Assembly: GCF_030646925.1 (NCBI RefSeq)
Contig: NZ_JAUSKL010000038.1
Coordinates: 1 to 64,000 of the forward strand
Source of the DNA: Candidatus Binatus sp.
Lineage (GTDB): Bacteria; Desulfobacterota; Binatia; Binatales; Binataceae
Reading direction: 5' to 3'
Length of the DNA stretch: 64,000 nt
Each line of letters starts with the position of its first letter. The first letter of the stretch is position 1. The translations under genes and the position numbers were made by a program. Positions 1-64,000 of the stretch are shown one piece after another. The notes under the pieces are model-generated. The model ran no database searches and had not been told where the DNA came from. It saw only the letters and a list, made by a program, of their open reading frames with translations.

Positions 1-535
1 TCGCGATGCGATCGTCGAGCGCCTTCGGATAGTCGTCAAACTCGATCGGATCGCGGCGCGCGAGCAGGCGCATCCGGCGAATCCGCGCGTCGGCATCGAT
101 CTCGATTCGGCTGTAGTAGTGGGCATTGGCGGGATTGAACAGTGCAATCGTGCCGAGCGCGCCGCGCGCGCGATGAAATCGGATCATCGCCGCGAGATCG
201 AGATCGAGAATTGTGTCGCTGTTCGCAATTACGAAGGTATCGATACCGAGAAAATCGCGAAGGCCGTTCAGCGGTCCGCCGGTGCCGAGCAAAACTCGCT
301 CGGGCGCATACGTGATTCGCACGCCGAGCCGCGAACCGTCGCCGAGACCGCTTTGGATTCTACCGGCCAGATGATGAACGTTGATTGCGACTTCGGTAAT
401 ACCCGCGCGCCTCAGCATCGCGATCGGATAATGAATCAACGGCCGTCCGCCAAGCTCGAGCATCGGCTTGGGCGTAGTCGCGGTGAGCGGACGCAGCCGC
501 TCGCCTTTCCCCGCAGCAAGAATCAGCGCGCGCAA
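1..535 (-). CDS. murU: Sugar-phosphate nucleotidyltransferase, MurU-like (3' end outside window)
   Basis: Translating the minus strand gives an NTP_transferase N-terminus, LRALILAAGKGERLRPLT, with the glycine-rich nucleotide-binding signature, followed by TPKPMLELGGRPLI. These are hallmarks of hexose-1-phosphate guanylyl/uridylyltransferases. About 178 residues are visible and the C-terminus is cut off by the window edge. The best start is TTG at 535, 7 bases after the stop of the kinase gene, so the two are co-transcribed. In Pseudomonas, AmgK phosphorylates MurNAc and MurU turns MurNAc-1-P into UDP-MurNAc; the adjacent kinase makes MurU the favoured name. A mannose-1-phosphate guanylyltransferase is the main alternative. 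Confidence 0.72.
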   Translation of the reverse strand, partial: MRALILAAGKGERLRPLTATTPKPMLELGGRPLIHYPIAMLRRAGITEVAINVHHLAGRIQSGLGDGSRLGVRITYAPERVLLGTGGPLNGLRDFLGIDTFVIANSDTILDLDLAAMIRFHRARGALGTIALFNPANAHYYSRIEIDADARIRRMRLLARRDPIEFDDYPKALDDRIA

Positions 536-542
536 TGCTTGC

Positions 543-1601
543 TCACGCGTCCAGCGCCGATGCGAGCCGCGGAAAATCCGCGCGCATCGCCGCGAGCATC
601 CGCCGCGCCTGCATCAGCAGATGCGGAATGAATTTTCGGTATCCCGTCTTGCCGTTGCGCTCGAACATTTCGAAACGCCCGATCATCTTGAGCGCGTGCT
701 GCAGCACGCAGAGCCGATAGCTCATCTCGAAATCCGCAATGCTCATCGCGATTGCACCGCGCCGCGCGAGTCCGGCAAGGTAAAAATCCAGCAACCTTTT
801 TTCGATCACCGGCGTGATCACGTCGCCGGTGTCGCGCGTCGTCATCAGCACCGCGAGATCCTGCGCCGCCGGCGCCATCAACGCGTCCTGAAAATCTATG
901 ATTCGAAGTCGGCTGCCCTCCTGCAAGTAAAGATTGTGCCCGTGATAGTCGCGATGCGACAACACGCGCGGATATCGATCGAGCCGCGCCGCGAGCGCCT
1001 TTATCTCCTCCTGAATCGATGCGGCCTTGACGCCGGGCGCGATCAGTTCGAGGCCCAGCTCGATAAATTCCTTGAGCTCCCATTCGAACAGACGGCCGTC
1101 GTAAGCGATTCGCCGCGCGATACATTCGTCATCGATCCTGCGCGTGCCATCCACATGCAGCCGCAGCAATTCCTCCACCGCGAGCCGGTAGAGGTCCGCG
1201 ACGTGCGCGCCCGGCTGCCGCGCCGCGTCGAGCAAAGGCAGTTCGCCGACGTCCTCCACCAGCATCGCGCGTTTTTCAGGGGCTACATCGTATAGTGATG
1301 GCACACCCGCGCCGAGCGACGACAAAAATCTGTGCACATTGATCCAGGGCGGTTCGGTGGGTTCGTCGGTGACAAGCTTCAGTACTCGAACGTAGCGGGG
1401 CAGGTCGTCGGGGCCGAGGTCCACGACGATTGCCGTGCTCGGCGCGCCGCCAGTTTGCGGCGAGATCGTCGCCCGCCAGAATCGACGCGTCGATAAATCG
1501 CCACGCAGTGCGTCGAACTCGTCGAGGCGCGCGCCGGGCCATCGATGCGCGATCGCCTGCGCCGCCCACCGCTCAAATCCAATACCGCTCGGTTCTGCCA
1601 C
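543..1601 (-). CDS. amgK: Anomeric MurNAc/GlcNAc kinase AmgK-like phosphotransferase
   Basis: A 352-residue protein of the aminoglycoside-phosphotransferase fold. It shows the catalytic loop LSHRDYHGHNLYL (His-x-Asp-x4-Asn) and the metal-binding IIDFQDA about 15 residues later, followed by DLAVLM. Length and motif spacing fit AmgK, the cytoplasmic kinase that phosphorylates MurNAc at the anomeric position in cell-wall recycling. The nucleotidyltransferase gene 7 bases downstream supports this, because amgK and murU are often paired. It is divergent from nuoA with about 125 bases between starts. Substrate assignment rests on family and context. Confidence 0.75.
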   Translation of the reverse strand: MAEPSGIGFERWAAQAIAHRWPGARLDEFDALRGDLSTRRFWRATISPQTGGAPSTAIVVDLGPDDLPRYVRVLKLVTDEPTEPPWINVHRFLSSLGAGVPSLYDVAPEKRAMLVEDVGELPLLDAARQPGAHVADLYRLAVEELLRLHVDGTRRIDDECIARRIAYDGRLFEWELKEFIELGLELIAPGVKAASIQEEIKALAARLDRYPRVLSHRDYHGHNLYLQEGSRLRIIDFQDALMAPAAQDLAVLMTTRDTGDVITPVIEKRLLDFYLAGLARRGAIAMSIADFEMSYRLCVLQHALKMIGRFEMFERNGKTGYRKFIPHLLMQARRMLAAMRADFPRLASALDA

Positions 1602-1727
1602 TGTGCGGATTGTACGCCGAAATAAATTCGCAACACGAGCGCCGGCGTGTCACCGCGCACCGTTCCCAAAGCGGTCCTCATCGGGTATTCATAGGGGAGC
1701 ATCCATCGCAACTAGGACCTTCGAGCA

Positions 1728-2081
1728 ATGACAACCTGGTTCCCCATCGCTGTCACTTTCGTCGTCGCCGGCCTGATCGTCGGCGTGATGTGCACGATCA
1801 ACATGTTGATCGGGCCCAAGCGCCCCAACCCGATCAAGAGCGAGGCGTTCGAATGCGGCAATCCGCCGAGCGGTTCCGCCTGGGGGCGCTTCTCGGTCCG
1901 CTTCTACCTGACCGCGATTCTTTTTTTGCTCTTCGATGTGGAAGTAATTTTTCTATATCCGTGGGCGGTCAATCTCAGGATGCTCGGGATGTTCGGGTTT
2001 GTCGAAGCGCTGATCTTCATCTCGATTCTGGTGGTCGGATTAGTTTACGCGTGGGGACGGGGCGCGCTCGACTGGACCTGA
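1728..2081 (+). CDS. nuoA: NADH-quinone oxidoreductase subunit A
   Basis: A 117-residue membrane protein with three hydrophobic segments (about residues 5-28, 60-80, 88-110). It has the conserved NuoA loop KSEAFECGNPPSG, carrying the single Cys, and the acidic FDVEVIFLYPWA in helix 2. It is a small membrane subunit of respiratory complex I at the interface with the peripheral arm. It is first in a plus-strand run with nuoC and nuoD. The usual next gene, nuoB, is absent: only 48 bases separate it from nuoC. Confidence 0.95.
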   Translation: MTTWFPIAVTFVVAGLIVGVMCTINMLIGPKRPNPIKSEAFECGNPPSGSAWGRFSVRFYLTAILFLLFDVEVIFLYPWAVNLRMLGMFGFVEALIFISILVVGLVYAWGRGALDWT

Positions 2082-2129
2082 TTGGATCGCTGGATTGATA
2101 TTCGCGATTAAGCTGGGAAAAACTCCTCG

Positions 2130-2630
2130 ATGCTGATCGAAAAATTGAACGACCGCTTCGGCGCGGCGATCCTGAAAACAGAAACCGCCAACGGCGACGA
2201 ATCGATCACGATCGCGCGCGGCACCGCGCTCGAGATTTTTAAATCGTTGCGCGATGAGTCGGGCTTCGAATTCAACGTCCTGGTCGATTTGACTGCCGTC
2301 GATTGGCTCGAACGCAAGCCGCGCTTCGACGTTATCTATCACCTGAATTCGCTGACGCTCGTTCACCGGCTGCGCGTGAAAATCGCCGTCGAGTATCCCC
2401 AGCCGTGGGCCTTTAGCGCGACGCCGCTCTGGAAGTCGGCGGACTGGCTCGAGCGCGAATGCTTCGACATGTTCGGCATCGTTTTCAAGGGCCATCCCGA
2501 TCTGCGCCGCATCCTGCTGTACGACACGTTCGAAGGACATCCGCTGCGCAAGGATTATCCCTACAACAAGCGCCAGCCGATCGTGCCTGAAATCGACCCG
2601 ATCGCGAATCCACTTCGCTCTTCGCGTTAG
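2130..2630 (+). CDS. nuoC: NADH-quinone oxidoreductase subunit C
   Basis: A 166-residue 30-kDa subunit family protein. The diagnostic block is WLERECFDMFGIVFKGHPDLRRILL split over residues 110-134, followed by GHPLRKDYPY near residue 145. NuoC belongs to the peripheral arm of complex I at the quinone-binding interface with NuoD. C and D are separate genes here rather than fused. The gene follows nuoA directly, without nuoB, and ends 17 bases before nuoD. Confidence 0.95.
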   Translation: MLIEKLNDRFGAAILKTETANGDESITIARGTALEIFKSLRDESGFEFNVLVDLTAVDWLERKPRFDVIYHLNSLTLVHRLRVKIAVEYPQPWAFSATPLWKSADWLERECFDMFGIVFKGHPDLRRILLYDTFEGHPLRKDYPYNKRQPIVPEIDPIANPLRSSR

Positions 2631-2647
2631 GCGCGCCACAAAAAGAA

Positions 2648-3862
2648 ATGTCACTACCAGCACGTTGGAAAGACAAGCTCACGACCGCCGACCCGGCTGA
2701 CGAGATCATGGAACTGCAGATGGGCCCGTCGCATCCTGCATCGCACGGCACCATCAAGTTTAATTTGAAACTCGACGGCGAACGCATCATCGATTGCGAC
2801 GTCGAGGTCGGCTACCTGCATCGCGCGTTCGAGAAAATGTGCGAGCAGGGCACCTGGACGCAATGCTTTCCATACACCGACCGCCTGAACTACGCCTCGC
2901 CGTGCATCAATAACGTCGGCTTCGCGCTCGCGGTCGAGCGCCTGCTCGGTCTCGAAACCACCGAGCGATGCAAATACGTGCGCCTCATCATGAGCGAAGT
3001 CGCGCGCATCGCGGATCACCTGACTTGTCTCGGCATGGCGTCGAGCGAAGTCGGCGCGACCACCGTCGCCTTTTACATGCTCGAGGCTCGCGAATTTCTC
3101 TACGACTTGATCGAAGCCGTCACGGGCGCGCGCCTTACCGTCACGTGGTGCCGCGTCGGCGGCATGACGCACGATCTACCGCCCGACTTCGATGAACGAC
3201 TCGCCGCTTCTTTCAAACGGCTCGATTCAGTTTTGTCTGATTGCGATCAGTTGCTCAGCCGCAACCGCGTCTTCATCGATCGGATGGCGGGCATCGGCAT
3301 CATGTCGAAGGAAGATGCGATTTCCTACGGCGTGACCGGTCCGCTGCTGCGCGCCACCGGCGTCGCTTACGATGTCCGCAAGGCGACTCCGTACCTGGTG
3401 TACGATCGCTTCGAGTTCGACATCCCGACCGGTGAGCGCGGCGACAATTACGATCGCTTCAAGATGCGGTTTGACGAGATGTATCAGTCGAAACGGATCA
3501 TCGAGCAGGCGATCAAATCGATTCCCGAAGGACCGGTCTCGATCACCGATCCCAAAGTCGTGCTGCCGCCAAAGGAAAAAGTTTACAACTCGATCGAAGG
3601 CCTGATGAACCATTTCAAGCTCATCATGGAAGGCATCAAGGTGCCGGCCGGCGAGGTTTATCAAGCGGTCGAAGGCGCCAATGGCGAGCTCGGATTTTAC
3701 GTGGTGAGCGACGGCAGCGGGCGTCCGTACCGGGTGCGGGTGCGGCCGCCGTGCTTTTTCGGCATGGGCGCGCTCAACAAGATGCTGATAGGGCACATGA
3801 TTCCCGACATCATCACGACCTTTGGCATGATCAACATGATCGGCGGGGAGTGCGACCGCTAA
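2648..3862 (+). CDS. nuoD: NADH-quinone oxidoreductase subunit D
   Basis: A 404-residue 49-kDa subunit homologous to the hydrogenase large subunit. Signatures are MGPSHPASHGT near residue 25, VEVGYLHRAFEK near 58, NRVFIDRMAGIG, and the C-terminal IITTFGMINMIGGECDR, typical of NuoD. Together with NuoB it forms the quinone-reduction cavity, so the missing nuoB in this run is notable. The start is an ATG 17 bases after the nuoC stop. No nuoE, nuoF or later gene follows; about 240 bases of non-coding DNA precede an unrelated LPS gene. Confidence 0.96.
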   Translation: MSLPARWKDKLTTADPADEIMELQMGPSHPASHGTIKFNLKLDGERIIDCDVEVGYLHRAFEKMCEQGTWTQCFPYTDRLNYASPCINNVGFALAVERLLGLETTERCKYVRLIMSEVARIADHLTCLGMASSEVGATTVAFYMLEAREFLYDLIEAVTGARLTVTWCRVGGMTHDLPPDFDERLAASFKRLDSVLSDCDQLLSRNRVFIDRMAGIGIMSKEDAISYGVTGPLLRATGVAYDVRKATPYLVYDRFEFDIPTGERGDNYDRFKMRFDEMYQSKRIIEQAIKSIPEGPVSITDPKVVLPPKEKVYNSIEGLMNHFKLIMEGIKVPAGEVYQAVEGANGELGFYVVSDGSGRPYRVRVRPPCFFGMGALNKMLIGHMIPDIITTFGMINMIGGECDR

Positions 3863-4100
3863 AGCACGAAGCATTCGATTGCGACTGGAGCGAAGTGAAA
3901 TGACGCTATTCCGGTATGGCGCGAGTTGCTAAGCATCCATCTTTCGTAACAGGCCGTAGGCCGCATCCTTTCACCTCGGGAAGCCCGAAACCTGCGTGAG
4001 GTTTCGGATATTCTCCGATCGCCTTCTTGACCCCTTTGCGGCGCTCGCCTCCGCCGTTATCATCGAATCAAACGTCGGGGCCCGGCTCCGACCTTCCACG

Positions 4101-5171
4101 ATGTCCGCCGCCGAAGCTATCGCGCCGTTCAACCCGCATCCACGCCGCATCCTGATCGTCTTGCACGGCGCGATCGGCGATGTGCTGCGCGCATTGCCGC
4201 TGCTCGGTCGCATCCGCGCCGCATGGCCCGACGCGCACATCGCTTGGTCCGTCGAGCCCAAGTCGCAGCCGATTCTCGAGCATCATCCGTGGCTCGACGA
4301 GTTGATCGTTTACGATCGCTCCCGCGCGCCGTTGAGTTTTCTTCCCTTTCTGAAACGGGTGCGCGCCGGCCGCTTCGACCTGGTGCTCGATTTGCAGCGC
4401 CACTTGAAGAGCGGCATCACGTCGATCGTGTCGGGCGCCGGCGAGCGCTACGGCTTCGATGCGTCCAACGCCAAGGAATACAATCATCTCTTTTCGAATC
4501 ATCACGTCGCCGCGCAGCCCAACATGCGGCTCAAACTCCTTCAGTATCAGGCCTTTGGCGACGCGCTGAATCTTCCCGCCGCGCCGATCAAGTTCGGCCT
4601 AACGCTCACCGACGACGAACGCGATCGCGCGCGCGCGATGCTCCGCGACGCGCCGCGTCCGTTGCTCGGCGTGATCCTTGGCTCGTCGTGGCCGAGCCGG
4701 CTGTATTTTCCCGAATCGACCGCCGCAGTCATCCGCGATCTCGCGCGTCCGGCGAACGGCGCGCCGCCGCTATTTCCGGTCTTGCTCGGCGGCCCCGGCG
4801 AAAAGAGTATCGCTGCCGACGTGATGCGCCATCTCGACGGCGCGCGCGCGCTCGATCTCGCCGGCCGTACCACGCTCCGCGATCTGATCGCGATCTTTCA
4901 GGAATGCAGCGCCGCCTTCGGCCCCGACTCCGGCCCGATGCATATCGCGGCGGCCGTGGGATGTCCCGTCGTTTCGCTATGGGGCAGCACTGCTGCGGAA
5001 CGCTCGGCCCCGTGGGGCTTCGACGATCTGACGATCAGCGGCGAGATCCCATGCCATCCCTGCTACCTGCGTCAATGTCCGATCGGACGCGAATGCATGC
5101 GGCGAATTTCTCCAGCGCAAGTCAGCGCGATGGTCCGGCGCGCGCTCGCGCATCCGCGGGTGTGCGCATGA
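4101..5171 (+). CDS. Glycosyltransferase family 9 (heptosyltransferase-like)
   Basis: A GT-B glycosyltransferase of about 356 residues. Near the N-terminus RRILIVLHGAIGDVLRALPL is the family-9 phosphate/acceptor motif. The C-terminal half carries FGPDSGPMHIAAAVGCPVV, the ADP-heptose binding signature, then CHPCYLRQCPIGRECM, the cysteine pattern common in WaaF/WaaQ-like enzymes. It probably adds heptose to the LPS inner core on the cytoplasmic face. I take ATG 4101; the frame is open further upstream to 3996 but lacks homology-like sequence. It overlaps the next kinase gene by 4 bases (ATGA), so they are translationally coupled. Confidence 0.85.
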   Translation: MSAAEAIAPFNPHPRRILIVLHGAIGDVLRALPLLGRIRAAWPDAHIAWSVEPKSQPILEHHPWLDELIVYDRSRAPLSFLPFLKRVRAGRFDLVLDLQRHLKSGITSIVSGAGERYGFDASNAKEYNHLFSNHHVAAQPNMRLKLLQYQAFGDALNLPAAPIKFGLTLTDDERDRARAMLRDAPRPLLGVILGSSWPSRLYFPESTAAVIRDLARPANGAPPLFPVLLGGPGEKSIAADVMRHLDGARALDLAGRTTLRDLIAIFQECSAAFGPDSGPMHIAAAVGCPVVSLWGSTAAERSAPWGFDDLTISGEIPCHPCYLRQCPIGRECMRRISPAQVSAMVRRALAHPRVCA

Positions 5172-6076
5172 AGCTCGGGATGTCCGGCCTCGAGGGCGTG
5201 CGCGTTTCGCGCGGCGGTTGGCGATTTGTCTGGCTCGATTACGATGCGCGATTTTCGGAGGAGATGCGCGAGCAGTTCATCGACAACGCATTCGCCGCAA
5301 TCGACGGCACCTTGAGCCGGCGGATTCGCCGCTCGCGCCATGCGGAAACCTGGCTGCAGCGAATTCCGGGCGGTCCCAGCGTCTATTATAAATTGCTCGA
5401 TCCCGTGCACGGCTTGAACGGTCTGTGGCGATCGTTTCGGCACAGCCGCGCGGCGCACGTCGCCGCGATCTCGAAGCGCTTGCGCGACGACGGTTTCGAT
5501 TCCGCCGAAGTGCTGCTCATCGGCGCGGAGGAAGCAGTCGGCAACGGACGCGAAATCGTCGCCACCGAACGTATCGACGGCATGATGCTTCCGCGCCACC
5601 TCCGCGTTACGCGCGAGCATCTTGGGCGCAAGCGTGCGATCCTGCGCGCACTCGGCGGTGAAATTGCCCGACTTCATCGCGCCGGATATATTCACGGCGA
5701 TTTGACGCCCTACAATATTTTCGTCACCGCCTTCGATCCGCCGCGCTTCACGTTTATCGATCACGAGCGTACGCGCCGTACCTGGCGTGCGCATTTTGAG
5801 CGGCCGCGCTTACGCAATCTAGTGCAACTCGGCCATTTCAGTTTGAAGGGGCTGAGCAACACCGATCGGATGCGCGTCTGGTGCGGATACCGCGCGGCGG
5901 TACCTTCGATGCGTCGTTCTGGCAAGCTGCGCCGGCTTATCTCGATGATCGAAGTTCGCGTCGCGCGCGATCGGATGCGCGCAAAAGGCGTCGGTCCCAT
6001 CGACGCGGAACAGCATCAATCGAATCATGAACAAGTTGCGATCGCGGCGTCCACCGCGCAGGCGAGAAAGTGCTGA
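5168..6076 (+). CDS. LPS core kinase-like protein (WaaP/KdkA superfamily)
   Basis: A 302-residue protein-kinase-fold enzyme. It has the catalytic loop YIHGDLTPYNIFV (His-Gly-Asp-x4-Asn), then FTFIDHERTRR as the DFG equivalent, and an upstream GGEIARLHRAG helix. This pattern fits lipopolysaccharide kinases that phosphorylate Kdo or heptose. Its position between GT9 and GT2 genes supports an LPS-core role. The ATG overlaps the GT9 stop (ATGA), which fixes the start even though the frame is open farther upstream. The exact substrate is not determinable. Confidence 0.72.
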   Translation: MKLGMSGLEGVRVSRGGWRFVWLDYDARFSEEMREQFIDNAFAAIDGTLSRRIRRSRHAETWLQRIPGGPSVYYKLLDPVHGLNGLWRSFRHSRAAHVAAISKRLRDDGFDSAEVLLIGAEEAVGNGREIVATERIDGMMLPRHLRVTREHLGRKRAILRALGGEIARLHRAGYIHGDLTPYNIFVTAFDPPRFTFIDHERTRRTWRAHFERPRLRNLVQLGHFSLKGLSNTDRMRVWCGYRAAVPSMRRSGKLRRLISMIEVRVARDRMRAKGVGPIDAEQHQSNHEQVAIAASTAQARKC

Positions 6077-6771
6077 TGGAGTCGCCAGCAACCACCATCT
6101 CCGTCGTGATTCCGGTTTTCAACGAAGCCGCGACGATATCCGCCGTCATCGATCGCGTGCTGCGATGCGGCTTCGAGGCTGAAGTGATCGTCGTGGACGA
6201 CGCCTCGACCGATGGCACGCGCGACATCCTCGCACAGGTGAGCGATCCGCGCGTGAAGTGCTTCTATCACGCAAGCAATCGCGGCAAGGGCGCAGCGCTA
6301 CGGCTGGGCTTCGCGGCGGCCAGCAATCCCTACGTGTTCGTGCAGGATGCCGACCTCGAATACGATCCAAGGGATTACGCCACGATGATCGCGCCGATGC
6401 TCGACGGCCGCGCGGACATGGTTTACGGCTCGCGCTTCCTCGGCGGGCCTCATCGCGTAATGTTTTTCTGGCACTACGTCGCCAACCGCGCCGTGACCCT
6501 GCTCTCCGACATGATCAGCGATCTCAATCTCACCGACATGGAAACCGGCATGAAGGCGTTCGTGCGCGAGAAGTTGCTGCGGCTCAAGCTCTCGGCCGAT
6601 CGCTTCACATTCGAGCCTGAAATTACCGCCAAGGCGGCGCGCGCGCGCTGGCGCATCTACGAAGTGCCGATCTCGTACTCGGGCCGCACTTACGAAGAAG
6701 GCAAGAAAATCGGATTGCGCGACGCGTTCGCCGCGGTCGCTGCGATTCTCTACTACCGGTTTTTCGACTGA
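6076..6771 (+). CDS. Glycosyltransferase family 2 (polyprenyl-phosphate sugar transferase-like)
   Basis: A 231-residue GT-A enzyme. It opens with TISVVIPVFNEAATI, then VIVVDDASTDGTRDI and NRGKGAALRLGF. The metal-binding FVQDADLEYDP is followed by GSRFLGG, the classic order in dolichyl/undecaprenyl-phosphate mannosyltransferase-like GT2 proteins. There are no C-terminal membrane spans, so it is a soluble or peripheral enzyme. I start at ATG 6076, overlapping the previous stop as TGATG; GTG 6070 is an alternative. Likely role: LPS or other envelope glycan assembly. Confidence 0.85.
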   Translation: MESPATTISVVIPVFNEAATISAVIDRVLRCGFEAEVIVVDDASTDGTRDILAQVSDPRVKCFYHASNRGKGAALRLGFAAASNPYVFVQDADLEYDPRDYATMIAPMLDGRADMVYGSRFLGGPHRVMFFWHYVANRAVTLLSDMISDLNLTDMETGMKAFVREKLLRLKLSADRFTFEPEITAKAARARWRIYEVPISYSGRTYEEGKKIGLRDAFAAVAAILYYRFFD

Positions 6772-6794
6772 TCCGGGCGTGATAAAGCTCAACC

Positions 6795-7988
6795 ATGCAA
6801 AGCGCGTCGCCTGAACTGGAATCGAGCACGATGGCTCTGGAAGCCAACGACGACGCCTCGCGAAGGCTTAGTATCGTTGGCGTCGATCCTGAACCCGGAT
6901 TTTCAGGCGGCGAGACGCAGGTGCTCGCATTGACGCTTGCGCTCAATGCCGCCGGTCATCGCGCTGAACTGATCTGCGATCCCGCCGGACGACTCTTCGA
7001 ACGCGCTTTGGCGGCGGGTATCAGATGCCATCCGCTGCGCATCCGCAACGCGATCGATCTTGCCGCGGCGATGCGCCTCCGCACGATCCTTCGGCGCGAG
7101 CACTTCGACGTTGTTCACTTTCACACTTCGCGCGCGCATTCGATGGCGCCGTTCGTGCGCGATTGCGCTTCCGCCACCGTCGTCACTCGCCGCATGGATT
7201 ACCGACCCAATCGTCTCTTCGCCCCGTTCCTTTTCAATCGCAGCGTCGATCGCGTGATTGCGATTTCTGCTGGTGTCGCCGATTCGCTCGAGGCCGCGGG
7301 CGTCGATCGCAACCGCATCGCAACTATTCATAGCGGCGTGGATTGCGACCGTTTTTGCCCGCCAAGCATCATGCAGCGCGACCAGGCGCGCTCATCGCTC
7401 GGCCTCGGGCGCGACGAAATCGCCGTGGTCGCGATCGGCTCGCTCGAGGCGCGCAAAGGCCATCGCTATCTGCTCGAAGCCGCCGCATCGCTCGCGCGCA
7501 CCGCGTCGAAGCACGCGCCAGCCATTCGTTATTTCATCGCTGGCGATGGCTCGATTCGCCGCGAAATCGAGAATCAGATCGCTCAACTCGGATGCCCGAA
7601 AGGCATCACGATGCTCGGACGAATCGATGACCCGCTTACGCTTTTGTGGGCGTCCGACATTTTCATGATGCCTTCATTGAAAGAAGGACTCGGCGTCGCG
7701 GCACTCGAAGCGATGAGCTGTGGACTGCCCACAATCGCAAGCGCCGTCGGCGGTCTCGCCGAGTTGGTCGAGCATGATCGCACTGGCGTCCAGGTCGAGC
7801 CCGCGCACTCTGATCAACTTGCGTCGGCGATCGCGCGGCTTGCGGCTTCACCCGAGCTTCGCACTCGCATGGGCGCCGCCGCCAGAATCCGTGTGGAACA
7901 AAACTACTCGATGGCCGCGATGGCCGCGCGAACGCTCGCGCTCTATCGCGCTTGCCTGAATCAGCCGCGAGGTGAAAAAAAGGTTTGA
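6795..7988 (+). CDS. Glycosyltransferase family 4 (GT-B)
   Basis: A 397-residue GT-B enzyme. The N-terminal domain has FSGGETQVLALTLALNAAGH. The C-terminal domain has AIGSLEARKGHRYLLEAA and the nucleotide-sugar binding MPSLKEGLGVAALEAMSCGLP with the EX7E pattern, then AVGGLAELVEH. It probably adds a hexose to LPS core or a related glycan. It is the last of four co-directional envelope genes and ends next to yicC, whose likely start is 6 bases beyond this stop. Confidence 0.83.
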   Translation: MQSASPELESSTMALEANDDASRRLSIVGVDPEPGFSGGETQVLALTLALNAAGHRAELICDPAGRLFERALAAGIRCHPLRIRNAIDLAAAMRLRTILRREHFDVVHFHTSRAHSMAPFVRDCASATVVTRRMDYRPNRLFAPFLFNRSVDRVIAISAGVADSLEAAGVDRNRIATIHSGVDCDRFCPPSIMQRDQARSSLGLGRDEIAVVAIGSLEARKGHRYLLEAAASLARTASKHAPAIRYFIAGDGSIRREIENQIAQLGCPKGITMLGRIDDPLTLLWASDIFMMPSLKEGLGVAALEAMSCGLPTIASAVGGLAELVEHDRTGVQVEPAHSDQLASAIARLAASPELRTRMGAAARIRVEQNYSMAAMAARTLALYRACLNQPRGEKKV

Positions 7989-7993
7989 GCCAG

Positions 7994-8869
7994 ATGAAAA
8001 GCATGACCGGCTTCGGCCGCGCATCGGTCGAGCACGACGGCACCCGCGTGATTGCCGAAGTGCGCGCGCTCAATCAGCGCTTCTTCGAACTCAAGCTCGC
8101 GGTACCGCGCGGATGGGGCGAGCACGAAGCCGAGATTCGAAAACTGGTGCAGGCCGTCGTCGCGCGCGGACGCGTCGAGGTGTTCATCAAGTCGGTCGCG
8201 CTGAAACCGCCGCCGGTCCGACTCGAAGTGAACGACAAACTCGCGACGCTGTACATCAACGAACTCCGCCGGATGGGCAAACGCCTCCACCTCGATGGCG
8301 ATCCCGCGCTCGACACGATCCTCAATCGCCCCGAAATTTTTCACGTCGTCGAAGAGGAAGCCGATTCTGCTTCAGCCGCGACGCTCGGTTTCAAGGCGTT
8401 GAAGGGTGCTCTGAAGGAACTCGACTTGGAGCGAATCCGCGAGGGCAAGAGCCTTCAGCGCGATTTTGCCGCGCGCGTGGCGCATATCGAGGCGGCGTTG
8501 CCGAAGATTGAACGCCTTGCGGAGCAGAGCCGCGCCGAGATCATGGAGAACTTTCAGAAACGAATCCGCGAGTTGCTCAATGAACTGCCGGTCAATGAGA
8601 AGAGACTCTATGAGGAAGCGTCGTCCGCCTCGCAGCACGGCGACATCAGCGAGGAGATCACGCGACTGCGCACTCATCTCGACGGCTTGAAGGCGCTGCT
8701 GAAGCGCTCGGGTCAGGTCGGCAAATCGATCGAGTTTTTGCTGCAGGAGATTAATCGCGAGGTGAACACGATGGGGTCGAAATCGCAGAACGCGGCCTTA
8801 TCTCAAGTAACGGTTGAAGTTAAGGCCGAGGCCGAAAAAATGCGCGAACAGGTGCAGAACGTCGAGTGA
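7994..8869 (+). CDS. yicC: YicC family endoribonuclease-like protein
   Basis: A protein of about 291 residues starting MKSMTGFGRASVEHDGTRV, the hallmark YicC N-terminus, with ALNQRFFELKLAVPRG shortly after. The C-terminal DUF1732 part has KSIEFLLQEINREVNTMGSKSQ. YicC-type proteins have been described as stress-related endoribonucleases acting on RNA. I chose ATG 7994 rather than TTG 7985 because family members begin MKSMTGFG. It lies upstream of gmk, as in many Proteobacteria. Confidence 0.92.
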   Translation: MKSMTGFGRASVEHDGTRVIAEVRALNQRFFELKLAVPRGWGEHEAEIRKLVQAVVARGRVEVFIKSVALKPPPVRLEVNDKLATLYINELRRMGKRLHLDGDPALDTILNRPEIFHVVEEEADSASAATLGFKALKGALKELDLERIREGKSLQRDFAARVAHIEAALPKIERLAEQSRAEIMENFQKRIRELLNELPVNEKRLYEEASSASQHGDISEEITRLRTHLDGLKALLKRSGQVGKSIEFLLQEINREVNTMGSKSQNAALSQVTVEVKAEAEKMREQVQNVE

Positions 8870-8916
8870 GCGTAGTATAAATCGATATTTGCAATATCTC
8901 CCGGGCTTCTCCTATA

Positions 8917-9549
8917 GTGTCTGAACCAGTGGACCTGTCGCCACCCAGACGCGGCATTATTTTTATACTCTCGGCGCCCTCGGGCGCCGGCAAGACGACA
9001 ATCTCGCGTGCAGCCCTCAAAGCTATCGCGGGTCTCGCGGCATCGGTTTCGCTCACCACGCGCAAACCGCGCGACGGCGAAACAGAAGGAATCGATTATC
9101 GCTTCGTGAGCGAGGACGAATTCAAACGCAGCCTGAGCCTCGGCGATCTCGCCGAATGGGCGCGTGTGTTCGAATCGTCTTACGGCACTCCGCGCGCGCC
9201 GATCGAAGATGCCGTCGCCGCCGGCCGCGACATCCTGCTCGATATCGACATCCAGGGCGCGCGCCAGATTCGCGACAAGTATCGCGCCGACGCCGTTGCC
9301 ATCTTCGTCTTACCGCCGAGCTTCATCGAACTCGAAGGACGACTTCGCCGCCGCGCGACCGAGGACGAATCGAAAATTCAGCATCGACTCGAGCGCGCCC
9401 GCGAAGAAGCGAAGGCCTTCCCTGAGTACGACTATCTGATCATCAACGACGACGTGAGCGATTCGATCGCGCGCCTCGAAGCGATCGTCAATGCCGAACG
9501 CCTCAAAGTCAGTCGCCTGCGCAATCATTTCGCGCCGTGGAAGAACTAG
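8917..9549 (+). CDS. gmk: Guanylate kinase
   Basis: A 210-residue P-loop kinase with SAPSGAGKTTISR as Walker A near residue 20. The GMP-binding SLTTRKPRDGETEGIDYRF follows, then LLDIDIQGARQIR and the lid RLRRRATEDESKI. It phosphorylates GMP to GDP. The start is GTG 8917. The gene overlaps the start of the (p)ppGpp synthetase gene by 13 bases, so rpoZ, often found between these two, is not present here. Coupling guanylate supply and alarmone synthesis in one transcript is a known arrangement. Confidence 0.95.
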   Translation: MSEPVDLSPPRRGIIFILSAPSGAGKTTISRAALKAIAGLAASVSLTTRKPRDGETEGIDYRFVSEDEFKRSLSLGDLAEWARVFESSYGTPRAPIEDAVAAGRDILLDIDIQGARQIRDKYRADAVAIFVLPPSFIELEGRLRRRATEDESKIQHRLERAREEAKAFPEYDYLIINDDVSDSIARLEAIVNAERLKVSRLRNHFAPWKN

Positions 9550-11771
9550 CCCAAACCACCAGCCCCGCGCAGCCGGGAAACCAGCTAGATGACCTGCTGG
9601 CGCGGGTCCAATCCTACAATCCCCAAGCCGACCTCGAACTCATTCGCCGCGCCTACGACTATTCCGCGCGGATGCACGTCGATCAGAAGCGCGAATCCGG
9701 CGAGCCTTACGTCATCCATCCGCTGAACGTCGCGCTGATCATCACCCGGCTCAAACTCGACGTTCCCTCGATCGTCACCGGCCTGCTGCACGACGTCGTC
9801 GAGGATACGCACGCTTCGCTCGCCGAAGTGCAGTCGCAGTTCGGCGCCGAGGTTTCGCAACTCGTCGATGGCGTCACCAAGGTTTCGAAGATCACGTTTC
9901 AGAGCCGCGAGGAGAAGCAGGCCGAAAATTTCCGCAAGATGATCATCGCGATGGCGCACGATATCCGCGTCGTCCTGATCAAGCTCGCCGATCGATTGCA
10001 CAACATGCGCACGCTCGATCATCTCGCTCCCGAGCGCCAGCAGGAAATCGCGCGCGAGACGATGGAAATCTACGCGCCGATCGCTCATCGCCTCGGCATC
10101 TACTGGCTCAAATCCGAGCTCGAGGATTTGTCGTTCCGCTACCTCAACTCGTCGGCCTACGGCACGCTCAAAGCGTTTGTCGCCAAGCGCCGCGACGAAC
10201 GCGCCGAATATATCGCCAACGTGATCGAGATTCTCTCGCGCCGCCTGCTCGAAAGCGGCGTCAAGGCCGAAGTCACCGGCCGCCCCAAGCATTTCTTTTC
10301 GATTCATTCGAAGATGCAGGAGCTGGGGCTGAGCTTCGAAGAAATCTACGACCTCGTCGCGTTTCGCATAATCGTCGATACCGTGCGCGAATGTTACGAG
10401 GCGCTCGGCGTCGTGCACGCCAACTGGAAACCGGTGCCCGGCCGCTTCAAGGATTACATCGCGCTGCCCAAGGGCAACATGTACCAGTCGCTGCACACCA
10501 CCGTGATTGGTCCGCGCGGCCAGCGGATGGAAGTGCAGATTCGCACGCGCGAGATGCACAAAGTTGCGGAGGAGGGTATCGCCGCCCACTGGACCTACAA
10601 GGAAGGCAGCTCGAAAGAAATCCGCGAGACCGAGCGCTTCGCATGGCTGCGTCGCCTGATCGAGTGGCAGCAGAATCTCAAGGACCCGCAGGAATTTCTC
10701 TCGACCATCAAGGACGATTTATTTCCCGAGGAGGTTTTCGTCTTCACGCCCAAGGGCGACGTTTTCGATTTTCCGCAGGATGCGACCGTGATCGATTTCG
10801 CGTATCGCATCCATTCGCAGGTCGGCAATCATCTCGCCGGCGCGCGCGTCAACGGCCGGATGGTCCCGCTGCGCTACAGACTGCGTTCCGGCGACACGGT
10901 TGAAGTAATCACCAGCGAAAAGCAGGTGCCCGGCAAGGATTGGACGAACTTCGTCGTCACTGCCCGCGCCAAATCCCGCATCCGGCAATGGCTCCGGCAG
11001 CAACAGGCCGAGCGCTCGCGCGAACTCGGAATCTCGCTGCTCGATCGCGAACTCGAGCCGCTCAAGTTGAGCGTCGCGCAACTTCGTTCGAGCAAGCGCC
11101 TCGACGCGGTGCTCAAGGATTTTTCACATCGCGACGCCGATAGCCTGCTCGCCGCGGTCGGCTACGGAATCGTCACTTCGACGCAGCTTCTGAATCGCAT
11201 CCTCACGCCCGACGAACTGAAGCTCTACCGCCCTGAAAAATCGCCGATACCGCTTGGGCCCGCGCAGCGCGAACGCGCCGCCAAGGAGGCGCGCAAATCC
11301 GCCAGCGGCGCGGTCGTCGTCTCGGGAGTCGGCGATATGCTGGTGCGATTCGCGCGATGCTGCAATCCGCTGCCGGGCGAGGCGATCACCGGGTTCATTA
11401 CTCGCGGCCGCGGCGTCACGGTCCATGTCGCGGGATGCCCCCACGCGCTCAACACCGATCCGCAGCGCCGCGTGCCGGTAGTGTGGAAGGACGGCGAGGA
11501 AGCGCCGCGCGCGATTCGGCTCGAGGTGCTATGCGCCGATCAGCCCGGCTTGCTCGCCGCGATGACCAAGGCGATCGCATCGGCCGGCGTCAATATCTCG
11601 ACCGCCGAGGTGAAAACCAAGGGCGCCGACGGCCGCGCGCTTTCGGTGTTCGAAGTGAGCGTCACCAGCGCGCGCCAACTGAACAACCTGATGAACTCGA
11701 TCGGCGCGATCGACGGCGTGATGCGCGTGTCGCGCCTCGGCCAACGCATCAGTAGCAACTCCCGCTTGTGA
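9537..11771 (+). CDS. spoT: Bifunctional (p)ppGpp synthetase/hydrolase (SpoT/Rel type)
   Basis: A full-length RSH protein of 744 residues. The N-terminal HD hydrolase domain shows YVIHPLNVALI and GLLHDVVEDT with the HD pair. The synthetase domain has FRIIVDTVRECYEALGVVH and GRFKDYIALPKGNMYQSLH; its RFKD matches the RXKD charge motif of bifunctional enzymes, not the EXDD of synthetase-only RelA. A TGS domain follows (VFVFTPKGDVFDFP). A C-terminal ACT domain occupies about residues 660-735. The start is GTG 9537 inside gmk. It sets alarmone levels during starvation. Confidence 0.95.
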   Translation: MEELAQTTSPAQPGNQLDDLLARVQSYNPQADLELIRRAYDYSARMHVDQKRESGEPYVIHPLNVALIITRLKLDVPSIVTGLLHDVVEDTHASLAEVQSQFGAEVSQLVDGVTKVSKITFQSREEKQAENFRKMIIAMAHDIRVVLIKLADRLHNMRTLDHLAPERQQEIARETMEIYAPIAHRLGIYWLKSELEDLSFRYLNSSAYGTLKAFVAKRRDERAEYIANVIEILSRRLLESGVKAEVTGRPKHFFSIHSKMQELGLSFEEIYDLVAFRIIVDTVRECYEALGVVHANWKPVPGRFKDYIALPKGNMYQSLHTTVIGPRGQRMEVQIRTREMHKVAEEGIAAHWTYKEGSSKEIRETERFAWLRRLIEWQQNLKDPQEFLSTIKDDLFPEEVFVFTPKGDVFDFPQDATVIDFAYRIHSQVGNHLAGARVNGRMVPLRYRLRSGDTVEVITSEKQVPGKDWTNFVVTARAKSRIRQWLRQQQAERSRELGISLLDRELEPLKLSVAQLRSSKRLDAVLKDFSHRDADSLLAAVGYGIVTSTQLLNRILTPDELKLYRPEKSPIPLGPAQRERAAKEARKSASGAVVVSGVGDMLVRFARCCNPLPGEAITGFITRGRGVTVHVAGCPHALNTDPQRRVPVVWKDGEEAPRAIRLEVLCADQPGLLAAMTKAIASAGVNISTAEVKTKGADGRALSVFEVSVTSARQLNNLMNSIGAIDGVMRVSRLGQRISSNSRL

Positions 11772-11973
11772 CGGGCATTGGCGGTCGCTGATTTTTTCCT
11801 CGTTCTGTCTTCCCCGATGTACCAGCTTGGATCACTTGAAGCGTCTCTTGAGCGGGGCCGGGAGTCGCGGCGATCGTAGCGAGCGCTGGCGTGGTGGTCG
11901 GCGCTACCGCGGCGGGCTCGACCCGGCGGGGTTGGTACCGATAATCTCATTTTGATCTTCTCGACGTACAGTC

Positions 11974-12363
11974 ATGAAAAATCCAGTTCACACCAAATCC
12001 GCGCCGGCTGCGATTGGACCGTACTCGCAGGCGATCGAAATTCACGGAACCGTTTACTGCTCGGGCCAGATTGGACTCGATCCCGAGACGGGCGCGCTCG
12101 TCTCGGGCGGAATCGAAATCGAGACTCGTCGCGTGCTGCAAAACCTGGGCGCGGTGCTCGAGGCCGCGGGCCTGGATTTTAGCGACGTCGTCAAGACCAC
12201 AATTTTTCTCGCCGATCTCGCCGACTTCGAAACCGTGAATCGCATCTATGGCGAGCACTTCGATCCGCCGTATCCCGCGCGCTCGACCGTGCAGGTCGCG
12301 CGACTCCCACGCAACGCCCGCGTCGAGATCGACGCCATCGCGCTCCGCCGCTCGATCTTATAA
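11974..12363 (+). CDS. ridA: RidA family enamine/imine deaminase
   Basis: A 129-residue YjgF/RidA protein. SAPAAIGPYSQAIEI is at the N-terminus, YCSGQIGLDPETG follows, and the C-terminal RSTVQVARLPRNARVEIDAIA includes the conserved Arg that binds the substrate carboxylate and the terminal Glu. RidA hydrolyses reactive enamines and imines formed by PLP enzymes. About 200 bases separate it from spoT, so it may have its own promoter. It is the last plus-strand gene before the minus-strand LPS block. Confidence 0.93.
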   Translation: MKNPVHTKSAPAAIGPYSQAIEIHGTVYCSGQIGLDPETGALVSGGIEIETRRVLQNLGAVLEAAGLDFSDVVKTTIFLADLADFETVNRIYGEHFDPPYPARSTVQVARLPRNARVEIDAIALRRSIL

Positions 12364-12409
12364 AGCAGCCCCGGCGTATCCCGCTCTTTTCTTATTCCGT
12401 CGCCCACTC

Positions 12410-12482
12410 CTTCAGTCCCTCGCCCGCTTCTTTGCGGGAGAGGAAGCCGAAGCGCGTTAACGATGAGGCAGGTGAGGGTGCA
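12410..12482. repeat. Palindromic intergenic element (REP-like)
   Basis: Between the convergent ridA and kinase genes, CCTCGCCCGC and GCGGGAGAGG form an imperfect 10-bp inverted repeat around a short T-rich loop, followed some 40 bases on by GGTGAGGGTG. The same cores (CCCTC..CCCGC / GCGGGAGAGG..GTGAGGG) occur in dispersed palindromic elements of many bacteria. No poly-T tract follows, so it is not a canonical terminator on either strand. The family assignment is by eye. Confidence 0.4.
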
Positions 12483-12504
12483 GGAGTCGCTGACAGCGCA
12501 CCAC

Positions 12505-13251
12505 TCAACGCAGACTCAAAATCGATAACCCCGCGTCATCCAGATATCGCCCCGTCGGATCGAGCTTCCGCGCAGATCTCAACAAGCGCCGCAGATTCTC
12601 GCGCCGCTTCGATTCCGGCACCGGTCCGTCATACAGGCGCGCCTTATCGAGGTCCAGAATAATCGCACCGAACCGCTCGCCCGCCGTCGTCACCAGCAGA
12701 TTGTGCAGATTCAAATCCGCATGATACAGGCCGCCGCGATGCATCGTATCGATCGCGCTGCGCACGCGACGCAATACGTGCTCGCGCACCGTCGCGTCGT
12801 CATCGGTGCGCAAGAATTCCCAGAGCGTCATCCCCGCCACGGCGCGCGTCAGAAAAAATCCGCGATACAGCGCCGGCCCGATCCACTCGACCATCGCGCC
12901 CATCGGCTCGGCGACTTCAATCCCGCGAGTCATCGCCGCGACGGTAATCGCCAATTCCTGAAGCGGCCGCGGATTCGTCCCGAGGTACACGTCATCGAGA
13001 ATCGACGCGATCATGCCGCCGCGCCGCGCTCGCCGCGCGAACAATTCCACTCCGTTTGCGATACTCAGTCGAAACGCGCTCTGCCGATTTCCGGCGCCCG
13101 CTTCATCCCTGGTTTTCAGCGCGGCCAACTCCTGCACGATCGTCGCCGCATGCGCCGCGAGATCGCGATGAAGCACCAACTCGCGGCGTCCGATCTCGAA
13201 GCGCGAGAACTTCGGATCGGATACCCAGCGCATTTGCGATGCCGCTCTCAC
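12505..13251 (-). CDS. Kdo/heptose kinase-like protein (WaaP/KdkA superfamily)
   Basis: A protein-kinase-fold enzyme of about 248 residues. Key motifs are GLYHADLNLHNLLV (His-x-Asp-x4-Asn catalytic loop) and ILDLDKARLY as the metal-binding motif; FLTRAVAGMTLWEFL lies in the hinge region. This fits Kdo-kinase-like LPS enzymes. I chose GTG 13251, just after the stop of the upstream membrane glycosyltransferase; the frame is open to 13311 within that gene, and ATG 13233 is another option. It closes the lpxB-msbA-waaA-lpxK block. Confidence 0.7.
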   Translation of the reverse strand: MRAASQMRWVSDPKFSRFEIGRRELVLHRDLAAHAATIVQELAALKTRDEAGAGNRQSAFRLSIANGVELFARRARRGGMIASILDDVYLGTNPRPLQELAITVAAMTRGIEVAEPMGAMVEWIGPALYRGFFLTRAVAGMTLWEFLRTDDDATVREHVLRRVRSAIDTMHRGGLYHADLNLHNLLVTTAGERFGAIILDLDKARLYDGPVPESKRRENLRRLLRSARKLDPTGRYLDDAGLSILSLR

Positions 13252-13267
13252 GTTTGACCCGACTGGC

Positions 13268-14482
13268 TCACGCGCGGCTGGCCGAGGCTTGAAGGTCGCC
13301 GCTTTCAGCAATCGCGCTGCGCTTACTCCACCAGAGCGTGAACAGAGCCGCGAGCGCCAGCAGCGACGATACGAAATGCGCGAAGTAAAACATCGCGACC
13401 CGATTCAGGCGACTGCCCGGCGCGAGATTCAGCAGCACCGACAGCGCGAACAGTATCGACGCCGTGAGGTTCATCTCTTCGTTCTCGTCTCGATCGATCC
13501 ATAACGCCGACACGAGCGCCATGTACGGCAGCAGCATCGCCGCGTAATAGCTTTTCCAAGATACGGGCGCGAGCGACGGCATCACGCAAAACATACCGCA
13601 GAGCGCGAGCCGCGATCCGCCGCGACGCTGGCTCCGCCAGTCCCAAATCAACACCGCGATCACCATGATCAGTTCGAATCCCATCCCAGCCATCATCGGC
13701 AACGGCGATGCTTCCGCATCGATGCTGCCCGCGCGGCTCATCATGCGCGCGGCCGCCGACACCGCCGATTGATTCGTGATCATCGTGCGGTACCGGCCGG
13801 TCATCGACGCGACCGCGGTTAGGTACGCGCTCGTCTGATCGATCAATCCATGCGGACCGAACACGACGACCGGCAGAATCAGCAGCACAATTCCCGCGAC
13901 GATCGACCATCCGATCGCGCCGAAGCGCCGCAATATCGCCAGATGCAACGCGGCGAGAATCGCGAACGGTTTGATCAGGATTGCGGTGGCCAGCATCAGG
14001 CCCGCTCGCGCATTCCGATCTTCTTCGGCATAAACGATCGCCCAAGTGATCAGCGCCAGCGTCGGCAGATTGATTTGGCCGTGCTCGAAATTATTGCCGA
14101 CAAAGCGAAACGCGAGCAGCACCGGTAGCACGATCAGCGGCGCCGGTAGTTGGCGCTCGCGGCCAAACAAAATCACGCCCGCGCCGAGTACGAACTGGAC
14201 CAGCGCGAACGCGTTGATGACGAAAAAAAAGAACTGCGCCAGATGCCGCGGCATCGCCGCCAGCGGCGCGAATCCGATCGCGAAAATTGGCGCGTAGATG
14301 AATCGATCGTCGTCGGTCGGCGGGTAGATCGCGAGGCCCTGCAGTACGCGATGCCCCGCGCGATAGTACACATTGAAGTCGCCCTGATTCCTGAATGTCG
14401 CCGAGATGCCGAGCCCGACGATGTACGCCGCCATCGCGAGCCACGCGAGTTGCCGCGCGCGCCTGGCATCGATCTTCAGCAT
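13268..14482 (-). CDS. Glycosyltransferase family 87-like integral membrane protein (DUF2029)
   Basis: A 404-residue polytopic protein with about nine to ten hydrophobic segments. The first periplasmic loop is SATFRNQGDFNVYYRAG, and YAPIFAIGFAPLA follows. This DFxVYYxA...YPP..YxP pattern is typical of GT-C enzymes of family 87, which use polyprenyl-phosphate sugars. It may modify LPS core or another periplasmic glycan. It lies downstream of the Trm112-like gene and upstream of the kinase, on the same strand as lpxK. Confidence 0.75.
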   Translation of the reverse strand: MLKIDARRARQLAWLAMAAYIVGLGISATFRNQGDFNVYYRAGHRVLQGLAIYPPTDDDRFIYAPIFAIGFAPLAAMPRHLAQFFFFVINAFALVQFVLGAGVILFGRERQLPAPLIVLPVLLAFRFVGNNFEHGQINLPTLALITWAIVYAEEDRNARAGLMLATAILIKPFAILAALHLAILRRFGAIGWSIVAGIVLLILPVVVFGPHGLIDQTSAYLTAVASMTGRYRTMITNQSAVSAAARMMSRAGSIDAEASPLPMMAGMGFELIMVIAVLIWDWRSQRRGGSRLALCGMFCVMPSLAPVSWKSYYAAMLLPYMALVSALWIDRDENEEMNLTASILFALSVLLNLAPGSRLNRVAMFYFAHFVSSLLALAALFTLWWSKRSAIAESGDLQASASRA

Positions 14483-14516
14483 CGCGCGCCTTTCGGCGGC
14501 TCGGCGCGGCGCTCGA

Positions 14517-14687
14517 TCACGCGATCGGCTTGGCTTCCTCGATCAGCATGATCGGGATATCGTCGCGCACCGCATACTCGAGTTTGCACGCGTTGCAGAT
14601 CAGCCCGTCCTGCTTGTCCGTCAGATGCAAGTCGCCCTTGCACTTGGGGCACGCCAGGACGTCGAGCAATTCCTGACTGAGCGCCAT
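14517..14687 (-). CDS. ycaR: YcaR/Trm112-like small zinc-ribbon protein
   Basis: A 56-residue protein with sequence start MALSQELLDVLACPKCKGDL and a second pair in ICNACKLEYAVRDDIPIML. The two CxxC knuckles and the IPIMLIEEA ending are the UPF0434/Trm112 signature. In E. coli ycaR also lies just downstream of lpxK, and here it follows lpxK by 26 bases, which supports the call. The start is the ATG at 14687. Family members may act as small adaptor or activator proteins, but the role in this location is unknown. Confidence 0.9.
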   Translation of the reverse strand: MALSQELLDVLACPKCKGDLHLTDKQDGLICNACKLEYAVRDDIPIMLIEEAKPIA

Positions 14688-14713
14688 CCGCAAAATCCTC
14701 CGTCGAAAAACTT

Positions 14714-15832
14714 CTATGACTGCGCCGCAGACGTTTGAAGCTCGCGCCCCACGATCAATTCGTCGAGCGCGGCAGCCTCAGCCGGCGCCATCTCAATTTC
14801 AAGCCTCAAAGCGTATAGCGAATTGCGCGTAAACGGAAACCGCTCGAGCTTGACCAAATCCTTTTCGGTCGTCACGACGATATCGCCTTCGCCGAGCGCG
14901 TTCACGATCGCCCGCCAATCGCTCGCGCTGTACGCGTGATGGTCCGGATACTCGAGCACGCCGATCAAATCCGCTTCGAGCGCTCGCAGCATCGCGTAGA
15001 ATCCGCTCGGGTCGGCGAGTCCGCTCACCGCCAGCACCCGCGCCCCGACCAGCGCGATCGGAATCTCGCGCCACGCGCCGTGCTCGATCGCCACCAGCGC
15101 GCGCGCCCGTATCGTGGCATGCAGCACGGTCAGCGCGCGAATCCTCTCCATCTGCGATTTGCTGAGCGCCGATTCTCCGCCGCCCGCATCGATCAGCACG
15201 ATCGCGTCGGCGCGATCGATCGCTCCAAGCGGCTCGCGCATCGGCCCCGCCGGCAGCATCCAGCCATTTCCCAGCCCGCGCGCGCTGTTGATCAGCACCA
15301 AATCCACGTCGCGCTCGAGCCGGAGATGCTGAAACGCATCGTCGAGTATCACCGCGTCGAGTGGACCGCGACGCATCAGCAACTCGATCCCGTCGAGTCG
15401 CCGCCGCGCTACCGCGATCGGTCCACTGAACGATTTCGCCATCATCGCCGGTTCGTCGCCAGCCTCTTCCGCCGTGACCAGCAGCTCGCCACGGTCCGCG
15501 ATCAGCGTCGCCGCCGCGCCGCCGCGCCGCCGGCTGTAACCCCGGCTCACGATTCCAACTTTGAGCCCGCGACTCTGCAGCCGCGACGCGAGGAAAATCG
15601 TGAACGGCGTCTTGCCATTGCCGCCCACGGTCAGATTGCCGACGCTGATCGTCTTCACGCCCGCCGCGCGCTTCATCATCTGCCAGTAGAGCCGCCGTGC
15701 ACTCACGCCGAGCCGAAAAATTCCCGACGCGCCCGCCAGCGGAATCCATCGCGCGACATCCGCGAGCGAAAGATGCGATTGCCAGAGCCGTTCGATTCGC
15801 GGACGTCCCGCCGTTGGCTCACTCCCGCGCAT
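14714..15832 (-). CDS. lpxK: Tetraacyldisaccharide 4'-kinase
   Basis: A 372-residue membrane-associated P-loop kinase. SVGNLTVGGNGKTPFTIFLA carries Walker A, followed by VGIVSRGYSRRRGG, AVILDDAFQHLRL (Walker B region) and MREPLGAIDRADAIVLID. The C-terminal part has YPDHHAYSASDW and VVTTEKDLVKL. LpxK phosphorylates the 4' position of the lipid A disaccharide at the inner membrane. It starts 2 bases after the waaA stop, in the order msbA-waaA-lpxK-ycaR. Confidence 0.95.
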   Translation of the reverse strand: MRGSEPTAGRPRIERLWQSHLSLADVARWIPLAGASGIFRLGVSARRLYWQMMKRAAGVKTISVGNLTVGGNGKTPFTIFLASRLQSRGLKVGIVSRGYSRRRGGAAATLIADRGELLVTAEEAGDEPAMMAKSFSGPIAVARRRLDGIELLMRRGPLDAVILDDAFQHLRLERDVDLVLINSARGLGNGWMLPAGPMREPLGAIDRADAIVLIDAGGGESALSKSQMERIRALTVLHATIRARALVAIEHGAWREIPIALVGARVLAVSGLADPSGFYAMLRALEADLIGVLEYPDHHAYSASDWRAIVNALGEGDIVVTTEKDLVKLERFPFTRNSLYALRLEIEMAPAEAAALDELIVGRELQTSAAQS

Positions 15833-15834
15833 GC

Positions 15835-17097
15835 TCAGTCGGCATCGATCAGCGATCGGATCTGCCTGAGCGCGAGGCGCGCGCCGCCGCTCCGATGCCG
15901 CGTTGCTTCAGCCGCGTTGCGCCCCGCGCGATGCCGCGCGTCTTCGTCCTCGAGCCACTTCGCGCATGCTGCCGCGAGGTCGCGCGCATTCGCGACGATT
16001 CGCGCGCCGCCGCCGCGCACCATCGACGTGAGCAATTCCTTCTGATTGTCGTGATATGGCCCCACCAGCACCGGCACGCCCGCACTGGCCGGTTCGATCG
16101 GACTCTGTCCGCCGCGACCCGGCGCGAGGCTGCCGCCCACGAACGCGATCGCCGCGCGCCGATAGAAGCCGCGCAATTCTCCCATCGTGTCGATCAGCAG
16201 GATGTCCGCGGCGCCCGCCGCGCGCTCCGGACTCAACTCCGTCGCCCGCACGTAGTCGAGCGAGCTCGCGCGCAGCACTTTTTCGGCGTCGCCGATCCGA
16301 TCGAGATGACGCGGCGCGATCGCCAGCGCCAGACCCGGAAATCGTTTGCGCAATTCGCGATACGCTCCGACCACCACCGCCTCTTCGCCCGGCGCCGTCG
16401 ATCCCGCGACCAGGATTTCCCGCTCTTTTGCGAACGCCTCCAACTCCGCGCGCAGCGGCGCGTTCGCCGCCTCCGCGGCGTCATCGATCTTCGTATTGCC
16501 GATCACCACGACCCGCGTGTGCGTATCGAACGACATGTAGCGCCGCGCGTCCTCCCGCGACTGCGCCAGGATCGTGCTGCAGCAATCGAGCGCCGTCTTG
16601 AACAGTTTCCGCACCGGCCGATAGCGCCTGAGCGATCGCTCCGACATCCGCCCGTTGACGATCGCGATTTTCGCGCCGAACCGCACCGACTCGAAAAAAT
16701 AGTTCGGCCACAGTTCCCCTTCCGCGATCAGCACCAGCGTCGGATGCACTCCGAGTAAGAACGATCGCACCGCGCGCCGCGCATCGAGCGGCGCCATCAT
16801 CCACGCCGCCGCGTCCGGAATCCTTTGCCGCGCCGCATCGCGTCCCGCCGTCGTCATCGTCGTCACCACGATCACCGCGCCCGGATAAAGTTCCAGCAAC
16901 GAGTTGGCGATACCGCGAATCGCCTCGACCTCGCCCACCGACGCCGCATGAATCCAGATTCTCGGCGCGCCCGCACTTTCCGGAAAATCGCCGTGCCCCA
17001 GCCGCTCGCGCAGGTCCCCCAGCCGGCTCGGATGAGCCGCCACCAGCGCCACCGGCAACGCCGCATACCAGAGCATGTTGTAGATTTCTCTCAGCAC
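15835..17097 (-). CDS. waaA: 3-deoxy-D-manno-octulosonic acid transferase
   Basis: A 420-residue GT-B enzyme (family 30) with an N-terminal membrane anchor and IWIHAASVGEVEAIRG, the catalytic-base motif of Kdo transferases. MMAPLDARRAVRSFL and LVLIAEGELWPNYF follow. The C-terminal domain has VAGSTAPGEEAVV and FVGGSLAPGRGGQSPIEPAS, which holds the CMP-Kdo binding loop. It attaches Kdo to lipid IVA. It lies between msbA and lpxK on one transcript. Confidence 0.95.
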   Translation of the reverse strand: MLREIYNMLWYAALPVALVAAHPSRLGDLRERLGHGDFPESAGAPRIWIHAASVGEVEAIRGIANSLLELYPGAVIVVTTMTTAGRDAARQRIPDAAAWMMAPLDARRAVRSFLLGVHPTLVLIAEGELWPNYFFESVRFGAKIAIVNGRMSERSLRRYRPVRKLFKTALDCCSTILAQSREDARRYMSFDTHTRVVVIGNTKIDDAAEAANAPLRAELEAFAKEREILVAGSTAPGEEAVVVGAYRELRKRFPGLALAIAPRHLDRIGDAEKVLRASSLDYVRATELSPERAAGAADILLIDTMGELRGFYRRAAIAFVGGSLAPGRGGQSPIEPASAGVPVLVGPYHDNQKELLTSMVRGGGARIVANARDLAAACAKWLEDEDARHRAGRNAAEATRHRSGGARLALRQIRSLIDAD

Positions 17098-17136
17098 GAA
17101 AACTTTCCCGCCCCCATTTCGTGCCCGGCGAGCGCG

Positions 17137-18930
17137 CTAGTTCGCGACCGCGGCGCTGGCCGCCAAATCCTCCGGCGACATGAATTGCAAATCGTATAGC
17201 TTGCGATACTCCTGCCCGCGCGCGAACAGCTCGTCGTGCGTTCCTTCCTCGACGATTCGCCCGTGCACGATCACCACGATTCGATCCGCGCGCCGCACCG
17301 TCGACAGCCGATGCGCGATTACCAGCGTCGTGCGATTTTCCATCAGATGCTCGAGCGCTTCCTGCACCGATCGCTCGGCCTCCGAGTCGAGCGAGGAGGT
17401 CGCCTCGTCGAGAATCAGTATCGGCGGATCTTTCAGCAGCGCCCGCGCGATCGCAATCCGCTGCCGCTCGCCGCCCGAGAGCCGCACGCCCAGCTCGCCC
17501 ACCATCGTCTCGTAACCGTCGGGCAGCCGCGAAATAAAATCGTGCGCGTTGGCCAGTTTCGCCGCCGCGATCACGCGCTCGACTTTCTTGTCCGCGCTGC
17601 CGTACGCGATATTGGCGCGAATCGTATCGTTGAACAGAAACGTATGCTGCGTCACCAGCCCGATCTCCGACCGCAGCGACATCAGTTTCAGTTTGCGCAG
17701 ATCGATTCCATCGATCGTCACGCGCCCTTTCTGCACGTCGTAAAAGCGCGGAATCAAATCCGCCAGCGTCGATTTGCCGCCGCCGCTCATCCCCACCAGC
17801 GCGATCACCCGCCCCGTGCCGATCTCCAGGTTGATGTCGCGCAGCACCCATTCGTCGCCGTAGCGGAAGCTCACATTTTCGAACGCCACGCGATGCGTTC
17901 CCGCCGGCAACTCGATTCCTGCCGGGTCGTCCGGCACCTCGGTCGGATGGTCCATCATCTCGAACACGCGCTCCGCCGCCGCCATCCCTTGCTGTATCGT
18001 GTTGTTGGTCTTGCTCAGACTTTTGAACGGTTTGTACACCAGGATCATCGTCGTGAAAAAACCCGCGAACTGCCCGAGCGTCCGCGCCCCGGATTGCAGC
18101 GATCCGACCGCCCACCACACCACGATCACCACCGCGATTGCGCCCAGCGCCTCGATCATCGGTCCCGTCAGCGCCTTGATCAGGCTCACGCCCATGTTGA
18201 TCCGGAACAGGCGCTTCAGTTCTTTTTTGAAGCGCGCGCGCTCGTAATCTTCCATCACGAACGCCTTGACCACGCGATTGCCCTGGAAGGTCTCGTGCAG
18301 CAGCGCGTTCAAACCGCCAAGCTGCTTCTGCGCGTTCTTGGTGTCCTTGCGGACTTTTTTCGAAAGCCCGACGATCGGCAGCACGACGATCGGAAAGCCG
18401 ATAAACGCAACGATCGCGAGCCGCCAATCGAGCAAAAACGCCGTCGCCAGCAGCGCGATCAGCGACATCCCGTCCGCGAAAATCGAGAACACGCCGTTGC
18501 TCAGGCTCTGCACCACCACGTTCACGTCGTTGATCACGCGCGAGACCATCACCCCGGTCGGCGTGCGATTGAAGAAGCTCAGCGACTGGCGCTGCAGGCT
18601 CTCGTTCAGATCGTTGCGGATGTCCATCGTGATTTTCTGCGCGATGTAAGCAGTCAAGTAGTCGTCGGCAAAATTCGCCGCCGCGCGCATCAGGAACAGT
18701 CCGCCGAGCCCGATCGATAGTTCGCGCAACTTGATGGCCGCGGCCGGATCGATCGTGCGCGCGCCCCGAAGATTCGTGACCAGGTCCACCACCAGCTTCA
18801 TGATGAACGGGATACCCGCGCTGGCGGCCGCCAGCAGGCCAATCGCAATCCCCAGCAACAGCGCGTACGGAACAAGATAGCGGCGCAGATATCCAAACAG
18901 ACGCCACTGCAACGACGAAAGCAATTTCAT
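17137..18930 (-). CDS. msbA: Lipid A export ABC transporter/permease
   Basis: About 597 residues with an N-terminal six-helix exporter domain (residues about 15-315) and a C-terminal ATPase. The ATPase has Walker A LVGMSGGGKSTLADL, signature VRLSGGERQRIAIARAL, Walker B ILILDEATSSLDSEAE and the H-loop VIAHRLSTVRRAD. MsbA flips core-lipid A across the inner membrane. I chose ATG 18930, which overlaps the lpxB stop as ATGA, over the more upstream start at 18954. It heads the export step of this lipid A operon. Confidence 0.94.
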   Translation of the reverse strand: MKLLSSLQWRLFGYLRRYLVPYALLLGIAIGLLAAASAGIPFIMKLVVDLVTNLRGARTIDPAAAIKLRELSIGLGGLFLMRAAANFADDYLTAYIAQKITMDIRNDLNESLQRQSLSFFNRTPTGVMVSRVINDVNVVVQSLSNGVFSIFADGMSLIALLATAFLLDWRLAIVAFIGFPIVVLPIVGLSKKVRKDTKNAQKQLGGLNALLHETFQGNRVVKAFVMEDYERARFKKELKRLFRINMGVSLIKALTGPMIEALGAIAVVIVVWWAVGSLQSGARTLGQFAGFFTTMILVYKPFKSLSKTNNTIQQGMAAAERVFEMMDHPTEVPDDPAGIELPAGTHRVAFENVSFRYGDEWVLRDINLEIGTGRVIALVGMSGGGKSTLADLIPRFYDVQKGRVTIDGIDLRKLKLMSLRSEIGLVTQHTFLFNDTIRANIAYGSADKKVERVIAAAKLANAHDFISRLPDGYETMVGELGVRLSGGERQRIAIARALLKDPPILILDEATSSLDSEAERSVQEALEHLMENRTTLVIAHRLSTVRRADRIVVIVHGRIVEEGTHDELFARGQEYRKLYDLQFMSPEDLAASAAVAN

Positions 18931-20162
18931 TCGATCATCCCCAGCGCCATCCATGCGACGCGACTCGCGGCGCCCGGCAGTCCAAGTTTTTCGCGCAGCG
19001 ATTTGAGCGATTTGATCGTCTCCGCGCGAATCGTGTCGCTCAGGATCGATTCCGCCGCCCGCACGATATTCGTCGCGGTTACCTCGCGCTGGATCAACTC
19101 GGGCACGATCTTTCGCCCGGCAAGAATGTTCGGCATCCCGATAAAATCGACGCCGGTGATCAACATCCTGCCCAGCACATACGTCAGCGCCGACACCTTA
19201 TAGACGATAACTTCCGGGCATCCCAGCAGCGCCGTCTCCAGCGTCGCCGTCCCCGACGCCACGATCGCCATCTCGCTCACGCCGACAATACTATACGTAT
19301 CGCCCTCGACTATCCGTATCCCGTCGAGCTTCGTGCGCCCGACTTCCTCGAGTTCGCTGGGAGTCAGCGTCGGCGCGAGCGCGATCACCGGCTCGAGTCC
19401 ATGATCGCGCGCGAGCACGCGCGCCGCTTCGATCATCGGCCGCAAGAGATACTTCACCTCGGCGCGCCGGCTGCCCGGCAGCAGCGCGAGAATCCGCGTC
19501 CCGGGCGAAAATCCGTGGCGCTTCAGCACCTCGGCGCGATTCGCCGGCGGACTCACGCGATCGAGCAGTGGATGCCCCACGAAGGAAACCCGCTCGCCCG
19601 CGCGATGATAAAGTTCGGCCTCGAACGGCAGCACCACCGCCAGCCGGTCCGCGCGCTCGACCAGCTTGTCGACTCGGCCGCGCCGCCAGGCCCACACCTG
19701 CGGCGTGATGTAATAAAGCACGGGCACGCCCGCGCGCTTGGCCGTGCCCGACAGGATCAGATTGAATTCCGCGTAGTCGATCAGGATCAGCAGGTCCGGC
19801 TTCTCGCGCCGCAGCACGCGCCGGAGCTCTCGAAATGCGGCAACGGTGCGTCCGATCGTCGCCGCCAGTTCCGACAGTCCCAGCCCATGAATACTTTCCA
19901 TCTCGACGATCGCGCGCACGCCCGCCGCGCGCATCTTCTCGCCCGCGATTCCGAACAGTTCGCAGCCCGGGTCGCGCGCGAGAATCTCCCGCGCCAGATC
20001 GCCGCCATGCAGATCGCCCGACGCCTCGCCGGCCACGATCATGATTCGGCGCCGCCTCGCACGCGCGATCGTATGCTTTGAGAGTTCTTCCGCCCCTGCG
20101 TCCGAGGCCGTGATTGATTTGGCCGCGACTTCGCCGCTTTTGACGTCTGTCTCGATACTCAC
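18927..20162 (-). CDS. lpxB: Lipid-A-disaccharide synthase
   Basis: A 411-residue GT19 enzyme. The N-terminal catalytic domain has IMIVAGEASGDLHGGDLARE and SIHGLGLSELAATIGR; the C-terminal part has YYITPQVWAWRRGRVDKL, VGHPLLDR, LLPGSRRAEVK and ASGTATLETALLGCPEVIVYK. It condenses UDP-diacyl-GlcN with lipid X. The start is GTG 20162, and the first 39 residues are a low-homology tail. It is the first gene of the minus-strand lpxB-msbA-waaA-lpxK run; upstream, about 160 bases away, is the divergent Fic module. Confidence 0.95.
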   Translation of the reverse strand: MSIETDVKSGEVAAKSITASDAGAEELSKHTIARARRRRIMIVAGEASGDLHGGDLAREILARDPGCELFGIAGEKMRAAGVRAIVEMESIHGLGLSELAATIGRTVAAFRELRRVLRREKPDLLILIDYAEFNLILSGTAKRAGVPVLYYITPQVWAWRRGRVDKLVERADRLAVVLPFEAELYHRAGERVSFVGHPLLDRVSPPANRAEVLKRHGFSPGTRILALLPGSRRAEVKYLLRPMIEAARVLARDHGLEPVIALAPTLTPSELEEVGRTKLDGIRIVEGDTYSIVGVSEMAIVASGTATLETALLGCPEVIVYKVSALTYVLGRMLITGVDFIGMPNILAGRKIVPELIQREVTATNIVRAAESILSDTIRAETIKSLKSLREKLGLPGAASRVAWMALGMIE

Positions 20163-20319
20163 TTGGCCTTCGCAGCTTTTCGATGCGCTAAATTCTTATC
20201 GAAATCCCTCCACCGCACCATACTCTACAATCTGATAGCCTATCCCTCTTCAAAACGTATTTGGCGTTTCGCGATGCTTTCGATAGTCTCCAAGGATGCG
20301 CCCGTCGGAGGTATTTCGT

Positions 20320-20499
20320 ATGTCAGACAGTCTACAAGTTCTTTTGAACAAAGCCCGAAAGGTCCGAATGACTAAGGAGGAGAGGGAGCGGCAGCGGCGG
20401 AGCTTTGCCTATGGTAACACCAACATTGAGAACTCAAGAGTAACGAAGGAAACTGTAGAAATCGCCGCGAAGTCATTGGCAGAGCATAAGTCTGAGTAA
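20320..20499 (+). CDS. VbhA/FicA-like antitoxin of Fic module
   Basis: A 59-residue mainly helical protein. The centre reads RSFAYGNTNIENSRVTKETV, resembling the small antitoxins paired with class I Fic toxins (VbhA, FicA), whose helix inserts a Glu into the Fic active site. The Glu of IENS is the presumed inhibitory residue. The classical (S/T)xxxE(G/N) pattern is only partly kept: an Asn stands four residues before Glu. I chose ATG 20320 rather than the upstream start at 20296. The stop overlaps the toxin start by 8 bases. Confidence 0.78.
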   Translation: MSDSLQVLLNKARKVRMTKEERERQRRSFAYGNTNIENSRVTKETVEIAAKSLAEHKSE

Positions 20500-21169
20500 G
20501 GACGACGAGCGGGCAAGCGAACCGCAAAGAGCGCAAATCCCCACCGATCCGGATCAGATCGCGCTAATCGAAGCGCGAAACGGCTTAAAGCAATTCGATG
20601 CGATCCGCGATTTCGTCCGTAAATCGATTGGCCATCCGTTCAAGTTAAGGCCCTCGGAGCTACTCCGACTGAACCGCGTCGCTCTCCTCGATTTAAATCA
20701 CCTGGCCGGAGTATTTCGGCCCGATGAAATGAAGATCGGCAAGAGCCGTCACAATCCACCACCTCCCGACATGGCGCCGGCTCTTGTCGAAGACATGTGC
20801 GATTATGTCAATGGGAATTTGGACAAATCTCCGGTGCATTTGGCTGCATATCTGCTCTGGAGAATAAACTGGATTCATCCGTTCGATGACGGGAACGGCA
20901 GAACCGCTCGTGCGGCTTCGTATGCGATACTGTGCATTCAACTTGGATACGAACTGCCCGGTACGAAGACAATCCCCGAGCACATTGCTGACGACAAAGA
21001 TCCCTATTACAAAGCCCTCGAAGCCGCAGACGAAGCGCAGAAAGTAAATCGAATCGACGTTTCGCAATTGGAGACTCTGTTGGAGAGAATACTCGCGAAG
21101 CAACTGGTGGAAGTTCACGAGAAAGCCACCGGAAAGAAATTGCAGTCTGACAAGCCTGAGACCAATTAA
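20492..21169 (+). CDS. fic: Fic domain AMP-transferase toxin
   Basis: A protein of about 225 residues with the full catalytic motif HPFDDGNGRTAR at residues 129-140, including the essential His and the Asp-Gly-Asn-Gly-Arg anion loop. Fic enzymes usually transfer AMP to a target hydroxyl. The coding frame continues well upstream of the first ATG (20729): LEARNGLKQFDAIRD and LNRVALLDLNHLAGVFRP are conserved-looking Fic N-terminal sequence. No ATG, GTG or TTG exists upstream in frame; the likely start is CTG 20492 (then SKDDERAS), overlapping the antitoxin end. The catalytic His is intact, so the toxin is predicted active. Confidence 0.85.
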   Translation: MSKDDERASEPQRAQIPTDPDQIALIEARNGLKQFDAIRDFVRKSIGHPFKLRPSELLRLNRVALLDLNHLAGVFRPDEMKIGKSRHNPPPPDMAPALVEDMCDYVNGNLDKSPVHLAAYLLWRINWIHPFDDGNGRTARAASYAILCIQLGYELPGTKTIPEHIADDKDPYYKALEAADEAQKVNRIDVSQLETLLERILAKQLVEVHEKATGKKLQSDKPETN

Positions 21170-21216
21170 AAATTGCATCTCCGTGCGTAGGGGACTCGAT
21201 ACCCTGCAATGCTCTC

Positions 21217-22083
21217 TCAATGCGGGGGCGGCGTGTTCGCCAGCACCGACGACCACGCGAGCACCGCGGCCAGCAGCAGGCACTCCGCAGTCACGTTGCG
21301 AATCAGCAAACTGCGCGGCGACTCCTCACCCACCACCGACACCAACTGATAGCGGTTGTAGCCGCCGACCAGGAGCACTGCGCCGGCCGTCGCCAGCTTC
21401 CACAGCAACGTCCGGCCATACAGCGAATAGATAAGCAACTGCGGATGCCATCCCAGCGCAAAGTAGGCGCTACCGACCCCGGTCAATGCCAGCATCGCCA
21501 CCGACCATCCTGCAACTCTCGAAACGCGCACCGCGGTCCGCTCAATCAACGCCGAACCGCCGTCGTCGCTTGCCGCCACGATCAACAGCGAACTCAGCGC
21601 ACCGATCCAGAATCCCGCGGCCGCCTGATGCGCAAACAAAATCGCCACTGCGCGCGCGCCCTTGTCGATCGCATGACTCGAAAGGCTCTGCATCAGGAGC
21701 AATGCCGTCGCGAGCGCATAGATGAATGCGGCCGTCCTCCGCGACGGTGATCGAGTCGCCGTGATCGCCGCGAGTAATATCGCCACCGGCAACCGGATCG
21801 CCCATAGATGACCGAACACTGTCTCGCGCATCACCATCGGCGCGAGCACGATCGCGTCGCGCATCGAGCAGTCCGCCATGTTCGCAATCTGGACCAGCAT
21901 CGCGAGCGGCGACACCGCGAGATTGATCGCTGCCAGCCACAACCACACGCGCCCGAACGAATCGAGCGGAGCCGCGCTTTCGGCCGCGTCGAAGAAAAGC
22001 GCAAACGCCGATGTGCCGAAGATCACCGTGGACGCGATCAGCAGCGGCCATGTCGCGAGCGCGCTCAACTGCGTCGGGGTCAA
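21217..22083 (-). CDS. copD: Copper resistance protein CopD-like membrane protein
   Basis: A protein of about 288 residues with seven to eight hydrophobic helices. It has a histidine near VRETVFGHLWAIRLP-like sequence (FGHLWAIRLPVAILL) and the later ILFAHQAAAGFWIGALSSLL, both typical of CopD/YebZ family copper-import proteins. A TTG start at 22083 overlaps the copC stop, fitting translational coupling; the frame is open to 22155 but that part lies inside copC. CopC binds copper in the periplasm and CopD moves it inwards. Confidence 0.8.
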   Translation of the reverse strand: MTPTQLSALATWPLLIASTVIFGTSAFALFFDAAESAAPLDSFGRVWLWLAAINLAVSPLAMLVQIANMADCSMRDAIVLAPMVMRETVFGHLWAIRLPVAILLAAITATRSPSRRTAAFIYALATALLLMQSLSSHAIDKGARAVAILFAHQAAAGFWIGALSSLLIVAASDDGGSALIERTAVRVSRVAGWSVAMLALTGVGSAYFALGWHPQLLIYSLYGRTLLWKLATAGAVLLVGGYNRYQLVSVVGEESPRSLLIRNVTAECLLLAAVLAWSSVLANTPPPH

Positions 22084-22466
22084 TCGCGACTCCCAGCCAC
22101 CGTGAACGTGTACGAACCCTCCGAGCGATGACTGTCCTGCGCAACCACGCTCCACTTGACCGCGTAATCGCCGACCGCGAGCGGCTTCAATTTCACCGAC
22201 AGTGTGATGCGATCTTCGCTGACCGCCGGCGCATCCGCCGTCACGTCGGCGCCGCTTTTATCGCTTACCTGCAGATGCGCAAACATCGCTTCGATTGGAT
22301 TGTCGAACCGGATTTCGACTTCGGCCGGCACCGCATTCATCGTGCACCCCACCATCGGCTGCTCGGCGGCCGGGAATGCATGTGCGCGCGACGATCGCGG
22401 CGCTACAACAACGCCTGCCCCTGCGATCGCGATCGCCGCTATCAGTGATGCTTGTGACGCTCTCAT
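22080..22466 (-). CDS. copC: CopC domain periplasmic copper-binding protein
   Basis: A protein of about 128 residues with a signal peptide ending near SSRAHAFPAAEQP; the mature N-terminal His of AHAFP is the usual Cu(II) ligand. The immunoglobulin-like domain follows with VPAEVEIRFDNPIEAMFAHL. Near the C-terminus WSVVAQDSHRSEGSYTFTV holds the second ligand pair Asp/His. The start ATG 22466 overlaps the stop of the upstream gene as TGATG. It lies in the copC-copD pair, a common copper-handling unit. Confidence 0.9.
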   Translation of the reverse strand: MRASQASLIAAIAIAGAGVVVAPRSSRAHAFPAAEQPMVGCTMNAVPAEVEIRFDNPIEAMFAHLQVSDKSGADVTADAPAVSEDRITLSVKLKPLAVGDYAVKWSVVAQDSHRSEGSYTFTVAGSRD

Positions 22467-23371
22467 CAGAATGGAGTCCAATTCGTCGCGGGAATCAGAT
22501 CGTCGATAAATAGATCGACCAAGCCGAGCACCACCGCATGATTCTCGGGCACCGTCGCGTTGTTGAGCGGAAATTGCGTCGCCACGCTAAGCTCCAAAGA
22601 GCGGTTCATGAACGCGAGCCCCGGCGTGATCCGAATCTGCGGAAAGGTCTGGCCCGACGGTCCTGCTAGTAGTTGGTCGTAGTTGAACTCGGTGTAGAGA
22701 TACATGTTTCGAATCGGCCACGGCAGCCCGAAATCATGCACCGAGTTGCTGAGATACGGGATCGAGTATTCGATCAGTTCGTCGGCGACGAGATCGTGCA
22801 CCGCAACCCCGCTGGTATTGGCGCTGTAACCGACGTCGCCCTGAAAACCGATCGGCCGCAGGTATCTCAGGATCGGATTGTCATTCGGCAAGTCGCCCAT
22901 CCCCTTGGCCCACAGCACCTCGGGCCCCATCCTGAAGTGCGTCTCCGCGCCGATGCTCGGATTGCCGACGGGCATGTCCATCCCCAAGGCCGCCGACAAT
23001 CGGAACTGATGCTCGTCGTTGGTGTAGAACGCATACTTCAGCAGTACTTCCATATTTTCGAAGCCGCTCGCCGAATGTTCCTCTTTCGGCGACGATTCGA
23101 CCCACGCGCTGCCGAGCACGATGCTCGAGTTCTCGCTGAGTTTCTTCTCGAGCGAGAATCCCAACGCGAATTCTCTACCCTCCGAAGTGCGGACCCAACT
23201 CGGCCGCGCGATTGCAAATTCATTCTTCGGATTCGCGTCCTCCGCCACAATCGGCTCGAGGAACGTGTAGCCGCCTATTGTCCCGTGCGCACAAGCGCAC
23301 CTCGCATCAATCGCGACCGCGGTGAACGCGAGCGTCCCCGATGCGATCGCCATCACCAAAATCCGTATCAT
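22466..23371 (-). CDS. Putative outer-membrane beta-barrel protein in copper module
   Basis: About 301 residues. A hydrophobic signal peptide (MIRILVMAIASGTLAF) is followed by alternating aromatic/polar strands such as FALGFSLEKKL, SSIVLGSAWVES and MYLYTEFNYDQLL, suggesting a porin-like barrel. I do not recognise a named family. A Cys/His motif CACAH lies just after the signal peptide and could bind metal. It overlaps copC by one base and shares the transcript. I start at ATG 23371 because it gives a clean signal peptide. Confidence 0.6.
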   Translation of the reverse strand: MIRILVMAIASGTLAFTAVAIDARCACAHGTIGGYTFLEPIVAEDANPKNEFAIARPSWVRTSEGREFALGFSLEKKLSENSSIVLGSAWVESSPKEEHSASGFENMEVLLKYAFYTNDEHQFRLSAALGMDMPVGNPSIGAETHFRMGPEVLWAKGMGDLPNDNPILRYLRPIGFQGDVGYSANTSGVAVHDLVADELIEYSIPYLSNSVHDFGLPWPIRNMYLYTEFNYDQLLAGPSGQTFPQIRITPGLAFMNRSLELSVATQFPLNNATVPENHAVVLGLVDLFIDDLIPATNWTPF

Positions 23372-23474
23372 CCATCGCTCTCCACAAGGCCACGCCGACG
23401 TGCTGCGCAACCTTGGCGAAATGGCTGCAAAACTTCGCTAAATGTTCGTACCGAAGAGGAGAAAAAGCGCGACT

Positions 23475-23792
23475 CTAGGCCAGCTTGGGCGGGGGCGAAT
23501 CCGGGAACACGACGATTTTGCCCTTCAAAACAGGCACAACCGGCAGGAAGGTTTCACGTGAAACATCGTCGTAGCCAATTATTCGCGGCGCGGACCGCGC
23601 GAGCAGGGTCACCGTCGGAGATTGATCCGCAGCCTGCAGCGGATGGCAGATGTCCATCGTCAGCGACGGCCCCGACTTCTCCGCGATCACGATCACGCCA
23701 ATCGATGGCAGACTCGCGGCCATCATGACGATCGCGATCGCCGCGGCGAGTTGCCGCAGCGCGATTCGATTCATCGTGAGCGCCGTCGCCAT
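23475..23792 (-). CDS. Hypothetical secreted or membrane-anchored protein
   Basis: A 105-residue protein with one N-terminal hydrophobic stretch (about residues 15-37, LAAAIAIVMMAASLPSIGVI) and a short soluble tail rich in proline (IVVFPDSPPPKLA). I recognise no domain. It sits between sco and the barrel protein gene on the same strand, with a 9-base gap to sco, so it is probably part of the copper/respiratory operon. The start could be ATG 23792 or ATG 23774. Confidence 0.5.
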   Translation of the reverse strand: MATALTMNRIALRQLAAAIAIVMMAASLPSIGVIVIAEKSGPSLTMDICHPLQAADQSPTVTLLARSAPRIIGYDDVSRETFLPVVPVLKGKIVVFPDSPPPKLA

Positions 23793-23801
23793 GAACGCAA
23801 T

Positions 23802-24401
23802 CTAGCCTTTGCTCAGCACGGCGTTCACGTCGGCCGCCACCGACTTCGCACTTACGTCGAGGGCGTTGTACTGGCGCATCTGGCGGCCGTCCGGCCCGAG
23901 CAAAAACGCCGACACCGAGTGCGTGACCGAGCCGTCGCTCTCGCGATCGCGCCGCAGCTTGTACAGTGCCAGCACCTGGTCGATTTGCGCCGGCGGCCCC
24001 GTCAGAAAAAGCCATCCGCGTTCGTCGGCGCCTTGCACCTTCGCATACTTCGCGAGTTCCGCGGGGCTGTCATGCTCGGGATCGAGCGTGATCGAAATGA
24101 TCGTGGCCTTTTCGCCGAGTTCGGGTCCGAGTTCGCGCGCAACCTCCACCATCTTGGCGGTGAGCCTCGGACACGTCGATGCGCACGACGTATAAATGAA
24201 ATCGACCAGCACTGGCTTGCCCTTTAGCGATGCAAGAGACACCGAGTTGCCGTGCTGGTCTGTCAGACTGATCGCGGGCAGGCCATTGGTTTCGTTCGCG
24301 GCAGGATAGTCGCCGACTGCTTCGCGATTGCATCCCGCGATCGCGAGCGCGATCAGCAGCGCGAGTCCGGCGCTCGCCAGCATCGCGCGTGCGTGATTCA
24401 T
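23802..24401 (-). CDS. sco: SCO1/SenC family copper chaperone lipoprotein
   Basis: About 199 residues. A lipoprotein signal ends in IALAIAGC, then a thioredoxin-fold domain: VDFIYTSCASTCPRLTAKM has the CxxxC copper-binding pair and SVTHSVSAFLLGPDG the conserved His. ISITLDPEHDSPAEL is also a typical Sco motif. Sco proteins deliver copper to the CuA centre of cytochrome c oxidase or act as thiol reductants. Its neighbours are copC/copD and a DUF2318 protein, consistent with periplasmic copper handling. Confidence 0.92.
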   Translation of the reverse strand: MNHARAMLASAGLALLIALAIAGCNREAVGDYPAANETNGLPAISLTDQHGNSVSLASLKGKPVLVDFIYTSCASTCPRLTAKMVEVARELGPELGEKATIISITLDPEHDSPAELAKYAKVQGADERGWLFLTGPPAQIDQVLALYKLRRDRESDGSVTHSVSAFLLGPDGRQMRQYNALDVSAKSVAADVNAVLSKG

Positions 24402-24435
24402 GGCGCGGTGTTCAGCCATTGGATTCGACTTGCTA

Positions 24436-24882
24436 CTAGAAAAGCGCGCGGCCTGCGCTCAAATCTGAAGTTTTGATTTTGACCGTCTGCGCGTTGCCTT
24501 CGTGCGGCAGTCGCTCCGGCACGCACGACGCTTTGCCCTCGGCCATGCGATCGATCGCGTAATGGTTGCCGCACACGCGGCAAATCAATTCGCCCGCAAC
24601 GACCTGGTAACCGCGATGAAACGTGAAGCACTGCCGGCATGCGTCGAACACGGAACGCACCTCGCCGTCCATCCCGCGCGCCAGCACGAAGCGCAATTTT
24701 TTGCCGGCGTCGTCGGTGTAGCAGAACATCTTCGCGTGTCCGCGCAGCAGACTCGCGATGTTGACGTTCACGTTGCCATTGCCGCTGACGGCTGAGCAGT
24801 TCGAGGTGGCGGAGACCGCCAGGTAGATCGCGCCGACGGCAAGCGCGGCGCCCGCGGCAATTTTGAATCTGAGCAATCGCAT
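24436..24882 (-). CDS. DUF2318 (Fe-S/metal-binding membrane-anchored) protein
   Basis: A 148-residue protein with an N-terminal anchor (residues 7-27). A cysteine-rich region follows: VFDACRQCFTFHRGYQ and LICRVCGNHYAIDRM give two CxxC motifs with neighbouring His, typical of DUF2318. NGNVNVNIASLLRGHAKMF precedes it. Related proteins occur beside iron, copper and respiratory genes and probably bind metal. It is first in the minus-strand copper module and directly follows the lipid A block in transcription order. Confidence 0.78.
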   Translation of the reverse strand: MRLLRFKIAAGAALAVGAIYLAVSATSNCSAVSGNGNVNVNIASLLRGHAKMFCYTDDAGKKLRFVLARGMDGEVRSVFDACRQCFTFHRGYQVVAGELICRVCGNHYAIDRMAEGKASCVPERLPHEGNAQTVKIKTSDLSAGRALF

Positions 24883-24916
24883 TGGACCAAGATGCTGGCT
24901 TACAGCGCGCGCATCG

Positions 24917-25870
24917 TCAAGAAGCCGCCGCCTCGGTCAGCATCACTTCCTTGATTCGCTCGCTGAGTTCCATCACGCGGAGTCCATCGTCGGCGCTCAC
25001 CGCCGGAGTTGCGCGAGTGCGCACCGCGTCGACAAAAGATCTGACCTCGTCGGCGAGCGGGTCGCTTTCCGCGAGATCGATCTGCTCGGCCGAGATGGTT
25101 GGAAAGTTCGAGCCGGGGGAGGGCGGACTCTTCCGATAAATCTGGATGCGGCGCGCCTCGTAATCGACCGAGATGTACGCGTCGGGCTGGAAGAAGCGAA
25201 TCTTGCGCTCGCGCCGCGCCGAAACTCGGCTCGTCACAAGGTTCGCGATAAGCCCGCTCCTGAAACGAATGCGCGCGTTGGCTAGATCGATGCGATCGGT
25301 GAGGATCGCGACGCCAACTGCTTCGAGCGACGCGACCTCCGACGGCGCAACCGACATGATTACGTCGAGATCGTGCACCATCAGATCGAGCACAACGTCC
25401 ACGTCGGTGCCGCGCTCGGTGAAGGGCGCGAGTCGATGGCATTCGACGAAGCGCGGATTTTTTACGAGCGAATGCAGTCGCACGACGGCGGGATTGAAGC
25501 GTTCGAGGTGGCCGATCTGAAGAATCCTGCCGCCTGACGATGCGAGGTCGGCGAGTTGACGCGCCTCCGCGAGCGTCGTCGCCATCGGCTTTTCGAGCAA
25601 CACATCGATGCCGGACGAGAGCATCGCGGATGCGATTTCGTGATGAGTGATTCCGGGCGACGCGACCGTGACCAGATCGACGGCGCCCGCGAGCTCGCGA
25701 TAGTCGGTGAGCGGCGATGCGCCGACTTCGGCCGCGACTTGCGCCGCGCGATCGCGGTCAATGTCCACGACGTGCGCGACCGTGACGCCGGGTATCGCGG
25801 CATACTTGCGGGCGTGCAAGGTGCCGAGGCGTCCGGCGCCGATGACCGCTGCGCGCAGTTCAGGCATCAC
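24917..25870 (-). CDS. Gfo/Idh/MocA family oxidoreductase of the lipid A cluster
   Basis: A 317-residue NAD(P)-dependent sugar dehydrogenase-like protein. The Rossmann motif is AAVIGAGRLGTLHARKYA; VLLEKPMATTLAEARQL carries the EKP catalytic Lys, and LMVHDLDVIMSV follows. It overlaps lpxI by 11 bases. The same pairing of a Gfo/Idh gene with lpxI, next to lpxB, is common in Deltaproteobacteria, which suggests a role in modifying a UDP-sugar for lipid A. The substrate is unknown. Confidence 0.85.
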   Translation of the reverse strand: MMPELRAAVIGAGRLGTLHARKYAAIPGVTVAHVVDIDRDRAAQVAAEVGASPLTDYRELAGAVDLVTVASPGITHHEIASAMLSSGIDVLLEKPMATTLAEARQLADLASSGGRILQIGHLERFNPAVVRLHSLVKNPRFVECHRLAPFTERGTDVDVVLDLMVHDLDVIMSVAPSEVASLEAVGVAILTDRIDLANARIRFRSGLIANLVTSRVSARRERKIRFFQPDAYISVDYEARRIQIYRKSPPSPGSNFPTISAEQIDLAESDPLADEVRSFVDAVRTRATPAVSADDGLRVMELSERIKEVMLTEAAAS

Positions 25871-26687
25871 CGCTTCGCGTAGTCCAGGTATGTCCGAAAA
25901 CGGCTATATTTTTCGCACGCGCCAAATCGAGCGTGCGATCGCATTCGAGAATCAGCGCGATGCCCGCTTCGATGCCGACCAGCGCGGCGCCGATCTCGCC
26001 AAGCAGATCGATCGTCGCGGGCCCTATTGCGGGGCGGTCGAAGCGGAGGTCCTGTCCGGGTTTGGCGGCTTTCGCGACGACGAGTCCCGCGCCGACCATC
26101 GCGGCTGCGCGCCTGAGCGCCCCGTCGGTGCCCTCGACAGCTTCGACCGCGGCCACGACCCCATCGCGAACCGCAACGGTCTGTCCGATATCGAAGCTGC
26201 CGAGTTGCCGCGCCACCGCGAATGCCAGATCGAGATCGCGCAGTTGCGCCTCGCTCGGCGCCGGGCCTGCGGCGATTCCGGCCGGCGCGAGCCAATGCTC
26301 GATCATCGGGACCGGATCGATCATGCGGATGCCTTCGCGCTCGACTTCGCGCGCGACGCCGCGGAGCACCGCGTCGTCACTGAAGCGTCCGATACTGGCG
26401 AGCATCGCGAGTGCGCGCGCATCGGGCGCGAATGAATCTTTGAGGCGCGCGCGCGAGATGCCGCCCGCCATCGCAGCTTCACTCACGCCGGCGCGGTTGA
26501 ACGCATCGATTATTTTTTGCAGCTCGCCGACTTTGATCCAGGTGACGTCATCGGCGATCGAGTCGATCGCGCGATCGCTTTCGTTGAGATGAGCCACTGC
26601 GATGACCTTGATTCCGCGTTTGCGCGCACCCGCTGCGACTTCGAGCGGAAAAACGCCGTTGCCCGCGATGAGCCCTAGCTTATTCAC
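25860..26687 (-). CDS. lpxI: UDP-2,3-diacylglucosamine pyrophosphatase, LpxI type
   Basis: A 275-residue DUF1009 protein starting NKLGLIAGNGVFPLEVAAGAR. It has VGELQKIIDAFNRAGVSEAA, MAGGISRARL, and the C-terminal LRFDRPAIGPATIDLL with Asp/Arg residues typical of the family. LpxI hydrolyses UDP-diacyl-GlcN to lipid X in bacteria lacking LpxH. It overlaps lpxA by 8 bases and the Gfo/Idh gene by 11. Lipid X made here is used by LpxB, encoded about 5 kb away. Confidence 0.94.
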   Translation of the reverse strand: MNKLGLIAGNGVFPLEVAAGARKRGIKVIAVAHLNESDRAIDSIADDVTWIKVGELQKIIDAFNRAGVSEAAMAGGISRARLKDSFAPDARALAMLASIGRFSDDAVLRGVAREVEREGIRMIDPVPMIEHWLAPAGIAAGPAPSEAQLRDLDLAFAVARQLGSFDIGQTVAVRDGVVAAVEAVEGTDGALRRAAAMVGAGLVVAKAAKPGQDLRFDRPAIGPATIDLLGEIGAALVGIEAGIALILECDRTLDLARAKNIAVFGHTWTTRSGDA

Positions 26688-27558
26688 GCTTGCGGCCGAC
26701 GACTCCGCGCTTCGAGTTGTTGATGAAATCTACGAGGCGCCGCACTTCGGGCAGGTCGCCGTATTCCTCGAGCGCTTTAGCGATAGCTTCCTCGCGGAGC
26801 AGCTTGGAAAAAAAGAGCATGCGGGTCGCGGACTTGATCGCAGAGATGGTCTCGGCGCTGAAGCCGCGGCGCTGCAAGCCGATTTCATTGACGCCGGCCA
26901 GGCGCGCGCGATCGCCGGCAACCATCGCAAACGGCGGCACGTCCTGCGCGACTTTCGCGCCCGCCGCGACCAGCGAGTATGCGCCGACGCGGCAGAACTG
27001 ATGCACGCCGCTCATGCCTTCGAGGTTGGCGAACTCCTCGATCACGCAATGGCCGCCGAGCTGAGTCGAGTTCACCAGGATGCAATGGTCGCCGATGAAG
27101 CAATCGTGCGCGATGTGCACGTAGGGCATCACCAGCACGTGATTGCCGATGAGCGTGCGCATCCCGCCGACTTCGGTGCCGCGATGAATCGACGTGAACT
27201 CGCGGATCGTGTTGTCGTCGCCGATTTCGAGCGTCGCGGGCTCGCCGTGGAATTTCAAATCGGGGGTTGCTGCGCCGACAACTGCGAAAGGAAAAATCCG
27301 GTTGCGCCGGCCGATCGTGGTGAGGCTGTCGATCACGACGTTCGGACCCACTACGGTGTCAGCGCCGATATTTACTGCTGGCCCAATCACCGCGCCGGGA
27401 CCGACATCAACGCTCGAGTCGATTTCAGCGCGCGGATCGATGACGGCTGAGGGATGGATTCGGCCCGCTATCGGACTTGCTCCTCGACTTCCATCGCAGA
27501 CAGTTCGGCCTGCGCAGCCAGCTCGTTTTCGACCTTGGCGGTGGCCTGCATCCGCCAC
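26680..27558 (-). CDS. lpxA: UDP-N-acetylglucosamine acyltransferase
   Basis: A left-handed beta-helix acyltransferase: hexapeptide repeats run from IHPSAVIDPRAEI to about residue 220, with the catalytic His in MPYVHIAHDCFIGDHC and the C-terminal alpha-helical domain (ATRMLFFSKLLREEAIAKAL). It is the first committed step of lipid A synthesis. The homologous region begins at about 27470, exactly where the fabZ stop lies. The only standard in-frame start before it is GTG 27558, which would overlap fabZ by 91 bases; ATA at 27471 (ATAG overlap) is the other reading. The start is therefore uncertain. Confidence 0.9.
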   Translation of the reverse strand: MADAGHRQGRKRAGCAGRTVCDGSRGASPIAGRIHPSAVIDPRAEIDSSVDVGPGAVIGPAVNIGADTVVGPNVVIDSLTTIGRRNRIFPFAVVGAATPDLKFHGEPATLEIGDDNTIREFTSIHRGTEVGGMRTLIGNHVLVMPYVHIAHDCFIGDHCILVNSTQLGGHCVIEEFANLEGMSGVHQFCRVGAYSLVAAGAKVAQDVPPFAMVAGDRARLAGVNEIGLQRRGFSAETISAIKSATRMLFFSKLLREEAIAKALEEYGDLPEVRRLVDFINNSKRGVVGRKRE

Positions 27559-27923
27559 AGCGGGCGGTGAAACTTGATGATGGTAACTTCCATGCGCAAC
27601 TGATCGCCGGGAATCACGCGGCGCCGAAAGCGAACTTTGTCGAGCCCGGTCAGCATGAAGAGCCGTTTCGGATCGCCGCCCACTTCGTTCAGCGCGAGAA
27701 TCGCCGCCGACTGCGCTAGCGCCTCGACAATCAACACGCCGGGCATCACGGGATGCTCAGGGAAATGGCCGGCGAAAAAGGGCTCGTTGAAGGTGACGTT
27801 CTTGAGCGTCATCACGCGGCCCTTTTCGAGCTTAAGGATTCGATCGACCAGCAGGAAGGGATAGCGATGCGGCAGCAGCCCGAGCACGCGCTGCAGCTCG
27901 GCGGCTCTTGCGTCGTCAGCCAT
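27468..27923 (-). CDS. fabZ: 3-hydroxyacyl-ACP dehydratase FabZ
   Basis: A 151-residue hotdog-fold dehydratase starting MADDARAAELQRVLGLLPHR. The catalytic His is in FFAGHFPEHPVMPGVLIVEA, and the Glu is in EALAQSAAILAL. HRYPFLLVDRI is the family N-terminal block. It dehydrates 3-hydroxyacyl-ACP in fatty acid synthesis and competes for the 3-hydroxyacyl-ACP used by LpxA. I start at ATG 27923; the longer open frame to 28142 overlaps skp. It follows skp by 8 bases. Confidence 0.95.
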   Translation of the reverse strand: MADDARAAELQRVLGLLPHRYPFLLVDRILKLEKGRVMTLKNVTFNEPFFAGHFPEHPVMPGVLIVEALAQSAAILALNEVGGDPKRLFMLTGLDKVRFRRRVIPGDQLRMEVTIIKFHRPLWRMQATAKVENELAAQAELSAMEVEEQVR

Positions 27924-27931
27924 CGGAGCAC

Positions 27932-28585
27932 TCACTTCGAGATCGTGGATCGTTTGGTGGCGGCCGAGCCGAAGTCCGACGGCGGGCGCGCTCCGGCCTG
28001 TTCGGCGCTGGAACGGGTGACTCCGCCGCCGCCCAATCCGACGCCGCCGCGCGTGGATTCGCCCAGCGTGCCGATCTGCACGTGCATCTGGTTGTAGCTG
28101 CGAATCAATTGATCGGTGACGTCGATGGCGGGGGTACCCCACAGGATCGATCCTTTTTCCATCACCATCGTGTAGCCGTCACGCTCGCCGATGGTGCGAA
28201 TCACTTGCGCGAGATCGTGGACAATTTTGGCGGTGATCTCATTGTCCTTGCGCTGCAGTTCGTCCTTGGAATCCTTGTAGTCGCGCTCGAAGTTCTTGAG
28301 CTTGGCGACGTATTGGTCCTGCAGCGATTGGCGCTGATCGGGATTCATCAGCATGCCTTTCTTCTCGATCTCGTCCTTGAGGGACTGGACCTCGTTCTGC
28401 TGCCGTTGCAGGCGCGATTCGAGGGTTTCGACGCGCCCCTGAAATTCGCCCTTGGCTTTTTTGCCGGCGTCGCACTCGTTGAGCGCCCGCTGCACGTCGA
28501 CGTATGCGAGCTTCACTTCGGCGCGTGCCGGGATTGCGGTCAATAACAGCGAAACCAACGCACCGATGAAAAACCGTTGCCTCAT
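27932..28585 (-). CDS. skp: Periplasmic chaperone Skp/OmpH
   Basis: About 217 residues with a signal peptide (MRQRFFIGALVSLLLTAIPA, cut near RAEVK). The mature start VKLAYVDVQRALNECDAGKKA is typical of Skp/OmpH, and a long charged coiled coil follows (residues about 50-145), rich in Lys, Glu and Gln. The C-terminal tail is Gly/Ser-rich and looks disordered. Skp escorts outer-membrane proteins to the Bam complex. It lies directly downstream of bamA on the same strand. I start at ATG 28585; the frame is open to 28666. Confidence 0.88.
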   Translation of the reverse strand: MRQRFFIGALVSLLLTAIPARAEVKLAYVDVQRALNECDAGKKAKGEFQGRVETLESRLQRQQNEVQSLKDEIEKKGMLMNPDQRQSLQDQYVAKLKNFERDYKDSKDELQRKDNEITAKIVHDLAQVIRTIGERDGYTMVMEKGSILWGTPAIDVTDQLIRSYNQMHVQIGTLGESTRGGVGLGGGGVTRSSAEQAGARPPSDFGSAATKRSTISK

Positions 28586-28726
28586 ACCGCGTGAAAAGCC
28601 TCCTGCCATTGAACGATCTTGCGCTTCAACACCGAAAGTGAATGATGCCTCAATCGCGAGCAACAAATCTACACGATTTGCGCCTCGGACGGCACCTGAG
28701 AATCGGCGCGCGTTCGAGGTCCACGC

Positions 28727-31114
28727 CTACAACGGCGCGCCAGCGCCGAACTCGAAGACGGTGGCGAGGTCGGCCGGCCGTGGATTGATCGGGAAGGCGA
28801 GGTCAACACCGATCGGCCCGAACGGCGACTTCCAGCGCACGCCGAATCCGTACGAAGCCTGCAAATCGGTGAGGTTCATCGAGTCGCGCAGCCGGAACGA
28901 ATTGCCCGCATCGGTGAAGACCACGCCGCGAATTCCGAGGCCCGAGAGAATCGGAAAGGTAATCTCGTTGCTGAAGATCAATTCCTTGCTGCCGCCGACC
29001 GTCTGCACGCTGATCGGCACGCCCGCCGAGTTGTACAGCGTTACCTGCGGCGCCACCGAATACAGTTGATAGCCGCGGATATCGCCGGAGCCGCCGAGAC
29101 CGCCCGGGAAGAACCGCTCGTATAGCGGCAGCTCACCCGCCGTGCCGCTATTGAGGTCGGTGCCGATGCCGAACGTGATGCCTTGCGATATCACCCACGA
29201 GCCGAAGGTCTGGCTCTTGATGAATGGATAGAAGTAGCGGCCGTGAAAGACGCCCTTGAGGAACGCCTCGCCGCCGCCGATACCGCCGATCTGCATATTG
29301 AGCGAGGCGATCGTGCCGGTGCGGGGATCGATCGGATTGTCCACCGTGAAGCGGCGAATCGACGGCGTAATCTGAGAAGTCTGCGTATAACCCTTGTAAC
29401 GGGCAATCTGGTAAGTCGTGAGCGGACTGAGTCCCGTGATGCCGATGCTCTGAAATGAATAGGCCAGGCCCGCGCTCACATCCTTGAGCGAGAACGGCCC
29501 GAGCTTCTTGAAGCCCAATTCAGTCAGCGGGTAGGTCGAATTCAACGTGAAGCCAGTCGAAGACCGGTTGAAGCTCAAAAAGTAGGTCTTGTTGGCGAAG
29601 AGCTGCACGCCGACGCCGAGCGGAATATCGAGGAACCACGGCTCCGTGTAGCTGATGCTGTAGTTCTGGAAGAGGAAGCCGATCTGCGCGTTCAGGATCA
29701 GCGATTCACCGCCGCCAAACAGATTGGTGTTGCCGAGGGTGAAGGTGCCGAATAGCGACTGGTAGCTGTCGAATCCGCCGGCGACGCGGAACGACGCGGT
29801 GTTGGTCTCGGTGACGGCTACGTCGAGATTGATCTTGTCGGGCTGGGACGACGGCGAAGTCGTGATCCGGGTGTCGCTGAAAAATCCCAAGCGATCGAGC
29901 CGCTGCTTCGAATAGCGGATGCCCTCGGCGGAATAAGGTTCCTGCTCCTGTACCTGGATTTCGCGCCGGATAACCTTGTCGGAGGTCTTGTTGTTGCCGG
30001 TGATATTGATGCGATCGATCAGGACTTCGTGGCCCGGATTGATGATGAAGGTGACGTTAATCGTTTTGGTGGTTTGATTGAGCTGAGTGCGCGGATCGAC
30101 GTTGACGTAGGCGTATCCGCGGTTCGAGTAGAAGTCCGACAGCGCGAGCACGTTGCGCTGCATCGCGGAGCCGCGAAACAACTCGCCTTTTTTGAGAGTG
30201 AGCAGCTTTCTTAATTCGCGCCGCGGATATTTCAGATTGCCCTCGACCGCGACCCGTCCGACGCGATACGGCTGGCCTTCATCGACGGTGATCACGATCG
30301 CGATATTATTGCCGTGGCGCTCGATTCGTGGCTGATCGATGTGGATGTTGAGGTAGCCGCTGTCGTAGTAGAACGCGGTCAGCCGATCGGTGTCGTCATT
30401 CAGCTTGGTCTGGTCGAGCGTGCCCCAACTGGTGAAGGAACTGAGAATCGGCAGGTGGGTCTTGGTCTGCATGTTCGCGCGCAGCGTGCTCGCTGAAAAT
30501 GCTTTGTTGCCTTCGAACTTGATGTCCGAGACTTCAACCTTTGGACCCTCGACCACGTCGAACTCGCCGAACGCGGTGTTGTCGGGCTGCAGGATTGGCT
30601 TGAAGGTCACCTTGGCGTCGAGATAGCCCATCGCCTGGTAGATCTGCGTGACGCCATTGATCGTTTCCTTGACCGCGGTGGGATCGAGGATCGCGCCGGG
30701 ATGGATCTTGGTCGCGGTGACGACCTTGTCGTCATTGAAGCGAATCGCCTTCATCCCGTAAAACTTGACGTCGGTGATCTGCGGCCGCTCCTTGACCTGG
30801 TAAACGAGAATAATCGAGCCGTTCGGCTGGGCGATTTTTTTAACTCCGACGTTGTCGAAGAAGCCCATCTTGTAGATCGACTTGATGTCCTGATCGACGG
30901 CGGCGGCGTCGAGCGGCTGGCCGGCCTGCTGCGTGATGTGGATGAGGATCGCGTCGTCCTCGACGCGCTGGTTACCTGCAATCTCGACCTTCGAGACGAT
31001 CGGTTTGCCCTGGGCGAGGGCGATCGCCGTGAAGAAGACGGCCGCCAGCATCGACGCGATTGCGAAGCTGGCGGGCACGCATTTTGATCGCGCGCATAAC
31101 TTTCCCACTCTCAC
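28727..31114 (-). CDS. bamA: Outer membrane protein assembly factor BamA
   Basis: A 795-residue Omp85 protein. A signal peptide covers residues 1-36, then five POTRA domains (about 37-380; first motif VSKVEIAGNQRVEDDAILIH) and a C-terminal 16-strand barrel. The family loop RGY is in GGLGGSGDIRGYQLYSV and the ending is GFGVRWKSPFGPIGVDLAF. It inserts beta-barrel proteins in the outer membrane. The very last residues read FEFGAGAPL, with Leu in place of the usual terminal aromatic residue. It lies between lolD and skp. Confidence 0.96.
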   Translation of the reverse strand: MRVGKLCARSKCVPASFAIASMLAAVFFTAIALAQGKPIVSKVEIAGNQRVEDDAILIHITQQAGQPLDAAAVDQDIKSIYKMGFFDNVGVKKIAQPNGSIILVYQVKERPQITDVKFYGMKAIRFNDDKVVTATKIHPGAILDPTAVKETINGVTQIYQAMGYLDAKVTFKPILQPDNTAFGEFDVVEGPKVEVSDIKFEGNKAFSASTLRANMQTKTHLPILSSFTSWGTLDQTKLNDDTDRLTAFYYDSGYLNIHIDQPRIERHGNNIAIVITVDEGQPYRVGRVAVEGNLKYPRRELRKLLTLKKGELFRGSAMQRNVLALSDFYSNRGYAYVNVDPRTQLNQTTKTINVTFIINPGHEVLIDRINITGNNKTSDKVIRREIQVQEQEPYSAEGIRYSKQRLDRLGFFSDTRITTSPSSQPDKINLDVAVTETNTASFRVAGGFDSYQSLFGTFTLGNTNLFGGGESLILNAQIGFLFQNYSISYTEPWFLDIPLGVGVQLFANKTYFLSFNRSSTGFTLNSTYPLTELGFKKLGPFSLKDVSAGLAYSFQSIGITGLSPLTTYQIARYKGYTQTSQITPSIRRFTVDNPIDPRTGTIASLNMQIGGIGGGEAFLKGVFHGRYFYPFIKSQTFGSWVISQGITFGIGTDLNSGTAGELPLYERFFPGGLGGSGDIRGYQLYSVAPQVTLYNSAGVPISVQTVGGSKELIFSNEITFPILSGLGIRGVVFTDAGNSFRLRDSMNLTDLQASYGFGVRWKSPFGPIGVDLAFPINPRPADLATVFEFGAGAPL

Positions 31115-31231
31115 TCAACCACACTGAAAACGGCGACCAACCTAGCCAATCGCGCGATCCATGTAAATCGTCCGCGAGCGAATCCGGCGTTGCGAGCACG
31201 TCTCATCGGCAGGCCCGCGCGGACTGGATTG

Positions 31232-31963
31232 TCAGGCGTTCGGTTCGTCGAACAATTTTCCTTCTTGCAGACGGAGTGCGCGGCCAACGCTGCGCATGAG
31301 CCGTTCGTTATGAGTTGCGATCACCAACGTGATGCCGAGCTCGCGATTGAGCCGGTGAAATAGCTCGTGAATTTCATCAGCGGTACGCGGATCCAAGTTG
31401 CCGGTCGGTTCATCGGCCAGCAGAAGCTTGGGCCGCAGCACGACCGCCCGCGCCACCGCGACCCGCTGCTGCTCGCCACCGGACAGTTCGGCGGGTCTGC
31501 GCGAGAGTTTGTCGCCGAGGCCGACCAGTTGCAACATCTCGGTGGCAATTCGAGCGGCCTGGTCGTCGGGCATCCGGCTGATCAATTCGGGCATCATGAC
31601 ATTTTCGAGCGCCGTAAAATCAGCCAGGAGATAGTGAAACTGAAACACGAAGCCGAGCTTCAGGTTGCGGAATTCGGCGAGCGATTTCTGATCGAGCGCG
31701 AACAAATCTTCGCCCTCAAAAAACACCTTGCCCGCAGTCGGAGCCTCGAGGCTGCCGATAATGTGCAGCAGCGTCGATTTGCCGGTGCCGGACTCGCCGA
31801 CGATCGCGATCTCTTCGCCCGCCTGCACCGAAAGATCGAGCCCGCGGAGCACGCGAATCTCGCGGCCCGCATCGTAGAAGGTTTTGTCGAGGCCGCGCAC
31901 CTCGATCAGCGGCTGCGCAGTGTTCGCGATTCGCGCCGCGGCCGGCCCGCGCGCCTTACTCAT
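31232..31963 (-). CDS. lolD: Lipoprotein-releasing system ATPase LolD
   Basis: A 243-residue ABC ATPase. Walker A is [20 protein letters not shown], the signature is [19 protein letters not shown], and Walker B is [17 protein letters not shown] with the H-loop [12 protein letters not shown]. Its pairing with a LolC/E-type permease and its place upstream of bamA fit LolD. It powers detachment of lipoproteins from the inner membrane. It overlaps the permease by 8 bases. Confidence 0.94.
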
Positions 31964-33284
31964 AGCGAATCACCTCGACCGGGGAGAGCGAGCGCGCCTG
32001 CAAGGCCGGGTAAATCGAGGCGATCACGCAGAGCACAATCGTGGCCACCGCGACCAGCACGAAGTTGATCGGATAGAGCCGCACCGGCACTGCGCTCACC
32101 ATGAACAAATCGGCGGGCAGATGAATCAACTGGTACTTGCCGATCATGAATGACGTCAGGTAGCCCGCGCCGACGCCGATCACGGTGCCGATGATGCCGA
32201 GGGCGGCGCCCTCGCAGAGAAAAATCGAGGCGACCGAGGCGGCCCGCGCGCCCATCGCGCGCAGGATCGCGATCTCCTTGCGGCGTTCCATCACGACCAT
32301 CACCAGCGTTGCGATGATGTTGAACGCGGCGACCAGCACGATCAGCAGCAGCACCATGAAGTAGGTGAATTTTTCGAGTTTGAGCGCGGAGAAGAGCGGC
32401 GCGTTGGCCTGCGTCCAATCGTTCACCTGGAACTCAGGGCCGGCGATCGCCTCGATACGGCTGCGCAACGCGGGCGCGTCGAACATGTTGGTCAAGCGCA
32501 ATTCGAGGCCGCTCTCGAGCTGCGGATCGTCGGCGAGCAGTGTGCGTCCATCTTTCAGCGCGACGAACACCAGCGACGAATCGAATTCGTACATGCCTGA
32601 GTGAAAATAGCCGGCCACCACGAAGCGCTTGAGCCGCGGCGGCCCGATTCCCGCGCCGAGACTCGCGGGCGAGATGAGTATCACCGGGTCGCCGGGCTGG
32701 ATGCCGAGTTCCATCGCGAGCGATCGGCCGATGATCGCGCCGGGCAACTCGACTTCGCGCTTGGCGCCGTGATCGACGATCGTAACTTTGTGCATCGTCT
32801 CGAGACCGGCGAGACTGCCGCGCTCGAGCGTGTCCTTGAGTTCCTTCAGCACCGGATTCGCGTGCGGCTCGAGCGCGCGCAATACTCCGCCGGAGACATA
32901 ACCGGGCGTCCCGGCCGCGGTGCTCGACACCGCCATCACCTGCGACGTAACGAAAGGCGCCGTCGCCGCAATTTCGGGGATCGCGGCGAGCTTGCTCGCA
33001 AGGTCACTGGGATTCCAGACGTGTCCGTCGGTGCGCTCGATGGTGATTTGCGGAGTGAAGGCGAGCAGCCGATTGCGCAGATCTTCCTGGAATCCGCTCA
33101 TCACGGAGAGCGCGACGGTCAGGGTAAAAGTGCCGAGCGTAACCCCCGCGAGCGAAATGATCGCGATCAGTGAAACGAAGCGCTCGCGGCGGCGCGCGCG
33201 CAGGTAACGCAGTCCTATCAGGAATTCGAAGCGCAACGCGTTACCATTCCACCGAGGCGGCCGGGATGGCGCGCCCTTGCGCAT
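31956..33284 (-). CDS. lolC: Lipoprotein-releasing permease LolC/LolE
   Basis: About 442 residues: one N-terminal span (around LIAIISLAGVTLGTFTLTVA), a large periplasmic domain, and three C-terminal spans (YFMVLLLIVLVAAFNIIATL and following). The start of the conserved region, RFEFLIGLRYLRARRRERF, is typical of LolC/E. VVMERRKEIAILRAMGA is the FtsX-like motif. It forms the lipoprotein extraction channel with LolD. Starts TTG 33293 and ATG 33284 lie upstream of the conserved region; TTG 33236 also fits. The divergent secretin gene begins about 160 bases away. Confidence 0.92.
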   Translation of the reverse strand: MRKGAPSRPPRWNGNALRFEFLIGLRYLRARRRERFVSLIAIISLAGVTLGTFTLTVALSVMSGFQEDLRNRLLAFTPQITIERTDGHVWNPSDLASKLAAIPEIAATAPFVTSQVMAVSSTAAGTPGYVSGGVLRALEPHANPVLKELKDTLERGSLAGLETMHKVTIVDHGAKREVELPGAIIGRSLAMELGIQPGDPVILISPASLGAGIGPPRLKRFVVAGYFHSGMYEFDSSLVFVALKDGRTLLADDPQLESGLELRLTNMFDAPALRSRIEAIAGPEFQVNDWTQANAPLFSALKLEKFTYFMVLLLIVLVAAFNIIATLVMVVMERRKEIAILRAMGARAASVASIFLCEGAALGIIGTVIGVGAGYLTSFMIGKYQLIHLPADLFMVSAVPVRLYPINFVLVAVATIVLCVIASIYPALQARSLSPVEVIRYE

Positions 33285-33446
33285 CCGCGCCAAATGGGTC
33301 TAACTCGAAAGTCCATTGAATCAAAGCAGGTTGGCTTTCGTCATAGTCGCCGAGCGTCGGCGCATTTGCAATATCACGCGGTTGCGGAGCCGCGCGACGC
33401 TGAAATAAGCTCACGAAGTTTACACGAAACTGCGGAGGAAGCTCGC

Positions 33447-36029
33447 ATGAGCCGCAATTTGTTTTTGGCGCTGGCCGCCGCGATGTTGTTCCTTGGTTCA
33501 GCCGCACCCTCTTCGGCTGAACCCGATCCCTCATCGAATCAGATCACGATGAACTTTCAGAACGTGGACCTGCCGGTATTGGCCAAGTTCATCAGCGAAA
33601 TTACCGGCCGCAACTTCGTAATCGACGAAAGCGTGCGCGGCAAGGTTACAATCATCTCGCCGACCAAGGTGACGCCCGAGCAGGCCTATTCGATTTTTCA
33701 ATCCGTGCTGCAGGTCAAGGGATTCACCACGGTGCAGGCGGGCAAGGTGATCAAGATTGTGCCTGCGCGCAACGTGCGGTCGTCGGCGGCGCTGACCAAG
33801 TCGCAGGAACCCGCTCAGAGCAAGGGCGACGAATACGTCACGCGCATGGTGCGGCTTAAGAATGTCGATGCGGGCTCGCTGGTGAGCGTGATCCAGCCGA
33901 TGATCTCGCACGACGGATTGATCGCGGCTTTTCCCGGCGACAATACGCTGATCATCACCGATGACGCCTACAACGTCGAGCGGCTGCTCACGATTATCGG
34001 CAGCCTCGACGTGCGCGGTGAGCAGCAGGCGGTGAATGTGATCCCGCTGAAGCTCGCGTTCGCGGCGGAACTGGCGCCCGAAATCCAGCAGATCATGGAC
34101 GCGCGCAGTACCGGCGGCGGAAGCTCGGCGCCTGGCCGCCAGGCGATGGGTGCGGTGGCGCCGTCGGCGCAAGGCGCGGCCAACGGATTCAAGGTTATCG
34201 CCGACGAGCGGACCAATTCGCTGATCGTGCTGGCCGGGCCGATTCCGATGCGCCAGATCAATGAAATCGTGTCGAAACTCGATGTGTCGCCGCCCAACGC
34301 GACCTCGCGCATTCACGTATATCGGCTAAAAAATGCGCAAGCGCTCGGGATGGTGATGGTGCTCAACAACCTGCTCAATGGAGGCAGTGGACCTAGCACC
34401 CTCTCGCCCATGACGGGTCGAGGCTCGCTGGGCCGCGGCAGCTCGCTCGGCAACTACGGCGGCGGCGGCGGTATGGGTGGCGCCGGATTCGGCGGGGGCG
34501 GATTCGGTGGCGGCGGCATGGGGGGGATGGGCGGCGGCATGGGCGGCGGCGGATACGGCGGCGGTGGGATGGGCATGGGTGGCATGGGCGGTGGCGGCTA
34601 TGGTGGTGGCGGCGGTGGCGGTGGCGGCATGATGCGTGGCCGAGGGATGTCTGGCGGGGGCATGGGCGGGACAGCGTCGGCCAGCACTGGCGGCAAGAGT
34701 ATCGATTTCACTTATCCGGTGAATGTGACGGCCGACCCCGCGACCAACGCGATGGTTATCAGTGCGTCGCCGCAGGATTGGCAAACGCTCAAGCAAATTA
34801 TCGACGACCTCGACGTTCCGCGCGTGCAGATTTTCGTGCAGGCGGTACTGGTGGAAGTATCGGCCGAACGCCAACGCCAGCTCGGGATAAATTTTCAGGC
34901 TGCGACCAACATCAGCGGCAGCACGATCGGTTTCGGCACGCTTAATTTCGGGCAGTTGCAATCGGCCCTGGGCAATCCGCTCGGACTGAGCGGACTCGGA
35001 CTCGGCCTGGCGTCGGGCAGCCTTTGCACCATCCCGAGTGCAGTTGCCGCGACCGCCGGCGCCACGGCCGGCACGGTTAGCGTTCCGTGCGATATCGCGC
35101 TGCTGACCGCGCTCGAAACCGACACGCATACGAATATCCTGTCGGCGCCGACGCTGCTGACCGCGGACAACGAAGAGGCGATGATCGTGGTCGGCCAGAA
35201 TCTGCCGTTCGTCGGCTCGGCGGCGGCCAACGCGGGTCTGCCCGGACAGATCTTCAACTCGGTCGCGCGGCAGAACGTCGGTATCACGCTCGATATCGTT
35301 CCGCAGGTTTCCGAAGGCGACTACGTGAAGCTCGATCTTTACGAGGAAGTTTCCAACGTGGTGAATGGCACGCAGACCAACACCCTGGGACCGACGACTA
35401 CGATCAGATCCGCCTCGACGACGGTGCTGATTCAGAACCATCGCACGGCCGTGATTGGCGGGCTGCTCGCGAGCCAGGATCAAATTCAAAACCAGGGCGT
35501 ACCCTTTCTTTCGAGCATCCCGGTGATCGGCAACCTGTTCAGCAGCAAGAGCAACGATCGGCAGAAGGACAACCTGATTGTGTTCCTTACGCCGCACGTG
35601 GTCCGCAACAAGACAGATCTGCGATCGCTCGCGCTGGACGAACGGCAGAGGTTCGTCAATTCGCTCGGCCGCAAGGAAGTCCACGATATGCCGGCCTCGC
35701 AGATTCACGAGGTGTACAAGCCGAGTTTCTCGATTCCGGTGTCGCCCGATGCGGACCTGAATGCACCTTACAACGCAGCGCCAGTTGCGCCGGGGCCCGA
35801 GAACCCGGGCGCGCGCCGCGTGGCGCCGGGCAACAGTACCGATACGCCGTTCAACACGACCGAGATTGGGCCGACCTCGATGAACAACTCGAATCGCGCG
35901 CCGGCGCCGTTTGATTCGGGCGCGGGAGCTGTTTCGAGCGGCGGTGCGGCAGCCTCCACCAGATACGCCGCGCCATCGAGCGCTCTGAACGCCGCGCGGA
36001 CGGGGGTCACTCCCGCGATTGCGCCCTAG
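33447..36029 (+). CDS. gspD: Type II secretion-like secretin (GspD)
   Basis: About 860 residues with a signal peptide (MSRNLFLALAAAMLFLG). The N0 domain contains MNFQNVDLPVLAKFISEITG; N1 to N3 repeats follow, then a Gly/Met-rich tract (about 338-409), and the secretin domain with VPFLSSIPVIGNLFSSKSND and LIVFLTPHVVR. It forms the outer-membrane pore for folded proteins. ATG 33447 is preceded by a clear GGAGGAAG ribosome site, which decides the start. No gspC or gspE-M genes are nearby. The C-terminal 150 residues are Pro/Ala/Asn-rich and look disordered. Confidence 0.93.
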   Translation: MSRNLFLALAAAMLFLGSAAPSSAEPDPSSNQITMNFQNVDLPVLAKFISEITGRNFVIDESVRGKVTIISPTKVTPEQAYSIFQSVLQVKGFTTVQAGKVIKIVPARNVRSSAALTKSQEPAQSKGDEYVTRMVRLKNVDAGSLVSVIQPMISHDGLIAAFPGDNTLIITDDAYNVERLLTIIGSLDVRGEQQAVNVIPLKLAFAAELAPEIQQIMDARSTGGGSSAPGRQAMGAVAPSAQGAANGFKVIADERTNSLIVLAGPIPMRQINEIVSKLDVSPPNATSRIHVYRLKNAQALGMVMVLNNLLNGGSGPSTLSPMTGRGSLGRGSSLGNYGGGGGMGGAGFGGGGFGGGGMGGMGGGMGGGGYGGGGMGMGGMGGGGYGGGGGGGGGMMRGRGMSGGGMGGTASASTGGKSIDFTYPVNVTADPATNAMVISASPQDWQTLKQIIDDLDVPRVQIFVQAVLVEVSAERQRQLGINFQAATNISGSTIGFGTLNFGQLQSALGNPLGLSGLGLGLASGSLCTIPSAVAATAGATAGTVSVPCDIALLTALETDTHTNILSAPTLLTADNEEAMIVVGQNLPFVGSAAANAGLPGQIFNSVARQNVGITLDIVPQVSEGDYVKLDLYEEVSNVVNGTQTNTLGPTTTIRSASTTVLIQNHRTAVIGGLLASQDQIQNQGVPFLSSIPVIGNLFSSKSNDRQKDNLIVFLTPHVVRNKTDLRSLALDERQRFVNSLGRKEVHDMPASQIHEVYKPSFSIPVSPDADLNAPYNAAPVAPGPENPGARRVAPGNSTDTPFNTTEIGPTSMNNSNRAPAPFDSGAGAVSSGGAAASTRYAAPSSALNAARTGVTPAIAP
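34458..34674 (+). repeat. Gly/Met-rich low-complexity tract inside the secretin gene
   Basis: About 70 codons consist almost only of Gly, Met, Tyr and Phe, in short units such as GGGGYGGGGM and GGMGG. The DNA is a GGC/GGT/ATG run. It lies between the N-domains and the secretin core, where many secretins carry a Gly-rich linker in N3. Here it is unusually long and methionine-rich. Such repeats are prone to length change by slippage. Confidence 0.85.
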
Positions 36030-36113
36030 CATAGACTCCTCAACCTGCGACGCGGCGCGCGGCGGCAATTCGCTTGCGCGCCGCTTCCATGTTGGAGCAT
36101 CTTCAAAACCCAC

Positions 36114-37034
36114 ATGGCGCGACAGATAGGTGCCGTTCAGGCTCGAATCGAATACACCGGCATCGCGGCGGTCGTCGCGGCGTTGCGAGCGATGCCGCTG
36201 GAGCGCGCGGTGAGGGCCGGCGCGCGGCTCGGTGGATGGGCGATGAACTTCGATCGTCCCAATCGCAGAATCGCGCTGACCAACCTCGAGATCGCCTTTC
36301 CGGATTACACAGTGCAAGCGCGCCTCGGAATTTTGCGCGCGATGTACAAAAGTTGGGGAAGGATGCTTGCCGAGTGGACCCACTTCGGCGATCTCAGCCG
36401 CGCGACGATCGAACGCGTCGCGACCTACGAAGGGAAGCAACACTGGGACGACGCCGAGCGGAAATCGAAGGGCCGCGGCCTGCTGGTATTGAGCGGTCAC
36501 TACGGGAATTTCGAACTGCTGCAGCTCGCGCATTCGATTTACGGCTATCACATCGCGATTGTGCATCGGGCGCTGCGCAATCCGCTGATCGACGCGGCCG
36601 TATGCGGCGCACGCGTGCGCTACGGAAATCGGGTCATCGAGCGTAAGGCGGGCGGCGCGGAGATGCTGCGGATGCTGCGCAAGAACTGGATGATCGCGAT
36701 CGCGCTCGATCTCGACGTGCGCAAAGGCGTGTTCGTCGATTTCTTCGGCAAGCCCGCCTCGACCAGCGACGGGATGGCGCGGCTTGCGGTGGCGATGGGC
36801 ACGCCGGTCGTGCCGGTGTTCATGGTGCGGCAGGGCGACACGATTCGCCACAAAATAAAAATCCTGCCGCAGATCGAGATCGTGAAAACCCGCGATCGCG
36901 AAGAATGCGTGCGCGAGAATACCCAGCGCTTCACCAACACGCTCGAGCAGATGATTCGCGAACATCCCGATCACTGGAACTGGATTCATCGGCGCTGGAA
37001 GACGCGGCCGCCGGGAGAGCATCGCTTCTATTGA
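36114..37034 (+). CDS. lpxL: Lipid A biosynthesis acyltransferase, LpxL/HtrB-like
   Basis: A 306-residue LPLAT family protein. VLSGHYGNFELLQLAHS has the catalytic HX4E motif, followed by AIVHRALRNPLID and IALDLDVRKGVFVDFFGKPA. The C-terminal HPDHWNWIHRRWKTRP is typical of late acyltransferases. It adds a secondary acyl chain to Kdo2-lipid A at the inner membrane. It lies 84 bases downstream of the secretin gene on the same strand, away from the main lipid A block. Confidence 0.9.
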   Translation: MARQIGAVQARIEYTGIAAVVAALRAMPLERAVRAGARLGGWAMNFDRPNRRIALTNLEIAFPDYTVQARLGILRAMYKSWGRMLAEWTHFGDLSRATIERVATYEGKQHWDDAERKSKGRGLLVLSGHYGNFELLQLAHSIYGYHIAIVHRALRNPLIDAAVCGARVRYGNRVIERKAGGAEMLRMLRKNWMIAIALDLDVRKGVFVDFFGKPASTSDGMARLAVAMGTPVVPVFMVRQGDTIRHKIKILPQIEIVKTRDREECVRENTQRFTNTLEQMIREHPDHWNWIHRRWKTRPPGEHRFY

Positions 37035-37254
37035 TCGAGCGCGGTTTATCTCTCGAACGCCCAGGACATTCGATAGAATCCGGGTCGGATGGAACGCGAC
37101 GAGAAACCTTCCGATCCGGATGTTCAGAAATCGGAGCCAGGCGAAAATCCGGCCGCGATCGATCCCCCCTCACGAACCGCCGATGGTTTATATCGCGTCG
37201 TGCGGGCACGCTCTGCGACGTGTTCTGGTGGGCGCGTCGCCGGCCGTGACCAAG

Positions 37255-38157
37255 TCATTCGCCTGACGACTTAATACGATCCCCGGCCGCGAAAAACGAT
37301 CTGAGTTGCGCAATCGATCGCGACGCGTCGGCATCGCGATCCCAATCGGCGGCGATTTGCTCGTACAATCGCGCTGCGCCGGAGTAGATTTGAGAACCCG
37401 CCTCGGCGTCGCCGAGAAATTCGGCGATCTGCTCCATCTCGGCGACCCATCGGTACGCCTTCGGAAACATGTTTGGAATTCCTGCGCTGAGAAATGCGAG
37501 CAGGGCGGGCTGACTTTGCGCAAGTTCGTCGAAGAGCGGCGCTGCGAGGCCTTCATGCGATGCCGCAGTGAACATCGCGGCGCCGATCGCGATCAGTCCC
37601 TTGGTCACGCCGCCATACGACATTTTGAATGCGGAAGCAGCGCCAATCGGACCGTCGAGAATCTTCACGTTGAGGCCATGCGCGCGAAGACCGGTTAGCA
37701 GTTGCGCGTCGGGGCCCGAGGCATAAAAGCGCGGCCCCGACTGCGGTCGCGCCGGTGAAGGCGGGCCGCCGATGATGCCGGCGTCGATCACGCGGCATCG
37801 AGCGGCGGCGAGCGATTCAGCGATTCGGCGCATCGTCGCGGGCGAAATCGCGTTGCATTCGACGAATGTCGCCTTGCGGGGCGCTTTTAACGAGGCGAGC
37901 AAGCGCGATGCCACCGTCTCCGCCTGGCCGGGCGGCACGATCGACAGAATAAAGTCGGCCTCGCGCACGAGCGCGTCGTCATCGTCGATTATTTCCAGGC
38001 TCGCGCGGGCGACTCGCTCGACGCTCGCGGAACTGCGGCCCTTCAGAGTCGTGATTACGCGCGCCCCGGTCTCGCGGAGTCGTTGGCCGACGGCGGCGCC
38101 CATCTCGCCGGCGCCGATGATTGCTACTGTAGTTCGCTTCGCTTCTGAATCGTTCAT
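37255..38157 (-). CDS. NAD(P)-dependent dehydrogenase of the 6-phosphogluconate/DUF1932 family
   Basis: A 300-residue protein. The Rossmann motif AIIGAGEMGAAVGQRL starts near residue 12, and a beta-hydroxyacid dehydrogenase-like core follows with IVPPGQAETVA and VIDAGIIGGPPS. The Lys in SAFKMSYGGVTKGLIAIG is the conserved helix region of the C-terminal DUF1932 domain. It reduces or oxidises an unknown small acid. I start at ATG 38157; the frame is open to 38319. It is convergent with lpxL and divergent from treZ. Confidence 0.82.
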   Translation of the reverse strand: MNDSEAKRTTVAIIGAGEMGAAVGQRLRETGARVITTLKGRSSASVERVARASLEIIDDDDALVREADFILSIVPPGQAETVASRLLASLKAPRKATFVECNAISPATMRRIAESLAAARCRVIDAGIIGGPPSPARPQSGPRFYASGPDAQLLTGLRAHGLNVKILDGPIGAASAFKMSYGGVTKGLIAIGAAMFTAASHEGLAAPLFDELAQSQPALLAFLSAGIPNMFPKAYRWVAEMEQIAEFLGDAEAGSQIYSGAARLYEQIAADWDRDADASRSIAQLRSFFAAGDRIKSSGE

Positions 38158-38385
38158 TTCTTCGCCCCCACGGGATTTGGTTGAAAATGTCCCTTTTGAA
38201 AGAATTGAAGCACAGTCATCAACCTGAATAGTACGCGTGGAACGCATCAACCAGGAATCAGAGGACCGGGAGCAGGCACTCCGTGAACTTCGAGCCGATC
38301 TTGCCAAAGCATAACGCAAAGAACCGCGCCCGCTATGGCTCGGTTGTCCAGCGGGATTGCTGATTCTCAGTCAGGAACTTATCTG

Positions 38386-40242
38386 ATGTACCAACGCCGC
38401 CTGCCGATCGGAGCGGAAATTGATGCGGGTGGATCGGCGCACTTTCGAGTCTGGGCGCCTAAGTGCAAGCGCGTGTGCGTCGCGGTCGAGCAGGGCGATA
38501 GGTACTCTCTGGCTCGCGATGAGGATGGATACTTTGCCGGCGTCGCGTCACAGCTAGCTGCGGGGAGTCGGTACCGATTCCAGCTTGATGACGACGCGAA
38601 GCTATATCCCGACCCTTGCTCCCGCTTTCAGCCTGAAGGGCCGCATGGACCAAGTGAGTTAATCGACCCGTTGTCCTACCGATGGAGTGACTCGAACTGG
38701 AAAGGATGCTCCCTGTCAGGGCAGGTTATCTACGAACTTCATGTTGGCACTTTTACGCCTGAAGGCACTTGGACCGCCGCCGCTGAACAACTGGAGGAAC
38801 TGGCAAAGGTGGGTATCACCGTGATCGAGATGATGCCCGTCGCTGATTTTGCCGGCAGTTTTGGCTGGGGCTACGATGGTGTCGATTTGTTTGCGCCATA
38901 CCATTGCTATGGCAGGCCGGATGATTTGCGCGCCTTTATCGATCGCGCTCATCAGGTTGCCATAGGTGTGATCCTGGATGTCGTTTACAACCATATCGGG
39001 CCTGATGGGAACTATCTCAAGAAGTTTGCCGATGACTACTTCACCGATCGCTATCGCACTGATTGGGGCGAGGCGCTGAATTTTGAAGGCCGGTACTCCG
39101 GACCAGTTCGCGAGTTCTTTACGACCAACGCTCGCTATTGGATCGAGGAATTTCACTTCGATGGCTTGCGGCTGGATGCGACGCAACAAATAATCGACAG
39201 CTCGCCGACTCACATACTAACCGAAGTTGGACGCGCTGTTCGGAAAGCTGCCGGCTCGCGCGCCACAGTCGTCGTTGCCGAGAATGAACTGCAAGACGCA
39301 AGACAGATCCGGCCTGTCGCGCAAGGCGGCTACGGCCTGGATGCTATGTGGAACGACGACTTTCATCATACGGCGATGGTAGCCATGACCGGCCAGAACG
39401 AAGCCTATTACACCGACTACGGCGGACGTCCGCAGGAATTCATCTCATGCGCTAAGCACGGGTTCCTTTACCAGGGACAGCGCTATGCGTGGCGGCATGG
39501 CGCGCGTGGCGGCGCGGCGCTCGGTATCAAGCCGGAACAATTCATCACGTTTATTCAAAATCACGATCAGGTTGCGAATTCCGTACGCGGCGAACGCTGC
39601 CACTTTATGTCGAATCGCGGTCTTTACAAGGCGATGACCGCGCTGCTGCTGCTTACGCCTAACACGCCGATGCTGTTCCAGGGCCAGGAGTTCGCGGCGA
39701 ACAGCAGCTTCATGTTCTTTGCCGACCATCAACCTGAGCTAGCCGCGGCGGTTCGCGAGGGCCGCGGTAAGTTCATGGCCCAGTTTCCAAGCGTGGCGGC
39801 GCTCGAGCGGATTCATCTTTTAGCGGATCCGTCGGCGCGCGAAACGTTCCTCAATTCGAAGCTGGACTTTCGCGATCGCGAGCGCAACGCATGGGCCTAT
39901 AGGATGCATCGCGATCTGCTGGCTTTGCGCCGCGGTGATCGCGTGTTTGCGTCGCAAGCGAGGTCGGTCGATGGCGCGGTGCTCGACACCGACGCATTTT
40001 TGCTCCGATTCTTTGGCGAGGGCGGCGACGATCGCTTGCTGCTGATCAATCTGGGCCGCGCACTCCCGATGAAGATTGTTCCGGAACCGCTGATCGCTCC
40101 GCCCGCCGACCGGGCGTGGAGGTTGCTATGGTCAAGCGAATCCGGCGACTACCTGGGCTCGGGCGCGATTCATCCGGAATCCGAGCGCGGCTGGCGGCTC
40201 CCCGGCTTTTCTGCAAGCGTGCTGGCATCGACTTTACGCTAG
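38386..40242 (+). CDS. treZ: Malto-oligosyltrehalose trehalohydrolase
   Basis: About 618 residues. It has an N-terminal CBM48-like domain (SAHFRVWAPKCKRVCVAV), then a GH13 barrel: VIYELHVGTFTPEGTW, DVVYNHIGPDGNYL, FDGLRLDATQQI with the catalytic Asp, VVAENE with Glu and FIQNHDQVANS. This set is typical of TreZ, which releases trehalose from maltooligosyl-trehalose. ATG 38386 is preceded by AGGA at good spacing. The usual treX and treY partners are not adjacent. Confidence 0.92.
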   Translation: MYQRRLPIGAEIDAGGSAHFRVWAPKCKRVCVAVEQGDRYSLARDEDGYFAGVASQLAAGSRYRFQLDDDAKLYPDPCSRFQPEGPHGPSELIDPLSYRWSDSNWKGCSLSGQVIYELHVGTFTPEGTWTAAAEQLEELAKVGITVIEMMPVADFAGSFGWGYDGVDLFAPYHCYGRPDDLRAFIDRAHQVAIGVILDVVYNHIGPDGNYLKKFADDYFTDRYRTDWGEALNFEGRYSGPVREFFTTNARYWIEEFHFDGLRLDATQQIIDSSPTHILTEVGRAVRKAAGSRATVVVAENELQDARQIRPVAQGGYGLDAMWNDDFHHTAMVAMTGQNEAYYTDYGGRPQEFISCAKHGFLYQGQRYAWRHGARGGAALGIKPEQFITFIQNHDQVANSVRGERCHFMSNRGLYKAMTALLLLTPNTPMLFQGQEFAANSSFMFFADHQPELAAAVREGRGKFMAQFPSVAALERIHLLADPSARETFLNSKLDFRDRERNAWAYRMHRDLLALRRGDRVFASQARSVDGAVLDTDAFLLRFFGEGGDDRLLLINLGRALPMKIVPEPLIAPPADRAWRLLWSSESGDYLGSGAIHPESERGWRLPGFSASVLASTLR

Positions 40243-40353
40243 TAGGCGAGCACGGTACGCCTCTCTTACCATCGAGTTTTGCTAGCTGAATCGCCGCGGG
40301 TCAGGAATGATTGTCGCCAGACAGTCCAACTGTCCGCCGGTGGTGGATAGCAG

Positions 40354-41400
40354 ATGGAATATTCGAAGCAACTAGGCGCAATAACTGATGCGCAAATCCA
40401 GCAGGCGTTGAACCACTTCAACCTGGGCGAGTTGCTGCGAGCAGAACCTGTTCCGTTCGGATTGTTCGGACAGAATGTTTTCGTGACTAGCACGGCGGGC
40501 CAGTACGTGCTGCGGGGCGCGCCGCATACTCCGTCGCAGTTTCCAGCCGAGCAGTACTACACTGGCGAACTGCATCGCCGGACGTCGGTTCCAGTCTCGT
40601 GGCCCTACCTGATCGATGAGTCGCGGGCGATCTTTGGCTGGAGCTACGTGCTTATGCCGCGGATGCCGGGAATCAACGTGGACGATCGCGAAGTGCGCGG
40701 CCGGCTGTCAGACACGGACCGAATCGCGATCGCGCGCGCGATGGCCGAAAACCTGGTTGCGATGCAATCTCTCACTCATAGCGAGACCGGCCGCTGGGAT
40801 TTAGCGACGAACACGATCCGGCCGTTCGACCTGGAGCATGAGATCGCGTGGTGGTTTCCGCGTGCGCCGCTCGATCAGGATGAGACGCGACGGATCGGCA
40901 GCGCCGAACAAATCGAAGGACTGATCAGAACTTTTGCGCGGCGCTCGAAAGCCGCCGACCATGGCGAGGACCTGGACTGGGTCGAACGAGTTCTCGCCGC
41001 CGCGCACGACGCTCTGCGAATTTTGTTCGAGCCGTGCTTCGTGATGGAGGATTACAAGCTCGGCAACGTCGTCTTGAGCGATACAGCGGGGCGATGGCGC
41101 GTGAGCGGTGTGTTCGATTTGGCGGGCTCGTACTTCGGCGACGGCGAAAGCGATCTTTCGCGGACGGTTGCCAGCTATCTCGATGAGAACGCATCGCTCG
41201 CGCGCGAATTCCTGCTGACTTACCTGAAGCTGCGACCGGCGCGCGACGGATTCGCCGAGCGATTTCGCGCATACATGCTGCACGATCGGCTGATCATTTG
41301 GGATTACGTGCAGCGGCATGAGCCTGAGGTTGCGGCGAAGATGGGTTCGCTGCGCGATTGGGCTGAAAGATACGTCGAGGCGCTGGCCGGACTTTACTGA
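40354..41400 (+). CDS. Phosphotransferase-family protein with altered catalytic loop
   Basis: A 348-residue APH-fold protein. The catalytic-loop region reads CFVMEDYKLGNVVL: Asp and Asn of the loop are kept, but the usual leading His is Met. GVFDLAGSYFGDGESDLSR is the metal-binding region. The N-terminal part has FGLFGQNVFVTSTAGQYVLR, the nucleotide-binding loop. Its substrate is unknown. It follows treZ by 111 bases; the stop overlaps the convergent hydrolase gene by 7 bases. Confidence 0.75.
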   Translation: MEYSKQLGAITDAQIQQALNHFNLGELLRAEPVPFGLFGQNVFVTSTAGQYVLRGAPHTPSQFPAEQYYTGELHRRTSVPVSWPYLIDESRAIFGWSYVLMPRMPGINVDDREVRGRLSDTDRIAIARAMAENLVAMQSLTHSETGRWDLATNTIRPFDLEHEIAWWFPRAPLDQDETRRIGSAEQIEGLIRTFARRSKAADHGEDLDWVERVLAAAHDALRILFEPCFVMEDYKLGNVVLSDTAGRWRVSGVFDLAGSYFGDGESDLSRTVASYLDENASLAREFLLTYLKLRPARDGFAERFRAYMLHDRLIIWDYVQRHEPEVAAKMGSLRDWAERYVEALAGLY

Positions 41401-42194
41401 CGATCTTCATTAGCCGATGCGTGCGGTTGATTCGCGGCGATAAATCGGAGCATCAGGCTCTGCAACTCCTGACTGTGCGGGCCGTGAAGAATCGCGGTGC
41501 CGTGAGCGCTGCCCGGCAAGGATTGAAATGACTTCGGCGCCTTCGCTGACTTGTAAAGGATCTCCGGCTGACCCGCCACGAGCGCATCGCCGGTCGAAGT
41601 CACGAACAGTATCGGCGCCTTCACTTCCCGCACGGCCTGACTGACGTCGAGACCGCCGAAACTAGACGGCACAGAAATGCAGATGACGCCGGCTACCGGG
41701 TTTCCCACCGCGACGAGAATCGCAGCCTCGGCGCCGAGGCTTGCGCCGGCGAAGAAAATCGTCGGGACGCGCGGACGCATGAATTCGTAGGCCGCGAGCA
41801 AATCGCGATCGGCAAACTCGGTGCCCGATCTTCCTTCGGATTCGGTGAAGCCACGAAAGTCGAAGGTGAGCGCCTGATAGCCGTGATCGGCGAGCACTTT
41901 CGCAAAGTCGGTCCAGTCCGACTGATCGGCGGGGTACATGTGCGCCAGGATCACTCCCGTCGCGCCGCGACCATAGAGATGCCCGCGCAGCAGCACGCCG
42001 TCCGAAGTGGTGAATGACACATGCTCGCCGCCTAAATCCGGCTGCGCGTAGCCGGCGAGACTTGCCGGTGTCGGCGATGGGACCGGCGTCGCCGCGGCGG
42101 CTTGCGTCGAGTAACCAGCCGAACTGGAGCATCCGGCCGCGACGATCATGATGATCGCAAAGAGCGTCGAGGCGGCGACAATGCGTATCGACAC
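41394..42194 (-). CDS. Alpha/beta hydrolase lipoprotein (dienelactone hydrolase-like)
   Basis: About 266 residues. A lipoprotein signal (FAIIMIVAAGCSSS) is followed by an alpha/beta-hydrolase domain. The nucleophile elbow is FFAGASLGAEAAI (GxSxG), the upstream block is VILAHMYPADQSDWTDFA, TSTGDALV holds the acidic residue, and HGTAIL the His. Substrate unknown. GTG 42194 gives a proper lipoprotein signal; the frame is open further upstream to 42299. It is last in the lemA/TPM-lipoprotein run. Confidence 0.78.
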   Translation of the reverse strand: MSIRIVAASTLFAIIMIVAAGCSSSAGYSTQAAAATPVPSPTPASLAGYAQPDLGGEHVSFTTSDGVLLRGHLYGRGATGVILAHMYPADQSDWTDFAKVLADHGYQALTFDFRGFTESEGRSGTEFADRDLLAAYEFMRPRVPTIFFAGASLGAEAAILVAVGNPVAGVICISVPSSFGGLDVSQAVREVKAPILFVTSTGDALVAGQPEILYKSAKAPKSFQSLPGSAHGTAILHGPHSQELQSLMLRFIAANQPHASANEDRQ

Positions 42195-42232
42195 CCCACG
42201 CAGATCGATCAGCCGGGCGCGAATCGTCGCAC

Positions 42233-42838
42233 CTATTCGAGTCGCGGGAAGCACACCAGTTCCGGCGTGAGGGTGTAGCCGTAGGTTCTGCCTCGCCATT
42301 GGAACTTGCCTTGCGGCCCGCCAAAGACTTCGGTTACCGTCGCGATTTTCAGGCTCTCATCGTAGTTGTCGGATTGTATGGGCGCGTAGGCGAGGAATTG
42401 GCTGGCGCCTTTGGTGAGCGCGGGTCGAAGCTGCGGCCGGAAGTCGAGTTGAGCGATTCCCGGCTTCGGCGCCCATCCGCGCGACGGATCATTTTTGGCG
42501 CTAACGACCGCCCATCGCGGCGCCGAATCATGCGCAACCAAAACCCATTGGCGGCTCTCGATAGTGCCGTCATTTTCCATGCGCAGTTCCTCGATTCCCG
42601 GTGTGGTGCGCGCCAATTGATTGCAATGCTCTTGCAACTCCTCCTTCGGGACAACCACTCCGTTTCTCGAGAGTAGGGCAGCTCCGCCAGCATTCAGCGC
42701 GGCGTTCGCCGGTCCCGCGTCAGCGGGTAAGTTTGCGACCGCGGCGCGCGAGCATCCGCCGAGCGTCGCGCACAGAAATCCAACCACAATCGCGAACCGC
42801 CGCGTTCGCACGCTATCGCCGAGCGCCCTCATCGTCAT
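42233..42838 (-). CDS. Hypothetical lipoprotein
   Basis: A 201-residue protein with a lipoprotein signal peptide whose lipobox is CATLGGCS (residues about 24-30). No known domain is recognisable. The C-terminal part holds FQWRGRTYGYTLTPELVCF, and a single internal Cys is in EELQEHCNQL. It overlaps the TPM gene by 26 bases and precedes the hydrolase lipoprotein, so it is part of one minus-strand run. Confidence 0.6.
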   Translation of the reverse strand: MTMRALGDSVRTRRFAIVVGFLCATLGGCSRAAVANLPADAGPANAALNAGGAALLSRNGVVVPKEELQEHCNQLARTTPGIEELRMENDGTIESRQWVLVAHDSAPRWAVVSAKNDPSRGWAPKPGIAQLDFRPQLRPALTKGASQFLAYAPIQSDNYDESLKIATVTEVFGGPQGKFQWRGRTYGYTLTPELVCFPRLE

Positions 42839-43421
42839 CAGCCACAGGATGATACGTGGCCAGCACGGCGCCGCAAGCCTCGATCGCAGCGATTACGCCG
42901 TCAACGATACGTCCCGATTTCACCGTCGCAAGAAAATCGGCGACGATTTTGCTCCAGACGGTCTCGGGCGCCAGCGCGTGCGTCGCACGATCAGCAATGA
43001 TTTCGACGTAATGCTCGCCGAGCGACACGAACAGCAGAATCCGGCGTTGATGGGGATTGCCGCCGTCGTGCGCGGCAAATTCGCGGCGCGCGAGTTGTCG
43101 CGCGTGAGTCTGCTTGATCCGCTTCGACACCAGCATCATCCTGATCGGCATCCAGTCCAACAGCATCGTGAGCGCGATCAGAGTTATCAACTCGATCAGC
43201 ACCACGATGCGTGCACTAAGTGCCGGGCGCAGGATCGCGAGAACGCCGGCAACTGCGATCGCGCTTAGCGCGGCCGATAGTGGTGGATAAAGCGAATAGC
43301 GATCGCTGACGCGGGTGACGACCAGATCGAGATCGGCGGCGGTACTGCGTTCGACAGCTCCGATCGCGGCGTCGATGCGCGCGTATTCTTCAGGCGTGAA
43401 TCGACTCTGCACAATCACCAA
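42813..43421 (-). CDS. TPM domain membrane protein
   Basis: A 202-residue protein. The N-terminal half resembles the TPM_phosphatase fold: FTPEEYARIDAAIGAVERST and LDLVVTRVSDRYSLYPP. Two hydrophobic segments follow (about 50-66 and 70-88), then QRRILLFVSLGEHYVEIIAD, the second half of the TPM fold. The role is unknown. It overlaps the YgcG-like gene by 7 bases; such pairs of TPM genes next to lemA are common. Confidence 0.8.
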   Translation of the reverse strand: MVIVQSRFTPEEYARIDAAIGAVERSTAADLDLVVTRVSDRYSLYPPLSAALSAIAVAGVLAILRPALSARIVVLIELITLIALTMLLDWMPIRMMLVSKRIKQTHARQLARREFAAHDGGNPHQRRILLFVSLGEHYVEIIADRATHALAPETVWSKIVADFLATVKSGRIVDGVIAAIEACGAVLATYHPVADDDEGARR

Positions 43422-44200
43422 CTTCCCGAAGCGCCGCCGCCGCCGAATGAACCCCCGCCACCCGAGAATCCACCGCCGCCGCTGCCGCCTGAAAATCCGC
43501 CACCGCCGCCTCTCCAGGGGTCATTGCCGTATGAACGACCCATCCGTCGAACAACGCTGTTCCGATTTCCCAAGCGGCTCCGGATCATCAGCAAAATCAT
43601 CAAGATCACGGCGAGGATCGGGATCATTGAATTGAGATTGTTATCGTTCGAGACTCGCGGCGAGGTCGCTTCACTGCCGATCGAGGCGTCGCCGCCAAGC
43701 ACTTTCACGATCGATGCGGTCGCGGCGAGCACGCCAGCGTTGAAATCGCCGCGCTTAAAGTTGGGCACCACATCCTGCTCGATGATGGTGCGGCTGATCG
43801 CGTCGGTAAGAGTGCCTTCGAGTCCGTAGCCGACTTCGATGCGAACCTTGTGTTCGGCCGGCGCGACGATCAGCATCGCGCCAGTGTTCTTGCCTTTCTG
43901 GCCGATACCCCAATGACGACCGAGTTGATATCCGAAATCCTCGATCGGATAGCCTTGCAGCGTCGGCAGGGTGACGACGACGACTTGCTGGCCGGTCGTC
44001 TGCTCGTGATGCGCCAGCATTTCGGTGAGCTGGCTCGTAGTCGAAGGATCGAGGATGCCGGCATCATCCACGACGCGGCCGGTGAGTTCAGGAAACTTCG
44101 GCTCGGCGGCAAAACTCGGCGCTGCGAACAACATCAACAGCACGAGCATCGCGCACGATGCTCGCGTGCAATCGTCGATTCTGTCGCGGCGCTGGAGCAT
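43415..44200 (-). CDS. TPM domain (YgcG/TPM_phosphatase) protein
   Basis: A 261-residue protein with a signal peptide (LVLLMLFAAPSFAAEP). It carries an extracytoplasmic TPM domain (LTGRVVDDAGILDPST, QVVVVTLPTLQGYPIEDFG, VRIEVGYGLEGTLTD), one transmembrane helix near 200-216 (MIPILAVILMILLMIR) and a Gly/Ser/Phe-rich tail (GGGFSGGSGGG) typical of this family. The start touches the lemA stop at one base. Possibly involved in envelope maintenance; function uncertain. Confidence 0.88.
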   Translation of the reverse strand: MLQRRDRIDDCTRASCAMLVLLMLFAAPSFAAEPKFPELTGRVVDDAGILDPSTTSQLTEMLAHHEQTTGQQVVVVTLPTLQGYPIEDFGYQLGRHWGIGQKGKNTGAMLIVAPAEHKVRIEVGYGLEGTLTDAISRTIIEQDVVPNFKRGDFNAGVLAATASIVKVLGGDASIGSEATSPRVSNDNNLNSMIPILAVILMILLMIRSRLGNRNSVVRRMGRSYGNDPWRGGGGGFSGGSGGGGFSGGGGSFGGGGASGSW

Positions 44201-44802
44201 CAGAATTTGACCGTCGGCGCCTGCTTCGCCTGCTCGCTGATGCTGAACGTCTCGCGAACTTTCAGGCTCGGGTAAACGATCGACGCCACGATGCGCCCCG
44301 GAAACGTCCTCAGCTCGGTGTTGTACGCCTGCACCGCGAGGATGTAATCGCGGCGCGCCACTGCGATTCGATTCTCGGTGCCTTCGAGTTGCGATTGCAG
44401 CGCCAGAAAATTCTGGTCCGATTTCAGCGCAGGATAATTTTCCGTCACCACCAGCAGTCGTCCGAGCGCGCCGGTCAACGCGCCCTGGTTTTGCTCGAAC
44501 TCGTGGAACTTCTCCGGATTCGACAGGATATCCGGAGGCAGTTGCATCTGAGTCGCCTTCGCGCGCGCCTCAACTACTTGCGTCAGCACCTGCTGTTCCT
44601 GCTTTGCATAACCCTTCACCGTCTCGACCAGGTTCGGAATCAGATCTGCGCGGCGCTGGTACTGATTGAGAACTTCGCTCCACGCCGCCTTCACTTGCTC
44701 GTCGAAAGTCGGCAATCGGTTGATGCCGCATCCTTCGACGGCGAGCAGCGCGGCGATGCAAATCAGAAAGTAGGAGAGGGGCTTAAGTTGCCTCGATCGC
44801 AT
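44200..44802 (-). CDS. lemA: LemA family lipoprotein
   Basis: A 200-residue protein with a lipoprotein-like signal (LLAVEGCGINRLP). The LemA core holds VLNQYQRRADLIPNLVETVKGY and ENYPALKSDQNFLALQSQLEGTENRIAVARRDYI, and the ending is close to the family consensus (YNTELRTFPGRIVAS). LemA proteins are coiled membrane proteins of unknown function, often beside TPM proteins as here. Confidence 0.93.
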   Translation of the reverse strand: MRSRQLKPLSYFLICIAALLAVEGCGINRLPTFDEQVKAAWSEVLNQYQRRADLIPNLVETVKGYAKQEQQVLTQVVEARAKATQMQLPPDILSNPEKFHEFEQNQGALTGALGRLLVVTENYPALKSDQNFLALQSQLEGTENRIAVARRDYILAVQAYNTELRTFPGRIVASIVYPSLKVRETFSISEQAKQAPTVKF

Positions 44803-44917
44803 GCGGAAGTAGCCTCCTGGGTGACGCGTGGATCACCTGACCAAGAGACTATCACGCGCGGCAAATCGGCGGCCAAGTCGTATCGCGACGGTTCGGAAAT
44901 TTCGCGCGACTGTTTTT

Positions 44918-46393
44918 CTAATCGCGAAATACCGGCGGACGAACGAATCCGCCGAATTCCTTTTCCGCCAACTGCGCGAAGCGAAGCGTCGTGCGATCCT
45001 CGAGATACGGTCCCGCGATTTGCAAGCCGGTCGGCATCCCATCGACGATGCGGCCGGTCGGCACCGCCGTCGCCGGCAAGTTTGCAACCGTGATAAGCCC
45101 GGGCCATTGAAGGTTGTCGAGATAGGGGCGCGGCTTGCCATCGACGAGCAGCGTTCGCGTGAACTGCCCGCCTTCCTCGATGCTCGACGTGTCATGAGGA
45201 AACGCGACGGTCGGCATGATTGGGCATAGCAGGACGTCGTACTTTTCGAAGAAGGCGCGCCACGCGCGGCTGATATGCTCGCGCTTCTCGGCGTGGCGCG
45301 CGAACTCCTGGTAACTCAGTCGGCCGGCGCGTGCGAATCGTGCGGCATAGCTCCGATCGTCGGGCGCAAAGGTGTCTGGAATCGGCGGCATGCCAGCGGC
45401 CATCACGGCGATCAGGATGTTGAGATAGACGTCGTAGCTGTCGACGGGATCGATCTCCGGGCGCGCCTTGTCATCGACCTTCACGCCGGCGCGGCGAAGA
45501 TCGTTTGCATATTCCTCCATCGCCTGCAGGCAGCGCGCATCGATCGTGTAGTGCTTCGCGTCGGCCCACATCGCGACCCGGAAATCGCTGAGCTTCTCGT
45601 GGCGGCTCGCCGGAATTCTCAGCGACCACGCAGTTTGATCGAGTTCCGCCGGCGATGCGAGCAGGTCCATCGCCAATTCCAGATCGTAAGCGCTGCGCGC
45701 GAGCGGACCGCCGACGCCCAGTTCAAAGTCGCTCAGGGACCCCGGCGGCGGTGGAATGTGGCCGCGCATCGGCACGATTCCATAGCTCGGCTTGTGGCCG
45801 TACACGCCGTTGAAATGAGCAGGGCATCGAATCGAACCGCCGATATCGCTGCCCAATTCAAGCGGAGTAAAACCTGACGCCAGCGCGGCAGCCGCGCCAC
45901 CGGACGATCCACCGACCGTGCGCTCGACGTTCCACGGATTTCGCGTCAGCCCAAACAGCGCGTTGTAGGACTGATGATCGGCGGCGCCGGTCGGGAGGTT
46001 GGTCTTGCCGAAGAAAATCGCGCCGGCGGAACGGAAGCGCGCAATCGCGTCGGCATCGCGGGCCGGCCGATGATTCGCGAGCGCATCGATTCCGCACGTC
46101 GCCGGCATCCCCACGACTTCCCACGAATCCTTGATCGTCAATGGCAGCCCGTGCAGCGCGCCCGACGCATGACCTCTCGCCCGCTCCTCATCCGCGCGCC
46201 GTGCAGCGTGCCGCGCATTGTCGGCGTCGAGCGCGATCACGGCATTCAGGTTGTCGTTGTGAGCCTTGACGCGCGCAAGCTGAAGATCGAGCAGTTCGAG
46301 CGAGCTCAATTCCCGCGCCTTGAGCATCGCGATCAGATCGGTCGCCGATTTGAATTGGATGGGCATTGATTTCGATTCGGCTTGCCTGGTCAT
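44918..46393 (-). CDS. Amidase (amidase signature family)
   Basis: A 491-residue enzyme with the Ser-cis-Ser-Lys triad: Lys in LPLTIKDSWEV, Ser in TVGGSSGGAAAALASG, and Ser in GSDIGGSIRCPAHF. It hydrolyses an amide or a related ester, substrate unknown. I start at ATG 46393 because homology-like sequence (IQFKSATDLIAMLKARELSS) begins shortly after; the frame is open to 46519. It is divergent from the permease gene with about 170 bases between. Confidence 0.9.
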   Translation of the reverse strand: MTRQAESKSMPIQFKSATDLIAMLKARELSSLELLDLQLARVKAHNDNLNAVIALDADNARHAARRADEERARGHASGALHGLPLTIKDSWEVVGMPATCGIDALANHRPARDADAIARFRSAGAIFFGKTNLPTGAADHQSYNALFGLTRNPWNVERTVGGSSGGAAAALASGFTPLELGSDIGGSIRCPAHFNGVYGHKPSYGIVPMRGHIPPPPGSLSDFELGVGGPLARSAYDLELAMDLLASPAELDQTAWSLRIPASRHEKLSDFRVAMWADAKHYTIDARCLQAMEEYANDLRRAGVKVDDKARPEIDPVDSYDVYLNILIAVMAAGMPPIPDTFAPDDRSYAARFARAGRLSYQEFARHAEKREHISRAWRAFFEKYDVLLCPIMPTVAFPHDTSSIEEGGQFTRTLLVDGKPRPYLDNLQWPGLITVANLPATAVPTGRIVDGMPTGLQIAGPYLEDRTTLRFAQLAEKEFGGFVRPPVFRD

Positions 46394-46563
46394 AAGGTCC
46401 CTCGATGCTGCGTTCCTTGTATCCTGAGCGAATTGACTCGTTCGGTCTTCGCGACATATCGCCTGCGGCCCCGCAACGCAACCAGCAAGGGGCATCCCGT
46501 CCGATGCGAGCGGGTTCATTCCGCTCGATGCTTCCGCTATAGGCTTGAATCGGAGCGGTTCAA

Positions 46564-47715
46564 ATGGTCGCGAAGCTGGTACCGCTGGTACTGCGAAATC
46601 TTGGGCGGAATAGGCGCCGCACTCTCCTGACGATCCTGTCGATCGGAGTGTCGATTTTTGTGTTTGCGGCGCTCGCCAGCCTGCCGATGCTGGTCGATCA
46701 GATCCTGCGCGATCGCGCCAACTCGCTCCGCGTCATTACGCACAGCAAGGTCAGCGTGATGTACCAGTTGCCGGTCGCATACCTGCATCAAGTAAAATCC
46801 GTTCCGCATGTCGAGGCCGTTTCTGCTTACACGCTCTTCCTTGCCACCTACCGCGATCCAAGCGTGCAACTGCCGGCTATCGCAGTGACTCCCGAGAATT
46901 TTCGGCAAATCTGGCCGGACTGGGGCCTCAGCGAAGCTACTGAACAGAAGTTCCTCGAGTCGCGTTCCGCCTGCATGGTCACGCGCGCGCTGATGCGCCA
47001 GTACGGCTGGAAGATCGGCGACAACGTAATTCTGCACGGCACCATGTATCCGATCGACCTGCAAATAAAAATCGTCGGCGAAGTCGGCGATCGCGCGCCG
47101 GGCGTCGTGATCATTTTTCGCAGCGACTATCTCGACGAACTGATAGGACGCCCGGGCAAGGTCAACATCATCTGGTCGAAGATCGATAGTTCGCATTCGA
47201 CGCAGCAGGTGATGGCGGATATCGATCGGATGTTCGCGAATTCGGCCGATGAAACTCAAACCGAGACCGAAACTGCGATGGTCAAGAACCGCGTTGGCGA
47301 AATGAGTCTGATGATCAACGGGGCGAAGGCGCTGGCCGCGATCGTCATTTTCGCGATCGCGCTGGTCGCCGCCAATACGGCTGCGATGGCGGTGCGCGAG
47401 CGGCGCGGCGAAATCGCGGTGATGCGCGCGATTGGTTTCTCCCGCGATTCGATCGTCGTCGCGATCCTGGGCGAGGGCGTCGCGATCGGGATACTCGGCG
47501 GACTGGTTGGATGCGCGATGGCGCGGGCGGGATTCGTCGCACTGCCGTATCTCGCGGCAGAACTCGGCCCGATTGCGCTGCAGCTCAAGATGTCGGCGCG
47601 GGTGCTGATCAGCAGCTTCGCGGTGGCTACGATCATCGGCGCGGCCAGTTCGCTGGTGCCGGCTTTCACCGCGACTCGCGGCAGCGTCGCGCGCTCGCTA
47701 CGCCCGGTCGGTTGA
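46564..47715 (+). CDS. ABC transporter permease (FtsX/MacB-like)
   Basis: A 383-residue protein. RNLGRNRRRTLLTILSIGVSI holds an N-terminal span, a soluble extracytoplasmic domain follows, and a C-terminal set of three helices starts at AAIVIFAIALVAANTAAMAV with the family motif VRERRGEIAVMRAIGFSRDSI. No ATPase gene is adjacent. It may transport lipids or peptides or act as a mechanical coupler; the substrate is not known. Confidence 0.85.
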   Translation: MVAKLVPLVLRNLGRNRRRTLLTILSIGVSIFVFAALASLPMLVDQILRDRANSLRVITHSKVSVMYQLPVAYLHQVKSVPHVEAVSAYTLFLATYRDPSVQLPAIAVTPENFRQIWPDWGLSEATEQKFLESRSACMVTRALMRQYGWKIGDNVILHGTMYPIDLQIKIVGEVGDRAPGVVIIFRSDYLDELIGRPGKVNIIWSKIDSSHSTQQVMADIDRMFANSADETQTETETAMVKNRVGEMSLMINGAKALAAIVIFAIALVAANTAAMAVRERRGEIAVMRAIGFSRDSIVVAILGEGVAIGILGGLVGCAMARAGFVALPYLAAELGPIALQLKMSARVLISSFAVATIIGAASSLVPAFTATRGSVARSLRPVG

Positions 47716-47803
47716 GCGGGCTCGCGACTATTGCGCTGTCGCAGCGGCAGGTGAGTGCGATAAGATTCGCGCGTCGAAAACGTCAGGCATTAGCGAGGCA
47801 TCT

Positions 47804-49069
47804 ATGACAGCTCGGGAAAGGCGGGGATGGATCATCGTCGGCGCGATTTTCGTCACGATGTTTTTCATCTGGGGCGCGATCAATTCCGGCGCGGTGTTCT
47901 TCGTGCCCGTGCTCAAACACTTCGGATGGACGCGCGCGAAGTTGTCCGTGGCGCTGTCGATCGGATGGGTGACCGGCGGCGCGGCGGGCCCGTTCATCGG
48001 ATGGCTCGCCGACCGAATCGATCCCAAAAAGATGATGGTCACCGGCGCCACGATTACCGGCCTGCTATGGCTCGCGCTCAGCCGCGCGAACAGTTTCGGA
48101 GAATTCCTCGTAATCAACGGCCTGTTTGGAATTTGCGTCGGCGCTTCGACCTCCATTCCGGTTTCGCTGTTGATTGCGAACTGGTTCGAGCATCGGCGCG
48201 GCCTTGCGATGGGTATCGCGTTTTCCGGCAGCACGCTCGGCGGCGCAGTCATGACGATCGTCGCAAGCCACGCAATCGTAACGAGCGGCTGGCGCGTCGG
48301 TTATGTGACGTTGGCATTGCCGATCCTGCTGATAGTGGTCCCGTTGATCGTGTTTTTTGTCCGCAATCGAAACTCGACCGAAGGGCGCGAGTCGGCCGAC
48401 GCCGCCAGCGCGGTGCCGGGCGTTCAGGTCGATAGCGCGTCGTACGAACTGCCCGGATTGGAGCTATCGCAGGCGACCAGGACTCGATCGTTCTGGCTGA
48501 TCTGCGCGGCGCAGTTTTTTGCCGGCTCGTCACTTGGCCTGGGGCCTCACTTCGTCGCCTATCTGACCGGCGTTGGCTATAGCCCGACCTTCTCGGCGAC
48601 GGTGGTGAGCATCTACTTGCTGATGACTACTGCCGGGATGCTGCTAGGCGGTCCGCTCGCCGATCGCTTCACCTCGAGGATAGCGTTAACGAGCACCTAC
48701 ACGCTCGCATCGCTAGGAACGGCTGCACTGCTGGCGGCGGCGCATCCTATCGCGCTGGCGGTAAGCGTTCTTGGTGCGGGCTTTGCCGGGGGCGCGCTAG
48801 CAGTGCAGACGCCGCTAGTCATGATCGAATCACTGGGAGTCAGGCGGCTTGGCTCGGTGCTGGGTGTCACCGGAATCTTCTACACCATCGGCGCCGCGAT
48901 AAGCCCAATCGCGACCGGTCGCATCTTCGATGTGACCGGCAGCTATAGTATGGCGATTGGGTCCTTCGTGGTGTTCCTGATGGTATGCGCGTTCGCGATA
49001 TTCCGATGCCGTCCGCTTGGTCACGAGCAGTTACTTTTCGAGACCCCCGCGCCGTCGCGCGCGGCTTAG
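47804..49069 (+). CDS. MFS transporter (monocarboxylate/oxalate-formate-antiporter-like)
   Basis: A 421-residue protein with 12 hydrophobic segments. The central region holds the typical loop GWLADRIDPKKMMVTG (Asp and basic residues of MFS motif A) and GIAFSGSTLGG. The second half repeats the pattern, GPLADRFTSRIALTS. The start WIIVGAIFVTMFFIWGA resembles the oxalate/formate antiporter family. Substrate not known, perhaps an organic acid. It is convergent with the thaumatin-like gene with an 11-base gap. Confidence 0.88.
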   Translation: MTARERRGWIIVGAIFVTMFFIWGAINSGAVFFVPVLKHFGWTRAKLSVALSIGWVTGGAAGPFIGWLADRIDPKKMMVTGATITGLLWLALSRANSFGEFLVINGLFGICVGASTSIPVSLLIANWFEHRRGLAMGIAFSGSTLGGAVMTIVASHAIVTSGWRVGYVTLALPILLIVVPLIVFFVRNRNSTEGRESADAASAVPGVQVDSASYELPGLELSQATRTRSFWLICAAQFFAGSSLGLGPHFVAYLTGVGYSPTFSATVVSIYLLMTTAGMLLGGPLADRFTSRIALTSTYTLASLGTAALLAAAHPIALAVSVLGAGFAGGALAVQTPLVMIESLGVRRLGSVLGVTGIFYTIGAAISPIATGRIFDVTGSYSMAIGSFVVFLMVCAFAIFRCRPLGHEQLLFETPAPSRAA

Positions 49070-49080
49070 CGACCAGGCAA

Positions 49081-51096
49081 TCACAATCCCTTGCCGCCGT
49101 TTCCGCAGAAAGAGACGGTGTAGTTCACCAGTAGGTTCGTGGTGTTCGTGCAGCTCCAATCGCTCGAGGTATCGTCGAACTGGTACGAATAGGCGCTCGG
49201 GCAGGCAGCCTTGAAGATCGAAATGTAATTGTTGCTGCCGGTCTTGATTTGATTATTGGCGTTGGTCCAGTTTTGGTTCACGGCCCCGCAGACGCCGGTA
49301 TAAACCGAGTTGACCTGGCAGATGCATTGTCCCCCGGTGCACGCCAGCCCCTGTTTGTTCAAGCAATTCGTGCTGGCGGTACAGTCGGAGTTACTCGAGC
49401 AGGATTTCACGTCGTTGCAGACGCATCCCTCGGGATCGCTTGCGCCCGAGCATTCGGTGACGGCTTGCGCCTGGACGGCGCCGCTCGCCGGAAATTTGCG
49501 AACGGTCTTTTCGAGGCAATACTGGCCGGTGGCGCATCCGCTGTCGGAAGTGCAGGTGGTTGCAGTCGCCGTGAAGTTGTCAGCGTTCCAAACTAACTCT
49601 CCGAAGGCGGCGTTACCTGTGGCTGTCGCGGTTATAGGAGGTACGCAGAAGGTTAGCTGTGCGCCTGAGCCGTCATTGGTAAGCGTGCCGCACTTATAGC
49701 CGGGAAACGGAAAAATAAAGCTTGCCGACGGGCACACCTTGCCATCATCGGCTGTGCTGGTGCATGCGCCGTTCTGCGGGATGGTTCCGTTGCCAGGGAC
49801 GCAGACTCCGGCGCCGGCTGGAAAAGTGATCTTGCTTGCGGCGGTGAAGGTCGGATTGAAGATGCACTTGGTGCCGGGCGCGCAATCGTCGGCGGAAAAG
49901 CAGATTGGCGTGCCGGCATTCGCCGATACTAAATTGATCGGATTGCCGAATGGATCGCGTTCCGTGGTCAGCTTGTTCGCGCATAGGAAGAAAGAATTGT
50001 TCTGTGCGCTGCAGGTAGGCGTACCAGCTCCAGCTCCCGCGCAGTAGTCATCGGGCGAATCGCAGGCGGTTACACAATGACCGCCGGAACATGGCGCCTT
50101 ACGGGGGCAATCGCTCGCGGCGGTGCAGCTAAGACTCGAGTCAGTAACCCTCAGCACCGCGGGGCAGGTCGTCAGCAAAGGATCGGGCGCCGTTTGAGAG
50201 TAACTGCAAGCGCCGGTCTGGCAGGTGGAAGTCGTGGTGCGCCAGGCCAGCTTATAGGGCGAAGTGGAAGTCGAAGGGTCTGGCACGTTGCCGCCGAGCA
50301 CTGTCGAAAATTTCGGCACTACGGTTCCGCTATTAGCTGTGGTCGCGCTGCCGGTGGCGTCATTGAACAACCACTCGAAGGAGCCCGCTGAGGCGGTGAT
50401 TACCGATTGCTTCAAGCCGCCTTGCCCGTTGTGATAAGGGCTGCTGGGTTTCCAGCCAAGAGTGTCAGTCGGTGGCACCGCCTGCACGGTAAGCGGCACA
50501 TTATATCCACTGACGAGACTTACATCGTAGTTATCCTGACCGCTCAGACCCGCCAGACTCATCTCAAATAGTGTCGCGCGATTGGCAGTACCGACGCCGA
50601 AGCAGTCCAGTTTCCCACCGCAGTCGCCGGTGTCGCAGCTAAGGTTCGCGCCCGACCCGGTACAGCCGGTGCGTCCCCAAATCCGGGCGCTAGGATACGC
50701 GGCTGGTACCAGCAGCGAAGTCTCGGTCGCGCAATGAAACTTGCCAGTCGCACCCGCAACACAAGCGGCGCCGTAGCAATTTGTCGTGTTGCTAGCCGCC
50801 GCGGCGGGACAGCTACACTGGCTGTTTACGCATTTCGAACCGGATCCCGGACACGGATTGGCCGAGGCGGCGTTGCATGATGGGGCCAGTTCCCATCCAT
50901 GGGCGGGCGTCACGTCCTGGACTTTGCTGAAAGCGGCGATCCAGATTGGTTGCGGGCAGTTATTGGCAAAATTGATCTCGTGGGTAGTCGGCGCCGCTGC
51001 GAGCGCATCGCGACTATTCGATGACAGGCTTGATATCAAGAGCAGGGCGACGATCATGATTGCGCATTGGCTGAAGTAGCGAATAAGACGATTCAT
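49081..51096 (-). CDS. Giant thaumatin-family secreted protein with cysteine-rich insertions
   Basis: A 671-residue protein with a signal peptide (about 1-35). Residues 40-75 and 135-205 are thaumatin-like: INFANNCPQPIWIAAF and ARIWGRTGC, DTGDCGGKLDCFG and ISLVSGYNVPL-type sequence (DVSLVSGYNVPL). The fold is completed only near the C-terminus, at 624-664: FKAACPSAYSYQFDDTSSDW. Between them lies a long insertion rich in Cys, with repeats such as CTSDSGCATGQYC, CFSADDCAPGTKC and CSSNSDCTASTNC. Family members are about 210-250 residues, so about 400 extra residues are inserted. Function unknown; plant relatives bind glucans. Confidence 0.82.
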   Translation of the reverse strand: MNRLIRYFSQCAIMIVALLLISSLSSNSRDALAAAPTTHEINFANNCPQPIWIAAFSKVQDVTPAHGWELAPSCNAASANPCPGSGSKCVNSQCSCPAAAASNTTNCYGAACVAGATGKFHCATETSLLVPAAYPSARIWGRTGCTGSGANLSCDTGDCGGKLDCFGVGTANRATLFEMSLAGLSGQDNYDVSLVSGYNVPLTVQAVPPTDTLGWKPSSPYHNGQGGLKQSVITASAGSFEWLFNDATGSATTANSGTVVPKFSTVLGGNVPDPSTSTSPYKLAWRTTTSTCQTGACSYSQTAPDPLLTTCPAVLRVTDSSLSCTAASDCPRKAPCSGGHCVTACDSPDDYCAGAGAGTPTCSAQNNSFFLCANKLTTERDPFGNPINLVSANAGTPICFSADDCAPGTKCIFNPTFTAASKITFPAGAGVCVPGNGTIPQNGACTSTADDGKVCPSASFIFPFPGYKCGTLTNDGSGAQLTFCVPPITATATGNAAFGELVWNADNFTATATTCTSDSGCATGQYCLEKTVRKFPASGAVQAQAVTECSGASDPEGCVCNDVKSCSSNSDCTASTNCLNKQGLACTGGQCICQVNSVYTGVCGAVNQNWTNANNQIKTGSNNYISIFKAACPSAYSYQFDDTSSDWSCTNTTNLLVNYTVSFCGNGGKGL

Positions 51097-51114
51097 CGAG
51101 GGTCCTTCTTGTGG

Positions 51115-52110
51115 CTACAGCTTAAGAGCGATGCCAAATGGGAGGTCGAGAGCAGTCGCGGAACCCGCAAGAACCGCGACCGGGGCGACGTCGCCGCTTG
51201 CACCCGAAGTAAAAGTAAGGATGCTGTTGTTGAGGCTGCTCGAGACGAGCAGATTGCCTTTGCGATCGATAGCGAGGCCGCCCGGTCCATCGATTCCAGT
51301 TGCGGTGCCGCTGATTATTGCGCTCGGTGGAACATCGCCGTTCGAGTTGGGCGGGTAGATGGTGATGCTGTCGCCCTCAAAATTCGCGACGTACAAATTG
51401 CCGGACGCGTCGAAGGCAAGGGCGTCGGGCGACTTAAGGCTCGTGCTGAGGCCATAGATGCGAGCGATGAAGGCCGCATTGCCGTTTGCGCCGGGTGCAT
51501 ACTCGGTAATCGAGTTAGCCGCGGTGTTTGCGACAAAGAGGTCGCCGGCCTGATCGAGCGCGACGTCTTCGGGCATCCTCAATCCAGTTGCAGGTCCGTT
51601 GATCGAGAGAATCGGCTCCGCGTCGCCGTTGCTGCCGGCTGGATACACGCAAATCGTGTTACCGCCGGCGTTCGCGACGTAGATCTGCCCCGCAGAGTCA
51701 ACGATCACACCTTCGGGGTTTTGCAAGCGCGTGTTATCGCCAACGATCGTTCGAGTCGGAGCCGTATCGCCGAAGCTCTTGGCGGCGAACACCGCGATGC
51801 TGCCATTGGAGTTCTCGGTCGGGGGATTTGTCTGATCGTTGGCGACGTACACCGCCCCGGCCGAATCCACATAGACGTCCTGGGGATTGTCGAGCGTGGT
51901 GTTCGACCCGGTCAGCGTTTTGCGCGGCTTCGCATCGCCGCTCGACTTCGACCGATAGAATGTCACTGTGCTGCTGTTGCCGTTAGGCGCGATCAGACTC
52001 TGCGATGACGACGATACCGGGCCTGCGCCGCCCCCGTCGTTGCCGCATCCCGCGCTCGCGAGCAGGACTGCCGAGAACAGCCAGAGCGCCACCTTCGATT
52101 GTTTGCTCAA
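51115..52110 (-). CDS. NHL-repeat beta-propeller lipoprotein
   Basis: A 331-residue lipoprotein (lipobox LLASAGCGN) with a low-complexity Ser/Gly stretch, then about six repeats of 46-55 residues with the pattern LxxPxxVxxDxxGxxYVAN, for example NPEGVIVDSAGQIYVANAGG and MPEDVALDQAGDLFVANTAA. This is an NHL/SMP-30-like beta-propeller, probably extracytoplasmic and possibly protein- or glycan-binding. It lies just upstream of the thaumatin-like gene (18 bases), suggesting a joint function. Confidence 0.85.
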   Translation of the reverse strand: MSKQSKVALWLFSAVLLASAGCGNDGGGAGPVSSSSQSLIAPNGNSSTVTFYRSKSSGDAKPRKTLTGSNTTLDNPQDVYVDSAGAVYVANDQTNPPTENSNGSIAVFAAKSFGDTAPTRTIVGDNTRLQNPEGVIVDSAGQIYVANAGGNTICVYPAGSNGDAEPILSINGPATGLRMPEDVALDQAGDLFVANTAANSITEYAPGANGNAAFIARIYGLSTSLKSPDALAFDASGNLYVANFEGDSITIYPPNSNGDVPPSAIISGTATGIDGPGGLAIDRKGNLLVSSSLNNSILTFTSGASGDVAPVAVLAGSATALDLPFGIALKL

Positions 52111-52248
52111 GGATTCCCCCGTCGCACTTTAATAGAACACGCCGCAACGCCACGCCCAACAGCATCTAACCACGCATAGGCTTCGATCGGCGAGGGAATT
52201 CTACACATGAGTTCGCTGGAAAAAAAGCGCGAGTCGCGTTTATCGACC

Positions 52249-52286
52249 AAAAGAAAACGGCGACGGAGCTTCGATCTCCCCCGCCG
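52249..52286 (-). terminator. Intrinsic terminator downstream of the thiolase gene
   Basis: On the minus strand a stem of about 10 bp with one mismatch and one wobble (arms GGCGGGGGAG and CTCCGTCGCC, loop of seven) is followed by TTTTCTTTT. It lies 36 bases beyond the thiolase stop and so probably ends that catabolic transcript. It also lies in the gap upstream of the NHL-lipoprotein gene, separating the two operons. Confidence 0.72.
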
Positions 52287-52321
52287 CTATCGCTTTGCGA
52301 AATTCCAGTACGATCGACGCG

Positions 52322-53506
52322 TTACGCGACTTCGAACAGTCCCGCGGCTCCCATTCCACCGCCCACGCACATCGTGATCACGACGTACTTGACGCCGCGC
52401 CGTTTGCCTTCGATCAGCGCGTGCCCGACCATGCGCGAGCCGCTCATCCCGTACGGATGCCCGATCGAAATCGCGCCGCCATTCACGTTGAGGCGCTCGT
52501 CGGGGATGCCGAGCTTATCGCGGCAATAGATCACCTGGCAGGCGAACGCCTCGTTCAATTCCCAGAGCCCGATGTCGTCCATCTTGAGGCCGTTGCGCTC
52601 GAGCAATTTCGGCACCGCGAACACCGGCCCGATTCCCATCTCGTCGGGCTCGCATCCCGCGACCGCCATCCCGCGATAAATCCCCAGCGGATGCAGCCCA
52701 CGCTTTTCCGCCTGTTTGGATTCCATCAGGACGCAGGCGGACGCGGCGTCGGAAAGCTGGCTCGCGTTGCCCGCGGTGATGAATCCGCCGGGGCCCTTGA
52801 CCGGCGGCAATTGCAGCAGCCCTTCGAGCGTGGTGCCCGGACGATTGCATTCGTCGCGCTCGAGCGTGACCTCCTGATGCGTCGTCGTGCCGGTCTTCTT
52901 GTCGTCGAAGCGCTTGGTCACCTTGGTCACGACGATCTCGGCATCGAAGAGGCCGGCCTGCTGCGCCTTGAAGGTGCGCTGCTGGCTCTGGAACGAATAC
53001 TGGTCCTGCGCTTCACGCGAAATGTTGTAGCGCTTCGATACTATTTCGGCAGTATCGATCATTGCCATGTACACTGCGGGCGCGCGCTTCAGAACGATGG
53101 GATCGGCCTGCCTGAACGCGTTCATGTGCGCATTCTGCACCAGGCTGATCGATTCGACGCCGCCCGCGACCACGGTTTGCATCCCGTCCACGATGATCTG
53201 CTTCGCCGCCATCGAGATGCTCATCAGGCCCGACGAGCACTGGCGATCGACGCTCTGGCCCGCGATGCTGGTCGGCAACTCGGCGGCGATTGCGGCCTGG
53301 CGTGCGACGTTGAAGCCCTGCGTTCCCTGCTGCAGCGCGGCGCCCATGATCACATCGTCGATCTCGCCGGGTTCGACTTTCGCGCGCTTGATCGCTTCCT
53401 TGATAATCGGCGCGGCCATCGACGGCGATTCGATATCGTTGAATGCGCCGCGATACGCCTTGCCGATCGGCGTGCGGGCGGTTGAAACGATTACGGCTTC
53501 TCTCAT
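52322..53506 (-). CDS. Acetyl-CoA acyltransferase (thiolase)
   Basis: A 394-residue thiolase. The start [20 protein letters not shown] is typical. The acyl-binding Cys is in [16 protein letters not shown], the His in [20 protein letters not shown], and the second Cys in [16 protein letters not shown]. It either condenses acyl-CoA or cleaves ketoacyl-CoA in beta-oxidation. I start at ATG 53506; the frame is open to 53557. The neighbouring degradation genes suggest a catabolic role. Confidence 0.92.
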
Positions 53507-53617
53507 GAAGGACTCCCTGATTTCCCGCGCGCCGCGACAATACCGCTCGCCGCGCACTGGCTGATGCGAACAGCTAATCTCATCTGCATCAGCTTGTCAG
53601 TACATTGATCTCACCGC

Positions 53618-55063
53618 TTACTTCGAGACGTGCAGCGGCGGCTTTTTTGCGGCCCACGGACGCGCCTGTTCGAGTTGCGATGCGATCCGAAGCAAGCTCG
53701 CCTCATCGCCGAAGCGTCCTGCGAACTGCACGCCGATCGGCAAGCCGGCGGCGCTCCAGTAAAGCGGCAGCGAGATCGCGGGCTGTCCGGTCGAGTTGAA
53801 CAGCGGCGTGAACGGGCAATACGCAAAAACGTGGCGAGTCCATTCCATCGCGGTCATCGCCTCGCGATTTTGATTGATCTCGCCATGCGCCGCCGGCGGC
53901 CGCGCGATCGTCGGCGTCACATGCAAATCGTACTTCTGAAAGAAAGCGCCGGTCAGCCGCGACAGCGTATTGCCATGCCCCATCGAGCTGATTAGTTCGG
54001 TCGCGGTGCGAGCCTTGCCGTCCTCGTAGCACGCGAGCGTCACCGCTTCGAGGTTGTCCTGGCTCGGTTTGCGGCCGAGATCTGCTGCCGCCGCATCGAT
54101 CGACGACGCGGTGAACGCCGTCCAGATCACGTGCACGTTGCGCAGAAAGGTCTCCCAATCGTAAACCGGGCGATCCTCGACCAGCGTATGCCCGAGGTCC
54201 TCGAGCAACTTCACCGTCTCGTGCACCGCGTTTACGCATTCGGGATCGATCTTTTCTCCAGAAGCGGGCGTTGTCGTCCACGCGATCCTGAGCTTGCCGG
54301 GCGCCGCGCCGACTTCCTGCATATACGGCCGCGCCGGCGGCGCCAGCAAACCGGGCGCACCGACGTCGGCGCCGGCCACCGCGTCGAGCATCGCAGCCGA
54401 GTCGCGCACGCTGCGGCTGACGATAAATTCGATCGCGAGTCCGCACAGCGGATCGGCGTAGTCGGGGCCGGTGGGTACGCGATCGCGCGTCGGCTTGAGA
54501 CCGACCAGCCCATTGCACGACGCCGGGATTCGAATCGATCCGCCGCCGTCGTTCGCATGTGCAATCGGAACGATTCCCGCCGCCACCGCCGCGCCCGATC
54601 CGCCGCTCGATCCGCCGGCGCTGCGGCCTTGCATCCACGGATTGTGCACCGGTCCGAAGAGCGTCGTCTCGGTGGTTGGGTTGTAGCCGAATTCGGGCGT
54701 CTGTGTGGTGCCGACCAGCACGATACCGGCGCGGCGGAAGCGCGCCATCAGTTCGGTGTCTTCCTTCGGCACGAATCCTTGCGTCAGCTTCGATCCCATG
54801 TCGCAGCGCACGTTTTTCGCGTGGACAATAAGCTCCTTGATCACGAACGGCACGCCGGTGAACGGTCCTTTAGGCAAGCCCGCCGCGATCTCCGCGTCGG
54901 CGAGCGCCGGCAAAGTTTGCAGCACGGCGTTCAGTTTCGGATTGACCTTCGCAATTCCCGCGAGCGCGGCTTCCTTGAGTTCCTTGGGCGTTACTTCCTT
55001 GCGCTCGACCAGCGCCGCAAGCCCGAGTCCGTCGAGGGAACTATAGTCGTTGAGCGAAATCAT
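53618..55063 (-). CDS. Amidase (amidase signature family), second copy
   Basis: A 481-residue amidase: Lys in [15 protein letters not shown], Ser in [14 protein letters not shown], and Ser in [18 protein letters not shown]. This matches the Ser-cis-Ser-Lys family. It differs in sequence from the amidase at 44.9-46.4 kb. It lies between thiolase and alcohol dehydrogenase genes on the same strand, separated from both by more than 100 bases, so it is probably one component of a substrate-degradation cluster. Confidence 0.9.
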
Positions 55064-55240
55064 TTTTTTCGTGGTCCTCCGGCAATCGTGAATTATCGTG
55101 CAACCAAATCGCGTAGCGATATAATGCCGCGTACCACACTTTTCATCGAGTTTGCGAGTTACGCGTCGAACGGCGTAAACGCCCGCATCCGATCGGTCTG
55201 CGACCGGTGGTGACCTGACAGTCCCGACGCTTTCTCGGCG

Positions 55241-56290
55241 TTAGAAAGTAATCAGCGGCTTGATTACTCCGTCGAGCTTTTGATCCATCACTTTGAATGC
55301 CTCGTCGAGCCGATCGAACGGGAACGTATGCGTCGTCATCGCGGTCGGATCGACGCGCTTATTTTGAAGCAGGAGCAGCATCCGCTCCATCCTGAGGCGT
55401 CCGCCGGGACAAAGGCCCGTTCGGATCGATTTTTCCGCCATCCCGACGCCCCAATCGAGCCGCGGGATACCGACCAGATCGCCCTTGCCGTGATAGCCGA
55501 CATTTGAAACCGTGCCGCCCGGCTTGGTGACCTTCATCGCGTTTTGAAACGAGACCTCGGAGCCGAGCGCTTCGATCGCGCAATCGACGCCGCGGCCGCC
55601 GGTGAGTTCTATGATACGCGCGACGGGATCTTCCTTGCTGAAATCGACGATCACGTCGGCGCCGTAGGACTTCGCCAGTTCGCAGCGCTTTGGAATGGAA
55701 TCGACGCCGATGATCAGTCCCGCGCCGCGGAGTTTCGCGCCTGCGATCGCCATCAGGCCCACTGAGCCCAGTGCGAATACGGCTACCGCGCCGCCGATCG
55801 GGATGTCGCCATTCTCGGCAGCCATTGAACCCGTCGTCATCATGTCGCAGCAATAAACGGCGGCATCGTCGGATACGCCGCTCGGGATCAGCGCCATGTT
55901 CGCATCGGCCTCATTGACGTGGAAATATTCGGCGAACACGCCGTCCTTCAGATTGGCGAATTTCCAACCGCCGAGCGGCGCGCTCGATTGCGACGGATGC
56001 CCGGCTTGCGATGCGAGTTCGCCCCAATCGGGCGTGATCGCGCCGACCACCACGCGATCGCCGCGCTTGAACAGCTTCACCTCGGAGCCGACTTCATGCA
56101 CGACGCCGACGGCTTCGTGGCCGAGCGTGAGATTCTCGCGCGGACCAATCGCGCCGTGCACGGTGTGCGAATCCGAAGTGCAGATCAGCGCCTTGGCGGT
56201 TTTGACGATCGCGTCGTTGGGGCCGGCCTTGGGAATCGGCTTGTCCATGAAGCCGACGTTGTGCAGCGATTTCATGACGAAGGTTTTCAT
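55241..56290 (-). CDS. Zinc-dependent secondary alcohol dehydrogenase (CbADH-like)
   Basis: A 349-residue MDR protein. Catalytic zinc ligands are Cys37 (ALICTSDSHTV) and His58/Glu59 (TLGHEAVGVVHEVGSEV), with Asp in CCDMMTTGS. GVFAEYFHVNEAD and LRGAGLIIGVDS also fit the bacterial secondary-ADH (isopropanol dehydrogenase) subfamily, which has only the catalytic zinc. At the end of the second Rossmann strand the sequence is GVDS rather than GVGSR of NADP enzymes, suggesting an NAD preference. It lies upstream of the amidase and downstream of the amidohydrolase. Confidence 0.85.
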   Translation of the reverse strand: MKTFVMKSLHNVGFMDKPIPKAGPNDAIVKTAKALICTSDSHTVHGAIGPRENLTLGHEAVGVVHEVGSEVKLFKRGDRVVVGAITPDWGELASQAGHPSQSSAPLGGWKFANLKDGVFAEYFHVNEADANMALIPSGVSDDAAVYCCDMMTTGSMAAENGDIPIGGAVAVFALGSVGLMAIAGAKLRGAGLIIGVDSIPKRCELAKSYGADVIVDFSKEDPVARIIELTGGRGVDCAIEALGSEVSFQNAMKVTKPGGTVSNVGYHGKGDLVGIPRLDWGVGMAEKSIRTGLCPGGRLRMERMLLLLQNKRVDPTAMTTHTFPFDRLDEAFKVMDQKLDGVIKPLITF

Positions 56291-56320
56291 GCCGGCGCCT
56301 CCAAGCCTCGACGAAATGGA

Positions 56321-57796
56321 CTAGCGAGATGCGTGCTGTTCGGGGCTTGCTTCCGCGAGCAGCGCCGCAGCGGCTTTCTCGACCCGCGTACCTTTGAAAA
56401 AGTTCGGATTGGCTTCGCCCCAGAATCGAACCGGATTGGCGAACACGAAATCGCGGAAGTCATCGTCGGTGATGAGATTGTCTTCGACCAGTTCGTAGGC
56501 CTCGGGTACCACGTCGTTCATGTTCTGGACGTCGAAGTGTCCGATATCGGAGCCGAAGAGAACGTTGAGCTTGGCGTTGTACGGATTCGCTTTTCGATTG
56601 AAGGCGTACGAGTTCAGCGGATCGTCGGCTTCGCACCCGAAGTAGAAATTGCGGGTGAACAGTTCGCGGATATCTTCAGCGCGTTCGATTTTGCACGCGG
56701 CGTAATCGTCGAGTTCGCGAAGCCCGCCGGTCGCGACGCTCTGTTCGGCTTGCAGGCTCGCTTCGATTCCATCGATCTTGTTTTCGAGCCATCGGCCGCC
56801 GTACTGGCGCATTAGTTTTGCCAGCAGCGGACGATTCAGGTTGGCCGGGTTCACTTCCTCGAGCGCTTCGCGGTTGCGCTTCTTCCAGTGGCCAATCAGA
56901 TCGCTGTAGAGCCCGCAGGCCCATCCGACGCCGCCTTCGAGGAATCCCATTTTGAGAGTCGGGAAACGGCGCGTGACGCCGCCCAGAAACATCGCCTTGC
57001 AAACGGCCTCGCTGGCTGCGGCGAAATGCCCGATATGATTGAAAACGAAATTGCTCGGAGAGACGCGCAGCCCCGAGCCGCGCGAGCCGGAATGAAAGGT
57101 CGGCGAGATGCCGAGTTCGACGCACTTCGCCCACACCGGATCGTAGTTGTATTCGCTGTCGAGGCCGAGCATGTCGAACCAGGTCGCGAAGCGCGCGGCG
57201 TCGGGGGTCTTTTCGAGGATCGCGGGAATCGGGCGTCGCACCAGGCTGGCCATCATCACGACCTTCAGTCCCAGCGAGACGACGTGCTCGAGTTCGGCGA
57301 TCGCTTCGTCGGGCGTATGCATCGGAATCACTGCGGCGGGCGTCAGCCGATCGGCGAAATCCGAAAAATAGTCGGCGACGAAATTGTTGAATGCACGGCA
57401 GGTGACGCGCCGCGTCTCATCGTCGGGATGAAACGGCACGCCGAGTCCCGAAGTTGGATAAAGGACGCAGAAATCGATGCCGAATTCGTCGAGGCGCTGA
57501 TAGAGCAGATTCGGCATCAGCTCGGTCGCGCGATCGAGGGTGTTTTTGGTCGGGATCGGCCAGAATGCCTCCTGCGCGCGGCGTTTGCGCTTACGATCCT
57601 CGCTGGTCTCGTCGAGCGCTTTCGCGACGCGGCCGTTGAATGAGCGAAAGCCGTCGACGGCGCGCTGCCCGCCGTGCTTTTGCAATTGCTCGAGGATGAT
57701 GGGACCGAATTCGAGCCAGTGACCGTCGGCATCGATGACGGGATGCTTGAGACTTGCGCGAATCTTCTGCGCGTGGGAACCGTTCTCGCTGGACAT
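56321..57796 (-). CDS. Amidohydrolase family (TIM-barrel metal-dependent hydrolase)
   Basis: A 491-residue protein of the amidohydrolase-2 family. It has VIDADGHWLEFGPIILEQL near residue 20, FHSGSRGSGLRVSPSNFVFN, HIGHFAAASEAVCKAMFLGG and, near the C-terminus, LNVLFGSDIGHFDV with the metal-binding Asp. Related enzymes decarboxylate or hydrolyse aromatic and lipid-like acids. The substrate is unknown. It ends 30 bases upstream of the alcohol dehydrogenase start and is probably co-transcribed with it. Confidence 0.85.
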   Translation of the reverse strand: MSSENGSHAQKIRASLKHPVIDADGHWLEFGPIILEQLQKHGGQRAVDGFRSFNGRVAKALDETSEDRKRKRRAQEAFWPIPTKNTLDRATELMPNLLYQRLDEFGIDFCVLYPTSGLGVPFHPDDETRRVTCRAFNNFVADYFSDFADRLTPAAVIPMHTPDEAIAELEHVVSLGLKVVMMASLVRRPIPAILEKTPDAARFATWFDMLGLDSEYNYDPVWAKCVELGISPTFHSGSRGSGLRVSPSNFVFNHIGHFAAASEAVCKAMFLGGVTRRFPTLKMGFLEGGVGWACGLYSDLIGHWKKRNREALEEVNPANLNRPLLAKLMRQYGGRWLENKIDGIEASLQAEQSVATGGLRELDDYAACKIERAEDIRELFTRNFYFGCEADDPLNSYAFNRKANPYNAKLNVLFGSDIGHFDVQNMNDVVPEAYELVEDNLITDDDFRDFVFANPVRFWGEANPNFFKGTRVEKAAAALLAEASPEQHASR

Positions 57797-57905
57797 CGGA
57801 TTGCCTCCGGGATTTTTTGCTGGCGATACCGACCGAGCTTAGTATCGAAACGCCGCTGCGGCCAAGTGGTGGAGGAATTTAGAATCCATATTTGCTTGAA
57901 CGGCA

Positions 57906-58958
57906 CTACAGTCGCTGCGCGGCTTGCCATCCGAGTTCGGCCATCAGGCGCGCCCGCGCGCCGCGCTCGGCAGCGTCGGGACCGCTCGCATTGCCCATCT
58001 TCGCGCGCATCGCGATTCCCTGCGCGATCGCTGCGCCGCGGAAAAATGAAAACGCGTCGAAGAACGTCATGTCGCTCACGTCGTCGCGTCCGACGCGTTC
58101 GCAATACTTCGCGATGAAATCCTCTTCGGTGGGGATGCCGAGCGCTTTCAAATCGAGTCCCTGGAAGCTCAGCACGCCGTCGATCCCAGGCGGGCAATGA
58201 TACGGCCGGCAGCACCACGCGATATCGCCCAGCGGATGCCCCAGCGTGGACAATTCCCAATCGAGCACCGCGACGATTTTCGGCTCGGTCGGATGAAATA
58301 TAATGTTCTCGATGCGATAGTCGCCGTGCGCGATCGTGGTCTCGTCGCGCGCCGGGATGTGATCGCGCACCCACGCGATGAGCTTGTCCATCTCGGGGAT
58401 TTCTTCGAACTTCGACGCTTCGTACTGCTTCGTCCAGCGCGCGACCTGGCGCGCGACGTACGCCTGCGGGCGTCCGAAATCGCCGAGGCCGACCGCCGCG
58501 TAATCGACTTTGTGCAGGCGCGCGAGCACGTCGTTCAACGAGTCGTAGCACGCCGCGCGCTCGTCGAGACTCGAATCGGGCATCAGCGGATCGCGCATGA
58601 TGCGTCCATCGACGCATTCCATGACGAAAAACGCGGTGCCGATCACCGCCGGATCCTCGCATAGCAGATGGACGCGCGGCACCGGAACGTCGGTGTTCGC
58701 GAGCGCGTTGATGATGCGGTATTCGCGCTCGACCTGATGCGCCGATTGCAGCAGCGTGCCGGGCGGCTTTTTGCGCATCACGTAGCGCTCGCGTGGCGTT
58801 TGCAGCATGAAGGTCGGATTCGATTGGCCGCCGACGAATTGCCGCACCGTCAGAGGTCCGCTGAAATCCGGCATGCGTTCGCTGAGATAGCGCTCGAGCG
58901 ACGATTCGTCGAAGCGATGGTTCTCTCTGACCGGTGAGACTTCCTGCTCGATCGCCAT
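57906..58958 (-). CDS. ACAD10/11-like phosphotransferase
   Basis: A 350-residue APH-fold protein. The nucleotide loop is QFVGGQSNPTFML and the catalytic loop IAHGDYRIENIIFHP (His-Gly-Asp-x4-Asn); VLDWELSTLGHPLGDIAW is the metal-binding region. This is the phosphotransferase subfamily that partners with acyl-CoA dehydrogenases (ACAD10/11), phosphorylating 4-hydroxyacyl-CoA. No acyl-CoA dehydrogenase is in the window. It is first of the minus-strand catabolic run ending at the thiolase. Confidence 0.88.
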   Translation of the reverse strand: MAIEQEVSPVRENHRFDESSLERYLSERMPDFSGPLTVRQFVGGQSNPTFMLQTPRERYVMRKKPPGTLLQSAHQVEREYRIINALANTDVPVPRVHLLCEDPAVIGTAFFVMECVDGRIMRDPLMPDSSLDERAACYDSLNDVLARLHKVDYAAVGLGDFGRPQAYVARQVARWTKQYEASKFEEIPEMDKLIAWVRDHIPARDETTIAHGDYRIENIIFHPTEPKIVAVLDWELSTLGHPLGDIAWCCRPYHCPPGIDGVLSFQGLDLKALGIPTEEDFIAKYCERVGRDDVSDMTFFDAFSFFRGAAIAQGIAMRAKMGNASGPDAAERGARARLMAELGWQAAQRL

Positions 58959-59054
58959 TTTCCGAACTCCAGTGAAGCGCGCGAATCTGAAAACGATGGC
59001 TAGTTTACCGCCGCCGGCGCGCGATTGAACAGAACAATCGCGGGGTCCCGCGCC

Positions 59055-59094
59055 GCAAAAAAGAAACGCCGCAATCTCGATTGAGACTGCGGCG
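59055..59094 (-). terminator. Intrinsic terminator downstream of the Crp/Fnr gene
   Basis: A 12-bp stem (arms CGCCGCAGTCTC and GAGATTGCGGCG on the minus strand, with one G-T wobble) closes a 4-base loop and is followed by TTTCTTTTTT. It lies 75 bases after the regulator stop, between it and the phosphotransferase start, so the regulator is transcribed separately from the catabolic genes. Confidence 0.8.
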
Positions 59095-59168
59095 TCGTTG
59101 ATCGAAGGGCTTTTATCATACAGCCGTGATGCGAGTCACGACTTTAGTGATGCACGCAACAGCGACGA

Positions 59169-59993
59169 TCACGCGGTGTGTGCGTTTACCGATTGAGCAA
59201 GTTTATCGACTTGCACGACCAACTGGCGCCCTTGCCGCGTGAGAAATCGTTCGCGCTCGAGTTGCGCGAGATGCTCGGTGACGCGCGGCCGCGAAGCGCC
59301 GACCAGATTCGCAATGTCCTTGTGGCTGAACGACACCCGCAGCAGCGTGCCGCGCGATTCCTCGATACCGAAATCCGAGCACAGCTCGAGCAGCGCGACC
59401 CCGATCCGATCGTGAAGGCCGAGACTCAGAAAACTCGAGCTGCGCAACAGCAGCCGGTACCATTGCCTGAGATTGTTCTGCTGAAAAACCTTGGAGGGCG
59501 ACTCACCCGCATTTTCGGCGATGCCGTCGAAGGTGTTCCAGTTCAAACTGCCGACCCTGCAATCGTTGTAGGCTTCGCATTGAAAATCGAAGTGGCTGAT
59601 CGGCAGCGTGGGGAACTGGGGAATCGGCCCCGGCGCAATCAACGCGACGGTGACCCGTTCGCGCCGCGCGTTCAGGCACGTGATGCGCGCGATGCCGCTC
59701 ACCAGGATATGAGCCGCTGACGACATCTCCCGCTCGAGCAGGATTATGTCGCGTCGCTTGAAGTTGCGTAGCGCTAATGCGCTTGCCAAGAGTGTAAGTT
59801 CGGTGCGCGAAAGCCAGGAAAGAGTTTTGAGGCGGGTCAGCTTTTCGAGGTCCGTCTGACGCGAACTCTTGGTTTCATTCAAGTTTGCACCTTCATCAGG
59901 ATGCAACAAGTGGTAGTCCTCCGGCGGCCGGAAGGGAAACGAATTTGTTACCTGGAGTACACCGATCGCGTCCTGCCTTTTACGCCACCACAA
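59169..59993 (-). CDS. Crp/Fnr family transcriptional regulator
   Basis: A 274-residue protein. An N-terminal cNMP-type sensor domain holds LTLLASALALRNFKRRDIILLE and AAHILVSGIARIT. A C-terminal winged helix has VSFSHKDIANLVGASRPRVTEHL, similar in layout to Crp/Fnr recognition helices. There is no N-terminal Cys cluster as in Fnr, so oxygen sensing by Fe-S is unlikely; the ligand is unknown. The frame opens at TTG 59993; later TTG codons are alternative starts. It is divergent from, or near to, the catabolic and Kai genes. Confidence 0.85.
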   Translation of the reverse strand: MWWRKRQDAIGVLQVTNSFPFRPPEDYHLLHPDEGANLNETKSSRQTDLEKLTRLKTLSWLSRTELTLLASALALRNFKRRDIILLEREMSSAAHILVSGIARITCLNARRERVTVALIAPGPIPQFPTLPISHFDFQCEAYNDCRVGSLNWNTFDGIAENAGESPSKVFQQNNLRQWYRLLLRSSSFLSLGLHDRIGVALLELCSDFGIEESRGTLLRVSFSHKDIANLVGASRPRVTEHLAQLERERFLTRQGRQLVVQVDKLAQSVNAHTA

Positions 59994-60128
59994 TTAGTTA
60001 TCAAAATGCAATCTGATAGTCAACTCGATACCGGCGGGCGGCGTCTGCTGAGCGGTTTGCCGGCGGCAATCAACACGCGGACTGAGGATTTCAGCAATGG
60101 GCGGTCCCTGGCGCGCGGAGGCGGGCGT

Positions 60129-60299
60129 TCAGTCGGCCTGCGGAGGCTGCGGTCCGGGGACCATCCCCTCCAAATCGGGATCCTGGCCCTGCGGAGGCGC
60201 GGGGTCGTTCTGCTTTTGTGCGGCACGCCTCTGCCGGCGGGCTTCCTTGTCCTGCTGCTTCTGTTTGCGAGACTGCTCTTTGCGGCGTTTGTTATCCAC
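60129..60299 (-). CDS. Small basic, Gln-rich protein of unknown function
   Basis: A 56-residue open frame that starts at GTG 60299 behind a GGGAAGGA ribosome site with 8-base spacing. It opens DNKRRKEQSRKQKQQDKEA and ends PDLEGMVPGPQPPQAD. The Lys/Arg/Gln-rich helical first half and the acidic-proline tail look like those of small conserved proteins in Gram-negative genomes, but I do not recognise a family. Codon choice matches real genes. No other standard start lies in its open frame, which is bounded upstream by a TGA at 60356. Confidence 0.6.
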   Translation of the reverse strand: MDNKRRKEQSRKQKQQDKEARRQRRAAQKQNDPAPPQGQDPDLEGMVPGPQPPQAD

Positions 60300-60601
60300 C
60301 TGATAATCCTTCCCGGTGAGCCGTCGCCGGCGACCGTCGATATCCGATTTGGGTCAGCGCAGGTGTGCCGCGGAAAACTGCGAGGGCTGGGTTGCCGATG
60401 CGGGGCGGCGAAGTCGAGCACTGCGCATGGCAGAGTCTATGCTCTTCATTGAGGCGATGATACTGCGATCGAATGTAGGCCAACTCGTTTCCACAGAATT
60501 GCTTCGAGAATGGTTTTTTTGTCACTTTTGCGGTTTAATCGACCGCACTTGCGCTGATACGTTATTGGAGGCAGCGTGTTCGACAAAGTAGAGACTCGCA
60601 G
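60300..60601. other. Intergenic region upstream of kaiC
   Basis: A region of about 300 bases with no convincing gene. It should hold the promoters of the small minus-strand gene and of kaiC. A GGAGG box lies about 30 bases before the kaiC ATG, too far to act as its ribosome site. I see no convincing repeat or RNA structure. Confidence 0.5.
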
Positions 60602-62329
60602 ATGAAGAATTCGAAGTCTAACAAGACCAAATCCGTCAGCCTGCCCAAGGCTCCAACCGGCATTCAAGGTCTGGACGAGATTACTTTTGGGGGATTTCCG
60701 AAGGGACGTTCCAGCCTGATCTGCGGCAGCGCCGGATGCGGAAAGACGTTGCTGGGCTTGGAGTTTTTGGTAAATGGCGCCCGGCAATTTAACGAGCCGG
60801 GGGTGTTCTTAGCATTCGAGGAGAGTCCGCAAGAGCTGATTGCGAACGTTTCCTCGTTGAAATTTGACCTCGACAGACTGGCCGAGGACGGTTTGGTAAC
60901 GCTCGATCATGTTCGGATCGAGCGCGCCGAAATCGAGGAGAGCGGTGAGTACGATCTCGAGGGCCTGTTCATCCGTTTGGAACATGCAATCGATAAAATC
61001 GGAGCAAAGCGGGTGGTGCTCGACACGCTCGAGGGATTGTTCGCGGGCTTCTCGAATGAGGGTATAATCCGGGCGGAATTGCGCCGCCTTTTTCAATTCC
61101 TCAAAGACAAGGGCGTGACCTCGGTCATAACCGCCGAGCGCGGCGATGTGACGCTGACGCGGCAGGGACTCGAGGAGTACGTCGCTGATTGCGTGATCCT
61201 GCTCGACAATCGAATCAACGATCAGGTCTCGACGCGGCGGCTCAGGATTATAAAGTATCGAGGCTCAAGCCACGGTGCGAATGAGTATCCATTCCTGATC
61301 GACGAGGGCGGTTTTTCAGTGCTGCCAATTACGTCGCTGGGCTTGCAGCATCAGGTTTCCAATGAAGCCGTGCCGACCGGGGTGCCCGACCTCGATGCGA
61401 TGCTGGGAGTAGGCGGCTACTATCGCGGCAGCAGCATCCTCGTTTCCGGTACCGCGGGCACCGGGAAATCGACGCTAGCGTCGTCGCTGGTGATCTCCGC
61501 CAATCAACGCGGTGAGCGTGCACTGTATTTTTCGTTCGAAGAGTCGCCGGGCCAGATTGTTCGCAACATGCGTTCGGTCGGAATCGATTTGCAGCCGGGA
61601 ATCAACAAGGGCCTGTTAAAGATCAATGCTAATCGGCCGGCCTTCTTCGGGCTCGAGATGCACCTGGTGTCGATTCATAAGTTGATTAACGAGTTCAAGC
61701 CAGCGGTAGTGGTGATCGACCCGATCACGAGTTTGGTCTCGGCCTCGAACTACGATGACGTGCGTGCGATGCTGACGCGCCTGATCGACTTTCTCAAATT
61801 CGAAAAGATCACCGGCTTATTCACCAGCCTTTCCAACGTCGATGCCAACTTCGAAAAAACCGATATCGAGGTGTCTTCATTGATGGACACCTGGTTGCTG
61901 CTAAGCGATATCGAATTGAACGGAGAGCGTAATCGCGGCCTGTATGTTCTCAAATCGCGCGGCATGGCGCATTCGAATCAGATTCGCGAGTTCATACTAA
62001 GCAGAAACGGGATCAAATTGATCGACGTTTACGTGGGTACCGGCGGCGTCTTAACCGGTTCGTCGCGGCTTGCGCAAGAAGCCCGCGATCAGGAAGATGT
62101 TGTTGCACGCCGGCAGGAAGTTGAAATGAGGTCTGCGTCGCTTGAGCGCAAGCGCAAGTCACTCGAGGCGCAGATTGGTGTATTGCGCGCGGAATTTCAG
62201 GCCGAGGCAGCTGAAATAGGGCGTCTGGTTTCGCAGCAGGAACAGCGCGACCAGCGGCTGGCCGAGGAGCGTTCCCAGATGGCGAGCAGCCGGAAAAACA
62301 ACTCGCGACTCGGCACTGGCAGAGGTTGA
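60602..62329 (+). CDS. kaiC: KaiC-like circadian clock/signalling ATPase
   Basis: A 575-residue double-domain KaiC. CI has P-loop GSAGCGKT (residues 42-49) and the catalytic Glu pair FEESPQEL (E73/E74). CII has P-loop GTAGTGKS (283-290) and FEESPGQI (E313/E314). The autophosphorylation site of cyanobacterial KaiC (Ser-Thr) reads Ser-Ser here (EVSSLMDTW, S425/S426). A long coiled coil follows (about 495-560), then a short tail. It is paired with kaiB and a PAS kinase, without kaiA, as in non-cyanobacterial Kai systems thought to act in stress or light signalling. Confidence 0.93.
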   Translation: MKNSKSNKTKSVSLPKAPTGIQGLDEITFGGFPKGRSSLICGSAGCGKTLLGLEFLVNGARQFNEPGVFLAFEESPQELIANVSSLKFDLDRLAEDGLVTLDHVRIERAEIEESGEYDLEGLFIRLEHAIDKIGAKRVVLDTLEGLFAGFSNEGIIRAELRRLFQFLKDKGVTSVITAERGDVTLTRQGLEEYVADCVILLDNRINDQVSTRRLRIIKYRGSSHGANEYPFLIDEGGFSVLPITSLGLQHQVSNEAVPTGVPDLDAMLGVGGYYRGSSILVSGTAGTGKSTLASSLVISANQRGERALYFSFEESPGQIVRNMRSVGIDLQPGINKGLLKINANRPAFFGLEMHLVSIHKLINEFKPAVVVIDPITSLVSASNYDDVRAMLTRLIDFLKFEKITGLFTSLSNVDANFEKTDIEVSSLMDTWLLLSDIELNGERNRGLYVLKSRGMAHSNQIREFILSRNGIKLIDVYVGTGGVLTGSSRLAQEARDQEDVVARRQEVEMRSASLERKRKSLEAQIGVLRAEFQAEAAEIGRLVSQQEQRDQRLAEERSQMASSRKNNSRLGTGRG

Positions 62330-62405
62330 GCGGAAGGCCAAAAAAACGGGCAGTCCGCAAACCCGTTCTCCAAAGGGAATTAGGAGAAGAGACGCAAAGA
62401 AGATC

Positions 62406-62683
62406 ATGTGGAATCTGCGGCTCTATATCGCGGGCCAAATCGCTAAGTCGATTACAGCACTCGCTAATCTAAGACGAATGCACGATCAGGAATTGGACGG
62501 CCGCTACCGGGTCGAAGTGATCGGCTTGATGAAGCATCCCGAACTCCCCGCAACGACCAAATCGTCGCGATTCCAATCCTCGTTCGCAAGAGTACCGGAA
62601 CCGATGAAACGCATCACGGTAGATCTCTCCAGTACCGAAAAGTTCTGCTCAGTCTGGAGATAACGAAGACCATGGGGATTTGA
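62406..62683 (+). pseudogene. kaiB: kaiB paralogue broken by single-base frameshifts
   Basis: The frame from ATG 62406 starts like KaiB (WNLRLYIAGQIAKSITALAN, VEVIGLMKHPELP) but changes to unrelated sequence at about 62553. In the +2 frame, DQIVAIPILVRK (62555-62590) is clearly KaiB. From 62592 the original frame gives VPEPMKRITVDLSSTEK, and from about 62640 a second shift gives VLLSLEIT and a stop at 62681-62683, 3 bases before the next kaiB. Three single-base indels therefore separate this from a full KaiB. Sequencing error is possible. The simple open frame stops at 62663 with a truncated ending. Confidence 0.8.
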
Positions 62684-62686
62684 CCG

Positions 62687-63007
62687 ATGGCGAAACCCAG
62701 GCTGAAGAAAGCGGCTCCTCGGCGCGACGATTACGTACTCCGACTTTACACCAGCGGTTCGACGCCTCGTTCCGCGCGCGCGATCGCCAATCTCCACAAG
62801 ATCTGTGAAGACCGCCTGAAGGGGCATTACCAGCTCGACATCATCGATCTTTATCAACAACCCGAACTGGCGCAGAGCGACGATGTGATCGCGGTCCCGA
62901 CTCTGGTCAAGGAATTGCCGCCCCCAAAACGAAAAGTCGTCGGCGACCTTTCCGATGAGGCACGAGTTTTGATCGGCCTGGCTTTGACCGTGCACGCTGC
63001 GAGCTGA
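62687..63007 (+). CDS. kaiB: KaiB clock protein
   Basis: A 106-residue thioredoxin-like KaiB. A basic tail (KPRLKKAAPRRDD) is followed by YVLRLYTSGSTPRSARAIAN, LDIIDLYQQPELAQSDDVIA and VPTLVKELPPPKRKVVGDL, matching the family from end to end. KaiB binds the KaiC CI ring and changes fold to do so. The start is ATG 62687, and the stop overlaps the start of the downstream sensor gene. It is the intact partner to the broken copy. Confidence 0.93.
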   Translation: MAKPRLKKAAPRRDDYVLRLYTSGSTPRSARAIANLHKICEDRLKGHYQLDIIDLYQQPELAQSDDVIAVPTLVKELPPPKRKVVGDLSDEARVLIGLALTVHAAS

Positions 63008-64000
63008 TGAATACGATCAAAACCAAATCTCCCCGAAAATCCTCGAGGGCCACCGCGGCCAAGAAGACCGCCGCGCGGATCAAACCTCGTGACCGTTCCA
63101 GTTCGCGCGCTAACAAGGCCGTCCCGAATATCCGCGTCGCCGATCTTGAAGAACTGCGGATCAGGTTAGAAGAGGCAGAGGCCACTTTGGCCGCGATTCG
63201 CGGCGGCGAAGTCGATGCCCTGGTAGTGCACGGTCCGGAAGGCGAACAGGTCTTCACGCTGAAGGGCGCCGGTCAGCCCTACCGGGTGATGATCGAGAGG
63301 ATGAATGAGGGCGCGGTCACCGTCAGTTCGGAAGGTACGTTGCTGTACGCGAACCGCCGCTTCGCGCAACTGGTTGGAATGAAGCTCGATAAAGTGATCG
63401 GGCATTCGCTCTTTGATCTGATCATCGCCAAGGATGCGGCTATCCTGCAAGCCCTGTTGCGCGAAGCTCGCAAGAGCCAGAGCAAGTGTGAACTCACGCT
63501 CAATGCGCCGTCGCAGGCGATGGTGCAATTGTCGGGCACCGCTCTGCAAATCGATGGCGTGCCCGCCATCTGCATCGTGGTTACCGACCTGACCGAGCGG
63601 CGCCGGAGCGAGGAAATTGCCGCCTCGGAAAATCTCGCGCGCTCGATCCTCGATCAGACCGCCGAGGCGATCGTGGTTTGCGATCCCAATGGAACCATCA
63701 TCCGCGCGAACAACGCGGCGGCGATGCTCGCGCAACAAAATCCGCTGCTCCGGCTCTTTCCGGAAGTCTTTCAGCTTTTCCGCGCCGCGCACGGTTCGGC
63801 TCGGGAAGATCAGGAGCCATTGTCGGTGCTCGAGCCAGCCCTGAAGGGCGAGACGCTGCGGGGAATCGATGCGGAGTTCCGGCGCGCGCAAGGCGAACCG
63901 ATCCAGTTGTCGCTCAGCGCTGGTCCGCTCTCGAATCCCGAGGGAAAAGTATTAGGGTGCGTGATCGCGCTGGCAGACGTCAGCGAACGGGTGCGCGCTT
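63007..64000 (+). CDS. PAS-domain sensor protein (probable histidine kinase), 3' end outside window
   Basis: An ATG overlapping the kaiB stop (TGATG) opens a frame that runs off the window (331 codons). It begins with a basic tail and a coiled coil (about 60-85). A first PAS domain follows at about 100-205 (MNEGAVTVSSEGTLLYANRR, then FAQLVGMKL and IDGVPAICIVVTDLTERRRS) and a second at about 215-330 (ILDQTAEAIVVCDPNGTIIR, ending GCVIALADVSERV). The kinase core would lie beyond the window. kaiC-kaiB-PAS kinase order is known in non-cyanobacterial Kai clusters. Confidence 0.85.
   Translation, partial: MNTIKTKSPRKSSRATAAKKTAARIKPRDRSSSRANKAVPNIRVADLEELRIRLEEAEATLAAIRGGEVDALVVHGPEGEQVFTLKGAGQPYRVMIERMNEGAVTVSSEGTLLYANRRFAQLVGMKLDKVIGHSLFDLIIAKDAAILQALLREARKSQSKCELTLNAPSQAMVQLSGTALQIDGVPAICIVVTDLTERRRSEEIAASENLARSILDQTAEAIVVCDPNGTIIRANNAAAMLAQQNPLLRLFPEVFQLFRAAHGSAREDQEPLSVLEPALKGETLRGIDAEFRRAQGEPIQLSLSAGPLSNPEGKVLGCVIALADVSERVRA

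Follow-up and report, generated by a model that had tools for sequence, protein, structure and literature searches.

The window, the whole stretch of DNA that we analysed (64,000 nucleotides from Candidatus Binatus sp., of the class Binatia), contains an intact open reading frame on the minus strand at 49081–51096, which encodes a giant thaumatin-like protein of 671 residues. The purine-rich stretch AAGAAGGA lies a few bases 5′ of its ATG, and a gene for an NHL-repeat lipoprotein is located directly upstream. Full-length orthologues were found in three loci (L022, L023, and L024) among the 15 loci obtained in a scan of named genomes, so that four orthologous proteins, including that of the window, can be compared. 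The features are as follows, with the insertion boundaries approximate, as read off the alignments.

51115–52110, minus strand: NHL-repeat β-propeller lipoprotein, directly upstream of the thaumatin (NHL match E 6.7e-19; lipobox; conserved gene pair)
49081–51096, minus strand: giant thaumatin-like protein, 671 residues (open reading frame; Pfam family PF00314; thaumatins of the PDB)
50995–51096, minus strand: predicted signal peptide lacking a lipobox, residues ~1–34 (basic start, hydrophobic core, ALA-AAP end; boundary estimated from the sequence)
50878–50994, minus strand: first strands of the thaumatin core, residues 35–73 (profile piece 40–72; C47 in all four orthologues)
50731–50877, minus strand: cysteine-rich insertion 1, residues ~74–122, with 8 cysteines (8, 8, and 6 of the 8 kept in L022, L023, and L024)
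50458–50730, minus strand: thaumatin core with the cleft residues Arg138, Glu178, and Asp191, and Ser196 in place of Asp102 (PDB and orthologue alignments)
50224–50457, minus strand: cysteine-free insertion 2a, residues ~214–291 (in all four orthologues)
50041–50223, minus strand: remnant of domain II, residues ~292–352, with 9 cysteines (profile piece 289–343, not significant alone)
49600–50040, minus strand: first part of the outer step of insertion 2b, residues ~353–499 (related to the insertions of L036, L033, and L030)
49306–49599, minus strand: nested segment with 12 cysteines inside insertion 2b, residues ~500–597 (alignment and cysteine positions)
49246–49305, minus strand: last part of the outer step of insertion 2b, residues ~598–617 (alignment)
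49084–49245, minus strand: C-terminal strands completing the fold, with Cys632, Cys649, Cys664, and Asp641-Asp642 (profile match and model range to residue 634)
33294–36029: GspD secretin (TIGR02517, 537 bits against a cut-off of 351)

The composition of the thaumatin is Ser/Thr-rich with a high cysteine content: in our reading of the sequence, 48 of the 49 cysteines follow the signal peptide, and one lies within it. The pattern C-x5-C-x5-C starts at residues 324, 399, 515, 560, and 566; these five occurrences in residues 35–671 compare with 0.25 per shuffle, and five were reached in none of 20,000 shuffles. The repeats described in the sequence-only reading of this DNA are thus real, and the predicted signal peptide supports its claim of an exported, cysteine-rich protein. 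A pattern scan found no lipobox in the window thaumatin.

How does such a long chain accommodate the thaumatin fold? The protein matches PF00314 with an E-value of 5e-24 (85.6 bits), passing the gathering cut-off of 27.4, and its best sequence match in the PDB is the apple thaumatin-like protein 3zs3 (E 3.1e-18). The profile of the four orthologues aligns with 3zs3 in the collinear pieces 40–72, 124–203, 289–343, and 617–658, among which the last reaches an i-E of 0.0002; taken singly, the first and third fall short of significance. AlphaFold2, run on the mature protein with 12 alignment rows, gave a poor model (pLDDT 54.1, pTM 0.36). With this low-confidence model as the query, all 11 Foldseek matches in the PDB at E ≤ 0.001 are thaumatin-type, as are the best 28 rows of the VIA comparison (Z 8.7–10.7), where the top row (Z 10.7, 141 residues, rmsd 3.2) places model residues 6–634 on chain residues 1–207. 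These results establish that the window protein belongs to the thaumatin family and that both of its ends complete one fold, as had been proposed from the sequence; for the C-terminal segment, this is indicated by both the profile piece 617–658 and the VIA alignment reaching residue 634. Of the 16 cysteines that pair into eight disulfides in the thaumatin family, those at the core positions of domain I and the C-terminal part are present and conserved, while the domain II equivalents are unassignable amid the 48 cysteines. Further down the VIA rows, where Z-values below 8 may reflect only a shared arrangement, the thaumatins are followed by the GH64 β-1,3-glucanases (Z 7.4 and 6.7) and then by the aegerolysins, which are membrane-binding proteins (Z 6.1–6.5). 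As the aegerolysins follow so closely, GH64 is no special structural neighbor of the window thaumatin.

The extra residues, amounting to ~50 near the N terminus and ~360 in domain II, extend the span from D191 to C632 to 441 residues, as compared to 78 residues (D97–C175) in the tomato thaumatin NP24. The total size of the 400-residue insertion described in the sequence-only reading therefore stands, but it is not a single block: it consists of the N-terminal piece and several domain II pieces, which are partly nested. Insertion 2a is mostly missing from the eight proteins that accompany the four orthologues in alignment A2. The outer part of insertion 2b (residues ~353–617) is related to the insertion of the paralogue L036 (hhalign E 4.8e-5, probability 68%), while its nested segment of ~98 residues and 12 cysteines, present in all four orthologues, is absent from L036, L033, and L030. 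When insertion 2b of the four orthologues was searched against Pfam, nothing exceeded the cut-off, the best match being the DX module (E 0.037); no known separate domain was thus found in the insertion, in line with the sequence-only reading. No significant match was found among the PDB sequences (best E 0.22), and Foldseek with the low-confidence model of insertion 2b (7 alignment rows, pLDDT 58.2) gave none in the PDB at E ≤ 0.001; its rows, mostly antibodies with E-values of 1.5 or worse, are noise. On these searches, we rejected the possibility that the insertion is a known domain, more securely at the level of sequence than at that of the fold, given the poor model. A mobile domain occurring outside thaumatins was also rejected, because all of the profile matches sit in thaumatin frames: the four-row insertion profile matched 7 of the 148 class genomes, with four strong matches (E 1e-92 or better) that are the rows themselves and three weak ones (E 1.7e-7 to 1e-5), again in thaumatin frames. 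Weak matches to the insertion-2b profile fall in the loci L065–L067.

The giant thaumatin might be an enzyme or protease inhibitor, its cysteine-rich inserts being knottin-like inhibitor modules carried on a thaumatin scaffold, which would guard the cell from the hydrolases of competitors or predators. Sub-threshold Pfam matches of insertion 2b to the Squash inhibitor (E 0.065) and ACI44 (E 0.52) families, each in one of the four orthologues, point in this direction, together with the thaumatin-like xylanase inhibitor 3g7m among the structural matches. However, these E-values are at the chance level, the DX module scores just as well, and the retention of the ligand cleft described below would be needless in an inhibitor of this kind. 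We consider this account unlikely.

Next, we compared the ligand cleft with that of osmotin, in which the acidic cleft consists of Glu84, Asp97, Asp102, and Asp185, according to a review (PMC4360817). In the alignment to the PDB thaumatin, these residues correspond to E178, D191, S196, and D642 of the window protein, and the Asp102 position is likewise serine in its three orthologues. A comparison of 30 distinct thaumatins shows Glu84 and Asp185 retained in all 30 and Asp97 in 29, but Asp102 in only 8, with Ser in 13, Asn in 7, and Ala in 2 at that position. Three acidic positions of the cleft are thus maintained, and most of these proteins have lost the fourth. The REDDD cleft of the antifungal-type PR-5 thaumatins is therefore incomplete in the window protein, with four of its five residues (R138, E178, D191, and D642) kept and Ser196 at the Asp102 position; here, R138 is presumably the Arg of REDDD. 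This mostly kept acidic cleft is compatible with glycan binding, which it does not in itself show.

Could the cleft be catalytic? A glucanase hydrolyzing β-1,3-glucan, with the insertion serving as a carbohydrate-binding attachment, would account for the retention of Glu178 and two Asp residues and for the GH64 glucanases as the next structural neighbors after the thaumatins; moreover, β-1,3-glucanase activity is described as typical of fungal thaumatin-like proteins in a review (PMC13148976). On the other hand, one cleft Asp is lost in the window protein and its orthologues, and Pfam matched no carbohydrate-binding module in insertion 2b. In addition, thaumatins generally act on glucan only weakly. 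We regard a catalytic role as improbable, ranking behind inhibition.

The orthologues share the same architecture, with identities to the window protein of 80% (L022), 54% (L023), and 39% (L024). A frameshift or chimera was rejected as the origin of the giant thaumatin, because the orthologues keep both the reading frame and the architecture. Insertion 2b is 79, 57, and 40% identical in L022, L023, and L024, respectively, where 23, 23, and 22 of its 23 cysteines are kept, and the cysteines after the signal peptide number 48 in the window protein, 48 in L022, 48 in L023, and 44 in L024. Between the window and L022, the dN/dS ratio is 0.080 for the core, 0.091 for insertion 2a, 0.110 for insertion 2b, 0.215 for insertion 1 (the highest among the inserts), and 0.257 for the signal peptide; the ratios are given for this pair, and none is given for the window and L023, between which synonymous changes are saturated or nearly so. 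These sequence comparisons show a conserved architecture and purifying selection on the inserts. In a tree of the 30 concatenated core segments, the four orthologues lie on one fork (94/91, not starred; 98% of the bootstrap trees). Because many forks of this tree are open and its root is the midpoint, we do not claim a placement for the origin of the outer insertion step.

The constraint on the inserts also bears on the idea of a structural or protective surface protein, in which the thaumatin would act as a disulfide-hardened coat or adhesion part that binds no ligand specifically, and the cysteine-rich pieces would be expendable bulk. The high cysteine content and the Ser/Thr-rich composition fit such a role, as do the widely differing insert sizes of the thaumatin paralogues, but expendable bulk is hard to reconcile with inserts 2a and 2b that are nearly as constrained as the core, with 22 or 23 of the 23 cysteines of 2b kept, and with a largely kept cleft. 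We place this account behind the catalytic one and give it little credence.

Thaumatins have been described chiefly as small proteins of plants, fungi, and animals, and the sequence-only reading took them to be mostly eukaryotic. In the wider survey, bacterial thaumatins prove less rare than this suggests. PF00314 occurs in 26 of the 148 genomes of the class Binatia and in 14 of the 395 genomes sampled from the phylum, both counts including the window's own genome, and bacterial thaumatins are also represented by the Amycolatopsis protein 7p22 and by Legionella. The gap between two core anchors, measured on the 30 distinct thaumatins, is 181–412 residues in 25 proteins, all from Binatia, and 95 in one other Binatia protein (L037), while the four thaumatins from outside the class have gaps of 62, 116, 127, and 159. 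The enlarged domain II is therefore typical of the class rather than a one-off, with 25 of the 26 distinct Binatia thaumatins measured possessing it. This count leaves out 13 one-anchor reading frames (12 loci) and three Legionella loci (L029, L031, and L034), the latter being excluded from every thaumatin measurement; L036 is counted as Binatia from its identity with locus L048/G443, in a genome of the window's family, L032 because it lies on the same assembly as L024, L028 from its title, and the others from the genome they belong to. Viral carriage was rejected from a search of viral contigs, where none of the 18 sequences matching the pattern codes for a relative, and tblastn against plasmids yielded no match.

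Various other thaumatin architectures were observed. The window's own genome encodes a second thaumatin of 587 residues (L002:934–2697; G000:C4), in which the C-terminal anchor was not found. A same-strand frame of at least 282 residues, containing many cysteines and having no Pfam match at E 0.01, ends just upstream of it. In L012:238–1830, an inverse-autotransporter β-domain (PF11924, E 8.4e-7) is followed by a thaumatin fragment (PF00314, E 9.8e-7), and similar-sized proteins in L014, L015, and L020 carry sub-cut-off thaumatin fragments near the C-terminal end and have no PF11924 match. The giant thaumatin in L017:1213–2958 (the same DNA as L011 and L030) is apparently split into two frames, with the N-terminal part in 1213–1740 and the rest in 1777–2958, by either a real break or an assembly error. 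In L003, L010, and L026, a Thr/Pro-rich stalk is C-terminal to the giant thaumatin, and behind the stalk are an ASH domain over the cut-off in L026 and a Cep192-like match just under the cut-off in L003. The 575-residue thaumatin in L028:2233–3960 has 60 cysteines and is thus denser than the window protein.

What accompanies the giant thaumatin? The NHL lipoprotein gene is probably its operon partner, judging from the gene arrangement: the pair occurs in three of the four orthologue loci (the window, L022, and L023), and the distance from the end of the NHL gene to the thaumatin gene is 18 bases in the window, 41 in L022, and 69 in L023 (to the ATG at 2992). The flanks in L022, a thiolase and an MFS transporter, are the same as those in the window, while those in L023 differ: an amidohydrolase-like gene flanks the pair on one side, and an acyltransferase-like gene together with a secretin truncated by the contig on the other, the first two genes being read from the sequence. 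The pair is therefore kept where its surroundings are not. At E ≤ 1e-60, 4 of the 148 class genomes contain an NHL homologue, a count that covers close homologues only, with up to 14 candidates scored per genome; three are the genomes with the pair, and the fourth homologue (L068, G427) is not accompanied by a thaumatin gene. Among the seven genomes listed for the window's genus, two have both the orthologue and the lipoprotein, and five have neither; G264, of this genus, gives a weak, paralogous match only. In L024, the NHL neighbor is absent, a PQQ-type propeller gene follows the thaumatin gene, and a divergent GH1 glycosidase gene precedes it. This GH1 gene and the GH64 rows in VIA provide a weak link to glycans.

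In the paralogues L036, L050, L051, and L056, Pro/Thr repeats separate a lipobox from the thaumatin core, a sequence arrangement that suggests surface display for some paralogues. As the lipobox pattern matched only 7 of the 29 thaumatin frames scanned, with L033 having one in addition to these seven, surface tethering is not the rule among thaumatins. For the soluble, lipobox-free window thaumatin, the NHL lipoprotein may act as the tether. Regarding export, the GspD gene in the window makes a type II secretion system probable in this genome, and type II systems in general carry folded proteins. An acyltransferase-like gene at 36114–37034 (read from the sequence) adjoins the GspD gene. A similar secretin/acyltransferase pair lies beside the thaumatin pair in L023 (5054–7658), while in the window it is ~12 kb off.

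Many thaumatin-like proteins are antifungal (PMC3048497, PMC13148976), and the thaumatin proteins carried by Legionella species are described as eukaryotic-like (PMC4256840), but a weapon or effector against eukaryotic microbes such as fungi or protists, in line with the sequence-only reading, which named fungi or plants as possible targets, is the least probable of the accounts considered here, since Pfam matched no toxin domain in the window protein and the lipoprotein partner suggests tethering.

We therefore favor the reading in which the window protein is a secreted, glycan-binding thaumatin, with an enlarged domain II that widens or retunes the cleft and an NHL lipoprotein that holds it at the cell surface; we assign this reading a probability of about 0.4, and we are far more confident in the anatomy of the giant thaumatin than in the explanation as a whole. 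The thaumatin would be secreted and fold in the oxidizing periplasm, where up to 24 disulfides may form, and the type II secretion system that this genome probably encodes could export the folded protein. The cleft between domain I and the enlarged domain II would then bind a polysaccharide, such as β-glucan. Domain II, which constitutes one wall of the ligand cleft, is enlarged by several partly nested, cysteine-rich insertions, and this enlargement may lengthen or retune the cleft. Finally, the NHL propeller lipoprotein would hold the thaumatin at the cell surface, in a manner similar to the lipobox and Pro/Thr stalk of several paralogues. Several points weigh against this explanation: serine replaces an acidic residue of the cleft, one out of four, in the window protein and its three orthologues; the partnership is imperfect, as L024 lacks the NHL neighbor and the NHL homologue of L068/G427 lacks a thaumatin; only a minority of the thaumatin frames scanned match a lipobox; the models (pLDDT 54 and 58) are too poor to place the insertion along the cleft; and GH64 does not stand out from the aegerolysins.

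A bolder form of this tethered, glycan-binding reading can be envisaged. Together, the giant thaumatin and its NHL propeller lipoprotein would form one surface receptor made of two parts, which lineages acquire and lose jointly. In it, the nested, disulfide-rich domain II would be a new domain, converting a small glycan cleft of the plant type into an extended recognition surface, with which Binatia would capture polysaccharide or attach to eukaryotic cells. We consider this reading unlikely.

The bacterium of the window, from the little-studied class Binatia, encodes a cysteine-packed relative, about three times the usual size, of thaumatin, a protein known in plants for defense and as a sweetener; related species conserve the enlarged form. 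The lineage examined here, which is known from metagenome-assembled genomes, has several kinds of thaumatin. The domain II span is stretched up to ~5.7-fold (441 vs 78 residues), partly by insertion within insertion, with most of the cleft kept. If the cleft still binds glycan, then these proteins provide a natural series of cleft variants (anchor gaps of 62–412) in which the contribution of domain II can be probed, as well as a clue to the way Binatia handle polysaccharides or eukaryotes. The thaumatin family and bacterial thaumatins are already known (7p22; Legionella), while the enlarged, nested domain II and its pairing with a lipoprotein appear to be new, as far as searches of the open-access literature show: we found no open-access paper joining thaumatin with Binatota or Binatia, and no title or abstract among the matches listed concerned enlarged bacterial thaumatins.

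As compared to the plant PR-5 proteins (thaumatin, osmotin, NP24, and Mal d 2), the window protein shares the core strands, the cysteines of domain I and the C-terminal part, and the Glu and two of the three Asp residues of the cleft. In contrast to their ~210–250 residues and 16 cysteines, it has 671 residues and 48 cysteines after the signal peptide, with a domain II that is ~360 residues longer, Ser in place of Asp102, and an NHL lipoprotein partner. It is thus outside the size range of 20–26 kDa given for the antifungal-type PR-5 thaumatins (PMC3048497). Among the bacterial proteins, the Acidobacteria thaumatin L025 belongs to the same family and keeps the cleft with its Asp102 (VSLVD) and a near-plant spacing, while it lacks the domain II insertion (gap of 62, versus 409 in the window protein) and carries other domains behind the thaumatin (886 residues). 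The solved bacterial thaumatin of Amycolatopsis, 7p22, matches the window model with a Z of 9.5, and its chain has only 221 residues. Legionella LegT (NF045527) likewise has a thaumatin domain in a large bacterial protein; its match to the window protein is weak (E 0.00038, 19 bits) and far below the cut-off of 1200. The GH64 β-1,3-glucanases are structural neighbors that do not occur among the sequence matches of the window protein. The other Binatia giants (L036, L033, L030, L026, L028, L003, and others) also have an enlarged domain II, with gaps of 181–349. L036, L033, and L030 share the outer step of insertion 2b with the window protein and lack both insertion 2a and the nested 12-cysteine segment, and L036, L050, L051, and L056, unlike the window thaumatin, are predicted lipoproteins with Pro/Thr stalks.
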